Source: Nitrosophilus alvini
GTDB lineage: Bacteria; Campylobacterota; Campylobacteria; Campylobacterales; Nitratiruptoraceae
Length of the DNA: 64,000 nucleotides
Assembly: GCF_015100395.1 (NCBI RefSeq)
Contig: NZ_AP022847.1
Location: forward strand, 310,001 to 374,000
Reading direction: 5' to 3'
Below the pieces are notes generated by a model. That model had not been told where the DNA came from, made no database searches, and saw only the letters and a program-made list of their open reading frames with translations. Each line of letters starts with the position of its first letter. Positions within the stretch are counted from its first letter, which is position 1. The position numbers were made by a program, and so were the translations under genes. Positions 1-64,000 of this stretch are shown here, in pieces.

Positions 1-13
1 AAAGGCTGCTTTC

Positions 14-355
14 ATGAAAGGGAACATATATGAGCTTCAGAAGCTTTTGGACGAATTTATAGAAAAGAGGAATTGGCAAAAGTATCATTCTCCTAAAAAT
101 CTCTCAATGGCTATAAGCATAGAAGCGTCAGAACTTATGGAGCATTTTCTATGGTGTGAAAAAAATGCTTCAGAGTTTAGTAAAGAGGAAAGAGAAGAGA
201 TAGGAGAAGAGATGGCTGATGTCCTTCATTTTCTTCTCAGGCTCTCTTCCGTAATGGATATAGACCTTTATGAGGCTTCGAAGAAAAAGATAGCCAAAAA
301 CGAAAAGAGGTTTAAGATAGAAGATGCAAATAGTATAAAAAAGAAAGGGTGTTAA
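14..355 (+). CDS. MazG-like nucleotide pyrophosphohydrolase
   Basis: This 113-residue protein resembles the small all-alpha MazG/RS21-C6 family, which hydrolyses (d)NTPs to monophosphates and pyrophosphate, often as house-cleaning of non-canonical nucleotides in the cytoplasm. The metal-binding signature is visible: EASELMEHF at residues 37-45 and EEMADV at 65-70, matching the paired ExxE and ExxD motifs of the family. The length fits a single-domain member. The start near the window edge cannot be checked against an upstream ribosome site. Its stop overlaps the start of the following ABC-F gene, so the two are probably co-transcribed. The substrate is not predictable. Confidence 0.82.
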   Translation: MKGNIYELQKLLDEFIEKRNWQKYHSPKNLSMAISIEASELMEHFLWCEKNASEFSKEEREEIGEEMADVLHFLLRLSSVMDIDLYEASKKKIAKNEKRFKIEDANSIKKKGC

Positions 356-1950
356 TGCTTACGACACAAAAACTGACTCAAAGATACGGCAAAAAAGTTT
401 TGTTTGACAATATTAATATAAAACTGGACAAAGGCAAAAGATATGGTCTCATAGGTGCCAATGGAGCAGGAAAGAGTACTTTTCTGAAAATTTTGGCAGG
501 GCAGATTGAGCCTACGGATGGTGAAGTACAGATACAGCCTGGATTGAAACTCGGAGTTCTCGGCCAAAATCAATACGCTTTTGAAGACTTCACTCTAAAA
601 GATGCAGTACTTTTCGGCAACAAGAGACTATATGAGGCGCAAAAAGAGAAAGAGAAGCTTTATATGGAGGGTGATTTTGAAAGTGATGAGGTAAATAACC
701 GCCTTGCAGAGCTTGAGATGATATGCGCGGAAGAAGACCCCACATACGAGAGTGAGGTGCATATAGAAAAACTACTTGAAGCCCTCGGTTTTCCTACTTC
801 ACGGCACAATGACCTTATGAGCTCTCTTACCGGAGGCGACAAGTTCAAAATACTGCTGGCGCAGGTGCTTTTTTTGAAGCCCGATATTCTTCTGCTCGAT
901 GAGCCTACCAACAATCTTGATATCGAGACGATAGCTTGGCTTGAAAACGAGCTCAAAAGGCATGAGGGTACTATGGTTGTTATCTCTCATGACAGGCATT
1001 TTCTAAATGCGGTTGTGACGCATATACTTGACCTGGACTTTAAAACTATCAGGGAATTTACCGGAAACTATGACGAATGGTATATAGCTGCAAACCTGTT
1101 GGCAAAACAGGCAGAAGCGGAAAGAAACAAGAAACTCAAAGAAAAAGAGGAGCTGGAAAATTTCATCAGACGTTTCAGTGCAAACGCTTCAAAAGCGAAA
1201 CAGGCTACAAGCAGACAAAAACAGCTCGAAAAACTGAATCTCGAAGAGATAAAGATATCAAGCAGAAGAGATCCCAGCATAGTTTTCAGGACGCACAGAG
1301 AGCTTGGCAAAGAGATACTTGAGGTAAACGATATCTCAAAAAGCTATGGCGAAAGAAAAGTATTTGAAAATTTTGCTTTTAAGTTTGAAAAAGGGGATAA
1401 AATAGCTGTTATAGGAAACAACGGAGCAGGTAAAACTACACTTCTTGAGATCATTATGGGAAATCTAGAGCCCGACAGCGGAAGCGTCAAGTGGGGCGAA
1501 ACGGTGAGTGTGAGCTATTTTCCGCAGAACACCACGGATATAATAACGGGGGATATGAAACTATATGACTGGATACAAAACTTTGATCACAAATGGCATA
1601 TAGATGAGATAAGAAAGTGTTTGGGGCGAATGCTATTTAGCGGTGAAGAGCAGGAAAAAAATATACAAAACTGCAGCGGCGGCGAAAAACATCGAATGAT
1701 GCTTGGCAAAATCATGATGGAAAAGTCCAATTTTCTTGTTCTTGACGAACCGGATAACCATCTTGATCTTGAAGCTATCGTTGCTCTCGGAGAAGCTTTG
1801 CACAGATACGACGGCGGAGTTGTCTGCGTAACTCACGACAGAGAGCTGATAGATGCTTTTGCAAACAGGATTATTCATATAGGTGATGATGGGAATATTG
1901 TTGATTTCAGAGGAAACTACGAAGAGTTTGTGGAGTCAGGCAGAGAGTGA
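355..1950 (+). CDS. ABC-F family ATPase (YbiT-like)
   Basis: This soluble protein has two ABC ATPase domains and no membrane segment, so it is an ABC-F protein, a group that acts on the ribosome. The first domain has a Walker A (GANGAGKS, about residues 34-41), a signature (SLTGGDK) and a Walker B (LLLDEPTNNLD). A charged linker follows at about residues 235-310. The second domain has GNNGAGKT, CSGGEK and LVLDEPDNHLD. Domain order and linker resemble the YbiT subgroup. I chose ATG at 355 (TAATG overlap with the MazG stop, AAAGGG upstream) over a GTG at 349. Its role in translation, perhaps rescue of stalled ribosomes, is inferred from the family. Confidence 0.9.
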   Translation: MLTTQKLTQRYGKKVLFDNINIKLDKGKRYGLIGANGAGKSTFLKILAGQIEPTDGEVQIQPGLKLGVLGQNQYAFEDFTLKDAVLFGNKRLYEAQKEKEKLYMEGDFESDEVNNRLAELEMICAEEDPTYESEVHIEKLLEALGFPTSRHNDLMSSLTGGDKFKILLAQVLFLKPDILLLDEPTNNLDIETIAWLENELKRHEGTMVVISHDRHFLNAVVTHILDLDFKTIREFTGNYDEWYIAANLLAKQAEAERNKKLKEKEELENFIRRFSANASKAKQATSRQKQLEKLNLEEIKISSRRDPSIVFRTHRELGKEILEVNDISKSYGERKVFENFAFKFEKGDKIAVIGNNGAGKTTLLEIIMGNLEPDSGSVKWGETVSVSYFPQNTTDIITGDMKLYDWIQNFDHKWHIDEIRKCLGRMLFSGEEQEKNIQNCSGGEKHRMMLGKIMMEKSNFLVLDEPDNHLDLEAIVALGEALHRYDGGVVCVTHDRELIDAFANRIIHIGDDGNIVDFRGNYEEFVESGRE

Positions 1951-1976
1951 GAAAATCTAATCTATCGATTTTCTCA
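1948..1976. terminator. Bidirectional terminator-like hairpin
   Basis: A perfect 10-bp inverted repeat, TGAGAAAATC at 1948-1957 and GATTTTCTCA at 1967-1976, has a 9-nt loop. It overlaps the stop codons of the converging ABC-F and dnaX genes. There is no long T-run on either side, so it may only block read-through or protect 3' ends. Confidence 0.55.
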
Positions 1977-3566
1977 GACTTTTGACTTTACAACTATCTT
2001 TTTTGCGTCAAAAAGCTCTTTTGCTTTTTGAACCATCGGCTCTTGCAAAATATCCCGGGAATCTATCTCTTTTGCGGCAAGCCCGGCTTGTGCGCTTACA
2101 CAGCTTCCTCCTCCTTCTATCTCTTCTATCATAGAGCTGCACTGGGCATTTGCTTCAATTTTTTGCTCTTCACTCTTTTTTTTTACAGGGTCTTTTTTGG
2201 ATATCTTCGTATCGATTCCGAAGATTTCCTGAACGAAATGGCGAATGATTCCATATGAGATTTTCAGTTTTTCTCTGCACTCGCCTTTTGCATCGCTTTC
2301 CCAGGTCAAAACGGAATTTTCAAAAGAGATAAACTTTATGCTCTCTTCAAAGCATTTGCCAAGTTCGTAATTTCTGTCATACAGTTTTTCTTTCAGCTTT
2401 TCAAAAAGCGCTTGGGGTGAAATCTGTTTGGATGACTGGGGTCTAGGTGGAGAAACATGCCTGTTTTTTGGCTCATCTTTGGTGTCAGGCAACACAGGTG
2501 GCAAATCATACTCGTTTTGAAAACTCTCTATCAGCTCTTCTATCTCTTTTATTTTGAGAGATTCGCTCATTTTCAAAAGAGTCAAAGTCAAAACAAAATT
2601 TTCATCTGCATTGATCGAAAGAAGAGATTTCGCATCGCTGAGTATTCTGAAAAATCTCTCATGAATGATAGGAGTAAACCGGATATCCTCTTCAAAAAGT
2701 CTCTCTTTTAAAAAAATAATCATCTGATCTATGATCATATCGGCTTCGTAGTCCCTAAGCGTTTCTACACTCTCTTTTATCGCTTTTTTGTCTCTTGAGA
2801 GAATATTTTCATAAATTCTTTCAATTACTTTAGGGTCAACAAGCCCCAGCATATCAGTAACAGTCTGAACACTTACAACCCCTTTGGAGTAGATAATAGC
2901 CTGGTCAAGCAGTGTGAGAGTATCTCTGAGTGAACCAGAGCCGCTTCTGGCAAGTATCTGCAGGGCCTCCGGTTCAAAATCCACTTTTTCGAGATTTAGT
3001 ATATGCGTCAGATGATTTACGATATCTGTATCAGAAATTTTTTTAAATCTGAAATGCTGTGTTCTACTCAAAATCGTGGGAGGCAATTTTAAAGGATCAG
3101 TTGTTGCAAGGATAAACTTTACAAATTCGGGCGGCTCTTCAAGAGTTTTCAAAAGAGCGTTGAATGCTTCGCGTGTCAGCATATGGACTTCGTCTATGAT
3201 AAATATTTTATATCTTGCTGATGCCGGTTTGTATTTTGTCTGTTCTATCAAATCTCTTATGTCATCTATTTTCCTGCTGCTTGCAGCATCCATTTCAATT
3301 ATATCTATATGCCTGTTTTCATTTGCCGCTTTGCAATGTTCGCAAACTTCGCAAGGCTTGCTTGTAGGTCCGTTTTCGCAAATTAGAGCTTTTGAGAAAA
3401 TTCTTGCCGTAGATGTTTTTCCGCTGCCTCTTAGTCCTGAAAAGAGGTATGCATGTGAGAGATGTTTCGAATCGAGTGCAAGAGAGAGAGTCTGTGATAT
3501 AGAGTTTTGTCCGATGAGGTCTTCAAAACGTTTCGGACGGTATTTCAGCGCTAAAACTTCAGACAC
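1974..3566 (-). CDS. dnaX: DNA polymerase III subunit gamma/tau
   Basis: This is the clamp-loader ATPase of the replicative polymerase. Walker A is GLRGSGKT (residues 44-51), four zinc-ligand cysteines lie at 63, 72, 75 and 78, and the Walker B region reads IIDEVHML. At 530 residues it is shorter than E. coli tau. The start is GTG with AAAGGA upstream. A run of nine A residues on the coding strand (2176-2184) at codons 461-464 is followed by GAGTGA, so a -1 slip gives Lys-Glu-stop. This copies the arrangement of the E. coli dnaX frameshift site and would yield a product of about 465 residues. The gene is the last of a rho-murI-dnaX reverse block. Confidence 0.96.
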   Translation of the reverse strand: MSEVLALKYRPKRFEDLIGQNSISQTLSLALDSKHLSHAYLFSGLRGSGKTSTARIFSKALICENGPTSKPCEVCEHCKAANENRHIDIIEMDAASSRKIDDIRDLIEQTKYKPASARYKIFIIDEVHMLTREAFNALLKTLEEPPEFVKFILATTDPLKLPPTILSRTQHFRFKKISDTDIVNHLTHILNLEKVDFEPEALQILARSGSGSLRDTLTLLDQAIIYSKGVVSVQTVTDMLGLVDPKVIERIYENILSRDKKAIKESVETLRDYEADMIIDQMIIFLKERLFEEDIRFTPIIHERFFRILSDAKSLLSINADENFVLTLTLLKMSESLKIKEIEELIESFQNEYDLPPVLPDTKDEPKNRHVSPPRPQSSKQISPQALFEKLKEKLYDRNYELGKCFEESIKFISFENSVLTWESDAKGECREKLKISYGIIRHFVQEIFGIDTKISKKDPVKKKSEEQKIEANAQCSSMIEEIEGGGSCVSAQAGLAAKEIDSRDILQEPMVQKAKELFDAKKIVVKSKV

Positions 3567-3579
3567 TTTTATCCTTTTT

Positions 3580-3613
3580 GATTCGTGATTCGTGGCTTAT
3601 GACTCGTGAACGG
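3580..3613 (-). repeat. ATCACGA heptamer array before dnaX
   Basis: Degenerate tandem 7-mers of the CACGAAT/ATCACGA family lie in the dnaX sense direction between murI and dnaX. They end a few bases before the dnaX ribosome-binding site. This is one of about eleven arrays of this family in the window. Confidence 0.8.
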
Positions 3614-3635
3614 ATAAACATAAATCGTTACACTA

Positions 3636-4388
3636 TTATACACAATTTTTTCCAAGCCATTTTTTTGCCACATTTTTAAGATAATCGGGATTTTCAGAGG
3701 CGAACAGCGAAAGCTTCGTTTCGTTGAAATTTCCATTACAGTCGAAGTTTTCCTGCAGATATTCGACTATTGCTTCTCCGGAATGTATCAAAAAAGTATT
3801 ATTATCAAAATAATTGCCTATTTTATCGGCAATCAGAGGGAAATGGGTGCAGCCCAAAATTACCGCTGAAGGTTTTTCGATGTCATTGAAATAGTGGGTT
3901 ATCGAACTGTCAAGTACTGCGCCTTCAAATATCCCCTCTTCGACGATAGGGACAAAGAGTCCTGTCGGTTTGGCAAGGATGTTTTTATAGCCTTTTTCTT
4001 TCAAAAGCCTTTGATACTTACCACTTGAAATAGTGGCTTTTGTGCCAATAATCAAAATCTTTTCATCTTTTTTTATATCATATCGTTCCAGAGCTATAAC
4101 TCCCGGTTCAATGACACCTACTACAGGATAAGAAGCATTTTCTCTCAGTTCCGGTATGGCATATGCACTAACCGAGTTGCAAGCGGTAATAAGAATATCT
4201 ATGTCGAAATTTTTGAAAAACTCCAGAGCCTCCAAAGAGTATCTGATGATGGTGTTTTTGTCTTTTATTCCATACGGAACCCGGGCGGTATCTCCAAAAT
4301 AGACGATCTCCTCAAATATTTTGTGTCTGATGAGGCTTTTTACGACGGTGAGTCCTCCGATTCCGCTGTCAAAAACTCCGGCTTTCAC
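3636..4388 (-). CDS. murI: Glutamate racemase
   Basis: This enzyme converts L-glutamate to D-glutamate for peptidoglycan. The family signatures are present: FDSGIGGLTV at residues 6-15, the first catalytic cysteine in TACNS, and the second cysteine in LGCTHFP. The length of 250 residues is typical. The start is GTG with AAAGGA six bases upstream. It lies 50 bp downstream of rho and upstream of dnaX on the same strand. The three genes probably share transcription from the rho side, although a heptamer repeat array separates murI from dnaX. Confidence 0.96.
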   Translation of the reverse strand: MKAGVFDSGIGGLTVVKSLIRHKIFEEIVYFGDTARVPYGIKDKNTIIRYSLEALEFFKNFDIDILITACNSVSAYAIPELRENASYPVVGVIEPGVIALERYDIKKDEKILIIGTKATISSGKYQRLLKEKGYKNILAKPTGLFVPIVEEGIFEGAVLDSSITHYFNDIEKPSAVILGCTHFPLIADKIGNYFDNNTFLIHSGEAIVEYLQENFDCNGNFNETKLSLFASENPDYLKNVAKKWLGKNCV

Positions 4389-4438
4389 ATATATCCTTTA
4401 CTATCGACAAAGAGTGATAATTAACGAGTAAAAAGGAG

Positions 4439-5749
4439 CTACGCTCCTTCATTCATTATCGAAAGAAACTCTTCGTTGTTTTTAGTTTTAAGCATTTTGG
4501 AGTACAGGAATTTGAGTGCTTCGATTTCATCCATCTGCTGCATAGCATTTCTTAGAGCCCAGACTTTTTGCAGGGTATTTGGATCGATGAGGAGTTCTTC
4601 TTTTCTTGTTCCGGATTTTAGGATATCGATGGCCGGATAGATTCTTCTGTCTGCTATTCTTCTGTCAAGAACAATTTCGCTGTTACCGGTTCCTTTGAAC
4701 TCTTCAAAGATAACCTCGTCCATTCTGCTTCCGGTATCGATAAGTGCTGTGGATATGATAGTAAGGCTTCCGCCTTCTTCTATGTTCCTTGCGGCACCAA
4801 AAAATCTTTTTGGTTTATGAAGTGCGTTTGCATCCACACCGCCTGATAGTACCTTTCCGCTCGAAGGTGTAACTGTGTTGTACGCACGGGCAAGTCTTGT
4901 AATGGAATCAAGAAGAATAACCACATCCTTCCCCATCTCTACACGTCTTTTCGCCTTTTCTATGACAAGTTCGGCAACGCGCACGTGGTTTTTTGCAGGC
5001 ATATCAAAAGTCGAACTGTATACTTCGCCTTTGACGCTTCTTTCCATATCGGTAACTTCTTCCGGCCTTTCATCCACCAAAAGAACTATAAGCTCCACTT
5101 CCGGATGGTTTTTTGCGATACCGTGGGCAAGCTCTTTCATAAGTTCGGTTTTACCGCTTCTTGGCGGTGCCACTATAAGTGCTCTTTGGCCTTTGCCGAT
5201 TGGTGTAAAAAGATCCAGTACACGTCCTGTAAGCCTCATAGGGTCATATTCGAGTTTTAATTTTTCAGTCGGATAAAGTGGTGTAAGATTGTCAAAAAGC
5301 GGTCTTTTTTTGCTCTCTTCCGGTGGAAGATAGTTTATTGCTTCAATTTTAAGAAGTGCGTAGTATCTCTCCTGATCTTTCGGAGGCCTTACCTGTCCCG
5401 TAACGATATCACCGGTTCTGAGTGCAAATCTTCTGATTTGCGTACTGCTTACATATGCATCATTAACCGTGTCGCTGAAGTTTGCATTTATAGCTCTTAA
5501 AAAACCGTAGCCTTCCGGAGTGATTTCCAAAATACCGGTAAAAAGTATATAACCGCCTTTGCTTACCTGGGATTTGAGTATTTCAAACATCAAATCCTGT
5601 CTTTTGTATTCCTGCGGGTTTTCTATTCCCAATTGGCTTGCTATTTCGACAAGTTCATCGAGTGTTTTGGTTCGAAGTTCTTCGATTGTATACCCCTCCA
5701 CCGGGATATGCGTTCTACTTTTGGATTTTTGCTGTGTGTTTTCGCTCAT
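4439..5749 (-). CDS. rho: Transcription termination factor Rho
   Basis: Rho is the hexameric RNA-dependent helicase that terminates transcription. The 436-residue protein has the N-terminal helical domain, an RNA-binding cold-shock-like domain (about 65-135, with [10 protein letters not shown]), and the ATPase core with Walker [11 protein letters not shown] and Walker [17 protein letters not shown]. The start is ATG with AGAGGA upstream. A TTGACA/TATAAT pair about 100-120 bp upstream may be its promoter. The 480-bp space upstream is filled with large structured repeats. Confidence 0.97.
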
Positions 5750-5843
5750 TGCGTCCTCTTGTGATTTTTAGAATTTCTTGCAGTGAAGAATGTGATGGTA
5801 GATATAAAAAAGAGCATCAGGTTTTGATTTATGGTGTTATTTT

Positions 5844-5868
5844 ATTATAAACAGCTACAGTATGTCAA
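5844..5868 (-). promoter_or_regulatory. Possible rho promoter
   Basis: On the reverse strand TTGACA (5868-5863) precedes TATAAT (5849-5844) with only 13 bp between them. An alternative AATAAA at 5846-5841 gives 16 bp. The short spacing makes this tentative. The TTGACA directly abuts the first large repeat at 5869. Confidence 0.35.
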
Positions 5869-5967
5869 GGGAGAGCCGTAAAGAAAAAGCAAACTGCTTT
5901 GCTTTTTCAGGCTCGCACGGCGAGGCGAATATGCGGGCGAAGCCTGCATAGCCTACGCCAGTTTACC
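5869..5967 (+). repeat. Hairpin-module repeat, copy A (99 nt)
   Basis: This intergenic module has two hairpins. The first has an inner 11-bp stem with a CTGC loop (inner arms 5883-5893 and 5898-5908) and an outer stem GAGCC (5873-5877) with GGCTC (5910-5914). The second is built on ATGCGGGC and GCCTGCAT around a GAA loop, flanked by GGCG and CGCC arms, and the module ends in CAGTTTACC. It is identical base for base to copy B, 126 bp away. Related modules at 26.1 and 55.3-55.5 kb keep the fold with different stem sequences. Confidence 0.88.
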
Positions 5968-5994
5968 GAAGAAGGCTGAAGGACGAAGGTTGAA
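5968..5994. repeat. GAAGGTT-family heptamers between hairpin modules
   Basis: Degenerate 7-mers (GAAGGCT, GAAGGAC, GAAGGTT) link the two identical hairpin modules. The same 7-mer family occurs inside waaF and near 6.2 and 55.4 kb. Confidence 0.75.
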
Positions 5995-6152
5995 GGGAGA
6001 GCCGTAAAGAAAAAGCAAACTGCTTTGCTTTTTCAGGCTCGCACGGCGAGGCGAATATGCGGGCGAAGCCTGCATAGCCTACGCCAGTTTACCTATAGAA
6101 TGCACGGCGATGGCGATGTGCAGAGCGGAGCGATTGCACCGCCAGACGCCAG
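5995..6152 (+). repeat. Hairpin-module repeat, copy B plus a third hairpin
   Basis: Bases 5995-6093 repeat copy A exactly. They are followed by a second unit with the same flanks (GCACGGCGA start, CGCCAGTTCACCG end) but another interior. Its stems are GGCG (6106-6109) with CGCC (6147-6150), TGGCG (6111-6115) with CGCCA (6140-6144), and GTGCA (6118-6122) with TGCAC (6135-6139). No open reading frame or known RNA is recognised here. The 5750-6228 interval contains only these repeats and the possible rho promoter. Confidence 0.85.
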
Positions 6153-6158
6153 TTCACC

Positions 6159-6236
6159 GAATAAGGACGAAAGAATAAGGAAGAAGGACGAAGGTTGAAG
6201 GTTGAGCAAACTGCTCACCAATCACCAATCACGAAA
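6159..6236. repeat. Mixed heptamer array downstream of the 130-residue membrane protein
   Basis: GAAGGTT-type heptamers (6159-6206) run into a small GAGCA/TGCTC hairpin and then ATCACCA/ATCACGA heptamers (6213-6236). The ATCACGA part reads antisense to the flanking genes. The stop codon of the adjacent reverse-strand gene lies inside the array. Confidence 0.7.
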
Positions 6237-6621
6237 CAAACGCTGCATAAAGCATCACTGGATATACAATCGCTCCGATATAAAACATAGCGGGATTTAC
6301 TTGTGTTTCTGCGGGAACAGGCAGAATTTCCCAAATCTTTTCACCTTTTTCAAGTTTGCCTATAATTGAGAGTTTAAAGACAATATCAAGAAATTTCAAA
6401 AACAGTATAGTCATCATCCAGAAATTATAGATATTATATTTTATGCTTACGAAAAGAACAAAATAGAAACTGGGATGTGATAAAAAGAACTGAAAAATAC
6501 CTTTCTGGTATCTGTTGTAGATATTTGAAAAAATTTCGGCAAAATTTGTGCCTTTCTGCCAGGATGCCTCATAAAGTTCCAAAAGTAACAAAATCGTAAC
6601 ATAAATTATTATATTTTCCAT
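6229..6621 (-). CDS. Small membrane protein of unknown function
   Basis: This 130-residue protein is not assignable to a named family from sequence alone. It shows three likely membrane segments: residues 3-19 (IIIYVTILLLLELYEA), a central hydrophobic stretch at about 50-90 rich in Phe and Ile, and a C-terminal segment around PAMFYIGAIVYPVMLYAAFV. ATG at 6621 is preferred over an upstream in-frame TTG because AGGTG lies five bases before it. It is divergent from the asparaginase-like gene. Its C-terminal codons and stop run into a heptamer repeat array, so its 3' end may have been altered by the repeat. Confidence 0.65.
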   Translation of the reverse strand: MENIIIYVTILLLLELYEASWQKGTNFAEIFSNIYNRYQKGIFQFFLSHPSFYFVLFVSIKYNIYNFWMMTILFLKFLDIVFKLSIIGKLEKGEKIWEILPVPAETQVNPAMFYIGAIVYPVMLYAAFVS

Positions 6622-6652
6622 AAAACACCTCAAAAATTATCCGTTATTTTAA

Positions 6653-6658
6653 TATAAT
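6653..6658 (+). promoter_or_regulatory. -10 box of the asparaginase-like gene
   Basis: TATAAT lies 33 bp before the ATG at 6692 in the divergent 70-bp spacer. No clear -35 is seen, which is usual for Campylobacterota vegetative promoters. Confidence 0.45.
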
Positions 6659-6691
6659 TCCACTACAATAATATTAAACAGTTATATAAAA

Positions 6692-7210
6692 ATGGAGCGG
6701 ATGTTGAAAGAGATTTTGATTTTGAATACCGGCGGTACGTTTAATAAGATATATGAACCGAAAACAGGCAGACTAATCGTTCCAAAGAGCAATATCGCTG
6801 TCGAGAAAATACTCTCCTGCTATAAGGATAACATAGACTATATTCTGGAAGGGATTATTTTTAAAGACAGTCTTGAAATGAATGAGAGCGACAGAGAGCA
6901 AATTGCAGATGAAATAGAAAAAAGAGACAATGATTTGGTCATTGTAGTACATGGTACCGATACTATGGATAAAAGTGCCGCATATGTATCAAAAAGAGTA
7001 AAAGATAGATGTATCATATTTACCGGTTCAATGATACCGTTTGGCATGGATCCAACCGAAGCGGCTGCAAATTTTTCCCTTGCGCTCTCAAAACTGATTT
7101 TGGATCCCCAGCCGGGAGTTTTTATAGCTATGCACGGCCTTGTATTGCCATACGATAAGATTTTCAAGGACAAAAAAGAGGGAGCTTTTAGAAAAGCCGA
7201 AAGATTATGA
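6692..7210 (+). CDS. Short asparaginase-like protein (N-terminal domain only)
   Basis: At 172 residues this is about half of a normal L-asparaginase, covering only the N-terminal domain. The catalytic threonine loop reads NTGGTF near residue 14 and the second active-site motif is VHGTDTM near 87-93. A lysine-rich stretch (KIFKDKK) near 158 could supply the catalytic lysine. The usual C-terminal domain that completes the active site across subunits is missing, and the gene ends at a clean stop with no remnant in the following repeats. It may be a stand-alone amidohydrolase or a binding protein. ATG at 6701 is an alternative start. Confidence 0.75.
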   Translation: MERMLKEILILNTGGTFNKIYEPKTGRLIVPKSNIAVEKILSCYKDNIDYILEGIIFKDSLEMNESDREQIADEIEKRDNDLVIVVHGTDTMDKSAAYVSKRVKDRCIIFTGSMIPFGMDPTEAAANFSLALSKLILDPQPGVFIAMHGLVLPYDKIFKDKKEGAFRKAERL

Positions 7211-7212
7211 AT

Positions 7213-7303
7213 GTTAGTGTTAGTGTGGGTGTGGGCGAATACGGATCACCAATCGCCAATCACGAGTTACGAATCACGAATCACGAGTCACCAATTACGA
7301 ATC
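7213..7303 (+). repeat. Composite hexamer-heptamer element before ccoI
   Basis: GTGTTA/GTGTGG hexamers (7213-7236) are followed by a GCGAATAC joint and then ATCACGA-type heptamers (7245-7303). They end just before the AAAAGGA ribosome site of the P-type ATPase. The whole 106-bp spacer consists of this element plus the ribosome site. Confidence 0.85.
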
Positions 7304-7316
7304 AAAAGGAAAATAG

Positions 7317-9737
7317 TTGTCGAAAATCAAATGTGACCATTGCCATCTGGAGTTTGATGAAAAAGTTATGATAGAAGATGATTTAGGCGGCGAAAAAAGA
7401 TATTTTTGCTGCAAAGGGTGCCAGGGGGTATATCATCTTCTCAAAGAGGAGGGACTTGATACTTTCTATGACAAACTCGGGGATAACAAACTAGAACCTG
7501 CTGTTGCGGCTACAGAAAAGGATGATCTGGAAAAGTTTGATCTTGATGGTTTTGAAAAAAAATATGTCAAAAAAAGCAAAGAGGGACTAAATGAAATCAA
7601 TCTTATTATAGAAGGAATTCACTGTGCAGCTTGTGTATGGCTAAATGAAAAAGTTTTGCATCAGACTCCCGGTATCATAGAAGCTTCGATAAACTACTCA
7701 AACAACAAAGCAAAAATTGTCTGGGATCCTGATGAAATAAAACTCTCTGAAATTATAAGAAAAATAAGATCAATCGGTTACAATGCCTATCCTTACGATG
7801 CACAACTGCAAGAAGAGAGAGCCGTTAAAGCAAGACGGGACTATTATGCCAGGATATTAGTTGCAGTTTTTGCCACAATGAACATAATGTGGATTGCTAT
7901 TGCTAAATATGTAGGCTTTTTCACGGGTATGAATCGCGATATTAAAGATATATTGAATGTTGCAGAATTTATACTCGCGACTCCCGCCCTTTTCTATAGC
8001 GGATGGGTATATTTTAGGGGTGCATATTACGGTCTTAAAAACGGTTTTGTTACTATGGATCTTCTTGTAGCGACCGGTGCGACACTTGCATACGTTTACT
8101 CTATCTATGCAATGATAACGAGAACAGGAGAAGTATATTTTGACTCTGTTACCATGATAGTAACTTTCGTGCTGGTTGGCAAATATCTTGAAGTTTTAAG
8201 TAAGAAGAATGCTGTAGATACCATAGATAAGCTCCTGGGAACTGTTCCCACGGAAGTAACTGTGATAAAAGACAATGAAAAAGCTCTTGTAAGTATAGAA
8301 GCCGTTCGCCCGGGGGATTTGATAGAGTTAAAGCCGGGCGAAAAAGTTGCGATAGATGGGACTATAGTTACTGGTTCGGCATCTTTTGATGAAAGCTCGC
8401 TTACAGGAGAGAGCGAACCTGTTTTTAAAAAAGAGGGTGACGAGGTTCTTAGCGGTTCAATATGCCTTGATGGCGTAGTTAGATATGAAGCCAAAAAAGA
8501 TTTCAATACCTCTTTACTTTCAAATATAATAACACTTCTTGAAGACTCTATCACCAAAAAACCTCGTATTGAGAAACTTGTAAACCGGATATCGAGATAT
8601 TTTTCCGTAACGGTTTTGAGTATAGCGGTATTGACTCTTATAGCATGGTATATATATACAGGCTCTTTTGAAAAAGCGTTGATTGTTGCAATTTCAGCCA
8701 TTGTAATAGCATGCCCATGCGCATTGAGTCTGGCCACTCCTATGGCTACACTTGTGGGGATAAATTGGGCGGCAAAACACGGGATTTTATTTAAAGAAGC
8801 CGGTTTTATTGAGACAATGGCTAAAAGTGATATGCTTGTTTTGGATAAAACCGGAACGATTACCGAAGGAAAACCGAAAGTTGTTGACGCCTCATTTTTG
8901 AAAGAGTTTGACCGCTCGTTTCTTTACTCGCTTGTTTTGACTTCAAATCATCCTATAAGCCGGGGAGTTGCGGATTTTATAAAGGATGAAGGAGTAAAAA
9001 CGCTGGAGCTGGAAAATATAGAATCTATAGAAGCAAAAGGAGTAGTAGCGGAATATAAAGGAAAGAGACTAATAGGAGGAAATCCGGAACTACTTAAAGA
9101 AAAGGGTATAAAATTTGAGTATGAAGGGGAAGATTCCGTTTTTATTTTTGCCATAGATGATAAAGTGTGTGCCCTGTTTGAACTTAGAGACACACCAAGA
9201 AGCGGAGCTGCAGAAGCTGTAAAGAAAATAAAAGAGATAGGCATTAGAGTTGTAATGCTTACAGGAGACAATGAAAAAGCTGCAAAAAGAGTTGCAAAAG
9301 AGGTTGGTATAGAGGAGTTTTACGCAAAACTTCTGCCGCAGGAAAAAGCTATGAAGATAGAGGAGTTTCGTAAAGAAGGGCATATCATAGTGATGGCAGG
9401 AGATGGTATAAATGACACAGTGGCTTTGTCTTTGAGTGATATATCCATAGCTATGGGCAGCGGAGCGGATATCGCAATAAGTGTAAGTGATGTTGTCCTT
9501 CTTGACGAAGAGCCCAAGACCCTTTATAATGCTTATGTTATAAGCAGAAGAGTCTATAAATTTGTGAAACAAAATCTTGCTCTCTCTTTGATATATAACT
9601 CAATAGCTTTGCCTTTGGCTGTAGCGGGTTTTGTGAATCCTCTGATAGCAGCTATTTCTATGTCGCTGAGTTCCTTGCTTGTAGTGGGAAATTCGATCAG
9701 GATAAAGAGAGTTAGTGTGAGTGTGAGTGAATACTGA
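7317..9737 (+). CDS. ccoI: Copper-translocating P-type ATPase for cbb3 oxidase assembly
   Basis: This membrane pump is predicted to export Cu(I) for cbb3 cytochrome oxidase maturation. The cytosolic N-terminus has a cysteine-rich metal site (C6, C9, C31, C32, C35) typical of CcoI/FixI, then a heavy-metal domain with CAAC at 103-106. The transmembrane CPC motif is near residue 465 and the phosphorylation motif DKTGT near 507. The start is TTG with AAAAGGA seven bases upstream. The ccoS gene follows, which supports the assignment over a general CopA. The last residues, VSVSVSEY, are encoded by GTGTGA hexamers of the intergenic element, so the C-terminus has been extended or replaced by repeat sequence. 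Confidence 0.92.
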   Translation: MSKIKCDHCHLEFDEKVMIEDDLGGEKRYFCCKGCQGVYHLLKEEGLDTFYDKLGDNKLEPAVAATEKDDLEKFDLDGFEKKYVKKSKEGLNEINLIIEGIHCAACVWLNEKVLHQTPGIIEASINYSNNKAKIVWDPDEIKLSEIIRKIRSIGYNAYPYDAQLQEERAVKARRDYYARILVAVFATMNIMWIAIAKYVGFFTGMNRDIKDILNVAEFILATPALFYSGWVYFRGAYYGLKNGFVTMDLLVATGATLAYVYSIYAMITRTGEVYFDSVTMIVTFVLVGKYLEVLSKKNAVDTIDKLLGTVPTEVTVIKDNEKALVSIEAVRPGDLIELKPGEKVAIDGTIVTGSASFDESSLTGESEPVFKKEGDEVLSGSICLDGVVRYEAKKDFNTSLLSNIITLLEDSITKKPRIEKLVNRISRYFSVTVLSIAVLTLIAWYIYTGSFEKALIVAISAIVIACPCALSLATPMATLVGINWAAKHGILFKEAGFIETMAKSDMLVLDKTGTITEGKPKVVDASFLKEFDRSFLYSLVLTSNHPISRGVADFIKDEGVKTLELENIESIEAKGVVAEYKGKRLIGGNPELLKEKGIKFEYEGEDSVFIFAIDDKVCALFELRDTPRSGAAEAVKKIKEIGIRVVMLTGDNEKAAKRVAKEVGIEEFYAKLLPQEKAMKIEEFRKEGHIIVMAGDGINDTVALSLSDISIAMGSGADIAISVSDVVLLDEEPKTLYNAYVISRRVYKFVKQNLALSLIYNSIALPLAVAGFVNPLIAAISMSLSSLLVVGNSIRIKRVSVSVSEY

Positions 9738-9795
9738 TTGCCAATTACGAATCACGAATCACGAATCACAAATCACGAATAATGAATTACGAATT
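9711..9795 (+). repeat. Composite hexamer-heptamer element between ccoI and ccoS
   Basis: GTGTGA hexamers (9711-9729) overlap the 3' end of ccoI. A GTGAATAC joint and about eight ATTACGA/ATCACGA heptamers (9737-9795) follow, ending before the AAAGGA ribosome site of ccoS. Order and orientation match the element before ccoI. Confidence 0.88.
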
Positions 9796-9807
9796 TAAAG
9801 GAAAATT

Positions 9808-10041
9808 ATGAGTAGTGGCGTAGTTGTTATGATGCTTGTCGTTTCCACCCTGTTGGGGGCGTTGGGGCTGGCTGCGCTTTTGTGGGGACTTAGAACCGGT
9901 CAGTTTGATGATTATGGTAAGTTTCTTGACGGTGCGAGATTTGACGGGGAAGAGGAACTTAAAGATGCTGTTATGATGGAAGAAAAAAAGAAAAAAGCAC
10001 TTGAAAAAAGAAGAAAAGATAAAAGGATAATGCCTGATTAA
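9808..10041 (+). CDS. ccoS: cbb3-type cytochrome oxidase assembly protein CcoS
   Basis: This small protein of 77 residues has one N-terminal membrane segment (about residues 5-28) followed by a GLRTGQFDDYGK motif characteristic of CcoS. The charged Lys-rich tail is cytoplasmic. CcoS is needed to insert cofactors into the cbb3 oxidase and normally sits beside CcoI, as here. AAAGGA precedes the ATG. The oxidase structural genes are not in the window. Confidence 0.9.
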   Translation: MSSGVVVMMLVVSTLLGALGLAALLWGLRTGQFDDYGKFLDGARFDGEEELKDAVMMEEKKKKALEKRRKDKRIMPD

Positions 10042-10055
10042 TATTTTTAAAGAGG

Positions 10056-10083
10056 TTTTCCGGGCAGAAAGCCCGGGGAAAAA
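10056..10083. terminator. Terminator hairpin between ccoS and the cytochrome c gene
   Basis: A strong GC hairpin, CCGGGC with GCCCGG around an AGAAA loop, is extended by TTTT and AAAA arms with a GG bulge. It lies between two converging genes and could serve both strands. Confidence 0.6.
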
Positions 10084-10386
10084 TTACTTAAGACCGTGGA
10101 TATATTCAGCTACAGCCTGAATATCTGCATCACTATAAGATGCAACCTGTCCCTTCATAAGAGCGCCCATTCCGTAAACATTTCTAGTTCCAGCTTTATA
10201 TCCTTTTAGGTCTTCAACAAGCTTTGCAACATCCCATCCACCGATAGGCGCAGATTTTCCAAGAGCTTTTTTCTCACCTTTAGCACCGTGGCATCCGGCA
10301 CATTTTTTGTAAAGAGCTGCTCCGTCAGCTGCCATTAGTGACATTGCGCCAGCGGCGATTAGTCCAACGATTGCCAATTTTTTCAT
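10084..10386 (-). CDS. Periplasmic class I cytochrome c (c553-like)
   Basis: The 100-residue preprotein has an N-terminal signal peptide (MKKLAIVGLIAAGAMSLMA) and one haem-binding CAGCHG motif shortly after it. A methionine-containing segment (YGMGALMKGQ) likely supplies the axial ligand. It is a small soluble electron carrier of the c553 type, plausibly feeding the cbb3 oxidase whose assembly genes are next door. ATG at 10386 is chosen because AAGGAGA precedes it and the signal peptide starts there. An upstream extension to 10425 would have no signal-peptide logic. Confidence 0.92.
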   Translation of the reverse strand: MKKLAIVGLIAAGAMSLMAADGAALYKKCAGCHGAKGEKKALGKSAPIGGWDVAKLVEDLKGYKAGTRNVYGMGALMKGQVASYSDADIQAVAEYIHGLK

Positions 10387-10404
10387 TGTGTCTCCTTGAT
10401 TGTT

Positions 10405-10425
10405 TTGTACAAAATTTTTGTACAA
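10405..10425 (-). promoter_or_regulatory. Twin TTGTACAA palindromes in the cytochrome c leader
   Basis: The 8-bp palindrome TTGTACAA occurs twice, at 10405-10412 and 10418-10425, with centres 13 bp apart. They lie between a possible -10 (TATAAT, 10452-10447, reverse strand) and the start codon. They look like a paired operator, but the regulator is unknown. Confidence 0.45.
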
Positions 10426-10573
10426 TTTGGATTAATTACGTCCTAATTATAGGTAAAGAATTCTTTATCGTAGATAATTTTTCTTAACTATTTCAATATC
10501 TAAATTTGTTGAAATTTTAAAATCAAAGTAAGAAAGATTAAGGCAAAATCAATTAAAAAAAGATGGAGAAACA

Positions 10574-11080
10574 GTGAGAAAAGCGGTTTTTTTAGATAGA
10601 GACGGGGTTATAAATATAGATAAGAGCTATGTATATAAAAAAGAGGATTTCGAGTTTTCCAAAGGTGTTTTCAAAGCGTTGAAGCATTTTAGGAAATTGG
10701 GATATCTGTTAATTATCGTAACAAACCAATCCGGAATAGGGAGATGCTACTATACTCAAAAAGATTTTGAAAAGCTGACAGAATGGATGCTTGGAGAGTT
10801 TGAAAAAAAAGGGGTAAAAATCGATGGAGTCTATTTTTGCCCTCATAAACCGGAAGATGGTTGCATATGCAGAAAACCGGAACCTGGTATGATAAAAAAA
10901 GCTGCCGAAGATTTTGATATAGACCTTAAAAAATCATGGATGATCGGCGATAAAGAGAGGGATATCGAAGCTGCACACAGAGCGGGGATAGAAAATACCA
11001 TATTGATTGGGGATATCGACACTTCAGCGAAATTCAAAGTTAATTCGATTTTGGATACAATTTCAATTATTAAAGTATAG
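10574..11080 (+). CDS. gmhB: D-glycero-beta-D-manno-heptose 1,7-bisphosphate 7-phosphatase
   Basis: This HAD-family phosphatase of 168 residues removes the 7-phosphate in the ADP-heptose pathway. The catalytic motif is FLDRDGVIN with D8 and D10. The VTNQSG motif, a zinc-binding cysteine/histidine set (CPHKPEDGCIC) and the final GDKERD acidic motif are present. The start is GTG with GGAG upstream. It heads a four-gene forward run with hldD, hldE and gmhA, which together make all the steps from sedoheptulose 7-phosphate to ADP-heptose. Confidence 0.95.
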   Translation: MRKAVFLDRDGVINIDKSYVYKKEDFEFSKGVFKALKHFRKLGYLLIIVTNQSGIGRCYYTQKDFEKLTEWMLGEFEKKGVKIDGVYFCPHKPEDGCICRKPEPGMIKKAAEDFDIDLKKSWMIGDKERDIEAAHRAGIENTILIGDIDTSAKFKVNSILDTISIIKV

Positions 11081-11100
11081 AAGGCCGAAAGGAAGCTTAT

Positions 11101-12105
11101 ATGAAATACGGTGAAATAGACTTTAACAATAAAACCATTTTGATAACCGGTGGAGCGGGGTTTATAGGAAGCAATCTGGCTTTTTATTTTCAGGAAAATT
11201 ATCCGGAAGCAAAAGTCGTCGTTTTTGATCTTTTCAGAACGGAAGAGAGGTTTTCAAACGGCAATCTTAAAAGTTTCGGTCATTTTAAAAATCTTCTTGG
11301 TTTCAAGGGTGAAATAATAAGCGGTGATATCAATAATAAAGAGGATTTAAAAAGGCTTCTTGATTTTCGGTTTGATTATATATTCCATGAAGCTGCTATC
11401 AGTGACACTACGGTTCAAGATCAGAAAATCATGATAGATACAAATGTAAATGCCTTTAAAGATCTTTTGGATATGGCAGCCGAAATGAGAGCCGTTATGG
11501 TATATGCTTCCAGTGGCGCAACATACGGGAAACTTCCGGCTCCACATAAAGTAGGAACGGAGGCTCCTGCCAATATATACGGGTTTAGCAAACTTGCAAT
11601 GGATCATTTGGCCTATGACTATATGAAAAAGATAGATTTGCCGATTGTAGGACTTAGATATTTTAATGTATACGGTCCGAGAGAATACTTTAAAAACAAA
11701 ACAGCTTCAATGGTACTTCAGTTTGGTCTGCAAATACTGAGCGGCCAAAATCCGAAACTTTTTGTTGGTAGCGACAAAATAAAAAGAGACTTTATCTTTG
11801 TAGAGGATGTCATTCAGGCAAATATACTTGCCTGCAATCCAAAAAAGAGTGGTGTATATAATGTGGGAACGGGACTGGCCAGGAGCTTTCAGGATATTGT
11901 CGATATTTTGCAGCAAGAGCTCGGTACCGATATGCCTTGTGAATATATCCCAAATCCATACGTAAAACAGTATCAGTTTTTTACCGAAGCCGATATAGAG
12001 CCGACTCGCGAGTTTTTGGGATATGAGCCAAGATACACTTTGGAAGAAGGTATAAAAGCGGATATCCCGTATATAAAAAAGATTTTTGAAGAAGAGATAA
12101 AATAG
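11101..12105 (+). CDS. hldD: ADP-L-glycero-D-manno-heptose 6-epimerase
   Basis: This short-chain dehydrogenase/reductase-type epimerase makes the final ADP-heptose isomer. The NAD(P)-binding GGAGFIGSN lies at residues 18-26 and the catalytic YGFSK (YxxxK) near 160. A characteristic RYFNVYGPRE segment follows. The length of 334 residues is normal. It lies 20 bp after gmhB and its stop directly precedes the ATG of hldE. Confidence 0.95.
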   Translation: MKYGEIDFNNKTILITGGAGFIGSNLAFYFQENYPEAKVVVFDLFRTEERFSNGNLKSFGHFKNLLGFKGEIISGDINNKEDLKRLLDFRFDYIFHEAAISDTTVQDQKIMIDTNVNAFKDLLDMAAEMRAVMVYASSGATYGKLPAPHKVGTEAPANIYGFSKLAMDHLAYDYMKKIDLPIVGLRYFNVYGPREYFKNKTASMVLQFGLQILSGQNPKLFVGSDKIKRDFIFVEDVIQANILACNPKKSGVYNVGTGLARSFQDIVDILQQELGTDMPCEYIPNPYVKQYQFFTEADIEPTREFLGYEPRYTLEEGIKADIPYIKKIFEEEIK

Positions 12106-13530
12106 ATGGAAATTTTGAAAAAATCAAAACCAAAAATCCTCGTTGTTGGGGATCTGATGATAGATCATTACCTATGGGGCAGGTGTGAGAGGATCTCTCC
12201 CGAAGCTCCGGTCCAGGTTGTGGATATCAAAAATGAAAGCCTCGTTTTGGGGGGTGCTGGTAATGTTCTAAATAACCTGTTGGCATTCGGGGCGGATGTA
12301 AACGTTGCGAGTGTGGTAGGTGATGATGAAAACGGAGAGTGGCTCGAGAAGAGACTCTCAGACAGAGGTGTCAAAAAGCTTGTGCTTATAAAAGAAGATG
12401 GAAGAAAAACAAGCAAAAAAACAAGAGTTATCGCTTCGCATCAGCAGATTGTGAGATTTGACAAAGAGAGCAAAGAGGATATAAATGAAAATTCACAAAA
12501 AGAGCTTGTGGGGAGTGTCAAGAGAAACATAGATGATTTTGATTTGATACTGCTTTCCGATTACGGTAAAGGGATTTTGACCGAAAATGTTACAAAAGAG
12601 ATAATAGATGCGGCAAGAGATGCCGGCGTAAAGGTTTTTGTCGATCCAAAAGGCACTGACTACTCGAAATATACCGGTGCCACTTTGATAACTCCAAATA
12701 AAAAAGAGGCTTCCCTTGCGACAGGCATAGATATAAAAGATGAAGAGAGTCTGAGAAAAGCGGGATTCAAACTGAAAAACGAACTAAAACTTGATAATGT
12801 GATTATTACTCTATCTGAAGAGGGAATGGCCATATTTGAAGATGAAATGACAAAGATTCCGACCGCGGCACGTGAGGTATATGATGTGACCGGGGCCGGT
12901 GATACTGTTTTGGCAGCTTTGGGATTTGCTGTATCTGTCGGAAAGGGTTTGAAAGAGGCTGCAAGATTTGCAAACCTGGCAGCCGGAGTTGTTGTGGGAA
13001 AAGTGGGATGCGCTACAGCAACGATAGAGGAGATAGAGGAGTATGAGAGTTCTTTGCACAAAAGCAGCAGCGACAGCCATATAAAAAGTTTCGATGAGAT
13101 AGAAAAAATTGCCGGTTTATTGAAAGAGAAAGGAAAAAAAGTTGTCTTTACAAACGGCTGTTTTGATATATTGCATATAGGGCATGTCAAATATCTCGAA
13201 AAAGCGAAAGCTTTGGGTGACGTTTTGATAGTAGGACTCAATTCTGATAATTCTGTCAAAAGACTCAAAGGAGAAAATAGACCGGTAAATGAGCAGTATG
13301 ACCGTGCATATCTGCTTGCAGCGCTTGAAGCAGTTGACTATGTTGTTATATTTGACGAAGACACTCCTTATGAACTGATAAAGAGAGTAAAACCCGATGT
13401 TCTTGTAAAAGGGGGAGACTACAAAGACAAGGAAGTTGTGGGAAGTGACATTGCAAAAGAGGTTAAGCTTATAGATTTTGTAGAGGGAAAAAGCACTACA
13501 GGAATTATAGAAAAAGTAAGAAAAAATTAG
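12106..13530 (+). CDS. hldE: Bifunctional heptose 7-phosphate kinase / heptose 1-phosphate adenylyltransferase
   Basis: This is the two-domain heptose enzyme. The N-terminal ribokinase-like domain (about 1-320) carries the DVTGAGDT catalytic motif near residue 265. The C-terminal nucleotidyltransferase domain (about 340-474) has TNGCFDILHIGH. It phosphorylates heptose 7-phosphate and later adenylates heptose 1-phosphate. The fused form is common in Proteobacteria. It starts immediately after the hldD stop. Confidence 0.96.
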   Translation: MEILKKSKPKILVVGDLMIDHYLWGRCERISPEAPVQVVDIKNESLVLGGAGNVLNNLLAFGADVNVASVVGDDENGEWLEKRLSDRGVKKLVLIKEDGRKTSKKTRVIASHQQIVRFDKESKEDINENSQKELVGSVKRNIDDFDLILLSDYGKGILTENVTKEIIDAARDAGVKVFVDPKGTDYSKYTGATLITPNKKEASLATGIDIKDEESLRKAGFKLKNELKLDNVIITLSEEGMAIFEDEMTKIPTAAREVYDVTGAGDTVLAALGFAVSVGKGLKEAARFANLAAGVVVGKVGCATATIEEIEEYESSLHKSSSDSHIKSFDEIEKIAGLLKEKGKKVVFTNGCFDILHIGHVKYLEKAKALGDVLIVGLNSDNSVKRLKGENRPVNEQYDRAYLLAALEAVDYVVIFDEDTPYELIKRVKPDVLVKGGDYKDKEVVGSDIAKEVKLIDFVEGKSTTGIIEKVRKN

Positions 13531-13546
13531 TTTTTAATTTATGGTT

Positions 13547-13590
13547 GATAGTTTATAGGAGATAGAAACTATCACCAACACTAACACTTA
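13547..13590 (+). repeat. Hairpin plus CACTAA hexamers before gmhA
   Basis: GATAGTTT (13547-13554) pairs with AAACTATC (13566-13573). Three hexamers follow (CACCAA, CACTAA, CACTTA), ending before the AAGGA site of gmhA. The hexamers are of the same family as elsewhere but in the opposite orientation, and the ATCACGA part is missing. Confidence 0.6.
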
Positions 13591-13607
13591 CAAAAAAGGA
13601 ACTGCAA

Positions 13608-14171
13608 ATGATGGAAATAGTCGAAAGGGATCTGCATTCCCACCTTGAGACTGCTGCAAAAGTGATAGAGGATATGAAGTTTCATATATATACCGCATGT
13701 ATAATAACAGTCGAGACTTTGAAAAACGGTAAAAAGATACTGATTTTCGGAAACGGTGGCAGTGCTGCAGATGCACAGCATATAGCAGCGGAGCTTACCG
13801 GTAGGTTCAAAAAGGAAAGAAAAGGTTTGCCTGCTATTGCGCTTACTACGGATACTTCTGCGCTTACCGCCATTGCCAATGACTACGGGTATGAACAGGT
13901 GTTCGCAAGACAGGTTGAGGCTCTGGCACAAAATGGCGACCTCTGTATAGGAATATCTACAAGCGGAAACAGCGAAAATGTCCTCAGAGGTCTTGAAGTG
14001 GCAAAAACGATGGGATGCAAGACGATAGGACTTAGCGGAAAAGAGGGAGGCAAAATGGCATCTCTTTGCGATGCAAATATAGTAGTGCCTTCAAATGAAA
14101 CTGCCCGTATTCAGGAGATGCATATTTTGATAGGACATATTATCTGTGCAGCGGTAGACGAGGCTTTTTGA
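13608..14171 (+). CDS. gmhA: Sedoheptulose 7-phosphate isomerase
   Basis: This is the first enzyme of ADP-heptose synthesis, a SIS-domain isomerase of 187 residues. [16 protein letters not shown] (about 47-62) and the [11 protein letters not shown] phosphate-binding loop are diagnostic. It is the last gene of the forward heptose block and converges with waaF 14 bp away. AAGGAACTGCAA precedes the ATG; the next codon is also ATG. Confidence 0.95.
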
Positions 14172-14184
14172 TACAGGGATAAAA

Positions 14185-15210
14185 CTATCCGGTCAGCTCT
14201 TTTGCCGCTTCTATAACCATTTGTGCGGATATTCCTTTCATACATTCATGATGTTTCAGCGGGCATACCCTTTTCATACAGGGGGCGCATTCTAGGTTCA
14301 GTGAGATTACTTTGCTTTTCGGATTTTTCCACTGGGATGTGGAAGTGTAGTCGGTGGGGCCGAATATTGCCACTGTTGGCACTTTGTAGGCGGCTGCGAT
14401 ATGCATAGGACCGCTGTCGTTTGTGATGAAAAGATCAAGAGCGGCGATACTCGATATAAGCTTTGCAATGTTTGTCTTTCCTGCAAGATTTTTATAGTTT
14501 TTTACTCCCAGTTTTAAAAGTTCATTTTCTATATCTTTTGCTATTTTAACTTCACCCGGCCCACCGAATATCAGTATATTGTACTTATCTGAGAGTGCGG
14601 CTGCTGTTTTTGCAAATCTGTCAGGATACCATCTCTTTGCGCTTCCGTAGGTGGCACCTGGGTTTATTCCAAGCAGAGGTCGAAGGTTGAAGGTTGAAGG
14701 GGGAATTTTGGGAAAATAGAGTTTCAGGTCGCCTGCCGGCAGGTTTGTATTTAAAATCTTGTTGATAAATGTGTTGTATTTTTCTACCTGATGAAGAGAG
14801 GTAGAAGGAAGAAGTTTGAAGGCTGAAGGGTTATATTGATAGCGTTTTTTTGAGCCGGTTAAAAACAGAAGAAGTTTAGAGAAAAAGTGGCTTCTAAAAG
14901 TGACGGCAATATCATGCGTACCTATCTCTTTTGCAAGTTTATAGGCGGCAAAAAGGCGGTTTTTGCTCTTTTTTGTATCGTCCACAAAGACTCTTTTGAC
15001 TTTGGGATAGTTTTTTAAAGCTTCTGTTGATACATAGCTTCCGACCAGGGTTATTTCTCCGGGATTCAAAGTTTTTATGAGGTTTTGAATGGCGGGAGTC
15101 GCCATGATGGTATCACCCAGCCATGTGGGAAGTTCTATAAGCAAGGTTGAAGGTGGAAGGTCGAAGGTGGAAGGTCGAAGGTTGACGGCTGAAGGGTTAG
15201 ATGAGTTCAT
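14185..15210 (-). CDS. waaF: LPS heptosyltransferase II with repeat-encoded insertions
   Basis: This GT9 enzyme adds the second heptose to the lipopolysaccharide inner core. The catalytic core is recognisable from LLIELPTWLGDTIMATPA near residue 24 to TNDSGPMHIAAA and the C-terminal cysteine pair. Three segments do not fit the family: the N-terminal 22 residues (with PSTFDLPPST), PSAFKLLPSTS near 128-138, and PSTFNLRP near 170. All are translated from CCTTCNA heptamer arrays, and all keep the reading frame. Start choice is uncertain: ATG at 15210 overlaps the upstream glycosyltransferase by 14 bp and makes the repeat part of the protein. A TTG near 15140 would remove only the first insertion. 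Confidence 0.88.
   Translation of the reverse strand: MNSSNPSAVNLRPSTFDLPPSTLLIELPTWLGDTIMATPAIQNLIKTLNPGEITLVGSYVSTEALKNYPKVKRVFVDDTKKSKNRLFAAYKLAKEIGTHDIAVTFRSHFFSKLLLFLTGSKKRYQYNPSAFKLLPSTSLHQVEKYNTFINKILNTNLPAGDLKLYFPKIPPSTFNLRPLLGINPGATYGSAKRWYPDRFAKTAAALSDKYNILIFGGPGEVKIAKDIENELLKLGVKNYKNLAGKTNIAKLISSIAALDLFITNDSGPMHIAAAYKVPTVAIFGPTDYTSTSQWKNPKSKVISLNLECAPCMKRVCPLKHHECMKGISAQMVIEAAKELTG
14677..14705 (-). repeat. CCTTCNA heptamers inside waaF (third site)
   Basis: Three to four tandem heptamers, CCTTCAA/CCTTCGA on the coding strand, encode PSTFNLRP just before the conserved LLGINPG motif. The frame is kept. Confidence 0.85.
14796..14830 (-). repeat. CCTTCNA heptamers inside waaF (second site)
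   Basis: About four degenerate heptamers on the coding strand encode NPSAFKLLPSTS before the HQVEKY motif. The frame is kept, although flanking bases had to compensate for a copy number that is not a multiple of three. Confidence 0.8.
15143..15197 (-). repeat. CCTTCNA heptamers at the waaF 5' end
   Basis: Seven to eight tandem heptamers lie between the stop of the upstream glycosyltransferase and the first conserved waaF codons. On the coding strand they read CCTTCAG, then CCTTCGA and CCTTCCA in alternation. Confidence 0.88.
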
Positions 15211-16222
15211 AGATAACCTCTAAAGTTTTTTGGACATTTTTTTCTATGGTGTACTCTTTTGAAATCTCTCTCATCTCTTTTTGTATTTTGACAAGTTTAT
15301 CATTATTTTGCAAAAGGGTATCTATCTTTTTGACTACCGAAAGATCTTTTGGATTTTTCATTACAAGCTCTTTTGGAAGTATTTCTGCCGCACCGTTTTG
15401 TGCTGTTGTAAATACCACATTTTCAAAACTCATCGCTTCCAAAACTACGTTTGAAAATGGTTCGTATCGTGTAGGAAACAGAAATATATCCGAAGCTGCA
15501 TAGAAGTGGTCTATATCATTTCTTGGGCCTGTAAAAGTCACTTTTCCCTCAAGTCCCATAGCCTTTGCCATCTGTTTATATTTAGATATTTTTTTCTCTT
15601 TGCCCAGTATAAAAGCGTGATAGTCGCTGTTTAAAAGCGCCAATATCTGCAAAAACTCTGCCACTCCTTTTCTTTCAAAACCGCTTCCGGCAAAAAGAAT
15701 GATTTTTGAATCTTCTTTTATTCCAAATTCTTGGCCGATTTTCATTTTTGATTGTTCTTTGTCAAACTCTTTTATCTCTATACCGTTATAAATAACCGCT
15801 ATTTTATCAGCGTCGATTTTGTAATACTCAACAATCTGATTTTTTACCTGTTTGGAGTTTGCAATTATCTTTTTTGCGTTACGGAAACATTTTTTTTCAA
15901 GATAAAGATATGTTAAATGCAGGGGATTTAAAGATATACCTTTGGACTTTAAGAAGGCTTTATGTACTCCGTCACCCGCTCTGTAGATATCGGGGCAGAT
16001 GATGCGATCGAGCGAGAAATAGAATTTTTTCTCTTTTTTGCCGCATACCTGTTTGTTAAAAAGAAGAGCTTTAAGCCAGGATGGAAGCCATTTTGGAAAA
16101 TCTGCATGTATGATTTCATAATCGATATTTTTTTCTTTTAAAACATTCGCAACTCTCTCAAGATACCTTTCGGCTCCTCCATATGGAGTATATTTTTGGC
16201 GTATGAAACTAATTTTTTTCAT
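15197..16222 (-). CDS. Glycosyltransferase family 4 (WaaG-like)
   Basis: This GT-B glycosyltransferase of 341 residues has the N-terminal YTPYGGAERYLERV donor-site loop, IIANSKQVKNQI in the middle and a C-terminal PTRYEPFSNVVLEAMSF motif with the conserved EPFGxxxLE-type glutamates. The overall pattern resembles WaaG, the LPS core glucosyltransferase. The acceptor cannot be proved. It overlaps the waaL-like gene upstream by 14 bp and waaF downstream by 14 bp, so the reverse block 19.4 to 14.2 kb looks like one operon. Confidence 0.85.
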   Translation of the reverse strand: MKKISFIRQKYTPYGGAERYLERVANVLKEKNIDYEIIHADFPKWLPSWLKALLFNKQVCGKKEKKFYFSLDRIICPDIYRAGDGVHKAFLKSKGISLNPLHLTYLYLEKKCFRNAKKIIANSKQVKNQIVEYYKIDADKIAVIYNGIEIKEFDKEQSKMKIGQEFGIKEDSKIILFAGSGFERKGVAEFLQILALLNSDYHAFILGKEKKISKYKQMAKAMGLEGKVTFTGPRNDIDHFYAASDIFLFPTRYEPFSNVVLEAMSFENVVFTTAQNGAAEILPKELVMKNPKDLSVVKKIDTLLQNNDKLVKIQKEMREISKEYTIEKNVQKTLEVIYELI

Positions 16223-17357
16223 ATTCTATTTTATTTAAAGTAAGTCCTAAAATTATAACAAAAAGCATAGCAAATTCATATCTAAAAGTAATATTCATAA
16301 ATGACATTATTAAGGATGAAACAATCAAAGCCATACTGATTTTAGATAGATAGAAATCTTTTGTTTCCCAAAATTTATATAAAGCTGATAAAAGAAAACC
16401 TAAATAGGTAAAGAGTCCAAATAATCCTCTTTCTAAAAGCATATCCAAATATGTGTTATGTGCATTATTTATATATCCTTCTATAGCATTTTTCCCAAAA
16501 AATGTTTTTGTAGAGAAAAAGATGGAATTTCCCATACCTATTCCAAAAAAAATATTATGTGAAAGCCAAATATATATACAACTTATCCATATTTGTATTC
16601 TTGCTGGATCATTAAATCCTTTTTTTATTTTAATTGCGACTCTACTATCAGGAAAGAAATATAAAAAAATCATTGCAAGAAGTGCTATAGCAATAATTGA
16701 TATTAAAATATTTTTTATTGTGATTCTATTGAAAACATATAATAGGAAAATTATCATTATAGGAAGTGTATATATTGCCATTCGGCTTCCGGTAAGAAAT
16801 ATAAAGACTATTGTAAATATAAATGTAACTAAAGCAAGGTTGTTTTTATTATATAGCCAATAGCCAAATGAAATGACGAAAATAAACATTGCATATGTAG
16901 CAGATCTGTTTACGGAACCAACTGAGTTTAAAGACATATACCTATAATGTTCGATAAAATATTCATAAAATCCATATAGTCCAGCAATGATGAAAGAAAT
17001 AAAAATTGTATTAAAAATAAATTTTTCTGAAATCTCAAATTTTTTATACGGCAACCATCTAAAAAAGAAATAAATAAAAGTTATAAATAGTAAGTTTGGA
17101 AACTGTTTTAAAGTTTCTTGTGTATTTACTCCAAATAATATTCCAGTAAAGGCTACTAACAAATGCAGTAGTATAAAAATATCAACAATATTAAACTTAA
17201 GATAGATTTTTTTCAAAAACAATTCATATAAAAAAAGCAAAAATAAAATGCTAAGAGAGATATTTTTAACAGCCTCTGTCAGTGGAAGAGAGATAATAAA
17301 AATAAATATTAAAAATTTGAACCAAAAATTATAATTTTTTAAAGAAGTTGTCAGCAT
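16209..17357 (-). CDS. O-antigen ligase / polymerase family membrane protein
   Basis: This 382-residue integral membrane protein has roughly ten to twelve hydrophobic segments and the Wzy_C/WaaL signature region containing NNAHNTYLDMLLERGLFGL near residues 293-311. WaaL joins O-chains to lipid A core and Wzy polymerises repeat units; sequence alone does not separate them. ATG at 17357 has AAGGAG upstream and overlaps the preceding glycosyltransferase by 29 bp. The DNA here is visibly richer in A and T than neighbouring heptose genes, which hints at a separate origin. Confidence 0.82.
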   Translation of the reverse strand: MLTTSLKNYNFWFKFLIFIFIISLPLTEAVKNISLSILFLLFLYELFLKKIYLKFNIVDIFILLHLLVAFTGILFGVNTQETLKQFPNLLFITFIYFFFRWLPYKKFEISEKFIFNTIFISFIIAGLYGFYEYFIEHYRYMSLNSVGSVNRSATYAMFIFVISFGYWLYNKNNLALVTFIFTIVFIFLTGSRMAIYTLPIMIIFLLYVFNRITIKNILISIIAIALLAMIFLYFFPDSRVAIKIKKGFNDPARIQIWISCIYIWLSHNIFFGIGMGNSIFFSTKTFFGKNAIEGYINNAHNTYLDMLLERGLFGLFTYLGFLLSALYKFWETKDFYLSKISMALIVSSLIMSFMNITFRYEFAMLFVIILGLTLNKIEYEKN

Positions 17358-18384
17358 TTATGCTCCTTGCTTCATATGTGTATTTATTAATGCAATCACT
17401 CTGTTTTACCGGTTTTTTATTAGTTGCTACAATTATTTTATAGGCAAAATCTTTTGGGTTGTTTTTCGATAAAAAAATATTTTTGCACTCTTTAACTATA
17501 TTTGTAACACTTGGGTGGTTCAAAGTTACTATAGGAATATTTGTAGCCATATATTCAAAAAGTTTCATAGGTGAAGTTAAGTATTTTGATTGAACATTGT
17601 CTCCTAGAGGAACGAGCAATATATTAGAGCACTCTAAAATTTTTGGAATTTCATTATTATCAACAAAACCCCTGTAGTCTATTCTTCCTTCAAGATTATA
17701 TTTTTTTACTAAAAAATTGATATATTCAACATCTTTTTTGCTTTGTCCACCAGCAATTCTAAGTTTATACTCTTTTGGAAGCAACTTTAAAGCTGCAAAT
17801 ATAAGTTCGACATTTTTCCATTTGTTAAATTGTCCGGTGTATGTCAATACTCTATTTTGGCACATTTTAACATTTTTAAATTTTTCAATTTCTACTCCAT
17901 TAGGAAGAACTGTATATTTAAATTTTGGATAATATCCAAATTCCTTTTTAAAAAACTCTACTTGTGAATAGTTAGTAAATATTATTCCATCAGAACTATT
18001 TAAGAGTTTTTCAAAGTACTTTTTTGAATACTTGGGTTTGAATATATAAAAAAAAGATTCTTCATGCATTTCATGAATATTTTTAAAATTTACAAACTTT
18101 TTTAAAAAGAGAGTTTCTTTTAACTTTTTGTGATGTCTAGTTATTACAAACTTTTGTTTTGTAGTAAAAAATGTTTTCCAAAATTGCATTTTATTTACAA
18201 ATATATGAACATTGTAATTTTGAATAAATTCGTTTATATTTTTTAAATCTTTTATTGAAACAAACTTGCCATATAAGTATATTTTATATCCAAGTTTTGA
18301 AAGGTAACAATAATCTTTAATCACCTGAAGAGTTTGTGCAGAAGAAAATTTTAATTCTAAGGTATGATTGTAAAAAATATTCAT
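17329..18384 (-). CDS. Glycosyltransferase family 4 protein
   Basis: This GT-B type glycosyltransferase of 351 residues has no assigned acceptor. Visible features are GIIFTNYSQVEFFKK mid-protein, VLTYTGQFNKWKNVE opening the nucleotide-binding half, and SPMKLFEYMATNIPIV near residue 272, which holds the conserved E of the donor site. It overlaps its upstream neighbour by four bases (ATGA). Composition is very AT-rich, like the waaL-like gene. Confidence 0.8.
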   Translation of the reverse strand: MNIFYNHTLELKFSSAQTLQVIKDYCYLSKLGYKIYLYGKFVSIKDLKNINEFIQNYNVHIFVNKMQFWKTFFTTKQKFVITRHHKKLKETLFLKKFVNFKNIHEMHEESFFYIFKPKYSKKYFEKLLNSSDGIIFTNYSQVEFFKKEFGYYPKFKYTVLPNGVEIEKFKNVKMCQNRVLTYTGQFNKWKNVELIFAALKLLPKEYKLRIAGGQSKKDVEYINFLVKKYNLEGRIDYRGFVDNNEIPKILECSNILLVPLGDNVQSKYLTSPMKLFEYMATNIPIVTLNHPSVTNIVKECKNIFLSKNNPKDFAYKIIVATNKKPVKQSDCINKYTYEARSINADNFFKKL

Positions 18385-19430
18385 ATTTTTTTCTTTATTT
18401 CCTTGATTACATCTTCTGGAGTTATTTTCAACATTGCTTCACTTTTTTTTATGCCTTTTTGGTAAATTATTTTATTGCTTTCATATTGTATTACTACATG
18501 TTTACCGCAATATTGTGTTTTTCTTATGTCTTTATAGCATGATGTTTGCAAACTATTTTCCCAAGGACCCCATACAACCGGATCAGAGAGACCAAAAAGA
18601 GTTATAACAGGAATATCTACTGCAGCTGCCATATGCATTGGTGCTGTATCTAACCCTATAAATAACTTGGCTTTGGAATAAAGGGCCGCTGTCTCTTTAA
18701 GTGTCAGTTGTCCGGCAAGATTGACAGGTTTGTGTTTAGCAATAGAAATTATTTCGTCAATTATAGCCAACTCTTTTGGATTTGGACTGCCTGTAATAAT
18801 CACCTTTTGATTATTTTCAATTAAATAGTCTATAATTTTTGCAAACCTATCGATTTCCCAAAATTTATATTGCCATTTAGCAACAGGATGTAAAACTATA
18901 AAGTTTTTTTTAAACTTTTTTGTTTTTTCAAGATCCTGCTTTGAAAAGTAAATTTCTATTCTTTTTTCAATCGGTTTTTTATCTAAAAATTCTAAAAAGC
19001 TTAAATCTCTTTCTACTGCATGTATCTGTTCAAAATGTGTTTTATATCTATTATATGGGCTTAATGCTTTTAAAAGTTTGTTTTTAGGTAAATAACCAAA
19101 CTTTTTTTTAGCTTTTGTAAGCAAAGATATTATCGTACCTCTGTCGCCTTCTGTAAGATTGATTATTAAATCGTATCTATTTCGAATTATGTTTCTTGCA
19201 AATTCAATCTCAAATTTGATTTTGTTTAATAAGTTTTGTTTTTTGATTAAACTTCTATCATACAAAAAAAGTTTGTTAATATTTACATTATTTTTTAATA
19301 TCGTTTCGCTCTCTTTGTTGATAACTATATCTATAGTCGAATTTGGAAAAATTAATTTTAAGTTTTTTATCAAAGGTGTCATCAATAAAACGTCGCCAAT
19401 ATTTCTAAACTTTATCAATAATATCTTCAT
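18381..19430 (-). CDS. GT9 family heptosyltransferase
   Basis: This 349-residue ADP-heptose transferase family protein begins MKILLIKFRNIGDVLLMTPL, the conserved GT9 opening. It contains GLDTAPMHMAAAVDIPVITLFG, the ADP-heptose binding region. It is the third GT9 member in the window besides waaF and waaC, so it may add a third heptose, as WaaQ does. ATG at 19430 has GGAGAAAT upstream and is preferred to an extended start at 19526, which would run into the pseB promoter and start. Confidence 0.87.
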   Translation of the reverse strand: MKILLIKFRNIGDVLLMTPLIKNLKLIFPNSTIDIVINKESETILKNNVNINKLFLYDRSLIKKQNLLNKIKFEIEFARNIIRNRYDLIINLTEGDRGTIISLLTKAKKKFGYLPKNKLLKALSPYNRYKTHFEQIHAVERDLSFLEFLDKKPIEKRIEIYFSKQDLEKTKKFKKNFIVLHPVAKWQYKFWEIDRFAKIIDYLIENNQKVIITGSPNPKELAIIDEIISIAKHKPVNLAGQLTLKETAALYSKAKLFIGLDTAPMHMAAAVDIPVITLFGLSDPVVWGPWENSLQTSCYKDIRKTQYCGKHVVIQYESNKIIYQKGIKKSEAMLKITPEDVIKEIKKKI

Positions 19431-19457
19431 ATAATTTCTCCAAAAAATTAAATTGGT

Positions 19458-19467
19458 ATTATATAAT
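19458..19467. promoter_or_regulatory. Overlapping divergent -10 boxes
   Basis: TATAAT occurs at 19462-19467 on the forward strand (toward pseB) and at 19463-19458 on the reverse strand (toward the GT9 gene). The 76-bp divergent spacer contains nothing else recognisable. Confidence 0.45.
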
Positions 19468-19485
19468 AATAAAGTTTTAACATAA

Positions 19486-20498
<1,013 letters not shown>

Positions 20499-20499
<1 letters not shown>

Positions 20500-21680
20500 T
20501 GGATTTTATACCTTATGGAAAGCAGTATATAGACAAAAAAGACAGACGAGCCGTCAAAGAGGTTTTGAAATCCCCTTTTATTACTCAGGGACCGAAAATC
20601 AAAGAGTTTGAAGAAAAAATATACGAATATACCGGAGCAAAATATGCCGTGGCGGTCTCAAACGGTACGGCTGCGCTTCATCTGGCGTCTTTATCTATTT
20701 TAAATCCCGGGGACAAGGTGCTGACCTCTCCAAACTCATTCGTTGCCACTTCGAACGCTATTTTATATGCGGGGGCAAAGCCAGTTTTTGTCGATATAAA
20801 AGATGACGGAAATATAGATTTTGAGCTTTGCGAAGAGATACTAAAAAATGACCCTTCTATAAAAGCTTTATATGTGGTACATTTTAGCGGTAATCCCGTA
20901 GAACAGGAAAAACTAAAAGTTTTAAAAGAGAAATACGGTATAAAGATTTTGGAAGATTGCGCCCATTCTATAGGGGCGGAATATAAAGAAATAAAAGCCG
21001 GAAGCTGCAAAAATAGTGACTGTTCGATTCTTTCTTTTCATCCTGTAAAGCATTTGACAACAGGAGAGGGCGGAGCGATAACAACGAATGATGAAAGGAT
21101 ATATGAAAAACTTCTTCTGCTTAGAAACCATGGAATAACAAAAGATGAAAATAGGTTTTTAGATAAGAATATGGCATATGACGAAAAAGGCAACCTCAAT
21201 CCTTGGTACTACGAACAGCAGCTTTTGGGATTCAACTACCGCATCACCGATATGCAGTGTGCACTTGGAATCTCTCAGTTTGAAAAGCTGGATACTTTCA
21301 TAAAAAGAAGAAGAGATATAGCTTTGAAGTATGATGAAGAGTTCGAAAAAGAGGAATTCATAAAGCCGCTATACGGATACAACGGCCGCTCATCTTACCA
21401 TCTATATGTAGTTAGAATAGATTTTGAAAAACTCTTCATTACCAAAGCGGAACTCTTTTACAAAATGAGAGAGAAGAGCATCGGGCTACAGCTACATTAT
21501 ATCCCTATAAACAAACAGCCGTATTACCGTTCTTTGGGATATGGCAAAGAGGAGACTCCAAAAATGGACAGATACTATAAAGAGGCATTGTCTTTACCTA
21601 TGTATCCCTCTTTGGAAAGAGAGGAGCAAGAGTATGTAATAAAAACTCTAAAAAAGTTGGTCAATGAAAATAGAAAATAA
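20499..21680 (+). CDS. pseC: UDP-4-amino-4,6-dideoxy-N-acetyl-beta-L-altrosamine transaminase
   Basis: This PLP-dependent sugar aminotransferase (393 residues) acts on the PseB product. Motifs include SNGTAALHLA for the PLP phosphate site and the Schiff-base lysine in SFHPVKHLTTGEGGA near residue 184. ATG at 20499 overlaps the pseB stop as TGATG; a TTG three bases earlier is less likely. The order pseB-pseC matches the known pathway. Confidence 0.95.
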
Positions 21681-22404
21681 TCTATTCATTATCATTCAAG
21701 CTCGTATGACTTCAACAAGGCTCCTTGGAAAAGTAATGCTGCCGCTATGCGGCAAAACTGTTTTAGAAATTATGATAGATAGATTAAAAAGTTTTGAAAA
21801 AAATATAATTATTGCCACTACAAATGACGGAAGCGAAAAACCTATAGTGAAACTTTGTGAAAGAAGAGGCTTGAAATATTTCAGGGGCGATACGCACAAT
21901 GTACTTGAGAGATACTACAAAGCGGCTTTGAATTTTGGTGCAAAGAAAAGTGATACGATAATAAGACTTACATCGGATTGTCCTCTGATCGATCAAAATA
22001 TTTTGAAAAAAATGATAGATGAATTTAAGATAGAAAAATGTGACTATCTCTCAAATACAATAGAGCGAACATTTCCAAGAGGATTCGACATAGAAATTTT
22101 CGGTTTTGACGCACTTAAAAAAGCTTATGAAAATGCTACCTTGGATTACGAAAAAGAGCATGTAACGACCTATATTCATACGACGCACAAAAATGAATTC
22201 AAAATATGCAGCTTCAAAGACAAAGATGACAATTCAAAATATCGCCTAACGTTGGATGAAGAGGCTGATTTCGAAGCGATAAAAGAGATATACAGATTTT
22301 TAAAATGCAAAACGGATTTTAGTTATGAAGAGTTGCTCGAGGTTTTGAAAAAAAATCCACATATATATGAAATAAACAGGCATATAGAACAGAAAAAAGT
22401 ATGA
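21664..22404 (+). CDS. SpsF-like cytidylyltransferase, probable CMP-pseudaminate synthase
   Basis: This 246-residue nucleotidyltransferase opens with IIQARMTSTRLLGKVMLPL, the signature of the SpsF / CMP-KDO synthetase-like family. It also has RLTSDCPLID, the metal-binding aspartate region. It sits where pseF is expected and is flanked by other pse genes. Classical PseF resembles CMP-NeuAc synthetase, so this is probably an alternative activating enzyme for pseudaminate. It overlaps pseC by 17 bp and the pseG-pseH fusion by 4 bp. Confidence 0.82.
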   Translation: MKIENNLFIIIQARMTSTRLLGKVMLPLCGKTVLEIMIDRLKSFEKNIIIATTNDGSEKPIVKLCERRGLKYFRGDTHNVLERYYKAALNFGAKKSDTIIRLTSDCPLIDQNILKKMIDEFKIEKCDYLSNTIERTFPRGFDIEIFGFDALKKAYENATLDYEKEHVTTYIHTTHKNEFKICSFKDKDDNSKYRLTLDEEADFEAIKEIYRFLKCKTDFSYEELLEVLKKNPHIYEINRHIEQKKV

Positions 22405-23900
22405 AAACTATTTTGATTAGAGCGGATAGCTCCAAAAATATAGGCACCGGGCATATAACAAGAACGCTTGTTTTGGTAAAGGAATTAAAAGAAAAAAGTT
22501 TTAATGTTATATATCTTTCAAGATCTTTGCCAGGAAATATAAATTTCAAGATCAAAAACAGCGGATTTGAGCTTATTGAGTTGCAAAGTAGCGATAAAAG
22601 GCAAGAGATAGATGAAGTAAGCCGTATTATCAAACAAAAGAATGCCTCTTTTATTGTATTCGACCATTATGGAATAGACGAAGAGTATGAAAGAGAAATA
22701 AAAAAAAGATCCGGTATTTTGGTTTTCTCATTTGATGATACATATCAAAAACATTTTTGCGATATTTTGTTAAATCAAAATATATATGCAAAAAAAGAGG
22801 ATTATAAAAATCTAGTTCCCTCATCTGCTTATTTGCTTTGCGGGGTAGAATATGCGCTTATCAGAAAAGAGTTTAGAGAGATTGAGATCAGAGATAAAAA
22901 ACATATCGATCTGCAAAATGTCAGAATACTAGTAACTCTGGGCGGTGCGGATCCAAAAAATGTAACGCTTGAAGTGATGAAGGCTTTGGAGGAGAGCAAA
23001 GGTTTCAAATTTCATGCCGATATTGTGGTGGGTGCTGCAAATGAGTATTTGCCCGAACTGCAAAAGTTTGCAAAGAAAAGCAACAAAAGTTACCGAATAA
23101 TTACGGATGCAAAGAATATGGCCGAGCTAATGAACAAAGCGGATATTGCAGTGATATCTTGCGGAACGACGAGTATAGAGGCTTTATATATGAGGCTTCC
23201 TTTTTTGGCTTTGAAGTTGGCGGACAATCAGGAAAAGATATATGAATATCTGAGTGAAAACGGGTATGCAATGTGCGTTGAAAACGAAACAGATGATATA
23301 AAAAGAGGTTTTGAAAACCTGATATTTGACAAAACTTTGAGAATAGCCTTTTTGGAAAGGATGAAAACTCTTCGTATTGGAAAAGTAGAAAAAGTTACGA
23401 AAGCTATCATATGTAAAATGTTTGAAAATTTTTCGATAAGAGAGGCCGAGGAAAAGGATATAAACGCCGTTTTTGAGATATCGAACGATGAGATAGTCAG
23501 AAAAAACTCTTTCAGCAGTGAAAAAATACCTTTTGAGAGACATAAAGAGTGGTTTTTGAAAAAATTAAAAGACGAAAATACGCTTTTTCTGATCGTTGAA
23601 AAAGATGGAACAGTCCTTGGACAGATTAGATTTGAAAAAAGTGAAAACGACTATTTTATCAGTATATCATTGGCTTCGATAGTGAGAGGTTGTGGATACG
23701 CAAGCGACATAATTTCAAAAAGTGTAGAGTCGTTTCGAAACAGAGTAGGCGATTTCGATATCTACGCGTATATAAAAAAAGAGAATATCGCTTCGATAAA
23801 GAGCTTTGAAAAAAGCGGTTTTAAAAAAGTTGAAGAGACTCTTTACAAAAGCATTCCAACATTTGTTTTAAAAAGGCTAAAAAATGATAAGAATAGATAA
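22401..23900 (+). CDS. pseG: PseG-PseH fusion: sugar-nucleotide hydrolase plus acetyltransferase
   Basis: The 499-residue protein joins two pathway steps. Residues 1 to about 335 match PseG, the UDP-sugar hydrolase: RADSSKNIGTGHITRTL at the start and VTLGGADPKN in the middle. Residues from about 341 are a GNAT acetyltransferase of PseH type, beginning FSIREAEEKDINAVFEIS and containing RGCGYASDIISKSVE. PseH normally acetylates the 4-amino sugar before PseG removes UDP, so the fusion would couple consecutive reactions. ATG overlaps the upstream stop (ATGA) and the next gene begins 17 bp before its end. Confidence 0.9.
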   Translation: MKTILIRADSSKNIGTGHITRTLVLVKELKEKSFNVIYLSRSLPGNINFKIKNSGFELIELQSSDKRQEIDEVSRIIKQKNASFIVFDHYGIDEEYEREIKKRSGILVFSFDDTYQKHFCDILLNQNIYAKKEDYKNLVPSSAYLLCGVEYALIRKEFREIEIRDKKHIDLQNVRILVTLGGADPKNVTLEVMKALEESKGFKFHADIVVGAANEYLPELQKFAKKSNKSYRIITDAKNMAELMNKADIAVISCGTTSIEALYMRLPFLALKLADNQEKIYEYLSENGYAMCVENETDDIKRGFENLIFDKTLRIAFLERMKTLRIGKVEKVTKAIICKMFENFSIREAEEKDINAVFEISNDEIVRKNSFSSEKIPFERHKEWFLKKLKDENTLFLIVEKDGTVLGQIRFEKSENDYFISISLASIVRGCGYASDIISKSVESFRNRVGDFDIYAYIKKENIASIKSFEKSGFKKVEETLYKSIPTFVLKRLKNDKNR

Positions 23901-24927
23901 CAAAACTGTTTCAAATGACAGTCCGGTATATATAATTGCCGAAGTTTCCGCCAACCATAATCAAAGTTTTGAGATAGCAAAAGAGATGATAAAGGCGGCG
24001 TACGAAGCCGGAGCGGATGCGGTAAAACTGCAAACTTACACTCCCGATACAATAACTTTAAAGTGCGATAATGAATATTTTCAGATAAAACAAGGAACCA
24101 TCTGGGATGGAAAGACCCTATATGAACTCTATGAAGAAGCATACACACCTTGGGAGTGGCAGCCAGAGCTAAAAAAATATGCCGATTCGATAGGAATTAC
24201 TCTTTTTTCTTCCCCTTTTGACAAAAGTGCTGTCGACTTTCTTGAAAAGATGAACGTTCCTGCTTACAAAATTGCCTCTTTTGAGATAACAGACATTCCT
24301 CTTATAGAGTATGCGGCCTCAAAAGGAAAGCCTATGATCATATCCACAGGTATCGCGACTCTTTGTGATATTGAAGAGGCAGTAAATGCCTGCAGAAGAG
24401 TTGGAAATGACAAAATTGTTCTTTTAAAATGTACTTCTGCATATCCTGCACCTCTGGAGGATGCGAACCTTGAAACAATCCCGAATCTGTCCGAAACTTT
24501 TGGCGTAATAGCAGGATTTTCAGACCATACTCTGGGTATTACAGCCCCTGTCGCTGCTGTGACATTGGGTGCAAAGGTCATTGAAAAACACTTTATTTTG
24601 GATAAGAGTATGGGAGGACCGGATGCCGCATTCAGTCTGGATATAGATGAATTCAAAGAGATGGTTAAGGCTGTAAGAGATACCGAAAAGCTTCTTGGAA
24701 AAGTGGATTATTCTATGAGTGATAAAAAGAGAAAAAGCAGAGAGTTTTCAAGAAGTCTCTTTGTAGCGGAAAATATTAGAGAGGGTGAAATTTTGACTGA
24801 GAAAAATATCCGTTCGGTAAGACCGGGATACGGGCTTCATCCAAAGTATTTAAAAGATATTTTAGGCAAAAGAGCGGCAACTGATCTTGAAAAAGGAACC
24901 CCTTTAAAGTGGGAGCATATCAGTTAA
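23884..24927 (+). CDS. pseI: Pseudaminic acid synthase
   Basis: This NeuB-family synthase (347 residues) condenses the 6-deoxy-AltdiNAc sugar with phosphoenolpyruvate. The TIM barrel carries IIAEVSANHNQSFEIAKEMI near the start and GFSDHT in the active site. The C-terminal SAF/antifreeze-like domain begins near residue 285 (SRSLFVAENIREGEILT). It is the last gene of the pse operon and converges with the next gene, overlapping by eight bases. Confidence 0.95.
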   Translation: MIRIDNKTVSNDSPVYIIAEVSANHNQSFEIAKEMIKAAYEAGADAVKLQTYTPDTITLKCDNEYFQIKQGTIWDGKTLYELYEEAYTPWEWQPELKKYADSIGITLFSSPFDKSAVDFLEKMNVPAYKIASFEITDIPLIEYAASKGKPMIISTGIATLCDIEEAVNACRRVGNDKIVLLKCTSAYPAPLEDANLETIPNLSETFGVIAGFSDHTLGITAPVAAVTLGAKVIEKHFILDKSMGGPDAAFSLDIDEFKEMVKAVRDTEKLLGKVDYSMSDKKRKSREFSRSLFVAENIREGEILTEKNIRSVRPGYGLHPKYLKDILGKRAATDLEKGTPLKWEHIS

Positions 24928-26023
24928 GAAGGTTTTGATAGATATCTATAATTTTATCTGTCATAACCTTTTTTGAAAAATTTTTCACCACAAAATCCCT
25001 TGCGTTTTTGGCGTAATTTTCTCTAAGCTGTGGATTTTGTATCATTTTTTCTACGTTTTGAACCAAACTTTTCATATTTTTAGGCTCAATCAGCATAAAG
25101 TTGTCATTGTGCCACAGATCTTTAGTACTTCCCACATCTGTAGCTATTACCGGAAGTTTCATCATAAGTGCCTGCATAACCGATTGTGGTACCCCTTCGT
25201 TTGAATCGGAAGTGAGAGTAAAAATATCAAGAGTCGATAAAAATTTTGCAGGCTTGTTTACATGTCCCAACATTTTGACTCTTTCTTTAAGTCCCATCTC
25301 TTTTACCATTTTTTTTATTCTATGTTTTCCTGGACCATCTCCCGCTATCAAAAAAACGGTTTGGGGATATTTTTTAGATATCTCTTTTGCCATCTCTAAA
25401 AAGAGATCGTGTCTTTTGAAGCCTCTTAGAACCGCAAGTATTCCTATAGCGATCTGATCTTTTTTTATCCCGAAAAACTCTCTGTTTTTTTCTTTGTCGA
25501 ATTTATCGGGATCAAATATCTTTTCATCAATCCCTGTGGGTATCGAGGCTATACGCTTGGGCTTTATACGGTTGAAACGTATCATATCTTCTCTTACGCC
25601 CTCACCAGTCGTTATGATAAAATCGGCCATTTCGTTTATGAAATTTAGTCTTGAAGGGTTTATTCTGTTTGAAAGATGGCGGGTTCTTATAAATTTTGCT
25701 CCGGCAATTTTAGCGGCAAATCCTCCCACCCAGGTATCTTTTCCGCTGTGGGTGTTTACTATGTCAATCTTTTCATCTTTTATGATTTTTATCAGACCAA
25801 AAAGAGTCTTTAAGTCGGTATTCCCTCTAAAAGGCAAGCTATATACTTTGATACCGTATTTAATAGCTTGCTCTTTTATTTTGGCGTGATCTCTACAAAC
25901 TAGCAAGACCTCAACCCCTCTTTCTCTGACAGAAAGCATTTCGTTTATGATTCTGATTTCCTGTCCGCCCCATCCATCTGACCACTCTGTGTGTAATACT
26001 TTTATCTTTTCTGTTTTTTCCAA
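24920..26023 (-). CDS. Glycosyltransferase family 4 protein
   Basis: This GT-B glycosyltransferase (367 residues) has the conserved opening KVLHTEWSDGWGGQEIRI, ILAVLRGFKRHDLFLE at the second domain, and DSNEGVPQSVMQALMMKLPVIATDVG as the donor-binding E-x7-E region. I place the start at TTG 26023 with AAGGAT ten bases before it. The open frame continues to 26101, but those codons come from the hairpin repeat and look non-coding. The acceptor is unknown; the position suggests LPS core or surface glycan. Confidence 0.83.
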   Translation of the reverse strand: MEKTEKIKVLHTEWSDGWGGQEIRIINEMLSVRERGVEVLLVCRDHAKIKEQAIKYGIKVYSLPFRGNTDLKTLFGLIKIIKDEKIDIVNTHSGKDTWVGGFAAKIAGAKFIRTRHLSNRINPSRLNFINEMADFIITTGEGVREDMIRFNRIKPKRIASIPTGIDEKIFDPDKFDKEKNREFFGIKKDQIAIGILAVLRGFKRHDLFLEMAKEISKKYPQTVFLIAGDGPGKHRIKKMVKEMGLKERVKMLGHVNKPAKFLSTLDIFTLTSDSNEGVPQSVMQALMMKLPVIATDVGSTKDLWHNDNFMLIEPKNMKSLVQNVEKMIQNPQLRENYAKNARDFVVKNFSKKVMTDKIIDIYQNLLN

Positions 26024-26056
26024 GATATCTTTATCCTTCAACTTTGTTATTCTATA

Positions 26057-26213
26057 AACTGGCGTCTGGCGGTGCAATCGCTTCGCTCTGCACATCGCCA
26101 TCGCCGTGCAATCTATCGGTAAACTGTCGTAGGCTATGCCGGCTTCGCCCGCATATTCGCCTCGCCGTGCGGCGCTAAAATCGTGAAGCAGTTCACGATT
26201 TCTTTACGCGCCT
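26057..26213 (-). repeat. Hairpin-module repeat between two glycosyltransferase genes
   Basis: Read on the reverse strand, three hairpins follow each other as in the 5.9-6.15 kb copies. The CTGC-loop hairpin has the inner arms AAATCGTGAA and TTCACGATTT (26201-26192, 26187-26178) and the outer arms GGCGC and GCGCC (26212-26208, 26175-26171). The stem sequences differ from copies A and B yet remain perfectly paired. The ATGCGGGC and GTGCA units follow. The repeat supplies the last codon and stop of the upstream gene. Confidence 0.88.
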
Positions 26214-26914
26214 CCCTTTTTAATATATTTCCAAAATGTATATTGGCTGTAGAGTTTTGCTATCAGGTAACCGTGCCAGCCGTCAAGAAAACCGAGTTTT
26301 AAAAAAAAGATCTTAAAAAAAGTCCAGGGGGGATTTATGACTGCTTTTATTCTGTTTGGTTTTGCCCCAAGAGATGAGTATCGGTTCTGCTTATCTATAA
26401 ACTCTTCTACGCTATCATATGCAAGATGTAGCATATGGTTTTTTAAAGAGCCAGTTTTGCTCTCGGTTACTACTTTTTCATGAACTTCGTCGGAAGTGAA
26501 TCTCGCTTTTTCTTTGTCGAAAAGTCTTATAGTTTTATCAGGATAGAGTCCGCAGTGTTTTATCGGTTTGCCAAAAAAGTAGTTTAATCTTGGAACTTCG
26601 TAGGCTTCAAACTTCGGATTTTTTAAAATCTCTTTTATCTCTTTTTGCAGATTTTCAGTTATTCTCTCATCGCTGTCAAGCACGAAAACCCATCTGTTTT
26701 TGGCCAAATCCACTGCTTTTTGTTTCTGTTTTCCGAAGCCTAGCCACTTTTGATACTCCACTCTAGCACCGAGCTCTTTTGCAATTTTTGCGGTATTGTC
26801 GCTTGAACCGCTGTCAAGTACCAATACTTCATCAGCAAAAGAGGCTGATTCTACGGCCTCTTTTATATATTTTTCGCTGTTAAAAGTGATAATAACTACA
26901 GATAGCTTTTCCAA
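26204..26914 (-). CDS. Glycosyltransferase family 2 (WaaE/KdtX-like)
   Basis: This 236-residue GT-A enzyme has VVIITFNSEKYIKEAVESA at its start and VFVLDSDERIT as its DxD motif. The pattern fits the WaaE/KdtX family that adds glucose to an LPS core heptose. The start is TTG 26914, directly after the upstream stop, with GGAG six bases before it. The last residues (GGA) and the stop codon overlap the hairpin repeat, so the original C-terminus may have been different. Confidence 0.87.
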   Translation of the reverse strand: MEKLSVVIITFNSEKYIKEAVESASFADEVLVLDSGSSDNTAKIAKELGARVEYQKWLGFGKQKQKAVDLAKNRWVFVLDSDERITENLQKEIKEILKNPKFEAYEVPRLNYFFGKPIKHCGLYPDKTIRLFDKEKARFTSDEVHEKVVTESKTGSLKNHMLHLAYDSVEEFIDKQNRYSSLGAKPNRIKAVINPPWTFFKIFFLKLGFLDGWHGYLIAKLYSQYTFWKYIKKGGA

Positions 26915-28009
26915 TCAGACTCCATAAAACTCTCTATACCATTTGACAAACTGCTCGACTCCGTACTCTATAGGAGTTCCAGGCTTATATCCCAAATCTC
27001 TTTCCAAAGCGCTGGTATCTGCCCATGTGGCAGGTACGTCTCCGGGTTGAATCGGGAGCATATTTTTCTTTGCCTCTTTGCCCAAAGCCTTCTCTATCGC
27101 TTTGATAAAATCCATCAGCTCCACCGGAGCGCCATTGCCTATGTTATAGACTCTGTAAGGTGCTTTGCTGGAAGCCGGATTTGGCTTTTTGCCGCTCCAC
27201 TCGGGATTTGGCTTTGCGGGATTGTCAATAACCCTGACCACACCTTCCACGATATCATCTATATATGTAAAATCTCTTTTCATTTTGCCATAATTAAATA
27301 CATCTATGGGTCTATTTTCTATGATCGCTTTGGTGAACAGAAAAAGTGCCATATCCGGTCTTCCCCATGGGCCATATACGGTAAAAAATCTAAGACCCGT
27401 TGTAGGAATGTTGTATAGATGGCTGTATGTATGTGCCATCAGTTCATTTGACTTTTTGCTTGCAGCATACAAGCTGATGGGATGGTCCACGTTGTCTTCG
27501 ACGCTGAATGGCATCTTCTCGTTTAGTCCGTATACACTGGAACTGCTGGCATAGGCTAGATGTTCTATATCATTGTGTCTGCAGGCTTCGAGTATATTTA
27601 AAAATCCTACGATATTGCTTTGGATGTATGCATCAGGGTTGGTTAGAGAGTATCGTACTCCTGCCTGTGCGGCCAAATTGCATACTCTGTCAAACTTTTC
27701 TTCAATAAACAGTTTATCAATCGCCTCTTTATCTTCCAAATCAATCTTGTAAAATGTGTGGTTCGGATATTTTTTACTTCTGTATTTTTTACCATATTCG
27801 AAATCGTTCTCTTCAAAACCCAACTCTTTCAATCTTCCGTATTTTACTCTGATGTCGTAGTAGTCGTTGATATTGTCTATACCTACTACCTCATCACCTC
27901 TTTCAAGAAGTCTAGTTGCAAGATGAAAGCCTATAAATCCGGCTGTACCGGTTATAAGAATTTTTTTTCGTGATTCGTGATTCGTGATTCGTGAATGGTT
28001 TTTGTCCAT
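26915..28009 (-). CDS. NAD-dependent epimerase, UDP-glucuronate 4-epimerase-like
   Basis: This extended SDR enzyme (364 residues) has the cofactor motif [11 protein letters not shown] and the catalytic YAASKKSNE segment. [10 protein letters not shown] is typical of UDP-glucuronate 4-epimerases (CapI family). With ugd nearby, the pair could make UDP-glucuronate and then UDP-galacturonate. The first 15 residues, containing [10 protein letters not shown], are translated ATCACGA heptamers inserted after the start codon. Without them the protein would begin near KKILITG, as homologues do. ATG follows the preceding stop directly (TAAATG). Confidence 0.88.
27967..27998 (-). repeat. ATCACGA heptamers inside the epimerase 5' end
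   Basis: Four tandem heptamers (CACGAAT on the coding strand) lie between the start codon and the first conserved codon and are read in frame. Confidence 0.88.
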
Positions 28010-28360
28010 TTATTTCGCCTTTATAAAATTTATAAGCCCATAGAGCATTTTTTTGATTCTGACAATATCTTCGATTGTCTCATCTATATTTTCAACAAAA
28101 CAGAGCCTTTTTGCCAGTAATAATTGTGTTTCAAGTTCGGATAATGAACCTAGCGAAATAAATAGAAACTGAATGAATTCTTTATTGCTCTGTCTTGAAG
28201 CGCCTTCTGCGATATTGCTTGGAATTGAGATTGTAGCTCTTTTTATTTGCAAAGTTAATCCGTATGTCTCTTCTTTTGGAAATGTCTGACAAAGTTTGTA
28301 TATCTTTTCCACTAAATCCATAGAGAGATTCCATACATCCAAATCTTTATGTTCTTTCAC
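28010..28360 (-). CDS. Four-helix-bundle protein (S23/IVP family)
   Basis: This 116-residue protein belongs to the four-helix-bundle family first known from intervening sequences in 23S rRNA genes. Features are KEHKDLDVWNLSMDLVEKIY at the start and RATISIPSNIAEGASRQSNKEF centrally. The function is unknown; members form pentamers and occur as stand-alone genes. GTG at 28360 has AAGGG six bases upstream and matches the usual KEHKDLDVW beginning, so the longer frame to 28402 is rejected. ATCACGA arrays lie on both sides, which suggests an inserted cassette between sugar-nucleotide genes. Confidence 0.85.
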   Translation of the reverse strand: MKEHKDLDVWNLSMDLVEKIYKLCQTFPKEETYGLTLQIKRATISIPSNIAEGASRQSNKEFIQFLFISLGSLSELETQLLLAKRLCFVENIDETIEDIVRIKKMLYGLINFIKAK

Positions 28361-28393
28361 TAATACCCTTTTAATCATAACCAACTTCAATTT

Positions 28394-28426
28394 ACCAATC
28401 ACGATTTACGAGTCACGAATTACGAA
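28394..28426 (+). repeat. ATCACGA heptamer array between ugd and the four-helix gene
   Basis: About four degenerate heptamers (ATCACGA, TTTACGA, GTCACGA, ATTACGA) lie on the forward strand, antisense to the flanking genes. They touch the ugd stop codon. Confidence 0.78.
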
Positions 28427-29781
28427 CCAACTCCAATCTGATGATACTCGAAGCCAAGCTCTTCGAGTTTGTCTTTGTTATATTGGTTTCTGCCGTCAAA
28501 AATGATCGGATTTTTGAGTCTTTTTTTTATTTCGTAAAAGTCCGGGCTTCTAAACTCTTTCCATTCGGTTATGAGAAGCATAGCATCGGCTTTGTTCAGT
28601 GTATCGTATTTATTTTCGGTATATTCTATGTTTTTATTATCTTTTAGATAGAAGTTTTTTGCTTCTTCCATCGCTTTGGGGTCGTATGCTTTGATTTTGG
28701 CTCCTCTTTTGGTAAGCTCATTTATTATTGTGATAGAGGGAGCTTCTCTCATATCATCTGTTTCCGGTTTAAAGCTCAGTCCCCAGACGGCGAAAACTTT
28801 ATCGCTTAAATCTTCCCCGAATCTGTTGATAACCTTTTGAGACAGTATAAGTTTTTGTTCTTTGTTGACCTCTTCGACTGCCCTGATTATTTTGGGCTTT
28901 ACACCGTTGTCTAGGGCAATTTTTTCCAAAGCTTTTACGTCTTTCGGAAAACAGCTTCCGCCGTATCCGCAGCCAGGATATATAAAGCTGTAGCCGATTC
29001 TGCTGTCGCTGCCGATCCCCACCCTTACTTTGTTTACATCTGCGCCTACCGCTTCGCATATACGGGCAATTTCGTTCATAAAGGATATTTTTGTTGCAAG
29101 CATTGCATTTGCAGCGTATTTTGTCATTTCGGCACTTTTGATGTCCATACCGATAAATCTCTCATGATTTCTAGTAAAAGGAGCATAGAGTTCTTTTAAA
29201 ACGCCCATTGATTTGTGATTGTCTGCACCTATAACGACCCGGTCCGGTTTCATAAAGTCTGCTATCGCATCGCCCTCTTTTAGAAATTCAGGGTTGCTGA
29301 CTACATCGAACTGAAGAAGATCTTCGTATTCGCCGGGAGTTATCTCTTTGTTTTCAACTCTTTTGTCTAACTCTTTTTTTATCGTTTCTCGCACTTTGTC
29401 GGCGGTTCCGACCGGAACGGTTGATTTGTCTACGACTATAACAGGATGGTTCATATGTCTACCGATATCTTTTGCAACAGCGAGTACATACTGCAGATCT
29501 GCGCTGCCGTCTTCTCCCTGCGGAGTTCCAACTGCAATAAAGACTATATCGCTTTTTTCAAGAGCTTCTTTGATATCGGTAGTGAAATTTAGAGTACCCT
29601 TTTGATAGTTTCTCTCAACCATTTCAGAGAGTCCCGGTTCATAGATGGGGATAATTCCGTTTTTGAGTTTTTCTATCTTATTTTTGTCAATATCTACACA
29701 TATTACACTGTTTCCCATTTCAGCAAAGCACGTTCCTGTGACCAGTCCCACATATCCTGTACCTATGATGCTTAGTTTCAT
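28420..29781 (-). CDS. ugd: UDP-glucose 6-dehydrogenase
   Basis: This enzyme oxidises UDP-glucose to UDP-glucuronate with NAD. The N-terminal motif [10 protein letters not shown] and the catalytic [10 protein letters not shown] (cysteine nucleophile) near residue 265 are clear. The length of 453 residues is normal. AAGGAAGAGA precedes ATG. The stop codon is formed at the edge of a heptamer array. It lies in a reverse run with waaC, the lipid A acyltransferase, the four-helix protein and the epimerase. Confidence 0.95.
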
Positions 29782-29799
29782 TCTCTTCCTTTTTGTTTG

Positions 29800-29874
29800 T
29801 AACTCGTGATTCGTGAATCGTGAATGGTTATACCCACACTCACACTCACACTTAAACTTAAATTCGTGAATCGT
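29800..29874 (-). repeat. Composite hexamer-heptamer element before ugd
   Basis: On the coding strand the order is heptamers (29874-29861), GTGTGA hexamers (29850-29832), a TATAACC joint, and ATCACGA heptamers (29829-29800). The AAGGAAG ribosome site of ugd follows. Order and direction match the elements before ccoI, ccoS and trpS. Confidence 0.85.
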
Positions 29875-29883
29875 GGTTTTTAA

Positions 29884-30783
29884 TTACAAATTACGATAAA
29901 TCTCTTCGTATTGGTTTTTCCATCTTTTATGGAACCAGAACCACTCATCAGGTTTTTGGCGTATCACTTTTTCAGTGATATTTGCCTGCATTTGTACGGA
30001 TTTCAGGATGTCTTCATCTGCATTGTCCGTTTTGGGAGTGATTATAGGCTCATAAAAGGTGATAGTATAATTTTTGTAATCTTCCGTTTTTATAAATGCA
30101 GGTATAATTTTAGCATTAAATCTTCTTGATAGCAAAGCGGCACTCGGTGTATGGCGAGCCTTTTTGCCGAAAAAATCTATTAAAACGCCTTCGCTTTCGG
30201 CAGTGTTTTGGTCTACAAGCAATCCAACCATCCTGCCGTTTTTCAAAGCATTTATAAGGCCTTTCATAGCCCCTTTTTTATCAAGCATCCTGATATCGTA
30301 CTGTTCTCTGTTTCTTTTGAGTATTTCATTCATAGTTTTTGAATCAAGAGCTCTCCCCACTCCGGTTAAAGGACCGAAAAAAGCCGCGATCGATAGAGGC
30401 AGAAGCTCCCAGTTGCCGTAGTGGGCTGTGATGAGTATAACTTTTTCGCCTTTTTTAAGAGCCCGGTCCAGAATTTCCCTGTTTTCAAAGTTTACTTTTT
30501 TTGAGAGTTGTTCTTTTGAGATTCCTTGATTTCTTACAAAATCGGCAAGGTTATAGACTATGTTTTTATAGCATTTTTTCGTAATTTCTTTTTTCTTTTT
30601 GCTGTCAAGTTCGTCACCGAATGCAAAGTCAAGATTGATTCTGATTATTTTTCTGTGTTTTTTATCCAGTTTGTACACTGTCCATGCCAGAAAATCAAAC
30701 AGAACATTCTGGATGAATCTGGGCGTATACCTGACAATAAATTGAAAAGCGTTAAAAAGTGCAAGATAGAATTTTTCTTTCAA
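29884..30783 (-). CDS. Lipid A late acyltransferase (LpxL/HtrB family)
   Basis: This membrane-anchored acyltransferase (299 residues) of lipid A synthesis transfers a secondary acyl chain from acyl-ACP. The HxxxxE-type catalytic motif is AHYGNWE near residue 120, and GLLVDQN and PEEWFWFHKRW-like (here PDEWFWFHKRW) segments are family hallmarks. TTG 30783 overlaps the waaC stop as TTGA with AAGGA upstream. Whether the chain is C12 or C14 cannot be inferred. Confidence 0.92.
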   Translation of the reverse strand: MKEKFYLALFNAFQFIVRYTPRFIQNVLFDFLAWTVYKLDKKHRKIIRINLDFAFGDELDSKKKKEITKKCYKNIVYNLADFVRNQGISKEQLSKKVNFENREILDRALKKGEKVILITAHYGNWELLPLSIAAFFGPLTGVGRALDSKTMNEILKRNREQYDIRMLDKKGAMKGLINALKNGRMVGLLVDQNTAESEGVLIDFFGKKARHTPSAALLSRRFNAKIIPAFIKTEDYKNYTITFYEPIITPKTDNADEDILKSVQMQANITEKVIRQKPDEWFWFHKRWKNQYEEIYRNL

Positions 30784-31775
30784 AGAAGTTCCTTCGCTTT
30801 TTCTATTATCTGGGCTTCTTTTATATTTTTTATCGAGTCATCTTTTTTATCAAATCTGCACAGATCAGGTTTTGAGTTTGACTTTACCGCAATGTTTATG
30901 GGTGTCTGATACATCAGTGTTGTGGGAGTATATCCAAATATCACGACCGAGGGCTTGTTCATGGCCCACGCAATATGTGTAGGTCCCGTATCTCCTCCTA
31001 TAACCAGATCTGTTTTGGAGATGAGATATTTCAGGTCGTTCAAAGAGAGCTTCGGAAGCACTTTTGCATTTGATTTGAGGGCAATCTGTTCGGCTTTCCT
31101 CTTTTCCTCTTCGTTTCCCCATAAAAGCAGTATATTTTCGTTCAAAGCTTTTGCTACATTCGCGAACTTATCGGCAGGATAGTTTTTGTTTTCGCGGCTC
31201 GAACCTGCTATGAGAAGTATGTTTTTTCTCTTTTTTTCCAGAAGACAATCTATATGTTTATACTCTTTTTTGGGATCAAAAAAGAGATAAGGCTCTTTTT
31301 TGTCAATTTCATTTTTTGTATATTCAAACCCGAGAGCTTTCGATACGAATCCCATGTTTCTGTCTATAACATTGTTTTCGCATGGCACGATAATCTTATT
31401 TGTGTAAAGAAAGGAAGCCAGATTTTCTCTTATGCAGCCAATTTCCAAGCCATATCTTTTTTTTCCCAAAAATTTTGCAATAAGAGCCGATTTTATGAGT
31501 CCCTGAATGTCAAGGACCATATCGAAGCTGCCTAGATTTTTCAAATATGATACGCTGTTTTTGAGCAGTTTAAGCGAAAAGTTGTTTTTCATATTTTTTA
31601 TATCAACTGATGCAACTCTGTCAAGGTGAGGATTATGCTTTAAAATCTCTTCAAATCTTTTATCGGTTATCCAGGTAATATTGCTGTTTGGAAAATGTCT
31701 CTTTATAAACTGCAGTACAATCATACTGTGGACAATATCACCAAGGGCGCTTAGTCTGACTATTGCGATATTCAT
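30780..31775 (-). CDS. waaC: LPS heptosyltransferase I
   Basis: This GT9 enzyme (331 residues) adds the first heptose to Kdo. It begins MNIAIVRLSALGDIVHSM, nearly the canonical WaaC opening, and has GGDTGPTHIAWAM for the ADP-heptose site. ATG at 31775 with AGCAGG upstream is preferred to an in-frame codon at 31787. It is the first gene of the reverse block from 31.8 to 24.9 kb. Confidence 0.94.
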   Translation of the reverse strand: MNIAIVRLSALGDIVHSMIVLQFIKRHFPNSNITWITDKRFEEILKHNPHLDRVASVDIKNMKNNFSLKLLKNSVSYLKNLGSFDMVLDIQGLIKSALIAKFLGKKRYGLEIGCIRENLASFLYTNKIIVPCENNVIDRNMGFVSKALGFEYTKNEIDKKEPYLFFDPKKEYKHIDCLLEKKRKNILLIAGSSRENKNYPADKFANVAKALNENILLLWGNEEEKRKAEQIALKSNAKVLPKLSLNDLKYLISKTDLVIGGDTGPTHIAWAMNKPSVVIFGYTPTTLMYQTPINIAVKSNSKPDLCRFDKKDDSIKNIKEAQIIEKAKELL

Positions 31776-31816
31776 TAACCTGCTCAATATTTTTTCCCGT
31801 ATTTTATCATATTAGG

Positions 31817-31822
31817 TATAAT
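31817..31822 (+). promoter_or_regulatory. -10 box of the exonuclease gene
   Basis: TATAAT lies 55 bp before the ATG at 31877 in the spacer divergent from waaC. Confidence 0.45.
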
Positions 31823-31876
31823 ATGAATGAAAAGATTTATATTTCTTTATTGTTAATGACCAAAAAGGTATTATTT

Positions 31877-32680
31877 ATGATTTGCGTTTTTGATTGTGAA
31901 ACCATACCTGATATCGATCTTTTAAGACAAAATTTTGATGTTAAGGATATCGAAGAAGATTTTTTAGCGACGCAAAAGGCTGTTGCTGATTATGAAGCAA
32001 AAAGTGGAACGACTTTTCTGCCGCTTCCTTTTCATAAAGTGGTAGCCATATCTGCAGTTATTGCTGATGATTTCGGAAAATTTAAAAAAGTGAGCTCCAT
32101 CGAGGGTGAAAACGAAAAAGAGATGATAGAAAACTTCCTGCGCTTTATAGACAGGCACAATCCGAAACTGGTAAGTTTCAATGGTAGAAGTTTTGATATT
32201 CCCATGTTGCTTCTGAGAGCTTTAAAATACAATCTTTCCTGTCCTTCATATTTTGAAACGGACAATCAAATACTCAACAAAACAAAATGGGAAAATTATC
32301 GCCAGCGTTACAGCGAACAGTTTCATACAGATTTAATGGAAGTACTGGGGCACTTCGGAGCGGTAAGGGGACTTAAACTTGACCTTGTCTGCCAGATGGC
32401 CGGAATTCCGGGAAAATTCGACATTAGCGGCGATCAGGTGGCTGAACTTTACTACAGAGGCGAATTTCGAAAGATAAAAGAGTATTGCGAGAGCGATGTT
32501 TTAAATACCTATTGGCTCTATCTAAAATATGAACTTTTAAAAGGAAACATCTCTTATGAAGATTATGTTTCCTATCTTGGCGAAATGTTTGATAAAATTC
32601 CACAGGGCAAAAGTTACAGCAGAGTTTTTAAAGATGAAATAGAGCAGATAGTTTACCAAAAGGGAAATAATGGTAGTTAA
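31877..32680 (+). CDS. DEDDy-type 3'-5' exonuclease (PolB exonuclease-like)
   Basis: This 267-residue protein is a ribonuclease H-fold exonuclease similar to the proofreading domain of family B polymerases. The DEDDy residues are visible: FDCETIP (D and E) at the start, NGRSFDIP in the middle, and YCESDVLNT (Y-x3-D) near the C-terminus. It acts on DNA or RNA 3' ends; the physiological substrate is unknown. ATG at 31877 has AAGG nine bases upstream and starts the conserved domain, so the longer frame from 31763 is rejected. It overlaps the next gene by 11 bp. Confidence 0.85.
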   Translation: MICVFDCETIPDIDLLRQNFDVKDIEEDFLATQKAVADYEAKSGTTFLPLPFHKVVAISAVIADDFGKFKKVSSIEGENEKEMIENFLRFIDRHNPKLVSFNGRSFDIPMLLLRALKYNLSCPSYFETDNQILNKTKWENYRQRYSEQFHTDLMEVLGHFGAVRGLKLDLVCQMAGIPGKFDISGDQVAELYYRGEFRKIKEYCESDVLNTYWLYLKYELLKGNISYEDYVSYLGEMFDKIPQGKSYSRVFKDEIEQIVYQKGNNGS

Positions 32681-33581
32681 AGAGATACAGGAATTTTCAG
32701 AAATCAGAACGAGGGCAAGAGCATATTTATGTTACATATTGAGTAGAAATATTCCGAACTATCTGCCGGATCCTCAGCTTGAAATGATAGTGGCCGGACT
32801 TAAGAAGATAAAAAAAGAGATAGAGAATTTTGAGGCGTTATATATACTTGATGCAAAAGGTGTGCAGATAATCGAAGCGATTTCCAAAAATCCGGAATAT
32901 CGTAAGGGTAAGGGGATAAACAGAAGTATGAGAGCTTATTATTACAGGGCGGTAAGGGAAAAGAGATGTATTTTGACAGATCCATACCCCTCCTTGCTCA
33001 CAAATGACCTTACCGTAACTGCGGCCTATCCTATATATGATGACAAGAAAAAGCTGCATTATGTGGTATGTATAGATATTTCGCTTAAAGACATACTTAA
33101 AATAGCCCATCCTACTTCTATTGATTCGCTTTTTGGAGCTTTTAGCAAAGCTGCATATGCAGCTTTTTCTGTTGCTTTACTAAGTGTGGCGTTTTTGCTT
33201 TTTTTCAATGGAATTCAGAGTCTTGCAATTCACGGTTTTGCCATAGCAAAGCTCGATATAAAAGAGATGTTTGAATCTACCATTTTGCTTACTCTTTCTT
33301 TAGCTATTTTTGATCTTGTCAAAACGATTTTCGAAGAAGAGGTTCTTGGACACAGAAAAAGAAAAGAGTCTAGTGATATACATAAAACTATGATACGATT
33401 TTTGGGTTCTATTATCATAGCACTATCTATAGAAGCGCTTATGCTGGTATTTAAGTTTGCTTTGATCGGACCAGAAAAGATAATCTATGCTGTTTATCTT
33501 GTAGGCGCTGTAACAATGCTTCTTATTGGACTCTCCTTTTATCTCAAGTCTACAGAAGGGCTTAGAGGAGAGGGGGATTGA
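32670..33581 (+). CDS. PDC sensor domain membrane protein
   Basis: This 303-residue protein has a PDC/Cache-like sensor region at about 40-145 (YILDAKGVQIIEAIS, RAYYYRAV, TDPYPSL, VTAAYPIYDD). Four hydrophobic segments follow near 157-180, 208-230, 247-268 and 273-294. The sensor region precedes the membrane part and has no obvious leading membrane anchor, which is unusual. No kinase, cyclase or chemotaxis output domain is present. The ligand and partner are unknown. AAGGGA five bases before ATG supports the start. Confidence 0.7.
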   Translation: MVVKEIQEFSEIRTRARAYLCYILSRNIPNYLPDPQLEMIVAGLKKIKKEIENFEALYILDAKGVQIIEAISKNPEYRKGKGINRSMRAYYYRAVREKRCILTDPYPSLLTNDLTVTAAYPIYDDKKKLHYVVCIDISLKDILKIAHPTSIDSLFGAFSKAAYAAFSVALLSVAFLLFFNGIQSLAIHGFAIAKLDIKEMFESTILLTLSLAIFDLVKTIFEEEVLGHRKRKESSDIHKTMIRFLGSIIIALSIEALMLVFKFALIGPEKIIYAVYLVGAVTMLLIGLSFYLKSTEGLRGEGD

Positions 33582-33645
33582 TCTGTAACTTAGAACCCAC
33601 ATTTCACACTTAAAATTTAAAATTAATTATTAATTGATTAAAGGA
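33582..33645. repeat. AT-only degenerate repeat before hisH
   Basis: The spacer contains a CACACTTA stretch and then AATTTAAAATTAATTATTAA-like sequence with rough seven-base spacing, ending before AAAGGA. It may be a decayed member of the intergenic repeats, but periodicity is weak. Confidence 0.3.
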
Positions 33646-33650
33646 AATAG

Positions 33651-34265
33651 ATGCGGATAGCTATTGTAGATTACAATATGGGTAATCTTGCAAGTGTCAA
33701 AAACGCCTTTATAAAAATAGGCGCAAAGTCGAATATTGAAAAAGATGCCGAAAAACTGAAAAATTATGACAAAATCATACTTCCCGGAGTAGGGGCTTTT
33801 GGAGATGCAGTTGAACATCTCAAAGAGTACGGCATGGATGAGGCGATCAAAGAGTTTGTCAAAAGCGGAAAACCTCTACTTGGTATATGTCTCGGTATGC
33901 AGCTACTGTTTGACAAAAGCTATGAATTTGGTGAACATGTCGGTCTTGGATTGATCCCGGGTGAAGTGGTGCCATTTGACAGAAACAGATTCGAACACAG
34001 ACTTAAAGTTCCGCATATGGGATGGAACGAGCTTTTTGTACAAAAAGACACTCCTCTTTTTAAAGATATGCCGAAAGCTTTCTATCTATATTTTGTTCAC
34101 AGTTACCACGCGGTATGCGAGGAGGAGTTTGTTATAGGAAAAACGATTTACGGATATGAATTTGTAAGTGCTGTTCAAAGAGAAAACATTTTCGGACTTC
34201 AGCCCCATCCTGAAAAATCACACGATAACGGGCTTAAGATATTGAAAAATTTTACGGAGATTTAA
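33651..34265 (+). CDS. hisH: Imidazole glycerol phosphate synthase, glutaminase subunit
   Basis: This class I glutamine amidotransferase (204 residues) supplies ammonia to HisF in histidine synthesis. The nucleophile cysteine is in GICLGMQLLF and the catalytic His-Glu pair in PHPEKS near the C-terminus. The hisA gene follows at once. HisF is not in the window. Confidence 0.95.
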   Translation: MRIAIVDYNMGNLASVKNAFIKIGAKSNIEKDAEKLKNYDKIILPGVGAFGDAVEHLKEYGMDEAIKEFVKSGKPLLGICLGMQLLFDKSYEFGEHVGLGLIPGEVVPFDRNRFEHRLKVPHMGWNELFVQKDTPLFKDMPKAFYLYFVHSYHAVCEEEFVIGKTIYGYEFVSAVQRENIFGLQPHPEKSHDNGLKILKNFTEI

Positions 34266-34979
34266 ATGGAGATATTTCCTGCAATAGATCTGAAAGACGG
34301 AAAAGCCGTAAGACTTACAAAAGGGCTTATGCAAAGTGCAAAAATATACAGTGACGAACCCTGGGAGCTTGCCCGAAGATTTGAAGAGATGGGTTCGAAG
34401 TGGCTTCATTTAGTCGATCTTAACGGTGCATTTGCCGGAGAGCCGAAGAATCTGGAACAGATCGAAAAGATAAGAAAAAACTGCTCTTTGAAAATGCAGC
34501 TTGGCGGTGGTATAAGAGATGAAGATACCATTAAAAGATATATAGATATGGGAATACAGAGGGTTATCTTGGGCTCTGTTGCTGTCAAAAACCCCGGTTT
34601 TGTAAAAGAGATGGCAAAAAAATATCCAATTGTTGTGGGTATAGATGCTATCGACGGATATGTTGCAGTAGAAGGCTGGGCAAAAACCAGTACAATGAAA
34701 GCAACAGATTTGGCACGTGCATTTGCCGACAGCGGTGTGGAAGCGATAATATGTACCGATGTGGGCCGGGACGGAACTCTAAGCGGGGTAAATGTGGAGT
34801 TTACCGTTAGCATAGCGGAAGCCAGCGGTATAGAGACTATTGCCAGCGGAGGAGTTAGAGATATAGAGGATATAAGAAAACTGCTTGAAACAGGAAAAGT
34901 TGCAGGTGTGATAGTCGGAAAAGCCTTTTATGAAGGAACAATCGATTTGAAAGAGGCTTTTGAACTGGTGCGCAGTTGA
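34266..34979 (+). CDS. hisA: ProFAR isomerase
   Basis: This (beta/alpha)8 isomerase of histidine synthesis has 237 residues. It begins with the catalytic [14 protein letters not shown] and shows LGGGIRDE and GTLSGVN phosphate-binding loops with the conserved aspartate in [12 protein letters not shown] follows the hisH stop directly, with GGAGATTTAA upstream. Confidence 0.95.
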
Positions 34980-34996
34980 TTGTGAGAAAGGTTTGA

Positions 34997-35833
34997 ATGA
35001 AAAAATACTATTATGAAGTCACTATAATTCCATCTTCTCATAAAGATGAGATAGAGAGCTTTTTGATGGATCGTTTTTATAACGGTATCGAAGAAAAAGA
35101 CAACGCTTTGATTTTGAGAAGTGAAGAGCCACTGACCGAAATCATCGAAAAGACAAAAGAGTATACGAAAATTCTTGAAGAGATTTTTGGTCAAAAGATT
35201 GATGTTGAGATAAGAGAGGAAAAAAAAGAGAACAGAGACTGGATAGAGAGTTATAAAAAAAGCATAACTCCGGTTAATGTGGGAGAATTTTATATACATC
35301 CAACCTGGTATGAAGGGAAAAAAGATAAGATAGATATTATCATTGATCCGGCACTGGCTTTTGGATCGGGGCATCATCCAAGTACTCTAAATTGCCTTAA
35401 ACTTTTGGACGAGATAGTCAAAAAAGGGGACAGAGTGCTTGATGTGGGATGCGGTAGTGGAATACTCTCTATCGCTGCTGCAAAAAAAGGGGCTTTGCCA
35501 GATATTTGCGATACTGATGAAATAGCAATAAAAGAGGCAAAGAAAAATTTTAGATTAAACCAAGTTGAATTTGGTGATGCATGGGTAGGTTCGGCAGGGG
35601 CTGCAAAGGAAAAGTATGATATAGTAATAGCCAATATAGTCGCGGATATTTTGATATATATTTCCAAAGATCTGAAAAAGGCATTGAAAGATGACGGATT
35701 TTTGATACTTTCCGGAATTGTTGAAAAGTATAAAGATAAAGTATTGGAAAAATATCTTGATATGCAGACTATAAAAATAATAAAAGATGAGGAGTGGGTG
35801 ACGATTCTACTCAAGAAAGTTAAAGAGAGGTAA
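34997..35833 (+). CDS. prmA: Ribosomal protein L11 methyltransferase
   Basis: This 278-residue SAM-dependent methyltransferase has LDVGCGSGILSIAA as the SAM-binding motif and an NIVAD segment (NPPY-like site) near residue 217, as in PrmA. DPALAFGSGHHPST before the SAM motif is also diagnostic. It trimethylates L11 in the family prototype. It lies just before ftsH. Confidence 0.92.
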   Translation: MKKYYYEVTIIPSSHKDEIESFLMDRFYNGIEEKDNALILRSEEPLTEIIEKTKEYTKILEEIFGQKIDVEIREEKKENRDWIESYKKSITPVNVGEFYIHPTWYEGKKDKIDIIIDPALAFGSGHHPSTLNCLKLLDEIVKKGDRVLDVGCGSGILSIAAAKKGALPDICDTDEIAIKEAKKNFRLNQVEFGDAWVGSAGAAKEKYDIVIANIVADILIYISKDLKKALKDDGFLILSGIVEKYKDKVLEKYLDMQTIKIIKDEEWVTILLKKVKER

Positions 35834-35835
35834 AA

Positions 35836-37863
35836 ATGGGTGACAAAAAAAGAGACAAAAAAAATAAACAGGATAACTTTTTCAATAAAAATCCGCTTAT
35901 AACTTTTGCAATTTTTTCTATAATTGTAATACTTCTTTTCAAATCTATTCTGGCTCCAACTGGCGGGAATATGGGGGAGGGAGCCACTACACATATGGTA
36001 GGTGCTCCTATTCAGAAAACAAAAGAGGTTAGTTATTCGGAGTTGAAACAGCTAATAAAAGAGGGGCAGGTAAGATATGTTGCAATAGGACAAAGGACAA
36101 TAAAAGCTATAGCTGAACAAAACGGTTATAAAATAATATATATAGCAAACAGGGTGCCCGAAGACAACACTCTTATCCCTCTTCTTGAGAAAAACGGGGT
36201 AGATTACGGCGGTTACAGTGAAAGTAATTGGCTCACAGAGGTTATATTTGGCTGGGTTATACCTATATTTATCTTTTTCGCTATATGGATGTTCCTCGCA
36301 AGTAGAATGCAGAAGAGTGTAGGCGGCGGGATCCTTGGAATGGGCAGTGCCAAAAAACTTCTAAATGCAGAGAAACCGAAGGTCAAATTTGATGATGTTG
36401 CCGGTGTGGAAGAGGCAAAAGAGGAAGTACAGGAGATAGTAGAGTTTTTAAAACATCCCGAGAGATATATAAGACTTGGGGCAAAAATTCCAAAAGGTGT
36501 TCTTTTGGTGGGACCTCCGGGAACAGGTAAAACGCTTCTTGCAAAAGCTGTTGCCGGTGAAGCAGATGTTCCTTTTTTTGCCATGAGCGGATCTAGTTTT
36601 ATTGAGATGTTTGTAGGGGTGGGAGCTGCCAGGGTAAGAGATCTTTTTGAACAGGCAAAGAAAGAGGCACCCTCTATAATCTTTATAGATGAGATAGATG
36701 CGATAGGAAAAAGCAGGGCAGCCGCAGGACCAATTGGCGGCAATGATGAAAGAGAGCAGACACTCAATCAGCTTCTTGCGGAAATGGATGGATTTGACAG
36801 CGCAGAATCGCCTGTTATTGTTTTAGCTGCTACAAACAGGCCGGAAGTTCTAGATCCGGCACTCTTGAGACCGGGTAGATTTGACAGACAGGTTCTTGTT
36901 GATAAACCGGATTTCAAAGGAAGGCTTGATATACTGAAAGTTCATGTCAGACATATAAAAATGGCTGATGATGTGGATCTTGAGGAGATTGCAAAATTGA
37001 CGGCAGGTCTTGCTGGTGCCGATCTGGCAAATATTGTAAATGAAGCTGCTCTTCTTGCGGGTAGAAAAAGCAAGAAAAAAGTAGAACAGGAAGATTTTAT
37101 AGAGGCGGTTGAAAGAGCAATTGCCGGTCTTGAGAAGAAAAGCAGAAGAATATCCACAAAAGAGAAAAAAATTGTTGCGTATCACGAGTGTGGACATGCT
37201 CTTATGGCTGAGACAACACCGGGTGCTAGAAAAGTTACAAAAGTATCGATTATCCCAAGAGGTCTTGCAGCTCTCGGTTATACACTCAATACTCCCGAAG
37301 AGAACAAATACCTTATGCAAAAGCATGAACTTATAGCTGAGATCGATGTACTGCTTGGTGGACGGGCAGCCGAAGAGGTATTTATAAAAGAGATATCGAC
37401 TGGTGCGGCAAACGATCTTGAGAGAGCCACCGATATCGTAAAAGCTATGGTCAGTATGTACGGTATGAGTGAAGTTGCCGGCCTGATGGTTCTTGAAAAA
37501 CAGAAAAATATGTTTTTGGGAGGCGGTTTCGGACAGATAAAAGAGTACAGCGAAAAGATGGCCGAAGAGGTTGACGAATATATCAAAAAACTTCTTGACG
37601 AGCGCTACAAACATGTAAAACATAGACTCATCGAATACAAAGAGGCCATTGAAAGGATAGTAAAAGTCCTTTTCGAAAAAGAGGTTATTGAAGGAGAGGT
37701 GGTACGTAAGATAATAAAAGAGTATGAAGAGGAAAAGGGAATCAAATCAAAGCTTGTAGAGTCTGAAGAGAATGGTGAACTTGAAAAAGCCAGAGAACAG
37801 GCAAAAAATAAAAATAAAGAAGAGATTGAAACAGCAGAGGAGAATGAAGGAGAAGAGAAGTGA
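35836..37863 (+). CDS. ftsH: ATP-dependent zinc metalloprotease FtsH
   Basis: This membrane-bound AAA+ protease (675 residues) has two membrane segments (about 20-37 and 134-155), Walker A GPPGTGKT, Walker [12 protein letters not shown] and the zinc motif HECGH. It degrades misfolded membrane and regulatory proteins; in Gram-negative bacteria it also controls LPS levels through LpxC. A Lys/Glu-rich tail closes the protein. Its stop overlaps the psd-like gene (GTGA). Confidence 0.97.
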
Positions 37864-38495
37864 TAAAAGCTCCTTTTGGTATAGTGGCAAAAGAAGGAAT
37901 ATATAAGAGTGCCGCAACGGGAGGTACAGCGCTCTTTGTTATGCTCTTTTTTGAGTCGTTTTTGCTTAAACTCATATTTTTATCCCTTTTTGCTGCGACT
38001 CTTTATCTCTACCGCGATCCTGAGCGTATACCGGAGGAATTTGACGAAAAAGGGATACTTTCTCCAGTTGACGGAGTGATTGAGAGTATAGACTATGGCA
38101 GTGACGAAATTACGGTAACCATAATTTCATCCATAAAAGATGTTTCTGTCATTAGGTCTCCTATAGCAGGAGATGCCAAAGACTCCGTTCATATTCATGG
38201 TGCTTTTCTTGATATAAAAAAAAGATTATCATCCAGGCTTAATGAAAAAATATATGTTAATTTGAATATAGATGAAAAGAGAAAAATCAAGATGGAGATC
38301 TTATCCGATGTATGCGGTGTAGTCGGTTTTTCTCTGTACGAAAAAAAGAGCGGCTCTTTTTTTAGGGGAGAGAGAATCGGATTTGCCGGTGCATGCAGAG
38401 CGAAAATATCTCTTCCTCTGCAAAGTGAAATAAGGCTGGCGGTGGGAGATAGAGTAACAGCCGGTGAGAAAGTCATAGGATATATAAAAGAGTAG
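37860..38495 (+). CDS. Phosphatidylserine decarboxylase-related protein, atypical cleavage site
   Basis: This 211-residue protein matches the short phosphatidylserine decarboxylase family: N-terminal membrane segment, YRDPERIPE, SPVDGVIE and a C-terminal RGERIGF segment. The Gly-Ser pair that self-cleaves to give the pyruvoyl cofactor is replaced by Ala178-Cys179 in GFAGACRAK. The conserved His of DVHVNR is replaced in DVSVIR. It may use cysteine as pyruvoyl precursor, or be an unprocessed relative with another role. The neighbouring pssA makes phosphatidylserine, the substrate expected for the classical enzyme. The start is GTG overlapping the ftsH stop. Confidence 0.7.
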   Translation: MIKAPFGIVAKEGIYKSAATGGTALFVMLFFESFLLKLIFLSLFAATLYLYRDPERIPEEFDEKGILSPVDGVIESIDYGSDEITVTIISSIKDVSVIRSPIAGDAKDSVHIHGAFLDIKKRLSSRLNEKIYVNLNIDEKRKIKMEILSDVCGVVGFSLYEKKSGSFFRGERIGFAGACRAKISLPLQSEIRLAVGDRVTAGEKVIGYIKE

Positions 38496-38503
38496 GAAAC
38501 AAA

Positions 38504-39226
38504 TTGAGCAAGACCAATTTTCAGTTGATATACGTTCTTCCCAATCTTTTTACAGCATCGAGTGCTTTTATCGGAGTGATAAGCATGATAGCCGCTTCAA
38601 AAGGAGAGTTTGAGAAAGCGGCATGGTTAATATTCCTATCACTTATTTTTGACGGACTTGACGGCAGAATTGCCAGACTCACGCATACTACGAGCAAGTT
38701 CGGGGTAGAGTTTGATTCTTTGGCGGATATCATTGCATTCGGAGCGGCGCCTGCAATGCTTCTTTATTTTTGTTGCGGTCATGAATACGGCCGCTTTGGC
38801 TCTTTGGTCTCTGCGATGTTTGTGGTCTTTGGTGCAATAAGACTTGCAAGGTTTAACGTTATGGCACCGCAGAGTGAGCCGTCTGTTTTTGTGGGAGTGC
38901 CTATTCCTACAGCGGCTGTTTTCATAGCTGTATGGATACTGATGTTTCAGGAATACTCTGTTTTAAAAGAGTATTCTGTCTACATTATGATTTCAACGCT
39001 TTTTGTCTCGCTTCTGATGGTAAGCAATATAAGATATCCCAGTTTTAAAAAAGTGGATCTGAAAAAAGCAAATGTTCTTAAAATACTTATTTTGATGATT
39101 GTGGCTTTTTCCTTGCTTTATCTATATCCTACCGAAGGAATAGCGATTTTGATAACAGTCTATCTTTTTTATGGTCCTTTCAGGGCACTCTTTTTCGTGC
39201 TCTTGCGAAAAAAGAGAAAAATATAG
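38504..39226 (+). CDS. pssA: CDP-diacylglycerol-serine O-phosphatidyltransferase
   Basis: This membrane CDP-alcohol phosphatidyltransferase (240 residues) makes phosphatidylserine. The diagnostic motif D-x2-DG-x2-AR-x8-G-x3-D-x3-D is present from DGLDGRIAR at about residues 48-56 to FDSLAD. Six or more membrane segments follow. The start is TTG with AGGA upstream. It lies eight bases after the psd-like gene. Confidence 0.95.
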   Translation: MSKTNFQLIYVLPNLFTASSAFIGVISMIAASKGEFEKAAWLIFLSLIFDGLDGRIARLTHTTSKFGVEFDSLADIIAFGAAPAMLLYFCCGHEYGRFGSLVSAMFVVFGAIRLARFNVMAPQSEPSVFVGVPIPTAAVFIAVWILMFQEYSVLKEYSVYIMISTLFVSLLMVSNIRYPSFKKVDLKKANVLKILILMIVAFSLLYLYPTEGIAILITVYLFYGPFRALFFVLLRKKRKI

Positions 39227-39232
39227 TACAAT
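39203..39232 (+). promoter_or_regulatory. Possible promoter of the leuA leader
   Basis: TTGCGA (39203-39208) and TACAAT (39227-39232), separated by 18 bp, overlap the 3' end of pssA. A leader transcript would begin shortly before the leader peptide start at 39263. Confidence 0.4.
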
Positions 39233-39262
39233 TTAGTTCAACATTGAATTGAGAGGTGAAAA

Positions 39263-39349
39263 GTGAAAAATGACTATGATATAGGAATAATAAAATCAAG
39301 AAAATTTTTGCCTAAAATCGAAATCAAAAACCTCCTGCTGCCCCTCTAA
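39263..39349 (+). CDS. Leucine-rich leader peptide upstream of leuA
   Basis: A 28-codon frame begins at GTG with a strong GAGAGGTG site five bases upstream. It ends in Asn-Leu-Leu-Leu-Pro-Leu, encoded by CTC CTG CTG CCC CTC, then TAA. These leucine codons are of the C-ending and G-ending type that is uncommon in this AT-rich DNA. It lies 72 bp before leuA, the committed step of leucine synthesis. This is the expected design of a leu attenuator peptide. A classical terminator hairpin is not obvious downstream, only a T-rich stretch at 39360-39367. An AAAAGTG (39259-39265) that overlaps the leader start could pair with CACTTTT at 39352-39358. Confidence 0.6.
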   Translation: MKNDYDIGIIKSRKFLPKIEIKNLLLPL

Positions 39350-39421
39350 TCCACTTTTGACTTTTTTATACAGACAAAACAGAATAATCCATTTAAAATA
39401 TTTTTGATACAAGGAAAGAAA

Positions 39422-40981
39422 ATGAACACAGATAAAGATATAGTAAAAATTTTTGATACTACACTAAGAGACGGTGAACAGAGTCCAGGCGCTTCTATGA
39501 ATACCGAAGAGAAAATTCAGATTGCCAAGCAGTTGGAAAAACTTGGAGTAGATATCATAGAAGCCGGTTTTGCAGCGGCTAGTCCGGGTGATTTTGAGGC
39601 TATTAGCAGAATTTCTAATATAGTTGAAAAAAGCAGGGTCTGCTCACTTGCAAGAGCAGTCGAAAAAGATATAAAAGCTGCCGGTGAAGCGGTAAGTGCA
39701 GCGAAACTAAAGAGGATACACACTTTTATAGCCACCAGCCCTATACATATGGAATATAAACTCAGAATGAGTCCGGATGAAGTGATAAGAAGGGCTGTTG
39801 ATGCTGTAAAATATGCAAAGACATTTGTCGATGACGTTGAGTTTAGCTGTGAAGATGCCGGCAGAAGTGAAATGGGCTTTTTGAAAGAGATAATATCCGC
39901 CGTTATAGAAGCGGGAGCCGGAACTATAAATATACCCGATACCGTAGGATACAGACTTCCGCATGAGATGGGAGAGATGATAAAAGAGCTATCCGGCTTT
40001 ATTGGCGAAAAAGCGGTAATATCCGTGCATTGTCATAATGATTTGGGCCTTGCGGTTGCAAATTCGTTATACAGTGTTCTAAACGGTGCTAGGCAGGTAG
40101 AGTGTACGATAAACGGTCTAGGAGAGAGAGCCGGAAATGCCGCTTTGGAAGAGATAGTGATGGCTATAAAAACGAGAAAGGATATATTTAAAGATATAGA
40201 TACAAATATCAATACCAAAGAGATATATCCTGCAAGTCGTCTAGTAGCTACTATTACCGGTATCGAGCCCCAGCCAAACAAGGCGATAGTGGGCAAGAAC
40301 GCTTTTGCACATGAGAGCGGTATCCATCAGGACGGTGTTTTAAAGCATAAAGAGACGTATGAAATAATGAGAGCCGAAGATATAGGACTGGATACGAATG
40401 CTATAGTTTTAGGCAAACATTCAGGACGTCACGCTTTTAAGGAGAAGATAAAAGCTCTAGGGTTTGATTTGAACGAAGATGAGCTTAATAAAGCATTTGA
40501 GAGATTTAAAATGCTTGCGGATAAAAAGAAAGAGATAGTCGATGACGACATAAGGATGCTTGTAACGAGCGAAATAACGAGTGTTCCGGAAACTTTCAAA
40601 CTTGTAAGACTTCAGATAAGCGACTGCAGTGAAGGTGTACCCAGTGCAGCAGTTACCATAGAGCATGAAGGAGAGCAAAAAACTGATGCGGGAATAGGTG
40701 ATGGTACCATAGATGCCATATTTAAAACCATTGACAGAATAAGCGGTTATAACGGCACATTGAATGACTATAAAGTCGAAGCTGTCAGCAAAGGCAAAGA
40801 TGCTTTAGCGAAGGTTGTCGTAAAAGTGGTATTTGATCAAACAAAACCGGCGGTTATAGGTCACGGTTTAAGTATAGATACTATGATAGCAAGCGCAAAA
40901 GCGTATGTAAATGCTTTAAACAGCTATCTTTCTATGAAAGAGGTTTTAAAAACAAAAGAGAGGCCGCAAGAAAATATATAA
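39422..40981 (+). CDS. leuA: 2-isopropylmalate synthase
   Basis: This enzyme condenses acetyl-CoA with 2-oxoisovalerate in leucine synthesis. The DRE-TIM motif [14 protein letters not shown] is near the start, and [14 protein letters not shown] carries metal-binding histidines. The C-terminal allosteric LeuA dimer domain (about 390-505) binds leucine for feedback inhibition. ATG at 39422 has AAGGAAAG upstream and is preferred to an in-frame TTG at 39404. A leucine-rich leader peptide precedes it. Confidence 0.95.
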
Positions 40982-40985
40982 AACT

Positions 40986-41010
40986 GTAGAGAGGCTTTTT
41001 TGCCTCCTAC
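40986..41010. terminator. Hairpin between leuA and the PilZ gene
   Basis: GTAG-A-GAGGC pairs with GCCTC-CTAC around a TTTTTT loop, with one bulged A. It lies between two converging genes. Confidence 0.55.
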
Positions 41011-41016
41011 AAAACT

Positions 41017-41922
41017 CTATTTTATACCTTTTTGTAGCAGAAACTTTTCTATAGCTACTCTCGATTCCTCGTCCATTTTAGTAAATTTTACACCTAGTGA
41101 TTTATTTGAGATTCTATAGACTTCTTCACCCTCGACTTCGACACTTATATTGTTCAAAGAAAACTTTATAAGTATTTTCTCTCCTATGGAAAACACAAAA
41201 TCTTTTGGTCCTTTTTTGTGTATACAGAGTTGAATTCCCCCTTTAGATATATTGCATATTCTGTATTTGTATAAAGGCTTTGAGTGAGGAATTTTTTCTA
41301 TGTTCTGGACAACGGCTTCTATATCGGTATCGATTCTTTTATCTCTTCTTCTTTTTATTTTTTCCAATTCAAGCGATTGAGGAATTTTCAAATAGCAGTG
41401 CTCGGCTCTGATAACCTGTTCTATTACAGAATCGAATTTATATACTCCTTTTCCTTTTTCCGGTTCAAGGTATATTGTAACCGGCATTTTGTCTTTTATT
41501 TTTTTAGTGTTTAAAAATTTGTCGATTTTCCAAAGCATAAACTTTTCGTCTTTTTTAAATAAGGAAATTGTAAAAATGAGCTCCTCATCAATTTTGATTT
41601 TTCCCTTTCTGCCAATACCGATATCGTGAGTAATGGAAAGTTCTATAAAATGTTCAGGTTCAAATCCCAGTTTTTTTCTTATATCTTCAACCATAGCATC
41701 GCTGTATCCGTATTCGTTATGAACATATTTAGAAATGACTTTTTCGAAGGTTTTTTTGTTTTTAAGAGCGTGTAATGGCGGAAAGTTGCATAGTTTGGAG
41801 TATCTATATATTATTTCCGCTTCTTTGGAATTTAGTTTTTTCAGTTCGGCAGACTCGAGAAACTGTGTGAATTCTGTAGACTTGTTCTCTCTTTTTCTCT
41901 TCTTAGCTGTTTTTTTGTACAT
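41017..41922 (-). CDS. PilZ domain protein, likely c-di-GMP receptor
   Basis: This 301-residue protein ends in a PilZ domain. RRRDKRID near residue 195 gives the RxxxR motif and CNISKGGIQL gives the (D/N)xSxxG motif, both needed for cyclic di-GMP binding. The N-terminal half has no recognised domain; it is charged and helical (EFTQFLESAELKKLNSKEAEIIYRY region). It could control motility or surface attachment. ATG at 41922 has AAGG upstream and is preferred to the longer frame from 42012. Confidence 0.78.
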   Translation of the reverse strand: MYKKTAKKRKRENKSTEFTQFLESAELKKLNSKEAEIIYRYSKLCNFPPLHALKNKKTFEKVISKYVHNEYGYSDAMVEDIRKKLGFEPEHFIELSITHDIGIGRKGKIKIDEELIFTISLFKKDEKFMLWKIDKFLNTKKIKDKMPVTIYLEPEKGKGVYKFDSVIEQVIRAEHCYLKIPQSLELEKIKRRRDKRIDTDIEAVVQNIEKIPHSKPLYKYRICNISKGGIQLCIHKKGPKDFVFSIGEKILIKFSLNNISVEVEGEEVYRISNKSLGVKFTKMDEESRVAIEKFLLQKGIK

Positions 41923-42046
41923 CTCATAACCTTGAATGCTATTGTACCGGTCTATTCCGGTCACAAAATTGTCATGACATTTTATTTTATATAAAAATTT
42001 TATAAATAGCAATAAGAATAGTGATTAAAAAAGATACAGATTCAAT

Positions 42047-42070
42047 AAAAAAGTGTTTAAAATACTTTTA
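42047..42070 (-). terminator. Terminator of serS
   Basis: On the reverse strand, AAAAGT pairs with ACTTTT, followed by a T-run (TTTTTTATT). The hairpin overlaps the serS stop codon. Confidence 0.5.
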
Positions 42071-43312
42071 TAAATATTTTCTCAATACTTTTGGTATCTC
42101 TATATGTCCCTCTTTTGTCTGGTAGTTTTCCATAATAGCTATTAGAGTTCTTCCAACCGCGAGACTTGAGCCGTTGAGGGTATGGACAAGGAGGTTTTTT
42201 TTACCCTCTTTGTATCTTATTTTGGCACGTCTTGCCTGAAAGTCTCTTGTGTTGGAAACAGAGCTTATTTCGCGGTATTTCCCCTGACCGGGAAGCCAGA
42301 CTTCCAGGTCTATCGTTTTTGCTGCGCTAAATCCCAGATCCCCGGTACACAGCATTACTAGCCTGTGCGGAAGTCCTAAAGAAGTTAGAAGATCGCTTGC
42401 GCACGCCACCATCTCTTCGAAGACTTTGTCGCTCTCTTCTGGTTTTGTGATGGCTACCATTTCCACCTTGTCGAACTGATGCTGTCTTATCATGCCTCTT
42501 ACGTCTCTTCCTCCGCTTCCTGCCTCTTTTCTGAAACAGGGAGTGTAGGCTGTAAGTTTCAGAGGTTTACTGAGATCTTGTATTATTTCATCTCTGAAAA
42601 GGTTTGTAAGAGGGACTTCTGCAGTAGGTATGAGATACAGATCCTCATTTTCTATTTTAAAAAGATCATCTTCAAATTTGGGAAGCTGTCCGGTGCCTGT
42701 GAGTGTATCTCTGTTTGCAAGAAACGGTACGCACACCTCTTCAAATCCTCTTTTAGCGTTGAAATCGAGCATATAGTTAATGAGGGCACGTTCAATTTTC
42801 GCAGCCTCTTTTTTTAAAACACTGAATCGGCTCTTTGCAAGTTTGACCCCCCTTTCAAAATCTATCCAGTCTAGATTTTCTCCCAGTTCCCAGTGTTCTT
42901 TCGGTTTGAAATCAAACTTTTTAGGCTCAAGGACTCTTTTTATCTCCACATTGTCATCTTCATCTTCGCCAATCGGCACATCCGGATCGGGAATGTTAGG
43001 AATTTGCATTGTAAGTGTTATAAGTTTGTTTTCTATCTCTCTTACCTCTTCCTGTGCTTGTGATATGAGTTTTTTGTTCTCGTCCACTTTAGCTTTAAGC
43101 TCACTTATATCTTTTCCTTCTCTTTTATATTCGCCGAAAAGCTTGCTCATTTTGTTCTGTTCGGCTCTTAGATGTTCCATGTGCTGTTTTTTTTCTTTAT
43201 ATTTTTTGAAAAGATCTTTCAACTTTTTTAGAAGGTTTTCATCCACTTTTTTTGTTTTCAGTCTTGAAGCCACCTCTTCAAAATTTTTTTCCAAAAGTTT
43301 CAGATCAAGCAT
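42068..43312 (-). CDS. serS: Seryl-tRNA synthetase
   Basis: This class II synthetase (414 residues) has an N-terminal coiled-coil arm for tRNA binding (about 25-105). The catalytic core shows [16 protein letters not shown], the motif 2 segment [21 protein letters not shown]-type loop, and [19 protein letters not shown] as motif 3. ATG at 43312 has GGAG upstream. Confidence 0.96.
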
Positions 43313-43363
43313 AAACAACTCCGTTATTCTTAATTAAAGATGTAAAAGTATAATGAATTTTTC

Positions 43364-44035
43364 CTATTTATTGTATAAATCTTTTATATTTTTAACAAAA
43401 GCTTTGAAAATACGGCGTTGAAGAGGCGAGTAGGGCAGGAACTCAGGATGCCATTGAACTCCCATAACAAATCTCTCGTTTTGGTGTTCTATAGCCTGGG
43501 TTATACCGTTTTCATCATGTGCAGCAGCTATAAGTTTTGGAGCAATCTTTTCTATAGCCTGATGGTGGAGTGCATTTACACTGCACTCATCTACCTTTAG
43601 GATCTCTCTTAATTTTGTATGGGGGTTTATGAAAATTTTCTTTTTTGGAAGAGGAGTTTTGGGATGTGGACGGTTCAGATCAAGCTCATGTATCTCAAGA
43701 TGGAGTGTTCCGCCGTAAAAGACATTTATCATCTGCATTCCTCTGCAAATACCCAGAACAGGTATATTTCTTTTTAGTGCATTCTCAAGCAGTTTCATCT
43801 CCATTGCATCGCGTTTTGGGTCAGTTTTTGCAATTTCTGTTTTTTTGCCGTAAACAGAGGGTGAAATATCTATGCCGCCAGAAATTACGAGTGCATCGAA
43901 ATCGATAGTCTCTTTAAAATTTGAGGGTGAAACGAAAAAAGGTCTGGTTTTGTGAAGTCTCAGCAAAAATTTTATAAAACTCCATGCTATGGCGCTTCCC
44001 CTGTCAGAGCCAGTTACTGCTACGCGACAAGCCAC
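43364..44035 (-). CDS. Peptidase C26 / gamma-glutamyl hydrolase-like class I glutaminase
   Basis: This 223-residue class I glutamine amidotransferase-like hydrolase has the cysteine nucleophile in GICRGMQMIN and catalytic His-Glu in VQWHPEF. VISGGIDISPSVYG is typical of PuuD and related gamma-glutamyl hydrolases. It overlaps the amidoligase gene upstream by 16 bp. Comparative work on amidoligases describes this pairing: one enzyme forms an amide or isopeptide bond and the other cleaves it. The start is GTG 44035 with AAAGGT upstream. Confidence 0.83.
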   Translation of the reverse strand: MACRVAVTGSDRGSAIAWSFIKFLLRLHKTRPFFVSPSNFKETIDFDALVISGGIDISPSVYGKKTEIAKTDPKRDAMEMKLLENALKRNIPVLGICRGMQMINVFYGGTLHLEIHELDLNRPHPKTPLPKKKIFINPHTKLREILKVDECSVNALHHQAIEKIAPKLIAAAHDENGITQAIEHQNERFVMGVQWHPEFLPYSPLQRRIFKAFVKNIKDLYNK

Positions 44036-45036
44036 TCGTCTACCTTTTTTACCCATAAAGGTGTCAGCAGATAAAGCGGGGAGTCCAGAAAACTTCTGTA
44101 CTCTGCTGACATAAAGGCCAATTTTTCTTTATTGAATGCCAGCTTTTCAACTTCTACCCAGTAGTTCCACTCTTTTGCTATACTCCACTCCTTTTCGTCT
44201 ATACGAGAGTTTGGCAGTCTGTAATGAAAAGCCGGTCTTGGTAATATTTTTTGATTTTTTAACTCATCGATGGAAAATACTCTATCCCTGTCCAAATAGG
44301 CAAAGAGCGGAAGCAAATCAAGCGCTCTTTTTCTTGTGGGGTTGTAAAATATATAATCATCTATAAGCCTTGAAATGCCGGGATTGTAATCTTTATCCAG
44401 AATAAGTAGCATATAATCTCTTTTAAAAGGTGCTATGTAAAATGTAAGTTTTCTTGTAAGGTCAACTTCGCTCTTTTCTTTTATCCACTCATACAGAATA
44501 ATAAAAGCTCTTAAAATATCAAGTATAATACCGGCTTTAAAAGAGGGAGTCTGAATGTTTATATGCATACCAAATGCGTAGAACAGAGATGCTTTTGTCC
44601 CAAGTGCTCCTTTTTTTCTCATAGCTTCTTTCAGGACTTCTATTTTTTGAATATCATTGAAAGGGATCGGTGGAGTAGTTATCTCATAAGGAACAACTGT
44701 TTCGGATATGGATACTAAAAAATCCTCTACAAATTCACTAAGTTCTTTTTCATCTTCATCAAAACCCAGTTTAAGAAGAGATTTTTTGAATTCCATAGTC
44801 CTTAAATAAGTGTAGTCAAGATATACACTGAATGTGCCATAAGGAGTATCTCTGACTTCTATAATATAATCTGATACAGTGTGCATATAGCCGCCAAATG
44901 TCTGTACTATAAGTGCCGCAGTCTCTTTTGGTTTGAGTCCGCTGAATTCTATTTCAAATCCTGTGTGTCTGGGTTTATTGTCTTCAGTATATATAAGAGG
45001 CGGCATCATAAATGTTTGTTTTGATATTTCAGACAT
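44020..45036 (-). CDS. Putative amidoligase (Amidoligase_2 family)
   Basis: The 338-residue protein has the amidoligase opening RHTGFEIEFSGL at residues 23-34 and further conserved points, IEVRDTPYGTF and GMHINIQTPS (metal-site histidine). The family has the glutamine-synthetase/ATP-grasp-like COOH-NH2 ligase fold and is predicted to ligate amino groups to carboxylates of peptides or cell-wall components with ATP. Its partner hydrolase overlaps the 3' end. The substrate is unknown; glutathione-like or gamma-glutamyl compounds, or peptidoglycan, are candidates. Confidence 0.8.
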   Translation of the reverse strand: MSEISKQTFMMPPLIYTEDNKPRHTGFEIEFSGLKPKETAALIVQTFGGYMHTVSDYIIEVRDTPYGTFSVYLDYTYLRTMEFKKSLLKLGFDEDEKELSEFVEDFLVSISETVVPYEITTPPIPFNDIQKIEVLKEAMRKKGALGTKASLFYAFGMHINIQTPSFKAGIILDILRAFIILYEWIKEKSEVDLTRKLTFYIAPFKRDYMLLILDKDYNPGISRLIDDYIFYNPTRKRALDLLPLFAYLDRDRVFSIDELKNQKILPRPAFHYRLPNSRIDEKEWSIAKEWNYWVEVEKLAFNKEKLAFMSAEYRSFLDSPLYLLTPLWVKKVDEWLVA

Positions 45037-45071
45037 CTTTTCCCCGTTTTATTACTTATCATTGTGATAGA

Positions 45072-45077
45072 ATTATA
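45072..45077 (-). promoter_or_regulatory. -10 box of the amidoligase operon
   Basis: TATAAT (45077-45072, reverse strand) lies 36 bp before the amidoligase start. The same spacer precedes a divergent 31-codon frame. Confidence 0.4.
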
Positions 45078-45121
45078 GTATCATATTTACAAATTTACAA
45101 AAAAGAATAAAGAATTATGGT

Positions 45122-45217
45122 ATGAATACTTTATTGTGGGAAATTTTTTCTGTTGTTTTCACTGTATCCGTAGTTGTTGTTATAACAGTCTGGTATCAAA
45201 AAAAGATAAAATCCTAA
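45122..45217 (+). CDS. Possible 31-residue single-span membrane peptide
   Basis: ATG at 45122 opens a 31-codon frame. The peptide has a central hydrophobic stretch, IFSVVFTVSVVVVITVW, and a positive end, YQKKIKS, as expected for a small membrane protein. It is divergent from the amidoligase gene and its stop overlaps the end of crcB by four bases. No strong ribosome site is visible, so it may not be translated. Confidence 0.4.
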   Translation: MNTLLWEIFSVVFTVSVVVVITVWYQKKIKS

Positions 45218-45594
45218 CCGTATATTTTTTTAAAAATGATTATTCCCGCAACAGTTGCCGCTATACAAAAAGTTACGTTTAAAAGGATATTCCACAAAGC
45301 TCTGCTGTACATAGAGCTTTGTAGCATCATTACAGTCTCAAAGCTGAACGTAGAAAATGTTGTGAGCGCACCCAGAAACCCTGTTATTACAAGAGCTTTT
45401 TGTGTCGGTGAAATCACATTTTCAAAATACATTGCCAGAAATCCTATAATAAAACTTCCCAAAATATTTACGCTTAAAGTACCAAATGGAAAAAATGAAC
45501 CGCTAAGTTTCTGAATCCAGGTCGATAGGACAAAACGGCTGATGGCACCGAAAAAGCCTCCGATGCCTACTGCGAGTATTATCTGGAAGTTCAT
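45214..45594 (-). CDS. crcB: Fluoride efflux channel CrcB
   Basis: This 126-residue membrane protein has four hydrophobic segments. GGFFGAISRFVLS near the start and GTLSVNILGSFIIGF with TGFLGALTTFSTFSFE are the Fluc/CrcB signatures. It exports fluoride as a dual-topology dimer in the family. A DUF190 gene lies nine bases upstream on the same strand, a common association. No fluoride riboswitch was recognised in the short upstream sequence. Confidence 0.93.
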   Translation of the reverse strand: MNFQIILAVGIGGFFGAISRFVLSTWIQKLSGSFFPFGTLSVNILGSFIIGFLAMYFENVISPTQKALVITGFLGALTTFSTFSFETVMMLQSSMYSRALWNILLNVTFCIAATVAGIIIFKKIYG

Positions 45595-45602
45595 TGGTCT
45601 CC

Positions 45603-45944
45603 TTAAAGCTTTGGATGTTTATACATTATCACGTCAACATCCGAGAGTGTAACGAGTCCTTCCTCAATCATGTGTTCGATACTTCTTAAGAAACTCATAA
45701 TTTTGTCCTCTTTGTCTATCATCTCTATAACTACGGGAAGTTTTTGGCTCATACTCCATACATTAAAAGTCTGAATCGTCGAGTGTGCACCCATTCCGGC
45801 TGCTGCTTTGTATACGGTGGCCCCTGCAATACCTGATTTTTTTGCACTTTTAAGTATCTCCTCCCATAGTGGATTTGACTTATAAGTATCTTCGTTATCT
45901 ATATATATCTTCAGTACCTTTCTGGGACCCATATATCTTTTCAT
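45603..45944 (-). CDS. DUF190 family protein
   Basis: This 113-residue PII-like protein of family DUF190 has LKIYIDNEDTYKSNPLWEEI near the start, GIAGATVYKAAAGMG mid-protein, and VVIEMIDKEDKIMSFL. The family has a ferredoxin-like fold and often accompanies crcB, as it does here, so a regulatory link to fluoride export is plausible but unproven. ATG at 45944 is preceded by AAGGATATCCA. Confidence 0.87.
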   Translation of the reverse strand: MKRYMGPRKVLKIYIDNEDTYKSNPLWEEILKSAKKSGIAGATVYKAAAGMGAHSTIQTFNVWSMSQKLPVVIEMIDKEDKIMSFLRSIEHMIEEGLVTLSDVDVIMYKHPKL

Positions 45945-46004
45945 TGGATATCCTTGCAGTTTGTTTGGAAAAAAATGTCAAAATGCAAAAAGGTTAAAAC
46001 CTTT

Positions 46005-46997
46005 TCAATTCTCAATATTACACTTTATTTCAAAAACAGCCCTGTTGACTGCTTCCATCTTTTTGGAAGCTACAATTTTTGCCTTTTTGTTTCCATTTTC
46101 TATGACAGAGTCGATATACTCCTCATCCAGTTTTTCTCTTCTCTCTCTAATTGGTTCCAGTACTCTCTCGATGGATTCAAGACACATTTTTTTGCAATCT
46201 ACGCAACCTATAGCCGCAGTTTTGCAGCCCTCGGCTACTTTTTGAACCATCTCTTCATCGCTGAACTCTTTGTGGTAGTCGTATACAAGGCAGACTTCAG
46301 GATCTCCAGGGTCTGTTCTCTTGACTCTTTGAGGATCTGTTTTGGCAGTTCTCAGTTTACTCCATATCTCCTCTTTTGTATCGGTAAGGTATATGGCATT
46401 GTTATAGCTTTTGCTCATTTTTCTGCCGTCAAGTCCCTGAAGTCTAGGAGTAGGACTGAGCAGCTCTTTGGGTTCTGTAAAAACTTCACACTCAAAGAGA
46501 TGGTGAAAACGTCTGACTATCTCTCTTGCGATCTCAATATGTGGTCTTTGATCTTCGCCTATCGGAACTGCTTGCGCATCGTAAAGAATAATGTCTGATG
46601 TCTGCAAAACAGGATATGTGAGGAAACCTGCCGTATGGATATCTTTTCCTTCCAGTTGCTGAAGCTGATCTTTATAAGTAGGGTTTCTCTCAAGCCATCC
46701 AAGTGGCGTTATCATATTTAAAAGTACGTAAAGTTCCGCATGCTCTTTTATATCACTTTGTACAAATAGAACACTTTTTTCAGGATCTATTCCAGCTGCA
46801 ATCCAGTCTTTGACAAGCTCTTTAGTGAGCTTTTTGAGATTGAGTTTGTCCTCATAACTTGTTGAAAGTGCATGCCAGTCTGCTACAAAGAAAAAACAGT
46901 CGTTTTCATTTTGAAGTTTTACCCAGTTCTTCAAAACACCAAGGTAGTGTCCAAGATGTAATTTTCCAGTAGGTCTCATTCCACTTACTATCCGCAT
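46005..46997 (-). CDS. trpS: Tryptophanyl-tRNA synthetase
   Basis: This class I synthetase (330 residues) has the HIGH-like HLGHY in GMRPTGKLHLGHYLG and the KMSKS motif in GLDGRKMSKSYNNAI. ATG at 46997 has GGGAG upstream and begins the conserved MRIVSGMRPTG. The reading frame extends further to 47054, but those codons (TNHQSRITNYE) are heptamer repeat and are rejected as coding. It follows der with a composite repeat in between. Confidence 0.95.
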   Translation of the reverse strand: MRIVSGMRPTGKLHLGHYLGVLKNWVKLQNENDCFFFVADWHALSTSYEDKLNLKKLTKELVKDWIAAGIDPEKSVLFVQSDIKEHAELYVLLNMITPLGWLERNPTYKDQLQQLEGKDIHTAGFLTYPVLQTSDIILYDAQAVPIGEDQRPHIEIAREIVRRFHHLFECEVFTEPKELLSPTPRLQGLDGRKMSKSYNNAIYLTDTKEEIWSKLRTAKTDPQRVKRTDPGDPEVCLVYDYHKEFSDEEMVQKVAEGCKTAAIGCVDCKKMCLESIERVLEPIRERREKLDEEYIDSVIENGNKKAKIVASKKMEAVNRAVFEIKCNIEN

Positions 46998-47010
46998 CTG
47001 CTCCCTTTTT

Positions 47011-47077
47011 TCGTAATTCGTGATTCGTGATTGGTGGTTAGTGACTGGTTTCACTCACACCCACACTCACACTCACT
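47011..47077 (-). repeat. Composite hexamer-heptamer element between der and trpS
   Basis: On the coding strand GTGTGA hexamers (47077-47051) are followed by GTGAAACCAGTCACTAACC and ATCACGA/ATTACGA heptamers (to 47011), then the GGGAG site of trpS. AGTGA and TCACT in the joint can form a small hairpin. The joint is almost the same as in the element before nusB. Confidence 0.88.
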
Positions 47078-48458
47078 GATGACTCTCTTCTTCTATCTCT
47101 TCTCGCTCGCCTCTTTTTCTAGGAACCAAAATCACAGGTGTTCCTTCAAGGTCGAAATTTTCTCTCAGTTTGTTTATCAGGTATCTTTTATAACTGAAGT
47201 GCAGCCCTTCGGGTCTGTTCATAATCAGTGCGATTTTGGGAGGTTTTGTATCAAACTGTGTTGCAAAAAGTATATTTACAGATTTGCCGTAATACCCCGG
47301 AATCGCATGTCTTTGTACCGCTTCTTTGATAACACGATTCAATTGGGAAGTTGGTATCCATTGCGAGTAGTTTTTATAGATTTTCAAAACTAGGTCAAAA
47401 AGTTTGTGTACTCTTTTTTTGGTTTTTGCAGAAACGGTTACTATCGGTGCATAGCTTAAGAATTTGAATCTGCTCCTTACTTCTTTGACGGCTTCTTCAT
47501 AACTTTTTTCAGCTTTATCCCATTTGTTGAGAACTATAATGCATCCAAGCTTGTATTTGTCTACGAGACCGGCGATCTTTTCGTCCTGTTCTGCAAAACC
47601 CTCGCTTGCATCCAGAACCAATAGGGCGATATCAGCACGTTCCAACATTTTTTCAGTTCTATTCAGAGCATATTTTTCAATGCCCAGGATTTTTCCTCTT
47701 CTTCTGATGCCGGCTGTATCTATAAATGTTATGATTTTGTCGTTGTAGACAACCGCTTCGTCGATAGGGTCGATCGTTGTACCGGCAATATCGCTTACCA
47801 CGGCTCTTTCCTCTTTTAAAAGAGCGTTTAGAAGAGAACTTTTGCCTACATTTACACGCCCTATTATAGCTACATTTATCAGGTTTGATTCCTCTTCTTT
47901 TCGAGGTGTTTCAAACTCTTCGAGAAAAGAGTCGAAGTCGAGCTCATCCTCTTCGAGAACAAGTTTTTTTTCTTTCGGAAGTTTTTGTTCTATCCAGTCG
48001 AGCAGTTTTTTTACTTTTCTGTTGTGTGATACGGAAATAGGAAATATATTTTTTGCACCGAAAGAGTAAAACTCCCATACATTTTCTTCAAGCCTGTCAT
48101 TATCTATTTTATTTATTACAAGCGCAATATCTTTACCGAGTTTTTGGAGTGATCGGAACAGTTTTTTGTCATTTTCATCCGGTACAACCCGCCCGTCTAC
48201 CATGTAAAGAATGATATCTGCCTCTTCGGCACTCTTTAAAGCCTTCTCTTTTACTTTTTCAAAAAGTTCATCTCTGTCTTCGATACCGCCTGTATCAATA
48301 AGTTCTGCCTCTTTTTCGCCGATAGTTACAACTCTTTTTTTGATATCTCTTGTTGTGCCGGCAACTTCTGAAATGATGGCGTCTCTTCTTTTGAGTATTC
48401 TGTTAAAAAGCGAGCTTTTGCCCACATTGGGTTTTCCTACTATTGCTATTTTTTTCAT
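47073..48458 (-). CDS. der: Ribosome-assembly GTPase Der (EngA)
   Basis: This double-GTPase (461 residues) has two G domains. The first has GKPNVGKSSLF with DTGG; the second (from about 190) has GRVNVGKSSLL with DTAG and NKWD. The C-terminal KH-like domain closes the protein. Der is needed for 50S subunit maturation. Its start overlaps the stop of the MscS channel gene by four bases. The last codons run into a hexamer array. Confidence 0.96.
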   Translation of the reverse strand: MKKIAIVGKPNVGKSSLFNRILKRRDAIISEVAGTTRDIKKRVVTIGEKEAELIDTGGIEDRDELFEKVKEKALKSAEEADIILYMVDGRVVPDENDKKLFRSLQKLGKDIALVINKIDNDRLEENVWEFYSFGAKNIFPISVSHNRKVKKLLDWIEQKLPKEKKLVLEEDELDFDSFLEEFETPRKEEESNLINVAIIGRVNVGKSSLLNALLKEERAVVSDIAGTTIDPIDEAVVYNDKIITFIDTAGIRRRGKILGIEKYALNRTEKMLERADIALLVLDASEGFAEQDEKIAGLVDKYKLGCIIVLNKWDKAEKSYEEAVKEVRSRFKFLSYAPIVTVSAKTKKRVHKLFDLVLKIYKNYSQWIPTSQLNRVIKEAVQRHAIPGYYGKSVNILFATQFDTKPPKIALIMNRPEGLHFSYKRYLINKLRENFDLEGTPVILVPRKRGEREEIEEESHQ

Positions 48459-50434
48459 TTTTCCTCTGGTAGTTTTTCTACATAGATTGATTGGCTTGGG
48501 AATGCAAACTCGGCGCCGTTATCTTCTACAATTTTCATAATCTTCAGATTTACGTCTTCTCTTATATTCATATACTCGGCCCATACTGCCGTATTAGTAA
48601 AAGTATATATGAAAATAGAGAGACTGCTGTCTTCAAATCGGTCGAAATTTATAAGCATTGTAGCGTTTTTATCAATTCCCGGATGGGATTTTAACATATT
48701 TCTTATATCTTTCAGGATGTTTTGCATCGTTTTTTCAGAAGTGTCGTATGTAAGGCCTATGCGCATCTTTATTCGTCTGATATTTCGTCTCGAAAAATTC
48801 TCTATAGGATTATTCGCAATTATCTGGTTTGGAACCGTTACTAAAGATTTTTCAAATGTTCTTACTTTTGTTGTTCTAAGCCCTATATCTTCGACAGTTC
48901 CCTCAACATCTCCTACTTTTATCCAGTCGTCTATTTTGAGTGATTTGTCTGCAAGTATGGTAAGCCCTCCGAAAAGATTTGCGGCCGTATCTTTGGCGGC
49001 AAGAGCGAATGCAAGGCCCCCAAGACCCAAAGAGGCGATAAAAGCGCTCACATTGATATTCCATTCCTGCAGAATAGCTACAAGACCTACGGCTACTATA
49101 AATATCTTTATCGTTTTTACGAAGAAACTGCCTATCTCTCTGTAAAGGTCTCTGCCGAATTTTTTTGCAAAGTTATATATCGCTTTGTCAAAAACCAGCA
49201 CCGAATCGTAAAAAAGCCAGAATATAGAAAATATAACCATAGTTCTTACGATTTTATAAACAGCTTCAGTCTCAATACCCATTATTTTTACTGCCAGATA
49301 GAAACCGATTATTATGAAAGCGAATTTGAGAGGTTCCGAAACTATGGCCAGCATACGGTCGTCGATGCTTGTTTTAGTCTTTGCTACAATCTGTTTGAGG
49401 CTTTTTATTATGACGAGAGTAAAAATTTTTCTGAAAACAAGAAAAATAAGAAAAGTTCCCAGTGCCAAGGCAAATTTGTAGAGAGGAACATCAAAAAGAG
49501 TGTTTTTTTGCAAAAATTTCTTTACGAGCTCTTTTGTTTGATGTATATAGGCCTGGGTCTCTCCCAGATAGATTTTAATAGCATAATTTAAACCTTCGGC
49601 AAGCGCCTCCTCCATCTCTTTGCCAAGTGTTGATAATTTTGCTGCAGTCAATTCTATATCTGCAGAATATTTGAAAATAGGGTCATCTTTTTTCTTTAGC
49701 GCATCGAAAAAGAGAATAAGCTCTTTTTTTATAACTCTTTTGAGATAGATATCCTTTTGTTTGAGGTATGTGGCTATCTGTTTTTTGGTCGATTCTAGAT
49801 TTGTTTTGTTTCCTAAAAGTTCCCATCTTTGTTTTTCGATTTCCAGTTTGTCGAGCTGCTTGTCGATATACGATATTTTTTTATTGTAATAGCTGATGCT
49901 GCTTTTTGCTTTTTTTGCGTCAAATTTTATATTTTCGAGTTTTTTGAGTATATATTCAAGCCAGAAGTAAAAGTTTTTGTCGATATACTCTATATCTTTT
50001 TTTATTTGCTGAAGTTTTTTGTAATGGTAAGCGTATTCAAGCTGAAGAGTCAACAGATCTGTTGCATTTGTATCTTTTGAAGAGATCTCTTTTTTGATAT
50101 TTTCAATCTCTTTTTTAAAATTTTTGATCTCATTGGACAGTTTTTTCTGTTTTGCTCTGATCTCTATAAGTTTGTAAAAATTTTCTATAAACTCGTTTTG
50201 ATTTCTGATTTTCAGTTTTGAAAAATCAGGTATTTTCAAACTTTCATATGGAATTTTTTTGATTTTCAAAACCAGAGTTTTTTGAAGCTTTGCTTCCGGT
50301 GAGGAGCTTTTTTCTATATTTTGCATTAAAGATTCATATATTTTTGTAGCATTGGTCTCCGAAAGTAGAGTGGTATTTATATCCGCTGCAAAGAGTGTCG
50401 CGAAAAATAGAAATATTGTCAAAAACAGTTTCAC
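48455..50434 (-). CDS. Large mechanosensitive channel of the MscS family
   Basis: The 659-residue protein has a signal peptide (about 1-17, MKLFLTIFLFFATLFA). A long periplasmic Lys/Glu-rich coiled-coil region follows (about 40-290), then several membrane segments (near 320-480), and the MscS core with SLGLGGLAFALAAKDTAANLFGG as pore helix and ILADKSLKIDDWI in the beta domain. It is longer than MscS and resembles MscK/YbdG-like channels that release solutes on hypo-osmotic shock. The start is GTG with AAAAAAGGTA upstream. Confidence 0.88.
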   Translation of the reverse strand: MKLFLTIFLFFATLFAADINTTLLSETNATKIYESLMQNIEKSSSPEAKLQKTLVLKIKKIPYESLKIPDFSKLKIRNQNEFIENFYKLIEIRAKQKKLSNEIKNFKKEIENIKKEISSKDTNATDLLTLQLEYAYHYKKLQQIKKDIEYIDKNFYFWLEYILKKLENIKFDAKKAKSSISYYNKKISYIDKQLDKLEIEKQRWELLGNKTNLESTKKQIATYLKQKDIYLKRVIKKELILFFDALKKKDDPIFKYSADIELTAAKLSTLGKEMEEALAEGLNYAIKIYLGETQAYIHQTKELVKKFLQKNTLFDVPLYKFALALGTFLIFLVFRKIFTLVIIKSLKQIVAKTKTSIDDRMLAIVSEPLKFAFIIIGFYLAVKIMGIETEAVYKIVRTMVIFSIFWLFYDSVLVFDKAIYNFAKKFGRDLYREIGSFFVKTIKIFIVAVGLVAILQEWNINVSAFIASLGLGGLAFALAAKDTAANLFGGLTILADKSLKIDDWIKVGDVEGTVEDIGLRTTKVRTFEKSLVTVPNQIIANNPIENFSRRNIRRIKMRIGLTYDTSEKTMQNILKDIRNMLKSHPGIDKNATMLINFDRFEDSSLSIFIYTFTNTAVWAEYMNIREDVNLKIMKIVEDNGAEFAFPSQSIYVEKLPEEK

Positions 50435-50455
50435 AATTTATACCTTTTTTGCTGT

Positions 50456-50484
50456 TATAATTTACTATAATAACATTTTATAAT
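50456..50484. promoter_or_regulatory. Cluster of -10-like boxes in a divergent spacer
   Basis: TATAAT occurs at 50456-50461, 50466-50471 and 50479-50484 on the forward strand, in the spacer between the MscS gene and the DUF3108 gene. TATAGT-like sequence is present on the reverse strand. Confidence 0.35.
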
Positions 50485-50545
50485 TAATTGAATCAATAAC
50501 TATTTTAACAAAAATATTTTAAAAACATCCTTCTTGGGGGCTTTT

Positions 50546-51292
50546 ATGAGACTTGTTGCAGTAATAATTTTTTTATCTCTCTCTTTGAGTGCACAGATAA
50601 TCGAGGCTGAATACCGTGTAGGGTACGGTCTGTTTGGGAAAGTGGGCAATTCTAAGGCTTTTTTTGAAAAAAAAGACCGTATATATCGAATTCGCGTTGT
50701 GGCAAAAGCTACAGGATTTGCAAAGGTTTTGAGCGGAGGAAGAGTCGAGATATATGAAAGTAGAGGAAAAGTTATAGACGGTATATTGGTACCGCTTGTA
50801 TATAAAAAAGAGAAAATAACTAGTAATAAATATGAGTCCAAATTATATAAATTTGACCATGAAAACAGAAAGATATATCTTAGGACAATCTATATAAAAA
50901 ACGGCAAAACAGACAAAGATGTAAAAGAGGTTTTAAAATATTATGCCAAAGAGGATGTGCTTAGCCTATATTTTAATCTTAAAAAATATTTTGAAAAAGA
51001 GAAAAAAGAGCACTACACATTTTTTGCCGTGGGCGGAAACAGAAAAGACGGCAGAGTCGATGTAGAGATTCCAAAAGGTAAAAAACTACAGAAACTGCGC
51101 AGACTCATGGGCAATATAGAAGGAAAATATCTTACTGTCACTCTAAATCAGAAGATTTTCGCAAGTAAAAAAGGAGAGCTTTTTATCGTAATGGATAGTG
51201 ACGGTATAACGAAAAAAGCGCTTCTCAAAGATGTAGTGCTGTTTGGAGATATTACCGGAAAACTGGTTAGGAAGAGAGTAGTTGGGGAGTGA
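50546..51292 (+). CDS. DUF3108 family periplasmic protein
   Basis: This 248-residue protein has a signal peptide (MRLVAVIIFLSLSLSAQ). The mature part matches DUF3108: EAEYRVGYGLFGKVG near the start, GRVEIYESRGKVIDGILVP, and a C-terminal MDSDGITKKALLKDVVLFGDITGKL. It is probably a beta-rich periplasmic protein; the function is not known. ATG at 50546 is preceded by GGGGG. A hexamer-heptamer element follows its stop. Confidence 0.78.
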   Translation: MRLVAVIIFLSLSLSAQIIEAEYRVGYGLFGKVGNSKAFFEKKDRIYRIRVVAKATGFAKVLSGGRVEIYESRGKVIDGILVPLVYKKEKITSNKYESKLYKFDHENRKIYLRTIYIKNGKTDKDVKEVLKYYAKEDVLSLYFNLKKYFEKEKKEHYTFFAVGGNRKDGRVDVEIPKGKKLQKLRRLMGNIEGKYLTVTLNQKIFASKKGELFIVMDSDGITKKALLKDVVLFGDITGKLVRKRVVGE

Positions 51293-51360
51293 GTGTTGGT
51301 GTTAGTGTTGGTGTGAATATAACGAGTCACGAATTACGAATCGCAAATTAAGAGTCACGA
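51292..51360 (+). repeat. Composite hexamer-heptamer element before the EamA transporter
   Basis: GTGTTG/GTGTTA hexamers (51292-51316), a GTGAATATAAC joint and GTCACGA/ATTACGA heptamers (51320-51360) fill the spacer up to the AGAGGGGG ribosome site. Confidence 0.85.
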
Positions 51361-51377
51361 AAAAAAGAGGGGGATTT

Positions 51378-52271
51378 TTGACAAGAATTGACAGGGGTAT
51401 TTTATATATGCTTTTAGCATCCTTTCTTTTTGCGGGGATGGGAGTTTTTGCAAAGCTTTTAAGTGAGAGTCTGAGCTCTCTGGAGGTGGTTTTTTTCAGA
51501 AATATTTTCGGGGTTTTTATAGTTGCAGCAACACTGCTAGGCAAGCCTATGAAGCATGAAGGAGGAAAGCCCTGGCTTTTGATATTCAGAGGATTAATGG
51601 GGTTTGTGGCGCTTCTGTGTTTTTTTTACAATATAGCTCATATTCCCCTTGGTGAAGCTATGACGTACTCTAAAACCTCCCCTATATTTACCGCACTTTT
51701 TGCATATCTTTTTTTGAAAGAAAAGTTGGGTTTAAAAGGATGGCTGGCACTTTTTTTGGGTTTTTTGGGAATAGTTTTTATTGCAAAACCTTTCGGAACA
51801 GGCTTTGATAGATATGATATTCTGGGGATTTTAAGCGGGGTAGGGGCTGCTCTTGCGTATACCTCTATCAGAGAGCTAAAAAAATATTACGATACAAGAG
51901 CGATAGTACTCTCTTTTATGCTTGTTGGAACAGTAGGCCCTCTGATACTGATGGCACTGTCAGAATATGTTCAGATAAAAGAGCTTGACTTTGTATTCGG
52001 AAGATTTGTTATGCCTGAAGGTATTATGTGGGTTTATATCGTCTGTATGGGATTTTTGGCAACTTTTGCACAGATTTTTATGACAAAAGCTTACGGAGTT
52101 ACCAAAGCCGGAATTGCAGGGGCTGTCAGTTATTCGAATATAGTTTTTTCCATAATTATGGGATATCTATTTTTGGGTGATCTTCTTCCGGATATCGTAA
52201 CCGCAACCGGGATAGCTTTGATTGTCATAGCCGGGATAGCTGTGGCGAAAGAAGGCAAAATAAAAGCTTGA
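51378..52271 (+). CDS. EamA/DMT superfamily transporter
   Basis: This 297-residue integral membrane protein has about ten hydrophobic segments and two EamA repeats. Visible features are LFAGMGVFAKLLSESLSSLEVVFFRN at the start, GEAMTYSKTSPIFTALFAYLFLKEKL in the first repeat, and GAVSYSNIVFSIIMGYLFLGDLLP in the second. Family members export metabolites or amino acids; the substrate cannot be inferred. The start is TTG with GAGGGGG upstream. Confidence 0.88.
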   Translation: MTRIDRGILYMLLASFLFAGMGVFAKLLSESLSSLEVVFFRNIFGVFIVAATLLGKPMKHEGGKPWLLIFRGLMGFVALLCFFYNIAHIPLGEAMTYSKTSPIFTALFAYLFLKEKLGLKGWLALFLGFLGIVFIAKPFGTGFDRYDILGILSGVGAALAYTSIRELKKYYDTRAIVLSFMLVGTVGPLILMALSEYVQIKELDFVFGRFVMPEGIMWVYIVCMGFLATFAQIFMTKAYGVTKAGIAGAVSYSNIVFSIIMGYLFLGDLLPDIVTATGIALIVIAGIAVAKEGKIKA

Positions 52272-52277
52272 GTTGGA

Positions 52278-52283
52278 TATAAT
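52278..52283 (+). promoter_or_regulatory. -10 box of kdsA
   Basis: TATAAT lies 28 bp before the kdsA start, in the 39-bp spacer after the transporter gene. Confidence 0.45.
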
Positions 52284-52310
52284 AAGACTATTTGAAAAAG
52301 AGGAGACTGG

Positions 52311-53141
52311 ATGATATTGATAGCCGGCCCATGTGTGATAGAATCAAAAGAGCAGATTTTTAAAATTGCTGCTGATTTGAAAGAGTTCGATGAAGCAGAA
52401 GATATAGATTTTTATTTCAAAGCAAGTTATGATAAGGCCAACAGGACAAGTTTAGAGAGCTACAGAGGGCCTGGTCTGAGAAAAGGACTTGAAATCCTTG
52501 GCGAAGTCAAAAAAGAGTTCGGTTACAAGATATTAACAGATGTTCATGAAACCTCTCAGGTAGAGCAGGTTGCCGAAGTTGCCGATGTTTTACAGATACC
52601 TGCATTTCTTTGCAGACAGACTGATCTACTGGTTGCAGCAGCTAAGACAGATAGGGTTGTAAATATCAAGAAAGGGCAGTTTATGAATCCTGCCGATATG
52701 AAATACAGTGTTTTGAAAGTATTGAAAAGCAGAGATGTGGGACATTGGAAATTGGACATTGGTGAGAGAGAAAATGTAAATTATGAAACAGGTAAAAAAG
52801 CGGGTATTTGGCTTACTGAAAGAGGTTCTACTTTCGGATATGGCAATCTGGTAGTTGATATGAGAAGTCTGGTTGTTATGAGAGATTTTGCGCCGGTTAT
52901 ATTTGATGCAACACATTCTGTTCAGATGCCCGGAGGAGCACAGGGAAAGAGTGGAGGTAAAAGAGAGTTTGTCGCTCCTCTTTCACGTGCAGCAGCTGCG
53001 GTAGGTGTTGATGGATTTTTTTTCGAAACCCATTACGATCCTGAAAATGCACTGAGCGATGGGCCGAATATGTTAAAATTGGATGAATTGAAAAGATGTG
53101 TTGAAGATATAAGAAAAATAGAAAATGCAATAGGAGTTTAA
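52311..53141 (+). CDS. kdsA: 3-deoxy-8-phosphooctulonate synthase
   Basis: This enzyme makes Kdo-8-phosphate from arabinose 5-phosphate and PEP for the LPS inner core. The protein (276 residues) begins [11 protein letters not shown] and contains [22 protein letters not shown] and [12 protein letters not shown]. The motif [20 protein letters not shown] is at the C-terminus. It is followed at once by ribH. Confidence 0.96.
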
Positions 53142-53609
53142 ATGAATGTTATAGAAGGAAAACTAAGACTTACAGGTAATGAAAAAGTTGCCATAATCTC
53201 GAGCAGGTTTAACCATATCATAACAGATAGACTGGTAGAGGGTGCAAAAGATGCATTTTTAAGACACGGAGGAAAAGAGGAAAACATTGATCTTATTTTG
53301 GTTCCGGGAGCGTTTGAGCTTCCGTTTGTACTGGATAAAATACTAAGCAGCTGTGATTATGACGGTGTCTGCTGCCTTGGAGCTATCATAAGAGGAGCAA
53401 CTCCTCATTTTGACTATGTTGCTGCAGAAGCTACAAAAGGGATAGCCAATACCACGCTAAAGTATCAAAAACCGGTAACTTTCGGTGTTTTGACTACAGA
53501 CACGATAGAACAGGCAATCGAAAGAGCCGGAAGCAAAGCGGGAAATAAGGGCTTTGAAGCGATGACGGGGCTTATTGAGATGATAGATCTTTACAGAGGA
53601 ATCTGTTAG
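53142..53609 (+). CDS. ribH: 6,7-dimethyl-8-ribityllumazine synthase
   Basis: This capsid-forming enzyme performs the penultimate step of riboflavin synthesis. The protein (155 residues) has [24 protein letters not shown] and [20 protein letters not shown], which carry substrate-binding residues including the conserved histidine. ATG follows the kdsA stop directly. The kdsA-ribH-nusB order is common in related bacteria. Confidence 0.96.
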
Positions 53610-53645
53610 ATATAAAGAGTGTTATCTCTTGCCGAACACCAATAA

Positions 53646-53743
53646 TGTGTGGGTGTGGGTGTGGTGAAACCGATCACTAACCACCAATCACGATTCACGA
53701 ATTACGAATTACGAATTAGAATCACGAATTAAAATTACGAATA
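53646..53743 (+). repeat. Composite hexamer-heptamer element before nusB
   Basis: GTGTGG hexamers (53646-53664), a GTGAAACCGATCACTAACC joint and about nine ATCACGA/ATTACGA heptamers (53671-53743) fill the ribH-nusB spacer up to AAAAGGA. GTGGT and ACCAC in the joint can pair, with GTGA and TCAC inside. It closely matches the element before trpS. Confidence 0.9.
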
Positions 53744-53754
53744 AAAGGAACAAA

Positions 53755-54177
53755 GTGGCGACAAGACATCAGGCCAGAGAGGCTATTATAGGTCTTTTAT
53801 ATGCTTACGATCTGGGAAATCCGGAAATCAAAAAATTTGCAGAAGATATTTTGGAAGAGAAAAAGATAAGAAACAGACAGAGAGAATTTGCCCTTTCTTT
53901 GTTTAAAGGCGTAGTTGAGCATTTGGAAGAGATAGACAAAGAGATAAAAAAACATCTTGAAAGCTGGGATCTAGACAGAGTAGGACATATCGAAAGAGCG
54001 ATACTCAGGCTCGGTGCATATGAACTTATGTTTACCGATCTTGACAAGGCGATAGCAATAAATGAAGCGATAGAGCTGTCAAAAAAACTGGGTACTGACC
54101 AGTCTCCAAAATTTGTAAATGGTGTTTTGGACGCAATCGCCAAGGAGAGAGAAGAGAAACAGAAGGTTGATAGTTAA
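53755..54177 (+). CDS. nusB: Transcription antitermination factor NusB
   Basis: This 140-residue all-alpha RNA-binding protein of rRNA antitermination has the arginine-rich ATRHQAREAIIGLLYAYD beginning and LGAYELMFTDLDKAIAINEAIELSKKLG in the C-terminal half. The start is GTG with AAAAGGA upstream. The ribH-nusB order is conserved, but here a composite repeat of about 100 bp separates them. Confidence 0.95.
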   Translation: MATRHQAREAIIGLLYAYDLGNPEIKKFAEDILEEKKIRNRQREFALSLFKGVVEHLEEIDKEIKKHLESWDLDRVGHIERAILRLGAYELMFTDLDKAIAINEAIELSKKLGTDQSPKFVNGVLDAIAKEREEKQKVDS

Positions 54178-54190
54178 GTTGATAATTTTT

Positions 54191-54214
54191 ATTGACCAAT
54201 CACGAGTTATGACT
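54191..54214 (+). repeat. Short ATCACGA array before mqnC
   Basis: Three degenerate heptamers (TTGACCA, ATCACGA, GTTATGA) precede the AAAGGAG site of mqnC. Confidence 0.65.
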
Positions 54215-54226
54215 TAAAGGAGAAGA

Positions 54227-55270
54227 GTGAGACTTAGCAAAGAAGAGGCGGTAAGACTTATAAAAGAAGGGGACCTGAAAGAACTTGGGTTAAAGGCGTT
54301 GGAGAAAAAAAGAGAACTACATCCGAAAAAAATCACCACTTTTATAGTTGACAGAAATATAAACTATACCAATGTGTGCTGGGTCGATTGCAATTTTTGT
54401 GCCTTTTATCGCCATAGCAAAGATGAAGATGCATATATCCTCAGTTTTGAAGAGATAGACAAAAAGATAGAGGAACTTATTGATATCGGAGGTACCCAGA
54501 TTCTTTTTCAGGGAGGAGTTCATCCCAAACTGAAAATAGACTATTATGAGGAGCTTGTTGAGCATATTCACAAAAAATATCCTCAGATTACAATACATGG
54601 ATTCAGTGCCGTTGAAATTGACTATATATCCAAAGTTTCCCGTATCAGTTATGAGGAGACTCTGCAAAGACTAAAAGCCAAAGGTCTGAGTTCAATTCCG
54701 GGAGCAGGTGCCGAGATCCTCAGTGACAGAGTAAGAGAGATTATAAGTCCCAAAAAACTGAGTTCCGAGGAATGGCTGGATATTCACAGAACGGCTCACA
54801 AGATAGGTATGAAAACGACCGCTACGATGATGTTCGGAACGGTGGAGAGCGATGAAGAGATAGTTGAGCATTGGGAAAAACTGAGAAAATTGCAGGATGA
54901 GACAGGAGGGTTTAGAGCTTTTATCATGTGGAGTTTTCAGCCGCTACATACAAAACTCCAAAAAGATGGAATAGTAAAATATAAAACTTCATCAAACAGA
55001 TATCTGAGACTGTTGGCGGTTTCCAGACTCTTTTTGGACAATTTTAAAAATATTCAGTCTTCCTGGGTGACACAGGGGAGTTATATAGGGCAGATGGCTC
55101 TTCTATTTGGAGCCAATGACCTCGGTTCTACAATGATGGAAGAAAATGTTGTCAAAGCTGCCGGGGCTCAAAACAGGATGAATCAGGAAGAGATGATAAG
55201 ACTTATCAAAGAGATAGGAGAAATACCCGCAAAACGCAACACTGCCTATGAGATTTTGGAGATGTATTAG
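54227..55270 (+). CDS. mqnC: Cyclic dehypoxanthine futalosine synthase
   Basis: This radical SAM enzyme of the futalosine menaquinone pathway (347 residues) has the iron-sulfur cluster motif CxxxCxxC in CWVDCNFCAFYR at residues 49-60, preceded by NINYTNV as in MqnC. GGTQILFQGGVHP and IHGFSAVEI are also typical. The pathway is the normal menaquinone route in Campylobacterota. The start is GTG with AAAGGAG upstream. Confidence 0.94.
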   Translation: MRLSKEEAVRLIKEGDLKELGLKALEKKRELHPKKITTFIVDRNINYTNVCWVDCNFCAFYRHSKDEDAYILSFEEIDKKIEELIDIGGTQILFQGGVHPKLKIDYYEELVEHIHKKYPQITIHGFSAVEIDYISKVSRISYEETLQRLKAKGLSSIPGAGAEILSDRVREIISPKKLSSEEWLDIHRTAHKIGMKTTATMMFGTVESDEEIVEHWEKLRKLQDETGGFRAFIMWSFQPLHTKLQKDGIVKYKTSSNRYLRLLAVSRLFLDNFKNIQSSWVTQGSYIGQMALLFGANDLGSTMMEENVVKAAGAQNRMNQEEMIRLIKEIGEIPAKRNTAYEILEMY

Positions 55271-55274
55271 AAAG

Positions 55275-55490
55275 AGGCGCGTAAAGAAATCGTAAACTGC
55301 TACGCAGCTTTGCTGCTTATCGGCTGTCTAACGGTGCAGAGTGGAGCGATTGCACCGACAGACGCCAGTTCACCGAATAAGGATGAAGGTTGAAGGCTGA
55401 AGATTGAGCAAACTGCTTTGCTTTTTCAGGCTCGCACGGCGAGGCGAATATGCTGGCGAAGCCTACGCCGATTTGTCGAAAGAGGGCGAA
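55275..55490 (+). repeat. Hairpin-module repeat between mqnC and the M16 gene
   Basis: This mosaic contains a GGCGC-GTAAAG start like the 26-kb copy and a partly decayed CTGC hairpin. Its GTGCA-type unit has the arms CGGTGCA (55332-55338) and TGCACCG (55351-55357), with TGT/ACA and GGC/GCC outside. GAAGGTT heptamers follow (55378-55405). A second CTGC and ATGC-type unit (55405-55475) reads like copies A and B with a shortened hairpin. The 298-bp mqnC-M16 spacer holds only this and the hexamers at 55525-55548. Confidence 0.85.
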
Positions 55491-55524
55491 GAACAAAAGG
55501 GTTTGAGTATATAGATGGTAGTTG

Positions 55525-55548
55525 CCACTCACACTCACACCCACACTA
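55525..55548 (+). repeat. CACACT hexamers before the M16 gene
   Basis: Four hexamers, CACTCA/CACCCA type, lie in the opposite orientation to other copies, ending 20 bp before the ribosome site of the M16 protein. Confidence 0.7.
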
Positions 55549-55568
55549 TTAAGAAGCCGGAGAAATGG

Positions 55569-56852
55569 ATGAAAAATTTTTTTGCAATTTTATTTTTTAT
55601 ACAAGGGGTTTTAATGGGAGCAGTGCTGGAGAGTATAGAGGTCAAAGGCGTTAAAATACCGGTGATTTATGAAAAAGATACAAATCTTCCGATAGTTTCT
55701 ATGCAGATTGTATTTCAAAAGAGCGGCAGTATAGAAGATGGCCAATTGCCTGGGCTTGCAAAATTCAGTGCGAAAATGCTCAATCAGGGTACAAAAAAAC
55801 TTGGAAATGTGGGGTTTGCGAAAAAACTTGAAGAAAGAGCCATACATTTTGGTGTAAATATCGGAACCGAGACGCTTGTTTTGGAGATGAGTTCGCTCAA
55901 AGAAGAGTTTGACAAAGGTTTAAAAATCATAAAAGAGCTTTTTTCAGATCCAAATCTGACACCCGAAGCTTTTGAAAGGGTAAAAACTGTAACAATGGGT
56001 GTGCTTTTAAGAAGAGAGAACGACTATGACTATATAGCAAGCACCAATCTCAAAGAGATGCTCTTTAAAAATACACCGATAGGTCACAGGGCGGACGGAA
56101 CTAAAGAGAGTATAGAGAAGATAAAGCTTGATGATGTTGAAAAGTTTTTAAAAGATCATATCGTATTGAAAAGAGCGATTGTGGTTATTGGGGGAGATAT
56201 AAGCAAAGAAGAGGCACAAAAAAAGCTCTCAGAACTTCTAGTGAGTCTTGATATAGGAGAAAATGAATCTCTGGGCTTTTATGAAGCATCCGATAAACCG
56301 GAGAAAAAGGTGGTGAAAAAAGATACCGACCAGGCCTATATCTATTTTGGCTCTCCTTTTTATATGAAAGTAGATGACAAAGAGTACTATAAAGCAAGAG
56401 TTGCATCTTTTATACTTGGCAGCAGCGGATTTGGAAGCAGAATGATGGAAGAGGTGAGGGTAAAAAGAGGACTTGCTTATTCAGCCTATTCAACCGTCAG
56501 AGTTAACAAATCCCACAGTTATTTCAGCGGATATCTTCAGACGAAAACAGATAACCAAAACGATGCTATAGAAGTTGTAAAAGAGGTTATAGCCGAGTTT
56601 GTGGAAAAAGGTGCCACACAAAAAGAGCTGGATGCTGCAAAGAAATTTCTGCTAGGAAGTGAGCCGCTTAGAAACGAGACTCTTTCACAAAGATTGAGCA
56701 GAGCATTTATGGAATACTATAAGGGCAAACCTCTGGGATATTATAAAAAAGAGCTTGAAAAAATAGAGGCTTTAAGTCTCGAAGAGCTTAACAGTTTTAT
56801 CAAAAAACATCCGGAAATAAACATATTGACACTTTCAATTGTTACAAAGTAG
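55569..56852 (+). CDS. M16 family peptidase-like protein without the zinc motif
   Basis: This 427-residue protein has a signal peptide (MKNFFAILFFIQGVLMGA) and two M16 domains. The catalytic HxxEH motif is absent: the corresponding stretch is GLAKFSAKMLNQGT near residues 63-76. The second domain has GSSGFGSRMMEEVRVKRGLAYSAYS, the usual R/Y region of M16B. It resembles the non-catalytic partner of a bacterial M16B pair. No catalytic partner lies beside it. ATG at 55569 has GGAG upstream; a longer frame from 55515 encodes hexamer repeat (THTHTHT). Confidence 0.82.
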   Translation: MKNFFAILFFIQGVLMGAVLESIEVKGVKIPVIYEKDTNLPIVSMQIVFQKSGSIEDGQLPGLAKFSAKMLNQGTKKLGNVGFAKKLEERAIHFGVNIGTETLVLEMSSLKEEFDKGLKIIKELFSDPNLTPEAFERVKTVTMGVLLRRENDYDYIASTNLKEMLFKNTPIGHRADGTKESIEKIKLDDVEKFLKDHIVLKRAIVVIGGDISKEEAQKKLSELLVSLDIGENESLGFYEASDKPEKKVVKKDTDQAYIYFGSPFYMKVDDKEYYKARVASFILGSSGFGSRMMEEVRVKRGLAYSAYSTVRVNKSHSYFSGYLQTKTDNQNDAIEVVKEVIAEFVEKGATQKELDAAKKFLLGSEPLRNETLSQRLSRAFMEYYKGKPLGYYKKELEKIEALSLEELNSFIKKHPEINILTLSIVTK

Positions 56853-56873
56853 CTCTTTATATCAAGAGTATTT

Positions 56874-58685
56874 ATGAAAAATTTTATTGAAACGAGAGAT
56901 CTGGAGAAATTCAAAAAGGCGGGAGCTAAAAACATCATAGAACTCTCTTTGATAGCTCCCGTAAAATATCTCAATCTCATTCCCCAAAAATTTCCTGTTA
57001 TAGGTATAGAGAATTTTGTTGAGGTTACAGTTAAAGATGTAGCTATTACCCCAAAATATATGAAAATTTTTGCATACGCAAAGAATTTCGAAAAAGATCT
57101 GGAGATTCTTTTTTTCAGATATCAGGCGTATCATAAGAAACTTTTTTTCCCAGGAGCGGTATTAAGTTTATACGGAAAAGTTGTATATGGAAGCGGAAAA
57201 TTACAGATGCTTCATCCTAAAAAGGTTTCATTCTCCGGACAAATAGTCCCCGTATACAAAACAGCGCTGAGAGCGGATATTTTTAGAAATCTTTGCAAAA
57301 AATACATAACAAAAAACGCCCTTTTAGCGGAGGGTTTGCCTGAAACTTATGCAGCAAGGCTTGAAGATATTCATAATCCCTCACTTCAATTTTATAAAAA
57401 TTTTACAAAAAATCGTACTTTCCCGAAATCATACCTTGAAGCATTAAAATTTGCGGAAATTTACAACCATTTAAAAGAGCTTGGAAAAAAAAGAGTATTT
57501 TTTCCGGCTTTAAAGAGATTGAACTGCTCTTCGGAGGATTTTATAAAAAATCTTCCCTTTGAACTTACTGCAGATCAGAAAAGTGCCATCAAAGATATAG
57601 AAAATGACTTGAAAAAAGAGGTGGCGGCAAAGAGAGTAATAGTAGGCGATGTGGGATGCGGTAAAAGTATAGTAATGTTTGCCGCAGCTTTTATGGCGTT
57701 TCCCGAGCGGGCTTTGCTTATGGCGCCTACTACCGTTTTGGCAAACCAGTTGTATGAAGAGGCTTTGAAATTTATACCTTCAAAGATAAAGTGTACTCTT
57801 GTAACGGGTTCAAACAAGCCAAAAAATCTTGAGGAGTATCATTTTATCATTGGAACTCACGCCCTTTTATATCAAAAGCTTCCTGAAGCCGTTTTGGTCA
57901 TGACAGATGAACAGCATAGATTTGGAACCTCTCAAAGACACGCTCTTGAAAAAATGGTTTCCTTTGGTAAAAAAAGACCCCATTTTCTTCAGTTTTCAGC
58001 CACTCCCATTCCCCGCACCCAGGCTTTGATAGATTCAGCTCTGGTGGATATCACACTGATAAAAGAGACGCCTTTCAAAAAGGATATAGATACAAAAATC
58101 ATAACAAAAGATGAGTTTGGGAGTCTGCTTTTGCATATCAAAAGTGAGATCGAACAGAAACGGCAGGTTTTGATAGTCTATCCGCTTGTAGAAGAGAGTG
58201 AAAATTTCAGGTACAAATCTTTAGAGGAGGCACAGGAGTTTTGGAAAAAACATTTTGAAAATGTTTATAGTACCCATGGAAAAGATAGAGAAAAAGAGCG
58301 TATTCTTGTAGAGTTTAGAGAAAAGGGAGATATACTGCTTGCTACAACTGTGATAGAGGTAGGGATTTCATTGCCAAGACTCAGTACCGTTGTTATAGTA
58401 GGTGCCGAAAATCTGGGTTTGGCGACTCTTCATCAGCTAAGAGGAAGAGTGAGCAGAACCGGACTCAAAGGATACTGTTTTTTATATACCAACAATAAAA
58501 AAAGTGAAAGACTGCGCTCTTTTGCGAAAGTAAAAAGCGGTTTTGAGATAGCAGAGCTAGATCTGAAATTCAGAAAAGGCGGTGATATATTAAGTGGTAA
58601 AAACCAGAGCGGAAAAAGCTTTAGATGGATCGATATAGTTGAGGATAAGGATATAATAGAAGAGGCAAAAAGATTGATTAAGTAA
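56874..58685 (+). CDS. recG: ATP-dependent DNA helicase RecG
   Basis: This branch-migration helicase rescues stalled replication forks. The 603-residue protein has a shortened wedge domain and then the helicase core: Walker A GDVGCGKSIV, DExH-type TDEQHRFG, SATPIPRTQ, and ATTVIEVGISLPRLSTVVIV with QLRGRVSRTG. It is about 90 residues shorter than the E. coli protein, as in other Campylobacterota. ATG at 56874 lies 21 bp after the M16 stop. Confidence 0.93.
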   Translation: MKNFIETRDLEKFKKAGAKNIIELSLIAPVKYLNLIPQKFPVIGIENFVEVTVKDVAITPKYMKIFAYAKNFEKDLEILFFRYQAYHKKLFFPGAVLSLYGKVVYGSGKLQMLHPKKVSFSGQIVPVYKTALRADIFRNLCKKYITKNALLAEGLPETYAARLEDIHNPSLQFYKNFTKNRTFPKSYLEALKFAEIYNHLKELGKKRVFFPALKRLNCSSEDFIKNLPFELTADQKSAIKDIENDLKKEVAAKRVIVGDVGCGKSIVMFAAAFMAFPERALLMAPTTVLANQLYEEALKFIPSKIKCTLVTGSNKPKNLEEYHFIIGTHALLYQKLPEAVLVMTDEQHRFGTSQRHALEKMVSFGKKRPHFLQFSATPIPRTQALIDSALVDITLIKETPFKKDIDTKIITKDEFGSLLLHIKSEIEQKRQVLIVYPLVEESENFRYKSLEEAQEFWKKHFENVYSTHGKDREKERILVEFREKGDILLATTVIEVGISLPRLSTVVIVGAENLGLATLHQLRGRVSRTGLKGYCFLYTNNKKSERLRSFAKVKSGFEIAELDLKFRKGGDILSGKNQSGKSFRWIDIVEDKDIIEEAKRLIK

Positions 58686-58686
58686 A

Positions 58687-58728
58687 AGGTGAAGGCAAAA
58701 GGTTTTCTTAGCCCTTCTGCCTCTACCT
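58687..58728. terminator. Hairpin between recG and hpf
   Basis: AGGT/ACCT, AGGC/GCCT and AAGG/CCTT arms form an interrupted stem with a TTTTCTTAG loop region. It lies between converging genes. Confidence 0.5.
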
Positions 58729-58732
58729 GTTA

Positions 58733-59275
58733 TCAATAAAGACCGAATTTTCCATCTGTTCTTTTGTAAAGAACTCTTGTTTTTCCTTCTCTGTCTTCAA
58801 AAACGATGAAATATTTTTTGCTGTTTTTCAAAACTTCCAAAGCCTCTTCTATTTCGACGGGTTTATCAATATCGAGATTATGAGGCACTATCTCTTCCGT
58901 GAATCCTAAAGACTCTTTCAGTTCATCTTCAATCATAGGCATAGCCATAATCTCTTCAAGACTCATATTCTTATGGTCTTTTATCTTGTCAGCATATCTT
59001 CTAAGAACTTTTCTGGCTCTCTCGAGTGCAAGGTCTGTTGCCGCATAGATATCTTTATCTTTCTGTTTTATAACAACAGTACCTTTTTTTGCAAGATTTA
59101 TCGTAAATTCAACCGTAAAGCCTTTTTTCCCGTTTCTCTCGTCTCCAGAGACCACAACATTTGCACCGGTAATATCCAGAGCATATTTGCCAAGAGAGTC
59201 AATTGCACTTTCAATATAGTTTTTAATCGGTTCGGTCAATTCGACTTTTCTGCCGGTAATATGAAAGTAATCCAT
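58733..59275 (-). CDS. hpf: Long ribosome hibernation promoting factor
   Basis: This 180-residue HPF/RaiA-family protein has the N-terminal ribosome-binding domain (FHITGRKVELTEPIKNYIE) and a C-terminal dimerisation domain (from about 125, with DKPVEIEEALEVL and DREGKTRVLYKRTDGKFGLY). The long form pairs 70S ribosomes into inactive 100S particles. AAGGATG precedes the ATG. A TATATTTTGAT-like promoter stretch lies upstream. Confidence 0.92.
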   Translation of the reverse strand: MDYFHITGRKVELTEPIKNYIESAIDSLGKYALDITGANVVVSGDERNGKKGFTVEFTINLAKKGTVVIKQKDKDIYAATDLALERARKVLRRYADKIKDHKNMSLEEIMAMPMIEDELKESLGFTEEIVPHNLDIDKPVEIEEALEVLKNSKKYFIVFEDREGKTRVLYKRTDGKFGLY

Positions 59276-59360
59276 TAAGACATCCTTTTTGAAAATTTTT
59301 GCTATTTTATCAAAATATACTTAAAAGGCACATATAAAGAGATTTTAAAACCGTGTGGTA

Positions 59361-59789
59361 TCATGGTTTTTGTATTGTTCTTCTGTGAAATCTTATCGGT
59401 TCATCCGAGTCAGTATTTGTAACAACAGTATCAATGATAACAGTTCCATTTGAATCAGCGGTGGCAATATTGTCTGCAAGTTCATTTGAGGAGTTGCACG
59501 GCATATTGTTTCCGATATAGTACAGAGTCATATTTATATCATATCTGGGATTTACAGCCGGATATCTCATATTTATATTTTCTACGCAACTTGAATTATG
59601 ATCATGTCCTGAAATTGCCAGTAAAGCAAATTCGGTTGCACTTTTCGCCAGAAGTTCGGCTTCTTCTTTAAGATAGATATCTCCTGTCTGTTTAGCGGTC
59701 TGTGATGAAAATGAGAGCATAAGAGCCATAAGGGTTGCAATAGCAACAAGCAAAATAATAGCTGTAATCAGACTGAAACCCTTTCTCAT
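59361..59789 (-). CDS. Prepilin-like protein (third of cluster)
   Basis: This 142-residue protein begins MRKGFSLITAIILLVAIATL, a type IV prepilin-like leader with cleavage after the glycine and a hydrophobic helix. The usual glutamate at mature position 5 is missing. The rest is Asn/Ser/Asp-rich with two cysteines (CVENINMRYP and CNSSNELA). ATG overlaps the preceding stop as TAATG. The cluster resembles minor pseudopilins of a type II secretion or type IV pilus system; no core assembly gene is in view. Confidence 0.75.
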   Translation of the reverse strand: MRKGFSLITAIILLVAIATLMALMLSFSSQTAKQTGDIYLKEEAELLAKSATEFALLAISGHDHNSSCVENINMRYPAVNPRYDINMTLYYIGNNMPCNSSNELADNIATADSNGTVIIDTVVTNTDSDEPIRFHRRTIQKP

Positions 59790-60688
59790 TAAAACACCAC
59801 CTTCTCTTTGCAAAATGAAATATTATAATCGTCTGTTATATTTTTGAAAAGACAGAGCTTCAATCTAATCACTTTGTCTATCTGCCTAAATTTGAAAACA
59901 GAAACATTTTCAGCTAATAGATTTCTATTTCCATCATTATATCTTTCCGCAAACCATGGTCTGTAATTGGAATAAAGATAAAGATTTCCGTTTTCGGGAA
60001 CAACAGCGTAGGCACTCCAGACCAGATAGTACTGTTCAACAATATCCTTTGAACCCAGATTTTCCGTAAATTCCAAAACATCTTCTTGTCCTGCAGCTTG
60101 TTTAACCCGCAGAACATAATTATGATTTCCTATGGTTCCGTAATTGGGATTTTCATTCCATCCATAATTGTTTATATCAAAACCGAGAGGCAAACCTTTA
60201 AAAATTATTGCTGCACCAGTGTTATTTAGATCCGCTGCGCCGTTTGAAAGTTGAGATATTATGCTGTTAGCATAACTTAATTTACTGCCAGGGGTTTTTA
60301 TTTTTGTTTTATTGGTTTCATTACTATCGAGATCTATAAAGCCGCTCCAGCCCGGCTGGTATTTTGTTCCATCCCATTCACCTCTGAATCCGTCGTTATC
60401 ATAACCAATCCATTCGAGTATCTGATAGTTCTGGTCTGCCATAGACAGAGCCGTAATGTTTGAATCATTTGGCTGTTTTCTGGCGATCGTGGCCTCTTTT
60501 ATTCTATATGAAAGTCTTTTTGCAAGCTGGCTCAAAACCAGTTCAGTTTTTGTTTCCAGCTCGTTGATAGCCCTGCTTGTTATGTAGCTTTCGTAAATCC
60601 TTATAAATATTCCGCTTCCTATGACCGCTATAATACCCAATATAACAATAACAAATATGAGTTCAATGAGTGTGAAAGCTTTTCTCAT
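59789..60688 (-). CDS. Prepilin-type N-terminal methylation protein (second of cluster)
   Basis: This 299-residue protein begins MRKAFTLIELIFVIVILGII, a classical prepilin leader with cleavage before Phe and Glu at position 5. The globular part contains repeated Asn/Asp and no catalytic motif. Translation overlaps its neighbours by single bases (TGATG and TAATG). It is probably a minor pseudopilin. Confidence 0.85.
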   Translation of the reverse strand: MRKAFTLIELIFVIVILGIIAVIGSGIFIRIYESYITSRAINELETKTELVLSQLAKRLSYRIKEATIARKQPNDSNITALSMADQNYQILEWIGYDNDGFRGEWDGTKYQPGWSGFIDLDSNETNKTKIKTPGSKLSYANSIISQLSNGAADLNNTGAAIIFKGLPLGFDINNYGWNENPNYGTIGNHNYVLRVKQAAGQEDVLEFTENLGSKDIVEQYYLVWSAYAVVPENGNLYLYSNYRPWFAERYNDGNRNLLAENVSVFKFRQIDKVIRLKLCLFKNITDDYNISFCKEKVVF

Positions 60689-61365
60689 CAGTTGAATGTC
60701 CTCTGAAGAAGTTTATATCCGCCGATATTTGTTGCAAAGCTTCTGAATGCTGCGATCTCTTCGTTGTTCAGGTTATCGGTTATCTTAACCTCTATCATTT
60801 TTATATTTGTAGTTGTAGCAGCACCAGAAGTGCTGAAATCAAAAGATACTGTCGACTGGCTATAGTCTGCAGAGTCGCTGACATATTTTACAGTAGTAGT
60901 CAAAGTGAAGCTTTTAACATAATCAGAATCGGAAGCGGAGTTTACTACAAGAGTGTTCGTTCGTCCATTAAAATCATCAATATCATCGGGAAAGTTTGTT
61001 TCGTTTGAGTCGTCTATGCCGATTGTAGAAGCGCTTAAGATTGTCGAAAAAAACTTTCTTCTATCTTCTCCCTCGAAATGACCGATTCTTAGAGTGCTGT
61101 TTGCATCAGGCCATCTGTTTAGCTCACTATCGCCACCTGCAACGTCAAGTACATGTTTAAGATCGAGTTCCCCGACATTTTTTTCATCCCACTGGTATGT
61201 CATTACGTTTCCGATTTTTGTAGCACCTGCCAAAAGAGCTTCCTGGTTCAGACTGAACTCTTCTGATTTCATTACTTGTGCCAGTATAAGAGGAACGGTC
61301 ATCATGGCGATAGCCATAACTACAATCGTTATGATAAGTTCGATCATCGTAAAAGATTTTTTCAC
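60688..61365 (-). CDS. Prepilin-type N-terminal methylation protein (first of cluster)
   Basis: This 225-residue protein begins with KKSFTMIELIITIVVMAIAM, a prepilin leader with Glu at position 5. The rest is Ser/Thr/Asp-rich. GTG 61365 overlaps the stop of the large upstream protein as GTGA; an in-frame TTG lies at 61368. It is the first of three prepilin-like genes with single-base overlaps. Confidence 0.85.
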   Translation of the reverse strand: MKKSFTMIELIITIVVMAIAMMTVPLILAQVMKSEEFSLNQEALLAGATKIGNVMTYQWDEKNVGELDLKHVLDVAGGDSELNRWPDANSTLRIGHFEGEDRRKFFSTILSASTIGIDDSNETNFPDDIDDFNGRTNTLVVNSASDSDYVKSFTLTTTVKYVSDSADYSQSTVSFDFSTSGAATTTNIKMIEVKITDNLNNEEIAAFRSFATNIGGYKLLQRTFN

Positions 61366-64000
61366 CAATCAATCCTTCGTTCACTATCCTGACTGATGTT
61401 AAGATCTACGGTTTTTCCTGTAGATCCTATGCCTGCCCAGTCTTTTGGTTTTCCTGTAAATTCTATATAGAAGCTGTTGACATTGGCGGTAGGATCGAAT
61501 CTGTTATAAATAAGCCATGATGATGCGTTCATATCTATTCTGTCCTTATACGGATAAGATGAGCCGTTATAAGTGAATGTCTGATTTTCTGTTCCATTGT
61601 TTACAGTTGTTGTGTTTCCAGGACTTACTGTAATATTTGTAGAAATCGTTGGAGTAAAGGCAGTTACGTTTCCTTCGCTTGGCGAATTGTGCTGTAAATT
61701 TACATACCAGAAAACATCATCAAAACTTTCATTTCCAAAAATTCCGGGATAATTACTTTTAGTGCAGGTTTTACAGTATACTTCATAGTATATTACCGCG
61801 TTGAGACTGTCCTGATCCGTTTTATAGTCCGGAGCGTGTACTCTTCCGAAAATAAATGTGGCGTTTTGGTCAATCGTTCTATTAAAATCTGCTCCTGTCG
61901 TATTTCCATCTGTTTCTTTTACGGTTATATTAAAATCGTTTTTGCTTATTTTGAATGGTTCATCGGGTATTGAAAGGTTTCTATCAAAGTTGAACTGTAT
62001 AGATATGCTGGCCGTACCGCTTTTAAAAACGCTCTGTGATGTATTGTAGTCTGCTTTTTCATTATTCGTATTTATCAGGGTTGCAGTTGAGTTGTTGTCA
62101 AAGTAAACTATTCTATCTTGGGATGTGGACCAGGTAAGATTTTTGTCATTAATCAGGGTTACCGTATAGTTTATATCTTTTGAAAAACAGTTTGCTGTGT
62201 AGTTTGTGGCTGTAGAGTTGTCGTCTAGAATAGCCTTTATGTCAATTTTAATCTCTGCACTCATAGCTGAATCGTTTGATATATATGTAAAATTCTGATC
62301 GTTATTGTTGCTTAGATCTAGACTGTTCCTAAACTCTTTAGGATTAAACTTGAAAATTTTACTTCCCTCTATAAGACAACCTACTTTTCCTAAAGAATCC
62401 GGTGTATTTGATGAGCTAGCCTCTATACAGTCCCAAGTGCCGTCGCTTTTCGTGACCTGATCAACTTCCGTCCAATCTTTATCGTGAACTGAAAGGTTCA
62501 CATCTCCAACATTCATGTATCTAAAGAGAGTGTTTGTTGTCTGACCATTCGTAAAAGCTATAGTGGTACTCACAAGCTCTTTGTCTGTTGGCAAGGAGCA
62601 ACCTGTTGGAACTACAAGTTGTGTGGTAGCGTTTTTATCCGCTGAACCGTCAATGGTCTGAGAATATCCGGTTGTATTGGTATCAAGATTGTAAAGGGTT
62701 GCGTTGATATCCAAGGTGTACCATTTTGCGCCTATAAGATTTGTTTCATTCATATCCATGGAATATGTTTCGGGCCTTATCGAAAAGTTGTCTCTGGCGC
62801 AGACTGAACCTGCTATTTCGCTTCCGAAAACACAATCTATACACTCTTTGCTGGCCTGATTTTCTGATGCGCCTCCTACACCCGGATTACATACGTCGGC
62901 ACAAGGGCAATATGCCGGATCATATACCCCTGTACATTGACCGATATATTGAGGCTGGGTATATACTCTGCTGGTTAACATTCCCCAGATACAATTATAG
63001 GTTTTATCGGTACAATACCAGTCAATGGGCTTGTCATACTGGTTTTTTAAAAAGTTTATTCTAAAAGTCAAGTTTTTTGATGCAGCGTCGTATGTGATAT
63101 TTGTATCAACATACTCGTCATCATCAAATATAAGATCTTTTTCAAACAGTGAGGTTGCTGCCTTGCATATCTGGTTTTTCTCATCATCGGTAGCGGCTGT
63201 GGAAAAATCCGGAGTGTTGATAAGAGAGAGTCTGACTATTCCATCATACTCTTCCGGAGTTACAAGGTCGTCTTTCAGTTTTACAGCTTTTACATGAAAC
63301 TCTTTCCCTGATATTTGTGTATAGAGTGAATTGACACTGTCTTGATAGTCGAGAGGAACCGTTTCGCCGCTGTAGTTTTTATTGACAACATTGAATGTTC
63401 CCGCTGCCGGATAATAAGGACTTATAGTGTTGTTGAAATCGACACATTTAGGAAGTGGACCGTCAAAGGTGAATTGCTGACCGGCAATATTGAAAATATA
63501 TGATGTCTGGTATGAAAAACTGAAAGGCTGATCAGTATTTACCGTTGTATTGAAATCTATATAGGCTGTATCGTTTGGATTGAAAGTACCGCCGTTGACA
63601 CTATTGGCTCCGGTTCCGATTCTTATTGTAAGAGTTTTGCCAGTGGTGTTGTAATCAACAAGATCGTCGCCTATGGTATCTGTCTGCAGTATAGGAGAGG
63701 TTTCTCCAATATTTTGTACTAAAGTCGTATTTTCGTTGTAAGATGTGATATTTTGATCGAATATTTTCATAATTTTAACATCTTCGGCTATTTCGTTGTC
63801 ATCGTTTCTTATAGTGAGTCTGGCATGGATAGTATCGCCGACGCTTATGGTGCTTTCGGAAGTTATTTCGTTTCCATTGGAGTCATAGAGTGTTTCAAGA
63901 TAACATATTTTTGGCTGATACAGTTCAGTAGAAAATGTCAAAACATTTGGATAAAAAGCATCCCCTTCTGAAATAATTTTTACTACCGTACTTTGTTGAC
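61362..64000 (-). CDS. Large Asp/Asn-rich surface or pilus-associated protein, 5' end missing
   Basis: The reading frame runs open to the window edge, so the N-terminus is outside; at least 879 residues are visible. The first visible part is DUF11/conserved-repeat-like (ISVGDTIHARLTIRNDDNE). A cysteine-rich stretch lies around 62.8-63.0 kb (CTGVYDPAYCPCADVC and CIDC). The remainder is Asn/Thr/Asp-rich beta-type sequence with no catalytic motif. The stop overlaps the next prepilin-like gene, so the protein probably forms a unit with the pilins, perhaps as a tip adhesin or secreted substrate, as PilY1 does in other systems. No homology to PilY1 is visible. Confidence 0.75.
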   Translation of the reverse strand, partial: QQSTVVKIISEGDAFYPNVLTFSTELYQPKICYLETLYDSNGNEITSESTISVGDTIHARLTIRNDDNEIAEDVKIMKIFDQNITSYNENTTLVQNIGETSPILQTDTIGDDLVDYNTTGKTLTIRIGTGANSVNGGTFNPNDTAYIDFNTTVNTDQPFSFSYQTSYIFNIAGQQFTFDGPLPKCVDFNNTISPYYPAAGTFNVVNKNYSGETVPLDYQDSVNSLYTQISGKEFHVKAVKLKDDLVTPEEYDGIVRLSLINTPDFSTAATDDEKNQICKAATSLFEKDLIFDDDEYVDTNITYDAASKNLTFRINFLKNQYDKPIDWYCTDKTYNCIWGMLTSRVYTQPQYIGQCTGVYDPAYCPCADVCNPGVGGASENQASKECIDCVFGSEIAGSVCARDNFSIRPETYSMDMNETNLIGAKWYTLDINATLYNLDTNTTGYSQTIDGSADKNATTQLVVPTGCSLPTDKELVSTTIAFTNGQTTNTLFRYMNVGDVNLSVHDKDWTEVDQVTKSDGTWDCIEASSSNTPDSLGKVGCLIEGSKIFKFNPKEFRNSLDLSNNNDQNFTYISNDSAMSAEIKIDIKAILDDNSTATNYTANCFSKDINYTVTLINDKNLTWSTSQDRIVYFDNNSTATLINTNNEKADYNTSQSVFKSGTASISIQFNFDRNLSIPDEPFKISKNDFNITVKETDGNTTGADFNRTIDQNATFIFGRVHAPDYKTDQDSLNAVIYYEVYCKTCTKSNYPGIFGNESFDDVFWYVNLQHNSPSEGNVTAFTPTISTNITVSPGNTTTVNNGTENQTFTYNGSSYPYKDRIDMNASSWLIYNRFDPTANVNSFYIEFTGKPKDWAGIGSTGKTVDLNISQDSERRIDW

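Follow-up and report, generated by a model that had tools for sequence, protein, structure and literature searches.

The locus analysed here raises the question of why a hairpin should recur in a bacterial chromosome with quite different stems that still pair. It lies at 5869-5914 of the window, by which we mean the whole stretch of 64,000 nucleotides of Nitrosophilus alvini (contig NZ_AP022847.1, positions 310,001 to 374,000, forward strand), and it is present there, in a second copy (copy B) and on the minus strand near 26 kb, as an earlier note on this DNA had claimed. This hairpin, H1, makes up the first half of an element of 80-96 nt in all, in which a second hairpin, H2, directly follows the first and the left end is sharp at GGAG or TGAG. 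We think it probable that the element is a new non-autonomous mobile repeat, resembling REPs and MITEs, whose plus strand folds and which depends on an enzyme acting in trans.

Copy A occupies 5870-5959 on the plus strand (GGAG...CGCC; left end placed from the X-KGAG junctions). Its H1 (5873-5914, from sequence and covariation) has an outer stem GAGCC/GGCTC (5873-5877 and 5910-5914), a bulge GTAAA on the 5' side, an 11-bp inner stem, the loop CTGC at 5894-5897 and a single A on the 3' side, while its H2 (5919-5959, from covariation) is of type a, GGCG-A-GGC-...-GCC-TA-CGCC. Copy B (5996-6085, plus strand), 126 bp downstream, has the same sequence, the identity being complete over a 101-nt repeat, and is followed by an orphan H2 of type b (6106-6150, plus strand). 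The 26-kb copy (26126-26215, minus strand) joins an H1 with swapped stems, GGCGC/GCGCC outside and (G)AAATCGTGAA/TTCACGATTT(T) inside, to an H2 of type a, with an H2 of type b after it (26061-26105, minus strand); GTAAAG and CTGC are the same as in copies A and B. Two degenerate copies lie near 55.3 kb on the plus strand. One (55276-55373) has a 5' part of the 26-kb type, an H1 with broken pairing and a remnant of H2 type b, and the other (55388-55466; model match of 40.7 bits) consists of the 3' part of an A-type H1 and an H2 of type a. The earlier note had described one hairpin only, and H2, its two types and the two degenerate copies had escaped it. These types, a (GGCGAGGC...) and b (GGCGATGGCGATGTGC...), are freely combined with H1 and are interchangeable. 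The genome, a single contig of 1,807,889 bases, holds seven covariance-model matches.

The family was collected by BLAST in 60 relatives, followed by a covariance model built from 20 diverse H1 copies. The general plan of H1 comprises a GTNAA bulge and an AA-CTGC-TT apex, and H2 has a similar lopsided bulge. There are two subtypes, GGAG with GCAC after H1 and TGAG with GRAACC after H1, and the unpaired foot is accordingly GGA (91%) or TGA (95%). With this model H1 turned up in 122 of the 299 Campylobacterales genomes, and in 46 of the 81 genera, dispersed, patchy and multi-copy, with 1 to about 20 copies per genome and, in some loci, copies in tandem with 3-5 nt between them. In GTDB genome contigs, a degenerate pattern gave at least 120 matches; the 80 matches listed are all from Campylobacterota by title, except one in a possibly misbinned MAG that bears the label Caldisericaceae (L257). 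The same pattern had no match in 2.9 million viral contigs, BLAST did not find the element in plasmids and phages, and carriage by any of these was therefore set aside for the collections searched. No Rfam family matched at the gathering threshold or at E<=5, and the open literature searched, which yielded papers on REPs, does not describe the element. The element is an order-wide structured repeat, backed by covariation.

The pairing of both hairpins is kept by covariation. In an alignment of 20 H1 sequences, with 500 shuffles as control, 98.7% of cells are paired against 77.7% in the shuffles, 64 cells against 21.5 are changed on both sides, and the covariation score of 0.572 (0.183 in the shuffles) was reached by 0 of the 500; when the 3' partners were shifted by 1-3 columns, the score fell to 0.035-0.088. 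When H1 and H2 were taken together (26 sequences from many genera), 17 of 28 pairs showed at least one kept double change, with both hairpins represented, the pairs 50-53/92-95 leaning towards structure by construction because the ends of H2 were found by requiring pairing of the closing four bases. The best covariation test is the comparison of orthologous sites. At the 3' end of rimP the element is present in seven putative Sulfurovum species. More than one Watson-Crick type is seen there at 8 of 16 pairs, and the orthologous copies keep 14-16 of the 16 pairs intact; the 3' ends of fabG and groEL behave in the same way. Gene conversion or re-insertion could also have occurred repeatedly at these three sites.

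These results bear out the proposal of the earlier note that the fold is selected, either as single-stranded DNA or as RNA: the covariation is strong, even between orthologues at a single site, and the many copies gathered by the covariance model nearly all keep their pairing, most of their variable pairs having changed on the two sides jointly. The proposal thereby passes the check that the note itself had set for its refutation. The note had rested this proposal on the contrast between the stems of copies A and B and those of the 26-kb copy. It gave the stem sequences correctly but not the extent of the inner stem, which is 11 bp with a G-T foot pair in the 26-kb copy. The change is indeed complete with pairing kept, but as direct evidence it is weaker than was thought, being a swap of family members. 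In another genome (G005), where the flanks of the 26-kb site are about 93-96% identical, an A/B-type H1 stands directly before an H2 of type b, so that the new stems at this site came with a module exchanged as a whole and not by stepwise compensation.

Which strand folds is suggested by the parts that do not pair. The conserved unpaired parts (the GGA/TGA foot, GTNAA, CTGC, the single A, and GCAC or GRAACC) are strand-specific, 61 of 86 distinct copies have a G-T pair at the foot of their inner stem, and outside this foot the same copies have 20 G-T pairs against 11 A-C mismatches. Together, the strand-specific motifs and the G-T pairs favour the plus strand as the folded one.

Several sites that carry the element are empty in relatives, and the element is therefore inserted. 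This is the case for the 26-kb copy, whose site is empty in two genomes (G001 and G007), for a tRNA-Lys site in putative Hydrogenimonadaceae, and for rimP-ribD, which is element-free in many putative Sulfurovum (L146-L156). At the latter junction the empty site reads TTTGAGTGG followed directly by TAATTG (L153), and the filled site reads TTTGAGTGG followed directly by TGAGAACC. No target duplication was seen at the 26-kb and rimP-ribD sites. Nine copies have their left flank repeated on the right, and the repeated part stops exactly at KGAG; a right-hand repeat of at least 13 nt is found in 13 of 77 elements, compared with 5 of 188 control positions. The left flank is only weakly biased, the base at -1 being a purine in 86-93%. 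Among 104 non-redundant copies, 38 lie in sense after the 3' end of a gene, within the distance considered, as against 8-11 for each of the three other arrangements. One subtype, TGAG, often starts on a stop codon: its TGA is the stop of the gene, in exact frame, in 21 of the 104 copies, a count that exceeds the number of independent events because orthologous loci are included (fabG five times).

In putative Hydrogenimonadaceae, the element lies between copies of about 25 bp (21-27 bp) of a tRNA 3' end. The duplicated ends belong to Asp, Pro, Thr-like and Lys sequences, all ending in GAACC on the antisense strand. Loci in which such duplications flank the element, with empty sites in relatives, are L100 (3850-4420), L053, L019, L029, L069 and L076, the duplication being at least 48 bp long in L069. 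The unit gained is the element plus a second tRNA end, with about 50 nt of unshared sequence as well. The empty sites show that these three parts were gained together, and not, as had been considered, that the tRNA copies arose by tandem duplication. Separately, copies in rRNA operon spacers (L065-L067, L071-L073, L103) have a tRNA-Ala-like 3' end next to them, part of which is duplicated so as to flank the element.

How would such an element spread? On the plus strand, the short unpaired tag (GGA or TGA) at the sharp left end is followed by the two hairpins, and a putative enzyme acting in trans would recognise this folded strand while the DNA is single-stranded and then move it. If so, the fold would be maintained by transposition and not by service to the host. 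The element offers a clear instance of selection preserving a fold in DNA that seems to be mobile. Against a mobile repeat stand the copy numbers, far below those of typical REPs, and the fact that the comparison caught no transposition event.

IS200/IS605-derived MITEs (PATE-like) have left-end and right-end hairpins only, and they are expected to insert 3' of a fixed tetranucleotide and to leave the target unduplicated. The element shares with these MITEs (PMC6006769) its two bulged hairpins and its sharp left end, and no short target duplication was seen at protein genes. It differs in the 25-bp duplications at tRNAs, which do not fit IS200/IS605-type insertion, and in that no parent IS with the same ends was found: in 48 loci with a Y1 gene, scanned with the model, no copy lay within about 1.5 kb. 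Y1_Tnp (PF01797) is present in 143 of the 299 genomes, and 68 of these 143 carry the element, so that the two are barely correlated (odds ratio 1.7, p 0.026, without correction for ancestry); the Nitrosophilus alvini genome has no such transposase. Given this weak co-occurrence and lack of adjacency, we rejected the Y1 transposases as partners. Nor was any recurrent transposase-like gene noticed beside the copies, including those of Helicobacter sp. 11S02596-1, when their ORFs were compared with each other.

The element also resembles REPs and BIMEs. In both cases a short tag stands 5' of an imperfect hairpin, the fold is strand-specific and single-stranded, and the copies are extragenic, dispersed, multi-copy and in tandem clusters, although copy number is low here (1-20). 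GTAG REPs often provide the gene upstream of them with its stop codon (TAG) and are reiterated with flanking DNA (PMC3733652); our element likewise often provides the stop codon. However, its tag at the hairpin foot is GGA/TGA and not GTAG (nor GTGG or CGTC), and it consists of two covarying hairpins over 80-96 nt, whereas a REP is a single imperfect hairpin of about 20-40, up to 65 nt. Unlike REPs, which flank an associated Y1 transposase, TnpA-REP (RAYT), it has no RAYT beside any copy scanned, nor is there one in the genome of the window. CGTC-tagged palindromic repeats are reported for Sulfurovum NBC37-1 (PMC3733652). These resemble the element in being transposase-free palindromic repeats with overlapping hosts, and differ from it in their tag and in its two hairpins, a comparison that covers tag and hairpin number.

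It is tempting to go further and to speculate that Campylobacterota have here a small mobile element of a new kind and of their own, whose enzyme would read the two-hairpin single strand and insert it at stop codons and at tRNA 3' ends, in the latter case with a duplication of about 25 bp; we put this forward tentatively, as a possibility that is open to considerable doubt. Either way, the element prompts one to ask what enzyme mobilises palindromic repeats that have no transposase, and what brings them to stop codons and to the ends of tRNA genes.

The main rival is a role in RNA at mRNA 3' ends, H1-H2 acting in transcripts as a structure for stability or termination, or else as a small RNA. 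We regard this as unlikely, but it has several observations on its side: the strong sense-strand bias at gene 3' ends, the sense orientation of the copies in rRNA operon spacers, the excess of G-T pairs over A-C mismatches, and the nesting of the element, in several families, within a larger closed structure that ends with a run of Ts. However, G-T pairs are tolerated in single-stranded DNA as well as in RNA, so that their excess does not decide between the two, and the position at stop codons is also explained by tolerance of insertions at gene ends. Moreover, copies are also found antisense to tRNAs, beside CRISPR-like repeats and between genes with no constant partner, individual copies are absent from related genomes, and Rfam offers no match.

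Another reading is a recombination site, either one at which small units integrate into tRNA 3' ends through a tyrosine recombinase, or a folded site like attC. In putative Hydrogenimonadaceae four tRNA types have the element between two copies of the tRNA 3' end (21-27 bp), and relatives have the site empty, which would suit an attachment site, yet most copies, at stop codons or between genes, lack such a repeat. Integron attC sites have R''/R' cores, one long fold and an integrase nearby; the element has two separate hairpins, and by inspection we saw no attC core (RYYYAAC..GTTRRRY). We consider this reading very improbable.

A palindrome acting as duplex DNA, as a protein-binding dyad or a bidirectional terminator with no single-strand fold, seems very improbable. 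Its A-tract/T-tract stems do look like those of bidirectional terminators, but the conserved unpaired motifs are specific to one strand, one strand only retains the G-T pair at the foot, and the covariation spans bulges.

The HEARO target is (A/G)TGA, which is found at the left end of one subtype. A guide-RNA scaffold (omega RNA/HEARO) of an IscB- or TnpB-type transposon is nevertheless largely refuted already and hardly credible, for although the element is conserved, structured, strand-specific and directly abutted by its left flank, it has no Rfam HEARO match, no IscB-type protein exceeded the cut-off in any of the 299 genomes, and TnpB, absent from the genome of the window, occurs in 50 genomes of which 18 are carriers, with no enrichment (overlap counted by hand), so that both proteins were rejected as partners.

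Some further observations concern the surroundings of the copies. In several families (L012, L016, L038, L044) a larger palindrome surrounds H1-H2, with a closing stem (e.g. AAAAAGTGCG/CGCACTTTTTT), a small third hairpin and long arms; it could be a terminator that the element has entered, or an extended form of the element. Hairpins sharing the AACTGCTT apex also stand with no element around them (L009 1630-1690; L014 1328-1388 and 1629-1689), so the apex is in wider use. Helicobacter sp. 11S02596-1 (L215-L282), an isolate, has about 20 pattern matches among the matches listed, many of them within composite repeats with common flanks, and in other loci (L009, L010, L018, L097, L099) copies in three families lie beside or abut CRISPR-like repeats, found by eye. 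In the window, the intact tandem copies A and B (5870-6085) precede the start codon of rho by about 120-340 bp and are antisense to this gene, whose expression they may possibly affect. Degenerate 7-nt tandem repeats of the AATCACG/ACGAATT type occur at many gene junctions on both strands (7231-7316, 9723-9801, 27967-28015, 28377-28441, 47003-47051, 51319-51369 and 53666-53730), and another degenerate 7-nt repeat, GAAGGTT/GAAGGAC (5968-6024, 6173-6215, 15160-15202 and 55375-55417), directly adjoins several copies of the element.

Follow-up and report, generated by a model that had tools for sequence, protein, structure and literature searches.

Rickettsia palindromic elements (RPE) are palindromic repeats that enter genes, and the non-autonomous elements derived from IS200/IS605 are read as single-stranded DNA hairpins and insert by a short fixed target with no target duplication. 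In E. coli, REPs lying no more than 15 nt from a stop codon are reported to stall ribosomes. In the REP system, the transposase reads a bulge and an unpaired tag on single-stranded DNA (PMC8266576), and in the repetitive hairpin-forming elements (RHE) of sponges the helices are kept while the loops vary (PMC2800124).

The element described here consists of two unlike hairpins, HP I and HP II. Like REP, BIME and REPIN sequences, it is a small palindromic extragenic repeat, dispersed, mosaic and often found beside stop codons, and its copies are dispersed imperfect palindromes in intergenic DNA, as expected of REPs. It differs from them, however, in having no GTAG or CGTC tag at its 5' foot, in its free stems where REP stems are largely conserved, and, with respect to repeats served by TnpA-REP (RAYT), in its two unlike hairpins and its lack of association with a Y1 transposase. 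The best reading is that the element is REP-like in manner but not a REP. Copies also lie inside genes as RPEs do, but those in rhs genes break the frame and those at gene ends replace the stop codon rather than being read through in translation. IS200/IS605-derived elements are probably comparable in their hairpins read as single-stranded DNA and in insertion by a short fixed target, apparently with no target duplication, whereas the element again shows no Y1 transposase association; a pattern of fixed loops and free stems is not known for them. Mitochondrial double-hairpin elements and the sponge RHE likewise look like mobile hairpins in intergenic DNA (PMC2800124), but the RHE pattern is reversed here, with loops kept and helices varying, in another lineage and with no sequence link.

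We analysed a 64-kb window, positions 310001-374000 of the single-contig 1.81-Mb genome of Nitrosophilus alvini. The original prediction described a repeat unit at 6.1 kb with the stems TGGCG/CGCCA and GTGCA/TGCAC. Both stems were found, as P4 and P5 of HP II, and the unit (unit C, Table 1) is the second half of the two-hairpin element. It has no preceding HP I and is attached to the end of a complete copy, copy B; at L004 and L012, an HP II of the unit-C kind stands behind an intact HP I. HP I is built of P1, a 5' bulge GTNAAG, a 10-bp P2, a CTGC loop and a 3' bulge YA. It is followed by the linker GCAC, by HP II and by the 3' box AGTTYACCG. P1 in the window copies is 5 bp long (GAGCC/GGCTC in the type of copies A and B). 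In HP II, bulges of one and of two bases separate P3 (GGCG/CGCC) from P4, whose versions include GGC/GCC and TGGCG/CGCCA; P5 and a loop follow. In HP IIs of the host's own class, 273 of 291 cells in the first three P4 pairs are paired, compared with 174 when the arms are shuffled, the former being an upper estimate because the choice of P3 partner favours paired cells. Three classes differ in the linker 3' of HP I and in the columns upstream of it: GCACGRCG and GG in class A, to which the host's own copies belong, GRAACC and TGA in class B, and RCGAGT and GGY in class C, which mostly has a 9-bp P1.

Table 1. Copies of the two-hairpin element and its parts in the 64-kb window (fold z is relative to shuffled sequence)
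Feature	Position	Strand	Parts	Basis or remark	Fold z
Copy A, complete element	5872..5968	+	P1 5873-5877/5910-5914; bulge GTAAAG 5878-5883; P2 5884-5893/5898-5907; loop CTGC 5894-5897; bulge CA 5908-5909; linker GCAC 5915-5918; HP II 5919-5959; 3' box 5960-5968	model match G000:C1:315872-315922	-4.3
Copy B, complete element	5998..6094	+	126 nt 3' of copy A; shares one 101-nt block with it, 100%	model match; repeat comparison	-4.0
Unit C, HP II half element	6102..6159	+	start GCACGGCGA at 6102; linker GCAC 6102-6105; P3 GGCG/CGCC 6106-6109/6147-6150; P4 TGGCG/CGCCA 6111-6115/6140-6144; P5 GTGCA/TGCAC 6118-6122/6135-6139; 3' box AGTTCACCG 6151-6159; end CGCCAGTTCACCG at 6159	reading of letters	-2.96
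Second HP II, unit-C kind	26047..26108	-		adjoins 26-kb copy directly behind	
26-kb copy, complete element	26117..26213	-	P1 GGCGC/GCGCC; P2 AAATCGTGAA/TTCACGATTT	HP I stems exchanged; HP II of A/B kind	-4.54
Decayed copy, 55 kb	55274..55375	+	HP I left half GGCGCGTAAAGAAATCGTAAACTGCT kept, right half replaced by another hairpin; HP II variant CGGTGCA/TGCACCG 55332-55338/55351-55357	HP I left half, then HP II variant	-2.23 (55-kb unit)
Second decayed copy	55393..55470	+	HP I 5' arm not intact; HP II degenerate	weak model match G000:C1:365393-365441	

A covariance model of HP I (R1) found seven HP I copies in the host genome, five strong and two weak. In addition, CGCCAGTTYACCG with at most two mismatches occurs six times where 0.67 occurrences are expected, a count reached in none of 100 shuffles. 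The units fold better than shuffled sequence (Table 1), in line with the predicted hairpins. For the related unit at 55 kb, the claimed stem CGGTGCA/TGCACCG is present, while the next stem, TGT/ACA with a bulged CTAA, is one of two pairings, RNAfold giving GTCT/AGAC with GGC/GCC instead. The conserved flanks, read as a frame for several hairpins, do hold different interiors, but they are not neutral flank: the frame is the outer stem of HP II together with the 3' box (CGCC-AGTTYACCG), and complete elements carry HP I in front of it as well. HP II is one part of a larger, phylum-wide element of fixed geometry.

We next consider how the stems vary. Stem cells are paired in 96% of cases among the 22 copies found by BLAST and in 98.2% among 66 distinct copies found by the model; many of the copies are from MAGs, copies are not independent of one another, and 3' junctions are poorly resolved. 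In the 66-copy set, double-sided changes occur in 14 of 15 stem pairs and the covariation score is 0.64, against 0.16 for shuffled and at most 0.09 for slid alignments; in both alignments, stem covariation exceeds all shuffles and slides. Even the loop-closing pair swaps, from AACTGCTT to ACCTGCGT, with CTGC unchanged. Column entropy is 0.96 bits at paired positions and 0.35 bits at unpaired ones, the latter value being partly set by the filter on copies. Within the host's own class, the GTNAA bulge, the CTGC loop, the YA bulge and the GCAC linker are near-invariant. The length of P1 is similarly sharp, exactly 5 bp in 146 of 184 copies and exactly 9 bp in 13. Taken together, the fixed stem lengths and the jointly changing stems make it seem that some factor recognises the shape of the element. 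G-T outnumbers A-C in the stems on the CTGC strand (41:23, p 0.03; HP II was left out of these counts because the choice of P3 partner favours G-T), a weak bias, from copies that are not independent, and at most a weak hint that the CTGC strand is the one being read.

A direct view of exchange comes from the glycosyltransferase locus at 26 kb, which is 96% identical on both sides to L012 of genome G005, so that the flanks align. Between the two loci, P1 (GAGCC/GGCTC and GGCGC/GCGCC) and P2 (AAAAAGCAAA/TTTGCTTTTT and AAATCGTGAA/TTCACGATTT) differ in both arms with pairing kept, and bulges and loop are the same. The host genome additionally has an extra HP II module between two GCACGGCG linkers, where in L012 HP I is followed at once by an HP II of the unit-C kind. 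Element interiors are therefore exchangeable, and the idea of an interchangeable module stands at this locus; elsewhere, much of the variation is instead compensated stem-by-stem change at orthologous sites, namely fabG and fabI (below). We searched the host genome for a donor of the exchanged stem and found no other copy in it, while the core of that stem occurs in six other genomes of the host's order. The exchange may represent either conversion from an outside copy or change in place. As a separate observation, the whole region 25400-27000 is 96% identical to G005 when other loci of the two genomes are at about 65-78%, which suggests a recent horizontal transfer.

The element is widespread in the phylum. 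BLAST detected it in 21 of 60 genomes. From the host's order, 248 genomes in 73 genera were scanned with the covariance model, and HP I turned up in 96 of these genomes and 37 of the genera. A 31-base pattern matched 96 stretches in about 85,000 species genomes; among the 80 matches listed, nearly all were from Campylobacterota and about half from Helicobacter sp. 11S02596-1. Five of the listed matches lie outside the phylum. Four (two Alteromonas, a Paludibacteraceae and a Proteobacteria MAG) have no hairpin and were set aside as chance, and the fifth, on a MAG contig labelled Caldisericaceae, is a true copy, the contig probably being misbinned. Viral contigs, phages and plasmids were searched as carriers and yielded no element, and Rfam 15 gave no covariance-model match at gathering or E-value thresholds. 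A REP survey covering Sulfurimonas, Helicobacter and Caminibacter counts palindromes, and the portion of it considered here does not describe the element; nor did our literature search, whose scope was papers readable without subscription, return a description. The element thus appears to be previously undescribed. In Helicobacter sp. 11S02596-1 (L050-L127), copies are very numerous and are grouped in arrays together with other hairpin modules (CTTTAGGA...; TGGTCTTCAG[stem]CGAGTAAAA). In several copies one arm has been exchanged, as though by recombination within the CTGC loop (L064, L084, L106 and L124).

Other repeats accompany the element. Seven-base tandem arrays of the CACGAAT/TACGAAT kind lie in spacers of the window (7231-7316, 9723-9801, 27961-28010, 28377-28441, 29796-29831, 47010-47054, 51319-51369 and 53666-53730). 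A second heptad kind, GAAGGTT (5968-6010, 6171-6208 and 14677-15202), also abuts the hairpin elements, and in L007 and L008 such heptads lie opposite their own complements, giving long hairpins. Several genomes have a palindrome of some 290 bp (core AAAAAGTGC...GCACTTTTTT; L013, L016, L017, L031 and L032) whose loop contains HP I and HP II, a hairpin nested in a hairpin; L187 (G001) has the palindrome without them. The gene boundary before an M16-like peptidase gene (55270-55565 in the host; orthologous L187 and, in G003, L188) is occupied in three genera by repeats of unrelated kinds (hairpin elements, a large palindrome, heptads), and four other genera have almost nothing there; it is a recurrent landing place. 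In f4 genomes (L020, L035, L211-L215, L218 and L220), copies begin within a reverse-complemented tRNA 3' end, and in several of them the tRNA fragment is repeated downstream of the element.

We then examined where copies lie relative to genes, with gene names assigned from C-terminal sequences and gene calls taken as mechanical ORFs. A same-strand stop codon is found at -24 to +20 of the element start in 42 copies. At fabG, empty sites read ATG^TAA or ATG^TAG (G120, G161) and filled ones ATG|TGAGACGCG (G151, G210). At groEL, the empty site is ATG^TAA (G141, G210 and G161, the last with other hairpin repeats 3' of the gene) and the filled one ATG|TGAGAACC (G151). At rimP, TGG^TAA (G161) becomes TGG|TGAGAACC...GGCAAAGCA|TAA (G151, G210). 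In all three genes, the last sense codon is kept and the TGA of the element serves as the stop; in filled rimP, the native TAA lies 3' of the element and no target-site duplication, as expected of a MITE of a DDE transposon, is visible, and an imperfect ACWGAY repeat in fabI of G220 relative to G075 is ambiguous as one. Ten copies supply the stop of a gene in this way (L168, L180, L217, L241-L245, L252 and L348), preceded by ATG in five and TGG in five, and stop-codon proximity therefore reflects, at least in part, target choice and survival. Such a target would also explain why groEL, fabG and an RNase J-like gene are hit repeatedly, the end of the last carrying the element in the host (near 27738) and in G198. 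Empty sites also exist in relatives at the host's own loci, and most relatives have no element at the same gene. Counted across every callable copy, there is no orientation bias relative to genes (20 same strand, 18 opposite, 9 divergent), and the spacers that hold copies may be convergent, tandem or divergent. In two rhs genes, a copy breaks into the conserved core at one and the same site (L073 at 4401, L105 at 300); both shift or stop the frame, which rejects in-frame peptide insertion for these two, and an ORF scan for read-through copies gave none that was convincing.

Copies are observed scattered in both orientations, sites occur with and without the element, and a module has been gained at a conserved linker. 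We lean, by a narrow judgement, towards the view that the element is a non-autonomous mobile repeat that spreads as DNA and is recognised as a folded single strand, the 6.1-kb unit being a half copy. A trans-acting protein, most likely one for single-stranded DNA hairpins (HUH/Y1-like or relaxase-like), would read unpaired bases and stem length, not the sequence of the stems. Stem diversification would then probably join drift, through compensatory changes or template switching, to the recombination of modules at shared linkers and loops; the one-armed Helicobacter hybrids fit such diversification. Insertion would need a short target, ATG^TRA or TGG^TRA where the element's TGA ends the gene, and an element that sits at a gene end and brings its own TGA would do little harm, so that insertions persist. 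Y1 transposase is absent from the host genome, and its presence showed no association with the element either in a first sample (4 of 16 vs 6 of 15, p 0.46) or between high-copy and low-copy genomes (10 of 17 vs 6 of 13, p 0.71). This comparison, which covered the Y1 family, yielded no mobilising enzyme, and no de novo movement was seen; both count against the mobile reading. More tentatively, and with doubt prevailing, the element might represent a new phylum-wide class of mobile elements addressed by shape, with fixed stem lengths and unpaired bases, exchangeable stems and its own stop at stop codons.

The main rival is a functional 3'-UTR RNA, with hairpins that would work at gene ends in the mRNA, by terminating transcription, protecting the message or stalling ribosomes, and with pairing maintained by selection on RNA. 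Its strongest point is the paired orthologous copies at fabG and fabI. In genus g6, the fabG element has a 9-bp P1 with the stop codon inside it, in the variants GCATAAGCC/GGCTTATGC, GCATAACCC/GGGTTATGC, GCATAACGC/GCGTTATGC and GCTTGAGCC/GGCTCAAGC; in genus g12, the fabI element likewise keeps a stop-containing 9-bp P1 paired across species, and a synonymous GAC/GAT change in an Asp codon is mirrored in the opposite arm. Double changes in P1 separate the species in both cases. Since these copies are orthologous yet paired, either the structure matters there or the arms are constantly re-copied, and such pairing across a genus exceeds what a selfish insert in decay would require, which counts against the mobile reading. 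The 42 copies near same-strand stop codons point the same way, as do the groEL element of G151, which occupies the position of ordinary terminator-like hairpins in G141 and G210, and the conservation of loops beyond helices, typical of structured RNA (PMC2800124). However, an RNA role would not predict the absence of any orientation preference, the many P2 stems without a U tract or the lack of the element at the same gene in most relatives; the fabG element of g6 itself is missing in five relatives, and fabI of G088 has an ordinary terminator-like hairpin instead of the element. Moreover, with the exact ATG/TGG preference, no function is needed to explain why groEL, fabG and the RNase J-like gene are hit repeatedly. 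We therefore regard an RNA role as possible but unlikely to be the answer. A simple terminator is disfavoured by the neutral orientation and by the number of stems lacking a U tract; TTTT(T) closes some P2 arms but is missing from others (CAAACGAC...GTCGTTTG). Control directed at fatty-acid genes in particular was rejected as a general explanation, because groEL, rimP, mnmG, RNase J-like, RidA-like and other genes are hit as well and final Met or Trp codons explain the TGA-supplying class.

Old neutral palindromes, with arms kept complementary by template-switch correction and no recognition at all, would account for the rapid joint change of both arms at the 26-kb locus and for the one-armed Helicobacter hybrids, as expected in mid-correction or after loop recombination. 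They would not be expected to have near-invariant unpaired bases across 37 genera, or a P1 of sharply 5 or 9 bp and a P2 of 10 bp, and we consider this explanation improbable. Least probable is an attC-like site, a folded single strand whose shape is recognised and which a tyrosine recombinase joins. Such a site would account for the exchange of modules at fixed linkers and fits the structure conserved over sequence and the tandem units, but the copies here are dispersed rather than in cassette arrays, and the conserved GTNAA is unpaired in HP I, with no paired AAC partner visible by eye, where an attC has paired GTT/AAC core boxes.

The closest described bacterial palindromic repeats keep much of their stem sequence, whereas here the sequence is free and the geometry fixed, throughout a phylum. 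The many natural variants are available for finding the protein, or the RNA function, that reads this shape, and the covariance model can be used in annotating these apparently undescribed repeats. If true, precise insertion at stop codons would give an element a tolerable existence in a compact genome, and at fabG, fabI or groEL it might be wrongly taken for regulation through the 3' UTR.

Follow-up and report, generated by a model that had tools for sequence, protein, structure and literature searches.

Heptanucleotide repeat tracts translated in frame within waaF of Nitrosophilus alvini: probable insertions from a dispersed, species-specific repeat

The waaF gene and its heptamer tracts

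The window analysed here is a stretch of 64,000 nucleotides from the genome of Nitrosophilus alvini. It contains waaF (14185..15210, minus strand), which codes for lipopolysaccharide (LPS) heptosyltransferase II and lies in an LPS heptose cluster together with hldD, hldE and gmhA. The gene is intact, and its product of 341 amino acids belongs to TIGR02195 (171 bits, with a cut-off of 134.6) and PF01075. The AlphaFold model of the protein (mean pLDDT of 90) matched the structure of E. coli WaaF (1psw) with a TM score of 0.75, which supports a GT9 fold. The start of waaF is overlapped over 14 nt by an upstream glycosyltransferase gene (15197..16222, minus strand). The same gene order was found in three genomes of a related genus of the same family (genus g2: G001, G003 and G007; 70–73% identity).

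The heptamer-derived motif CCTTCNACCTTCNA occurs six times in the window, always on the minus strand and within waaF, and was never obtained in 100 dinucleotide shuffles of the window. Ten copies were detected in the whole genome (1.81 Mb), and none of the reversed pattern used as control. Codon read-out of waaF located the repeats at three sites, all of them in coding orientation and in frame. Site 1 (15142..15195; 15143–15195 according to TRF) starts at the TAA stop codon of the glycosyltransferase gene and encodes residues 6–23, PSAVNLRPSTFDLPPSTL. Site 2 (14797..14829) encodes residues 128–138 (PSAFKLLPSTS), and site 3 (14677..14700) encodes residues 171–178 (PSTFNLRP), just before the strand LLGINPGATYG. 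The tracts are one-sided, measure 24–54 nt and contain 3.4 to 5.7 degenerate copies. The original prediction of CCTTCNA heptamers translated in frame at three sites was borne out by the read-out and by the intact reading frame. Sites 1 and 3 are clear arrays, while site 2 is the most degenerate and only a weak one, for which no TRF call was obtained.

As seven equals one modulo three, a run of heptamers cycles through all three frames and delivers the same heptapeptide from any starting frame. The peptide predicted from translation of the waaF array is NLRPSTFDLPPSTLL. The number of copies affects only the frame downstream of the array. In this respect, and in the weakness of site 2, the original prediction had to be corrected. 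In the AlphaFold model, site 1 forms a disordered tail, site 2 lies in a loop of low confidence (pLDDT of 69 for residues 131–140) and site 3 directly precedes the strand formed by residues 179–183.

The possibility that the N-terminal extension is an annotation artefact was rejected for genus g2. There, the plausible starts upstream of the conserved core are residue 1 and, in one species, a TTG located two codons later. No other plausible start precedes the core and the N-terminal tract must therefore be translated. In waaF of the window, the TTG at residue 23 is a possible alternative start.

Comparison with WaaF homologues

The WaaF proteins were aligned with initially about 70 and later 122 distinct sequences. 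Homologues outside the clade begin directly with MKI-LIELPTW and mostly display a loop of 15–16 residues, against 21 in the window. One separate group of WaaF has loops of 24–30 residues without heptamers. Most homologues from Campylobacterota lack the tract segments, which are thus insertions relative to them. The N-terminal and loop segments are present as heptamer DNA in genus g2, and the N-terminal tract of the window is longer by three heptamers (21 nt, seven residues). Site 3 has a loosely similar stretch in G003 and no clear heptamer counterpart in G001 and G007. Relatives encoding the same residues without heptamer DNA were looked for and not found.

Autocorrelation analysis identified strict period-7 DNA in 14 of the 122 waaF genes, located only at the N-terminus (family f1, to which N. 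alvini belongs) or in the loop of site 2. With periods 8 and 14 included, the number of array-bearing genes rises to 16. The unit of the loop differs between lineages: CCTTCAA in family f1, CTCAACG in G045, ATCGACC in G059 and G072, CTACCCR in G024, G084, G130, L044 and L046, CCAACGA in G108, ACGACAA in L045, and units of eight nucleotides in G003 and G180. The encoded peptides differ by species accordingly (PSTFNLQ, STLNAQR, RLSTIDH, YPLPTTH, NDQRPMT). One close relative without array (L145, G170) still has an intact WaaF. These data support the suggestion of a repeat-driven evolution of the protein: homologues lack the segments, g2 shares two of them, and other lineages display other heptamers in the same loop.

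On a tree of 46 waaF genes calculated without the array columns, the presence of the array changes four times and its unit eight times. Turnover across species was also observed at the N-terminus, where L015 has four copies of CTTCAAA and L016 four copies of CCTTCAA. Between L146 and L151, the WaaF of which are 90% identical, the units ACCAACG and ACCATCG differ by one base in almost all copies. From this it follows that homogenisation of waaF arrays in place probably also occurs.

Heptamer segments in other proteins

Sense, in-frame heptamer segments were identified in further conserved proteins, namely SdhB/FrdB and DsbD of G045 and the dTDP-glucose 4,6-dehydratase RmlB of G059. A TviB-like UDP-sugar dehydrogenase of G003 contains PSTFNLQPSTL in frame. 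The SdhB/FrdB iron-sulfur subunit of G045 (L247, 1293–2078) has two segments of the STLNAQR type (STLNAQRSTL), one of which is located between the Fe-S cluster motifs. The status as insertion was judged from the alignment for WaaF and from family profiles for the other four proteins. With several proteins affected, the case is not rare. The segments in proteins unrelated to LPS argue for a general insertion process limited by tolerance, and against a dedicated LPS switch. The array near the gene of the tryptophanyl-tRNA synthetase TrpRS (46005–47054) was rejected as protein segment, since an internal ATG turns it into a leader.

Genome-specific heptamer dialects

Statements on the entire window genome (G000) derive from searches for patterns and from sampled stretches that sum to 464 kb. 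Dimers of CCTTCAA were detected at four loci outside waaF and dimers of AATCACG at 13 places. Heptamer arrays in the sampled stretches are mainly intergenic, as expected from a dispersed heptanucleotide repeat. In the window, arrays of the GAAGGTT type (the CCTTCAA family found in waaF) are located at 5971..6206, between genes, and at 55375..55407, outside conserved genes. The region 5867–6093 is a perfect tandem duplication of 126 nt (1.8 copies) that includes heptamers of the GAAGGTT type, and a similar stretch (AGCAAACTGCTTTGCTTTTTCAGGCTCGC...) is present again near 55405–55470. Composite leaders, in which a GTGTGA/CACACT hexamer array lies beside an AATCACG heptamer array, were seen at 7214–7304, 9711–9794, 29797–29855, 47005–47076 and 53645–53742. 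They often stop just ahead of the ribosome-binding site and start codon of a gene. Period-6 arrays are likewise frequent in the stretches of this genome.

The waaF units were found to follow the repeats of their host genomes. Outside waaF, G045 has 22 dimers of CTCAACG, which are absent from 12 other genomes. Counts for ATCGACY are 26 in G059, two in G072 and at most one elsewhere. CTACCCR reaches 95 in G024 and 6 in G084, yet it also occurs 24 times in G059 and 13 times in G045; in G130, the assembly of which is fragmented, this unit is absent outside waaF. CCTTCAA is present in the four genomes of family f1 (G000, G001, G003, G007) and in none of nine genomes of families f4 and f6. Permutation of the waaF labels gave p = 0.0002 for the match of dialects, and 0.033 for families f4 and f6 alone; these values are optimistic, as the genomes (one per species) are phylogenetically related, and the unit patterns had been chosen after inspection of the waaF loops, which label permutation offsets only partly. 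Near-perfect intergenic arrays of about 14–16 copies, purer than those in waaF, were observed in G024 (L206, 6034–6135 and 7393–7509) and in G045 (L214, 13303–13416).

Because its unit matches the dialect of the host genome, the waaF loop apparently either receives its repeats from the pool present in that genome or is homogenised with this pool. A single ancestral loop array evolving without input from outside was rejected as full account, considering the eight changes of unit against four of presence and the match of dialects.

PF05635 cassettes with inverted heptamer arms

The window contains a gene of the PF05635/TIGR02436 four-helix-bundle family, annotated as "23S rRNA IVP" (28010..28402, minus strand; 3e-37 for PF05635, 4.8e-37 for TIGR02436). 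Its score of 127.5 bits lies far above the PF05635 cut-off of 33.8. The gene is flanked by heptamer arrays. The left arm (27961..28001), made of TTCGTGA heptamers, is read as the N-terminus of the adjacent epimerase gene (26915–28009), which is predicted to carry an array-encoded SRITNHES tail. The right arm (28390..28426), with heptamers of the AATCACG type, is inverted relative to the left one; it is more degenerate and falls under the threshold of the strict scan. A search of the window against Rfam gave no match.

Compared with other genes, PF05635 genes have such arrays at their flanks much more often. In 18 genomes searched, a period-7 array was found within about 200 bp of 35 of 49 PF05635 genes, compared to 86 of 1086 other genes defined by a simple longest-ORF model (Fisher p about 1e-25). 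Arrays on both sides were present for 19 of 49 and 7 of 1086 genes, respectively (Fisher p about 1e-22). The same association was seen with Bacteroidota and other genomes that were reached via distant WaaF relatives (12/30 versus 14/337; on both sides 7/30 versus 1/337), and it thus extends over Campylobacterales and Bacteroidota. In all 26 two-armed cassettes the arms share more sequence in inverted than in direct orientation. Two genomes without PF05635 (G008, G047) contain none and one period-7 array per 200 kb each, while most carriers display 2.5–15 arrays per 100 kb; G059 has none in the 80 kb sampled.

A PF05635 cassette occupies the hldD–hldE junction, near waaF, in eight relatives. 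The junction is empty in the window (12060..12180, plus strand), where the hldD stop codon is directly followed by the ATG of hldE. HldE of G001 and G007 has an N-terminus made up of the right arm of this cassette. The waaF loop shares more sequence with the arms of the hldD–hldE cassette of its own genome than with those of other genomes (exact permutation, p = 0.0006, again an optimistic value for related genomes sampled once per species). The unusual period-8 unit TCTCACCC of G180 is common to the waaF loop and the cassette arms, and no match between loop and arms was observed in G003, G024 and G096. Inverted ends (26 of 26) and presence or absence at an orthologous site (the hldD–hldE junction) are features of transposable elements. 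Inspection of the cassettes by eye revealed neither an enzyme for integration or mobility nor a duplicated target site, and no movement was seen.

Origin of the waaF tracts and alternative explanations

Taken together, the waaF tracts are best explained, with a probability of roughly 0.8, as fixed in-frame insertions derived from a dispersed, species-specific heptanucleotide repeat with the unit CCTTCAA. Pieces of this repeat would have entered waaF and would have been retained where the structure is tolerant, the orientation free of stop codons and the frame preserved. They behave as fixed parts of the protein with a slow turnover by units of three heptamers, and not as an ON/OFF switch. They are presumably functionally neutral. 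The inverted arms of PF05635 cassettes are a candidate source, because relatives have the cassette next to heptose genes close to waaF, and because arms are read as the N-terminal ends of adjacent gene products. Since the cassette of the window carries the AATCACG dialect and not CCTTCAA, the origin of CCTTCAA had to be deduced from relatives, and the chance that the PF05635 element is the source of the waaF arrays is estimated at somewhat below one half. Arms could be copied or inserted at new sites by movement of the cassette or by microhomology-driven template switching, and the copies that survive would be those that are stop-free and in frame, at gene starts or in tolerant loops.

Phase-variable LPS genes with tandem repeats are known from Haemophilus, Moraxella and Campylobacter, and waaF resembles them as an LPS gene with a repeat unit that is not a multiple of three. 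The original prediction had accordingly considered a phase-variation device, in which slippage would add or remove heptamers, displace the reading frame, toggle WaaF and thereby change the LPS core. The turnover of the N-terminal array between L015 and L016 would fit this idea, as would the frequency of heptamers, given as the commonest class of simple repeats of 5–11 nt in many genomes in the account of Mrazek 2007 cited in PMC4679880. The waaF arrays differ from phase-variable ones in being short and degenerate, and they were in frame in all genomes examined. They have few copies and are not the pure repeats of a contingency locus. All 16 array-bearing waaF (one genome per species) are open, a count that taken alone overstates the case, as the E-value filter could have hidden split genes; in searches without demand for long matches, which are able to reveal split genes, 10 of 10 were open as well. 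The N-terminal difference to genus g2 amounts to exactly three heptamers (21 nt), and similar segments are present in SdhB, DsbD and RmlB, for which ON/OFF switching would hardly be meaningful. The only waaF split at this loop, by a frameshift in G058 (L039, around 2060–2140), was rejected as OFF allele, since there is no array at its loop and only A/T-rich runs; it may represent a pseudogene or result from a homopolymer error. Phase variation is therefore considered very improbable.

Purely local polymerase slippage, by which each waaF array would have grown from a short seed without any traffic in the genome, finds some support in the locally homogenised appearance of the arrays and in the prevalence of period 7 in bacterial simple repeats, which has been linked to the contact length of the polymerase (PMC4679880). 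It does not account for the match of the loop unit with the dispersed dialect and with the nearby cassette arms, nor would separate slippage in each arm produce the inverted unit shared by the PF05635 arms in 26 of 26 cases, and we regard it as an unlikely explanation, with less than one chance in ten. The heptapeptides could also have been selected for a function, for instance by providing WaaF with a flexible linker or a surface for interaction, and the fairly stable presence of the loop array (four changes in the 46-gene tree) is in line with this. The unit changes eight times in the same tree, the residues are unrelated between species, the segments show low predicted order and the array-less close relative (G170) retains an intact WaaF, so that a selected function has very little probability. 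Insertion from the dispersed repeat agrees with the dialects, the segments in unrelated proteins and the comparison with homologues.

Relation to known repeat systems

Heptanucleotide repeats, including copies in open reading frames, have been described before. Repeats of TAACTGA occur in Beggiatoaceae, Cyanobacteria and Bacteroidetes (MacGregor, 2015, PMC4679880), and the long simple sequence repeats of Mrazek et al. (2007), as cited there, include heptanucleotides. The arrays presented here are similar in that they are tandem, dispersed, mostly intergenic and often located just upstream of start codons, and in that copies in open reading frames have a stop-free orientation and are read as a repeating heptapeptide. 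The repeats of MacGregor display one unit across phyla, whereas here many species-specific units were found, with the local unit filling the same enzyme loop in several lineages and with inverted arms around PF05635 genes. Geobacter metallireducens has 49 copies of GGGACCG (PMC2700814), which are likewise tandem heptamers present many times in a single genome, both in intergenic and in intragenic positions. In the part of that work considered, they are a single family interpreted as regulatory, and no link to PF05635 or to a conserved loop is described.

The Rickettsia palindromic elements (RPEs), palindromes of about 150 bp with a conserved peptide (PMC10969869), provide a precedent for the in-frame insertion of a dispersed repeat into conserved genes that are unrelated to one another, which the proteins tolerate. 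In-frame insertion into several unrelated genes is also seen here (WaaF, SdhB, DsbD, RmlB, TviB-like). The waaF tracts were not assigned to RPEs, as they are single-sided arrays of 24–54 nt with lineage-specific peptides and form no palindrome of about 100–150 nt.

The PF05635 cassettes recall another arrangement. Intervening sequences of 23S rRNA genes encode S23/IVP, a PF05635 open reading frame between inverted repeats able to form a stem. In the cassettes described above, the open reading frame lies between ordinary genes and the arms of the stem are tandem heptamer arrays. We tentatively propose, at slightly less than even odds, that PF05635 genes and their inverted heptamer arms together represent a hitherto undescribed type of spreading element in Campylobacterota and Bacteroidota, which would have lineage dialects and arms kept alike by copying, and the translated arms of which, at gene starts or in protein loops, would rewrite host proteins in frame, such as WaaF.

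A non-exhaustive literature search returned no relevant paper on heptamers in Sulfurovum or Epsilonproteobacteria, or on four-helix-bundle proteins associated with repeats. Within this search, no report was found of one enzyme loop that repeatedly uses the local dialect, or of inverted heptamer arms around PF05635 genes. The only hit, PMC10910872, lists 23S rRNA IVP in the legend of a figure that deals with the associations of CRISPR adaptation modules. The waaF loop offers a testable case in which short repeat DNA has changed a conserved enzyme again and again at the same position in different lineages without breaking it. The location of PF05635 genes between inverted heptamer arrays joins two puzzles, the prevalence of heptanucleotide repeats and the role of the four-helix-bundle (23S rRNA IVP) proteins, which are widespread. 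Should this connection prove causal, the heptamers would be the visible footprint of a common element that has so far no name.
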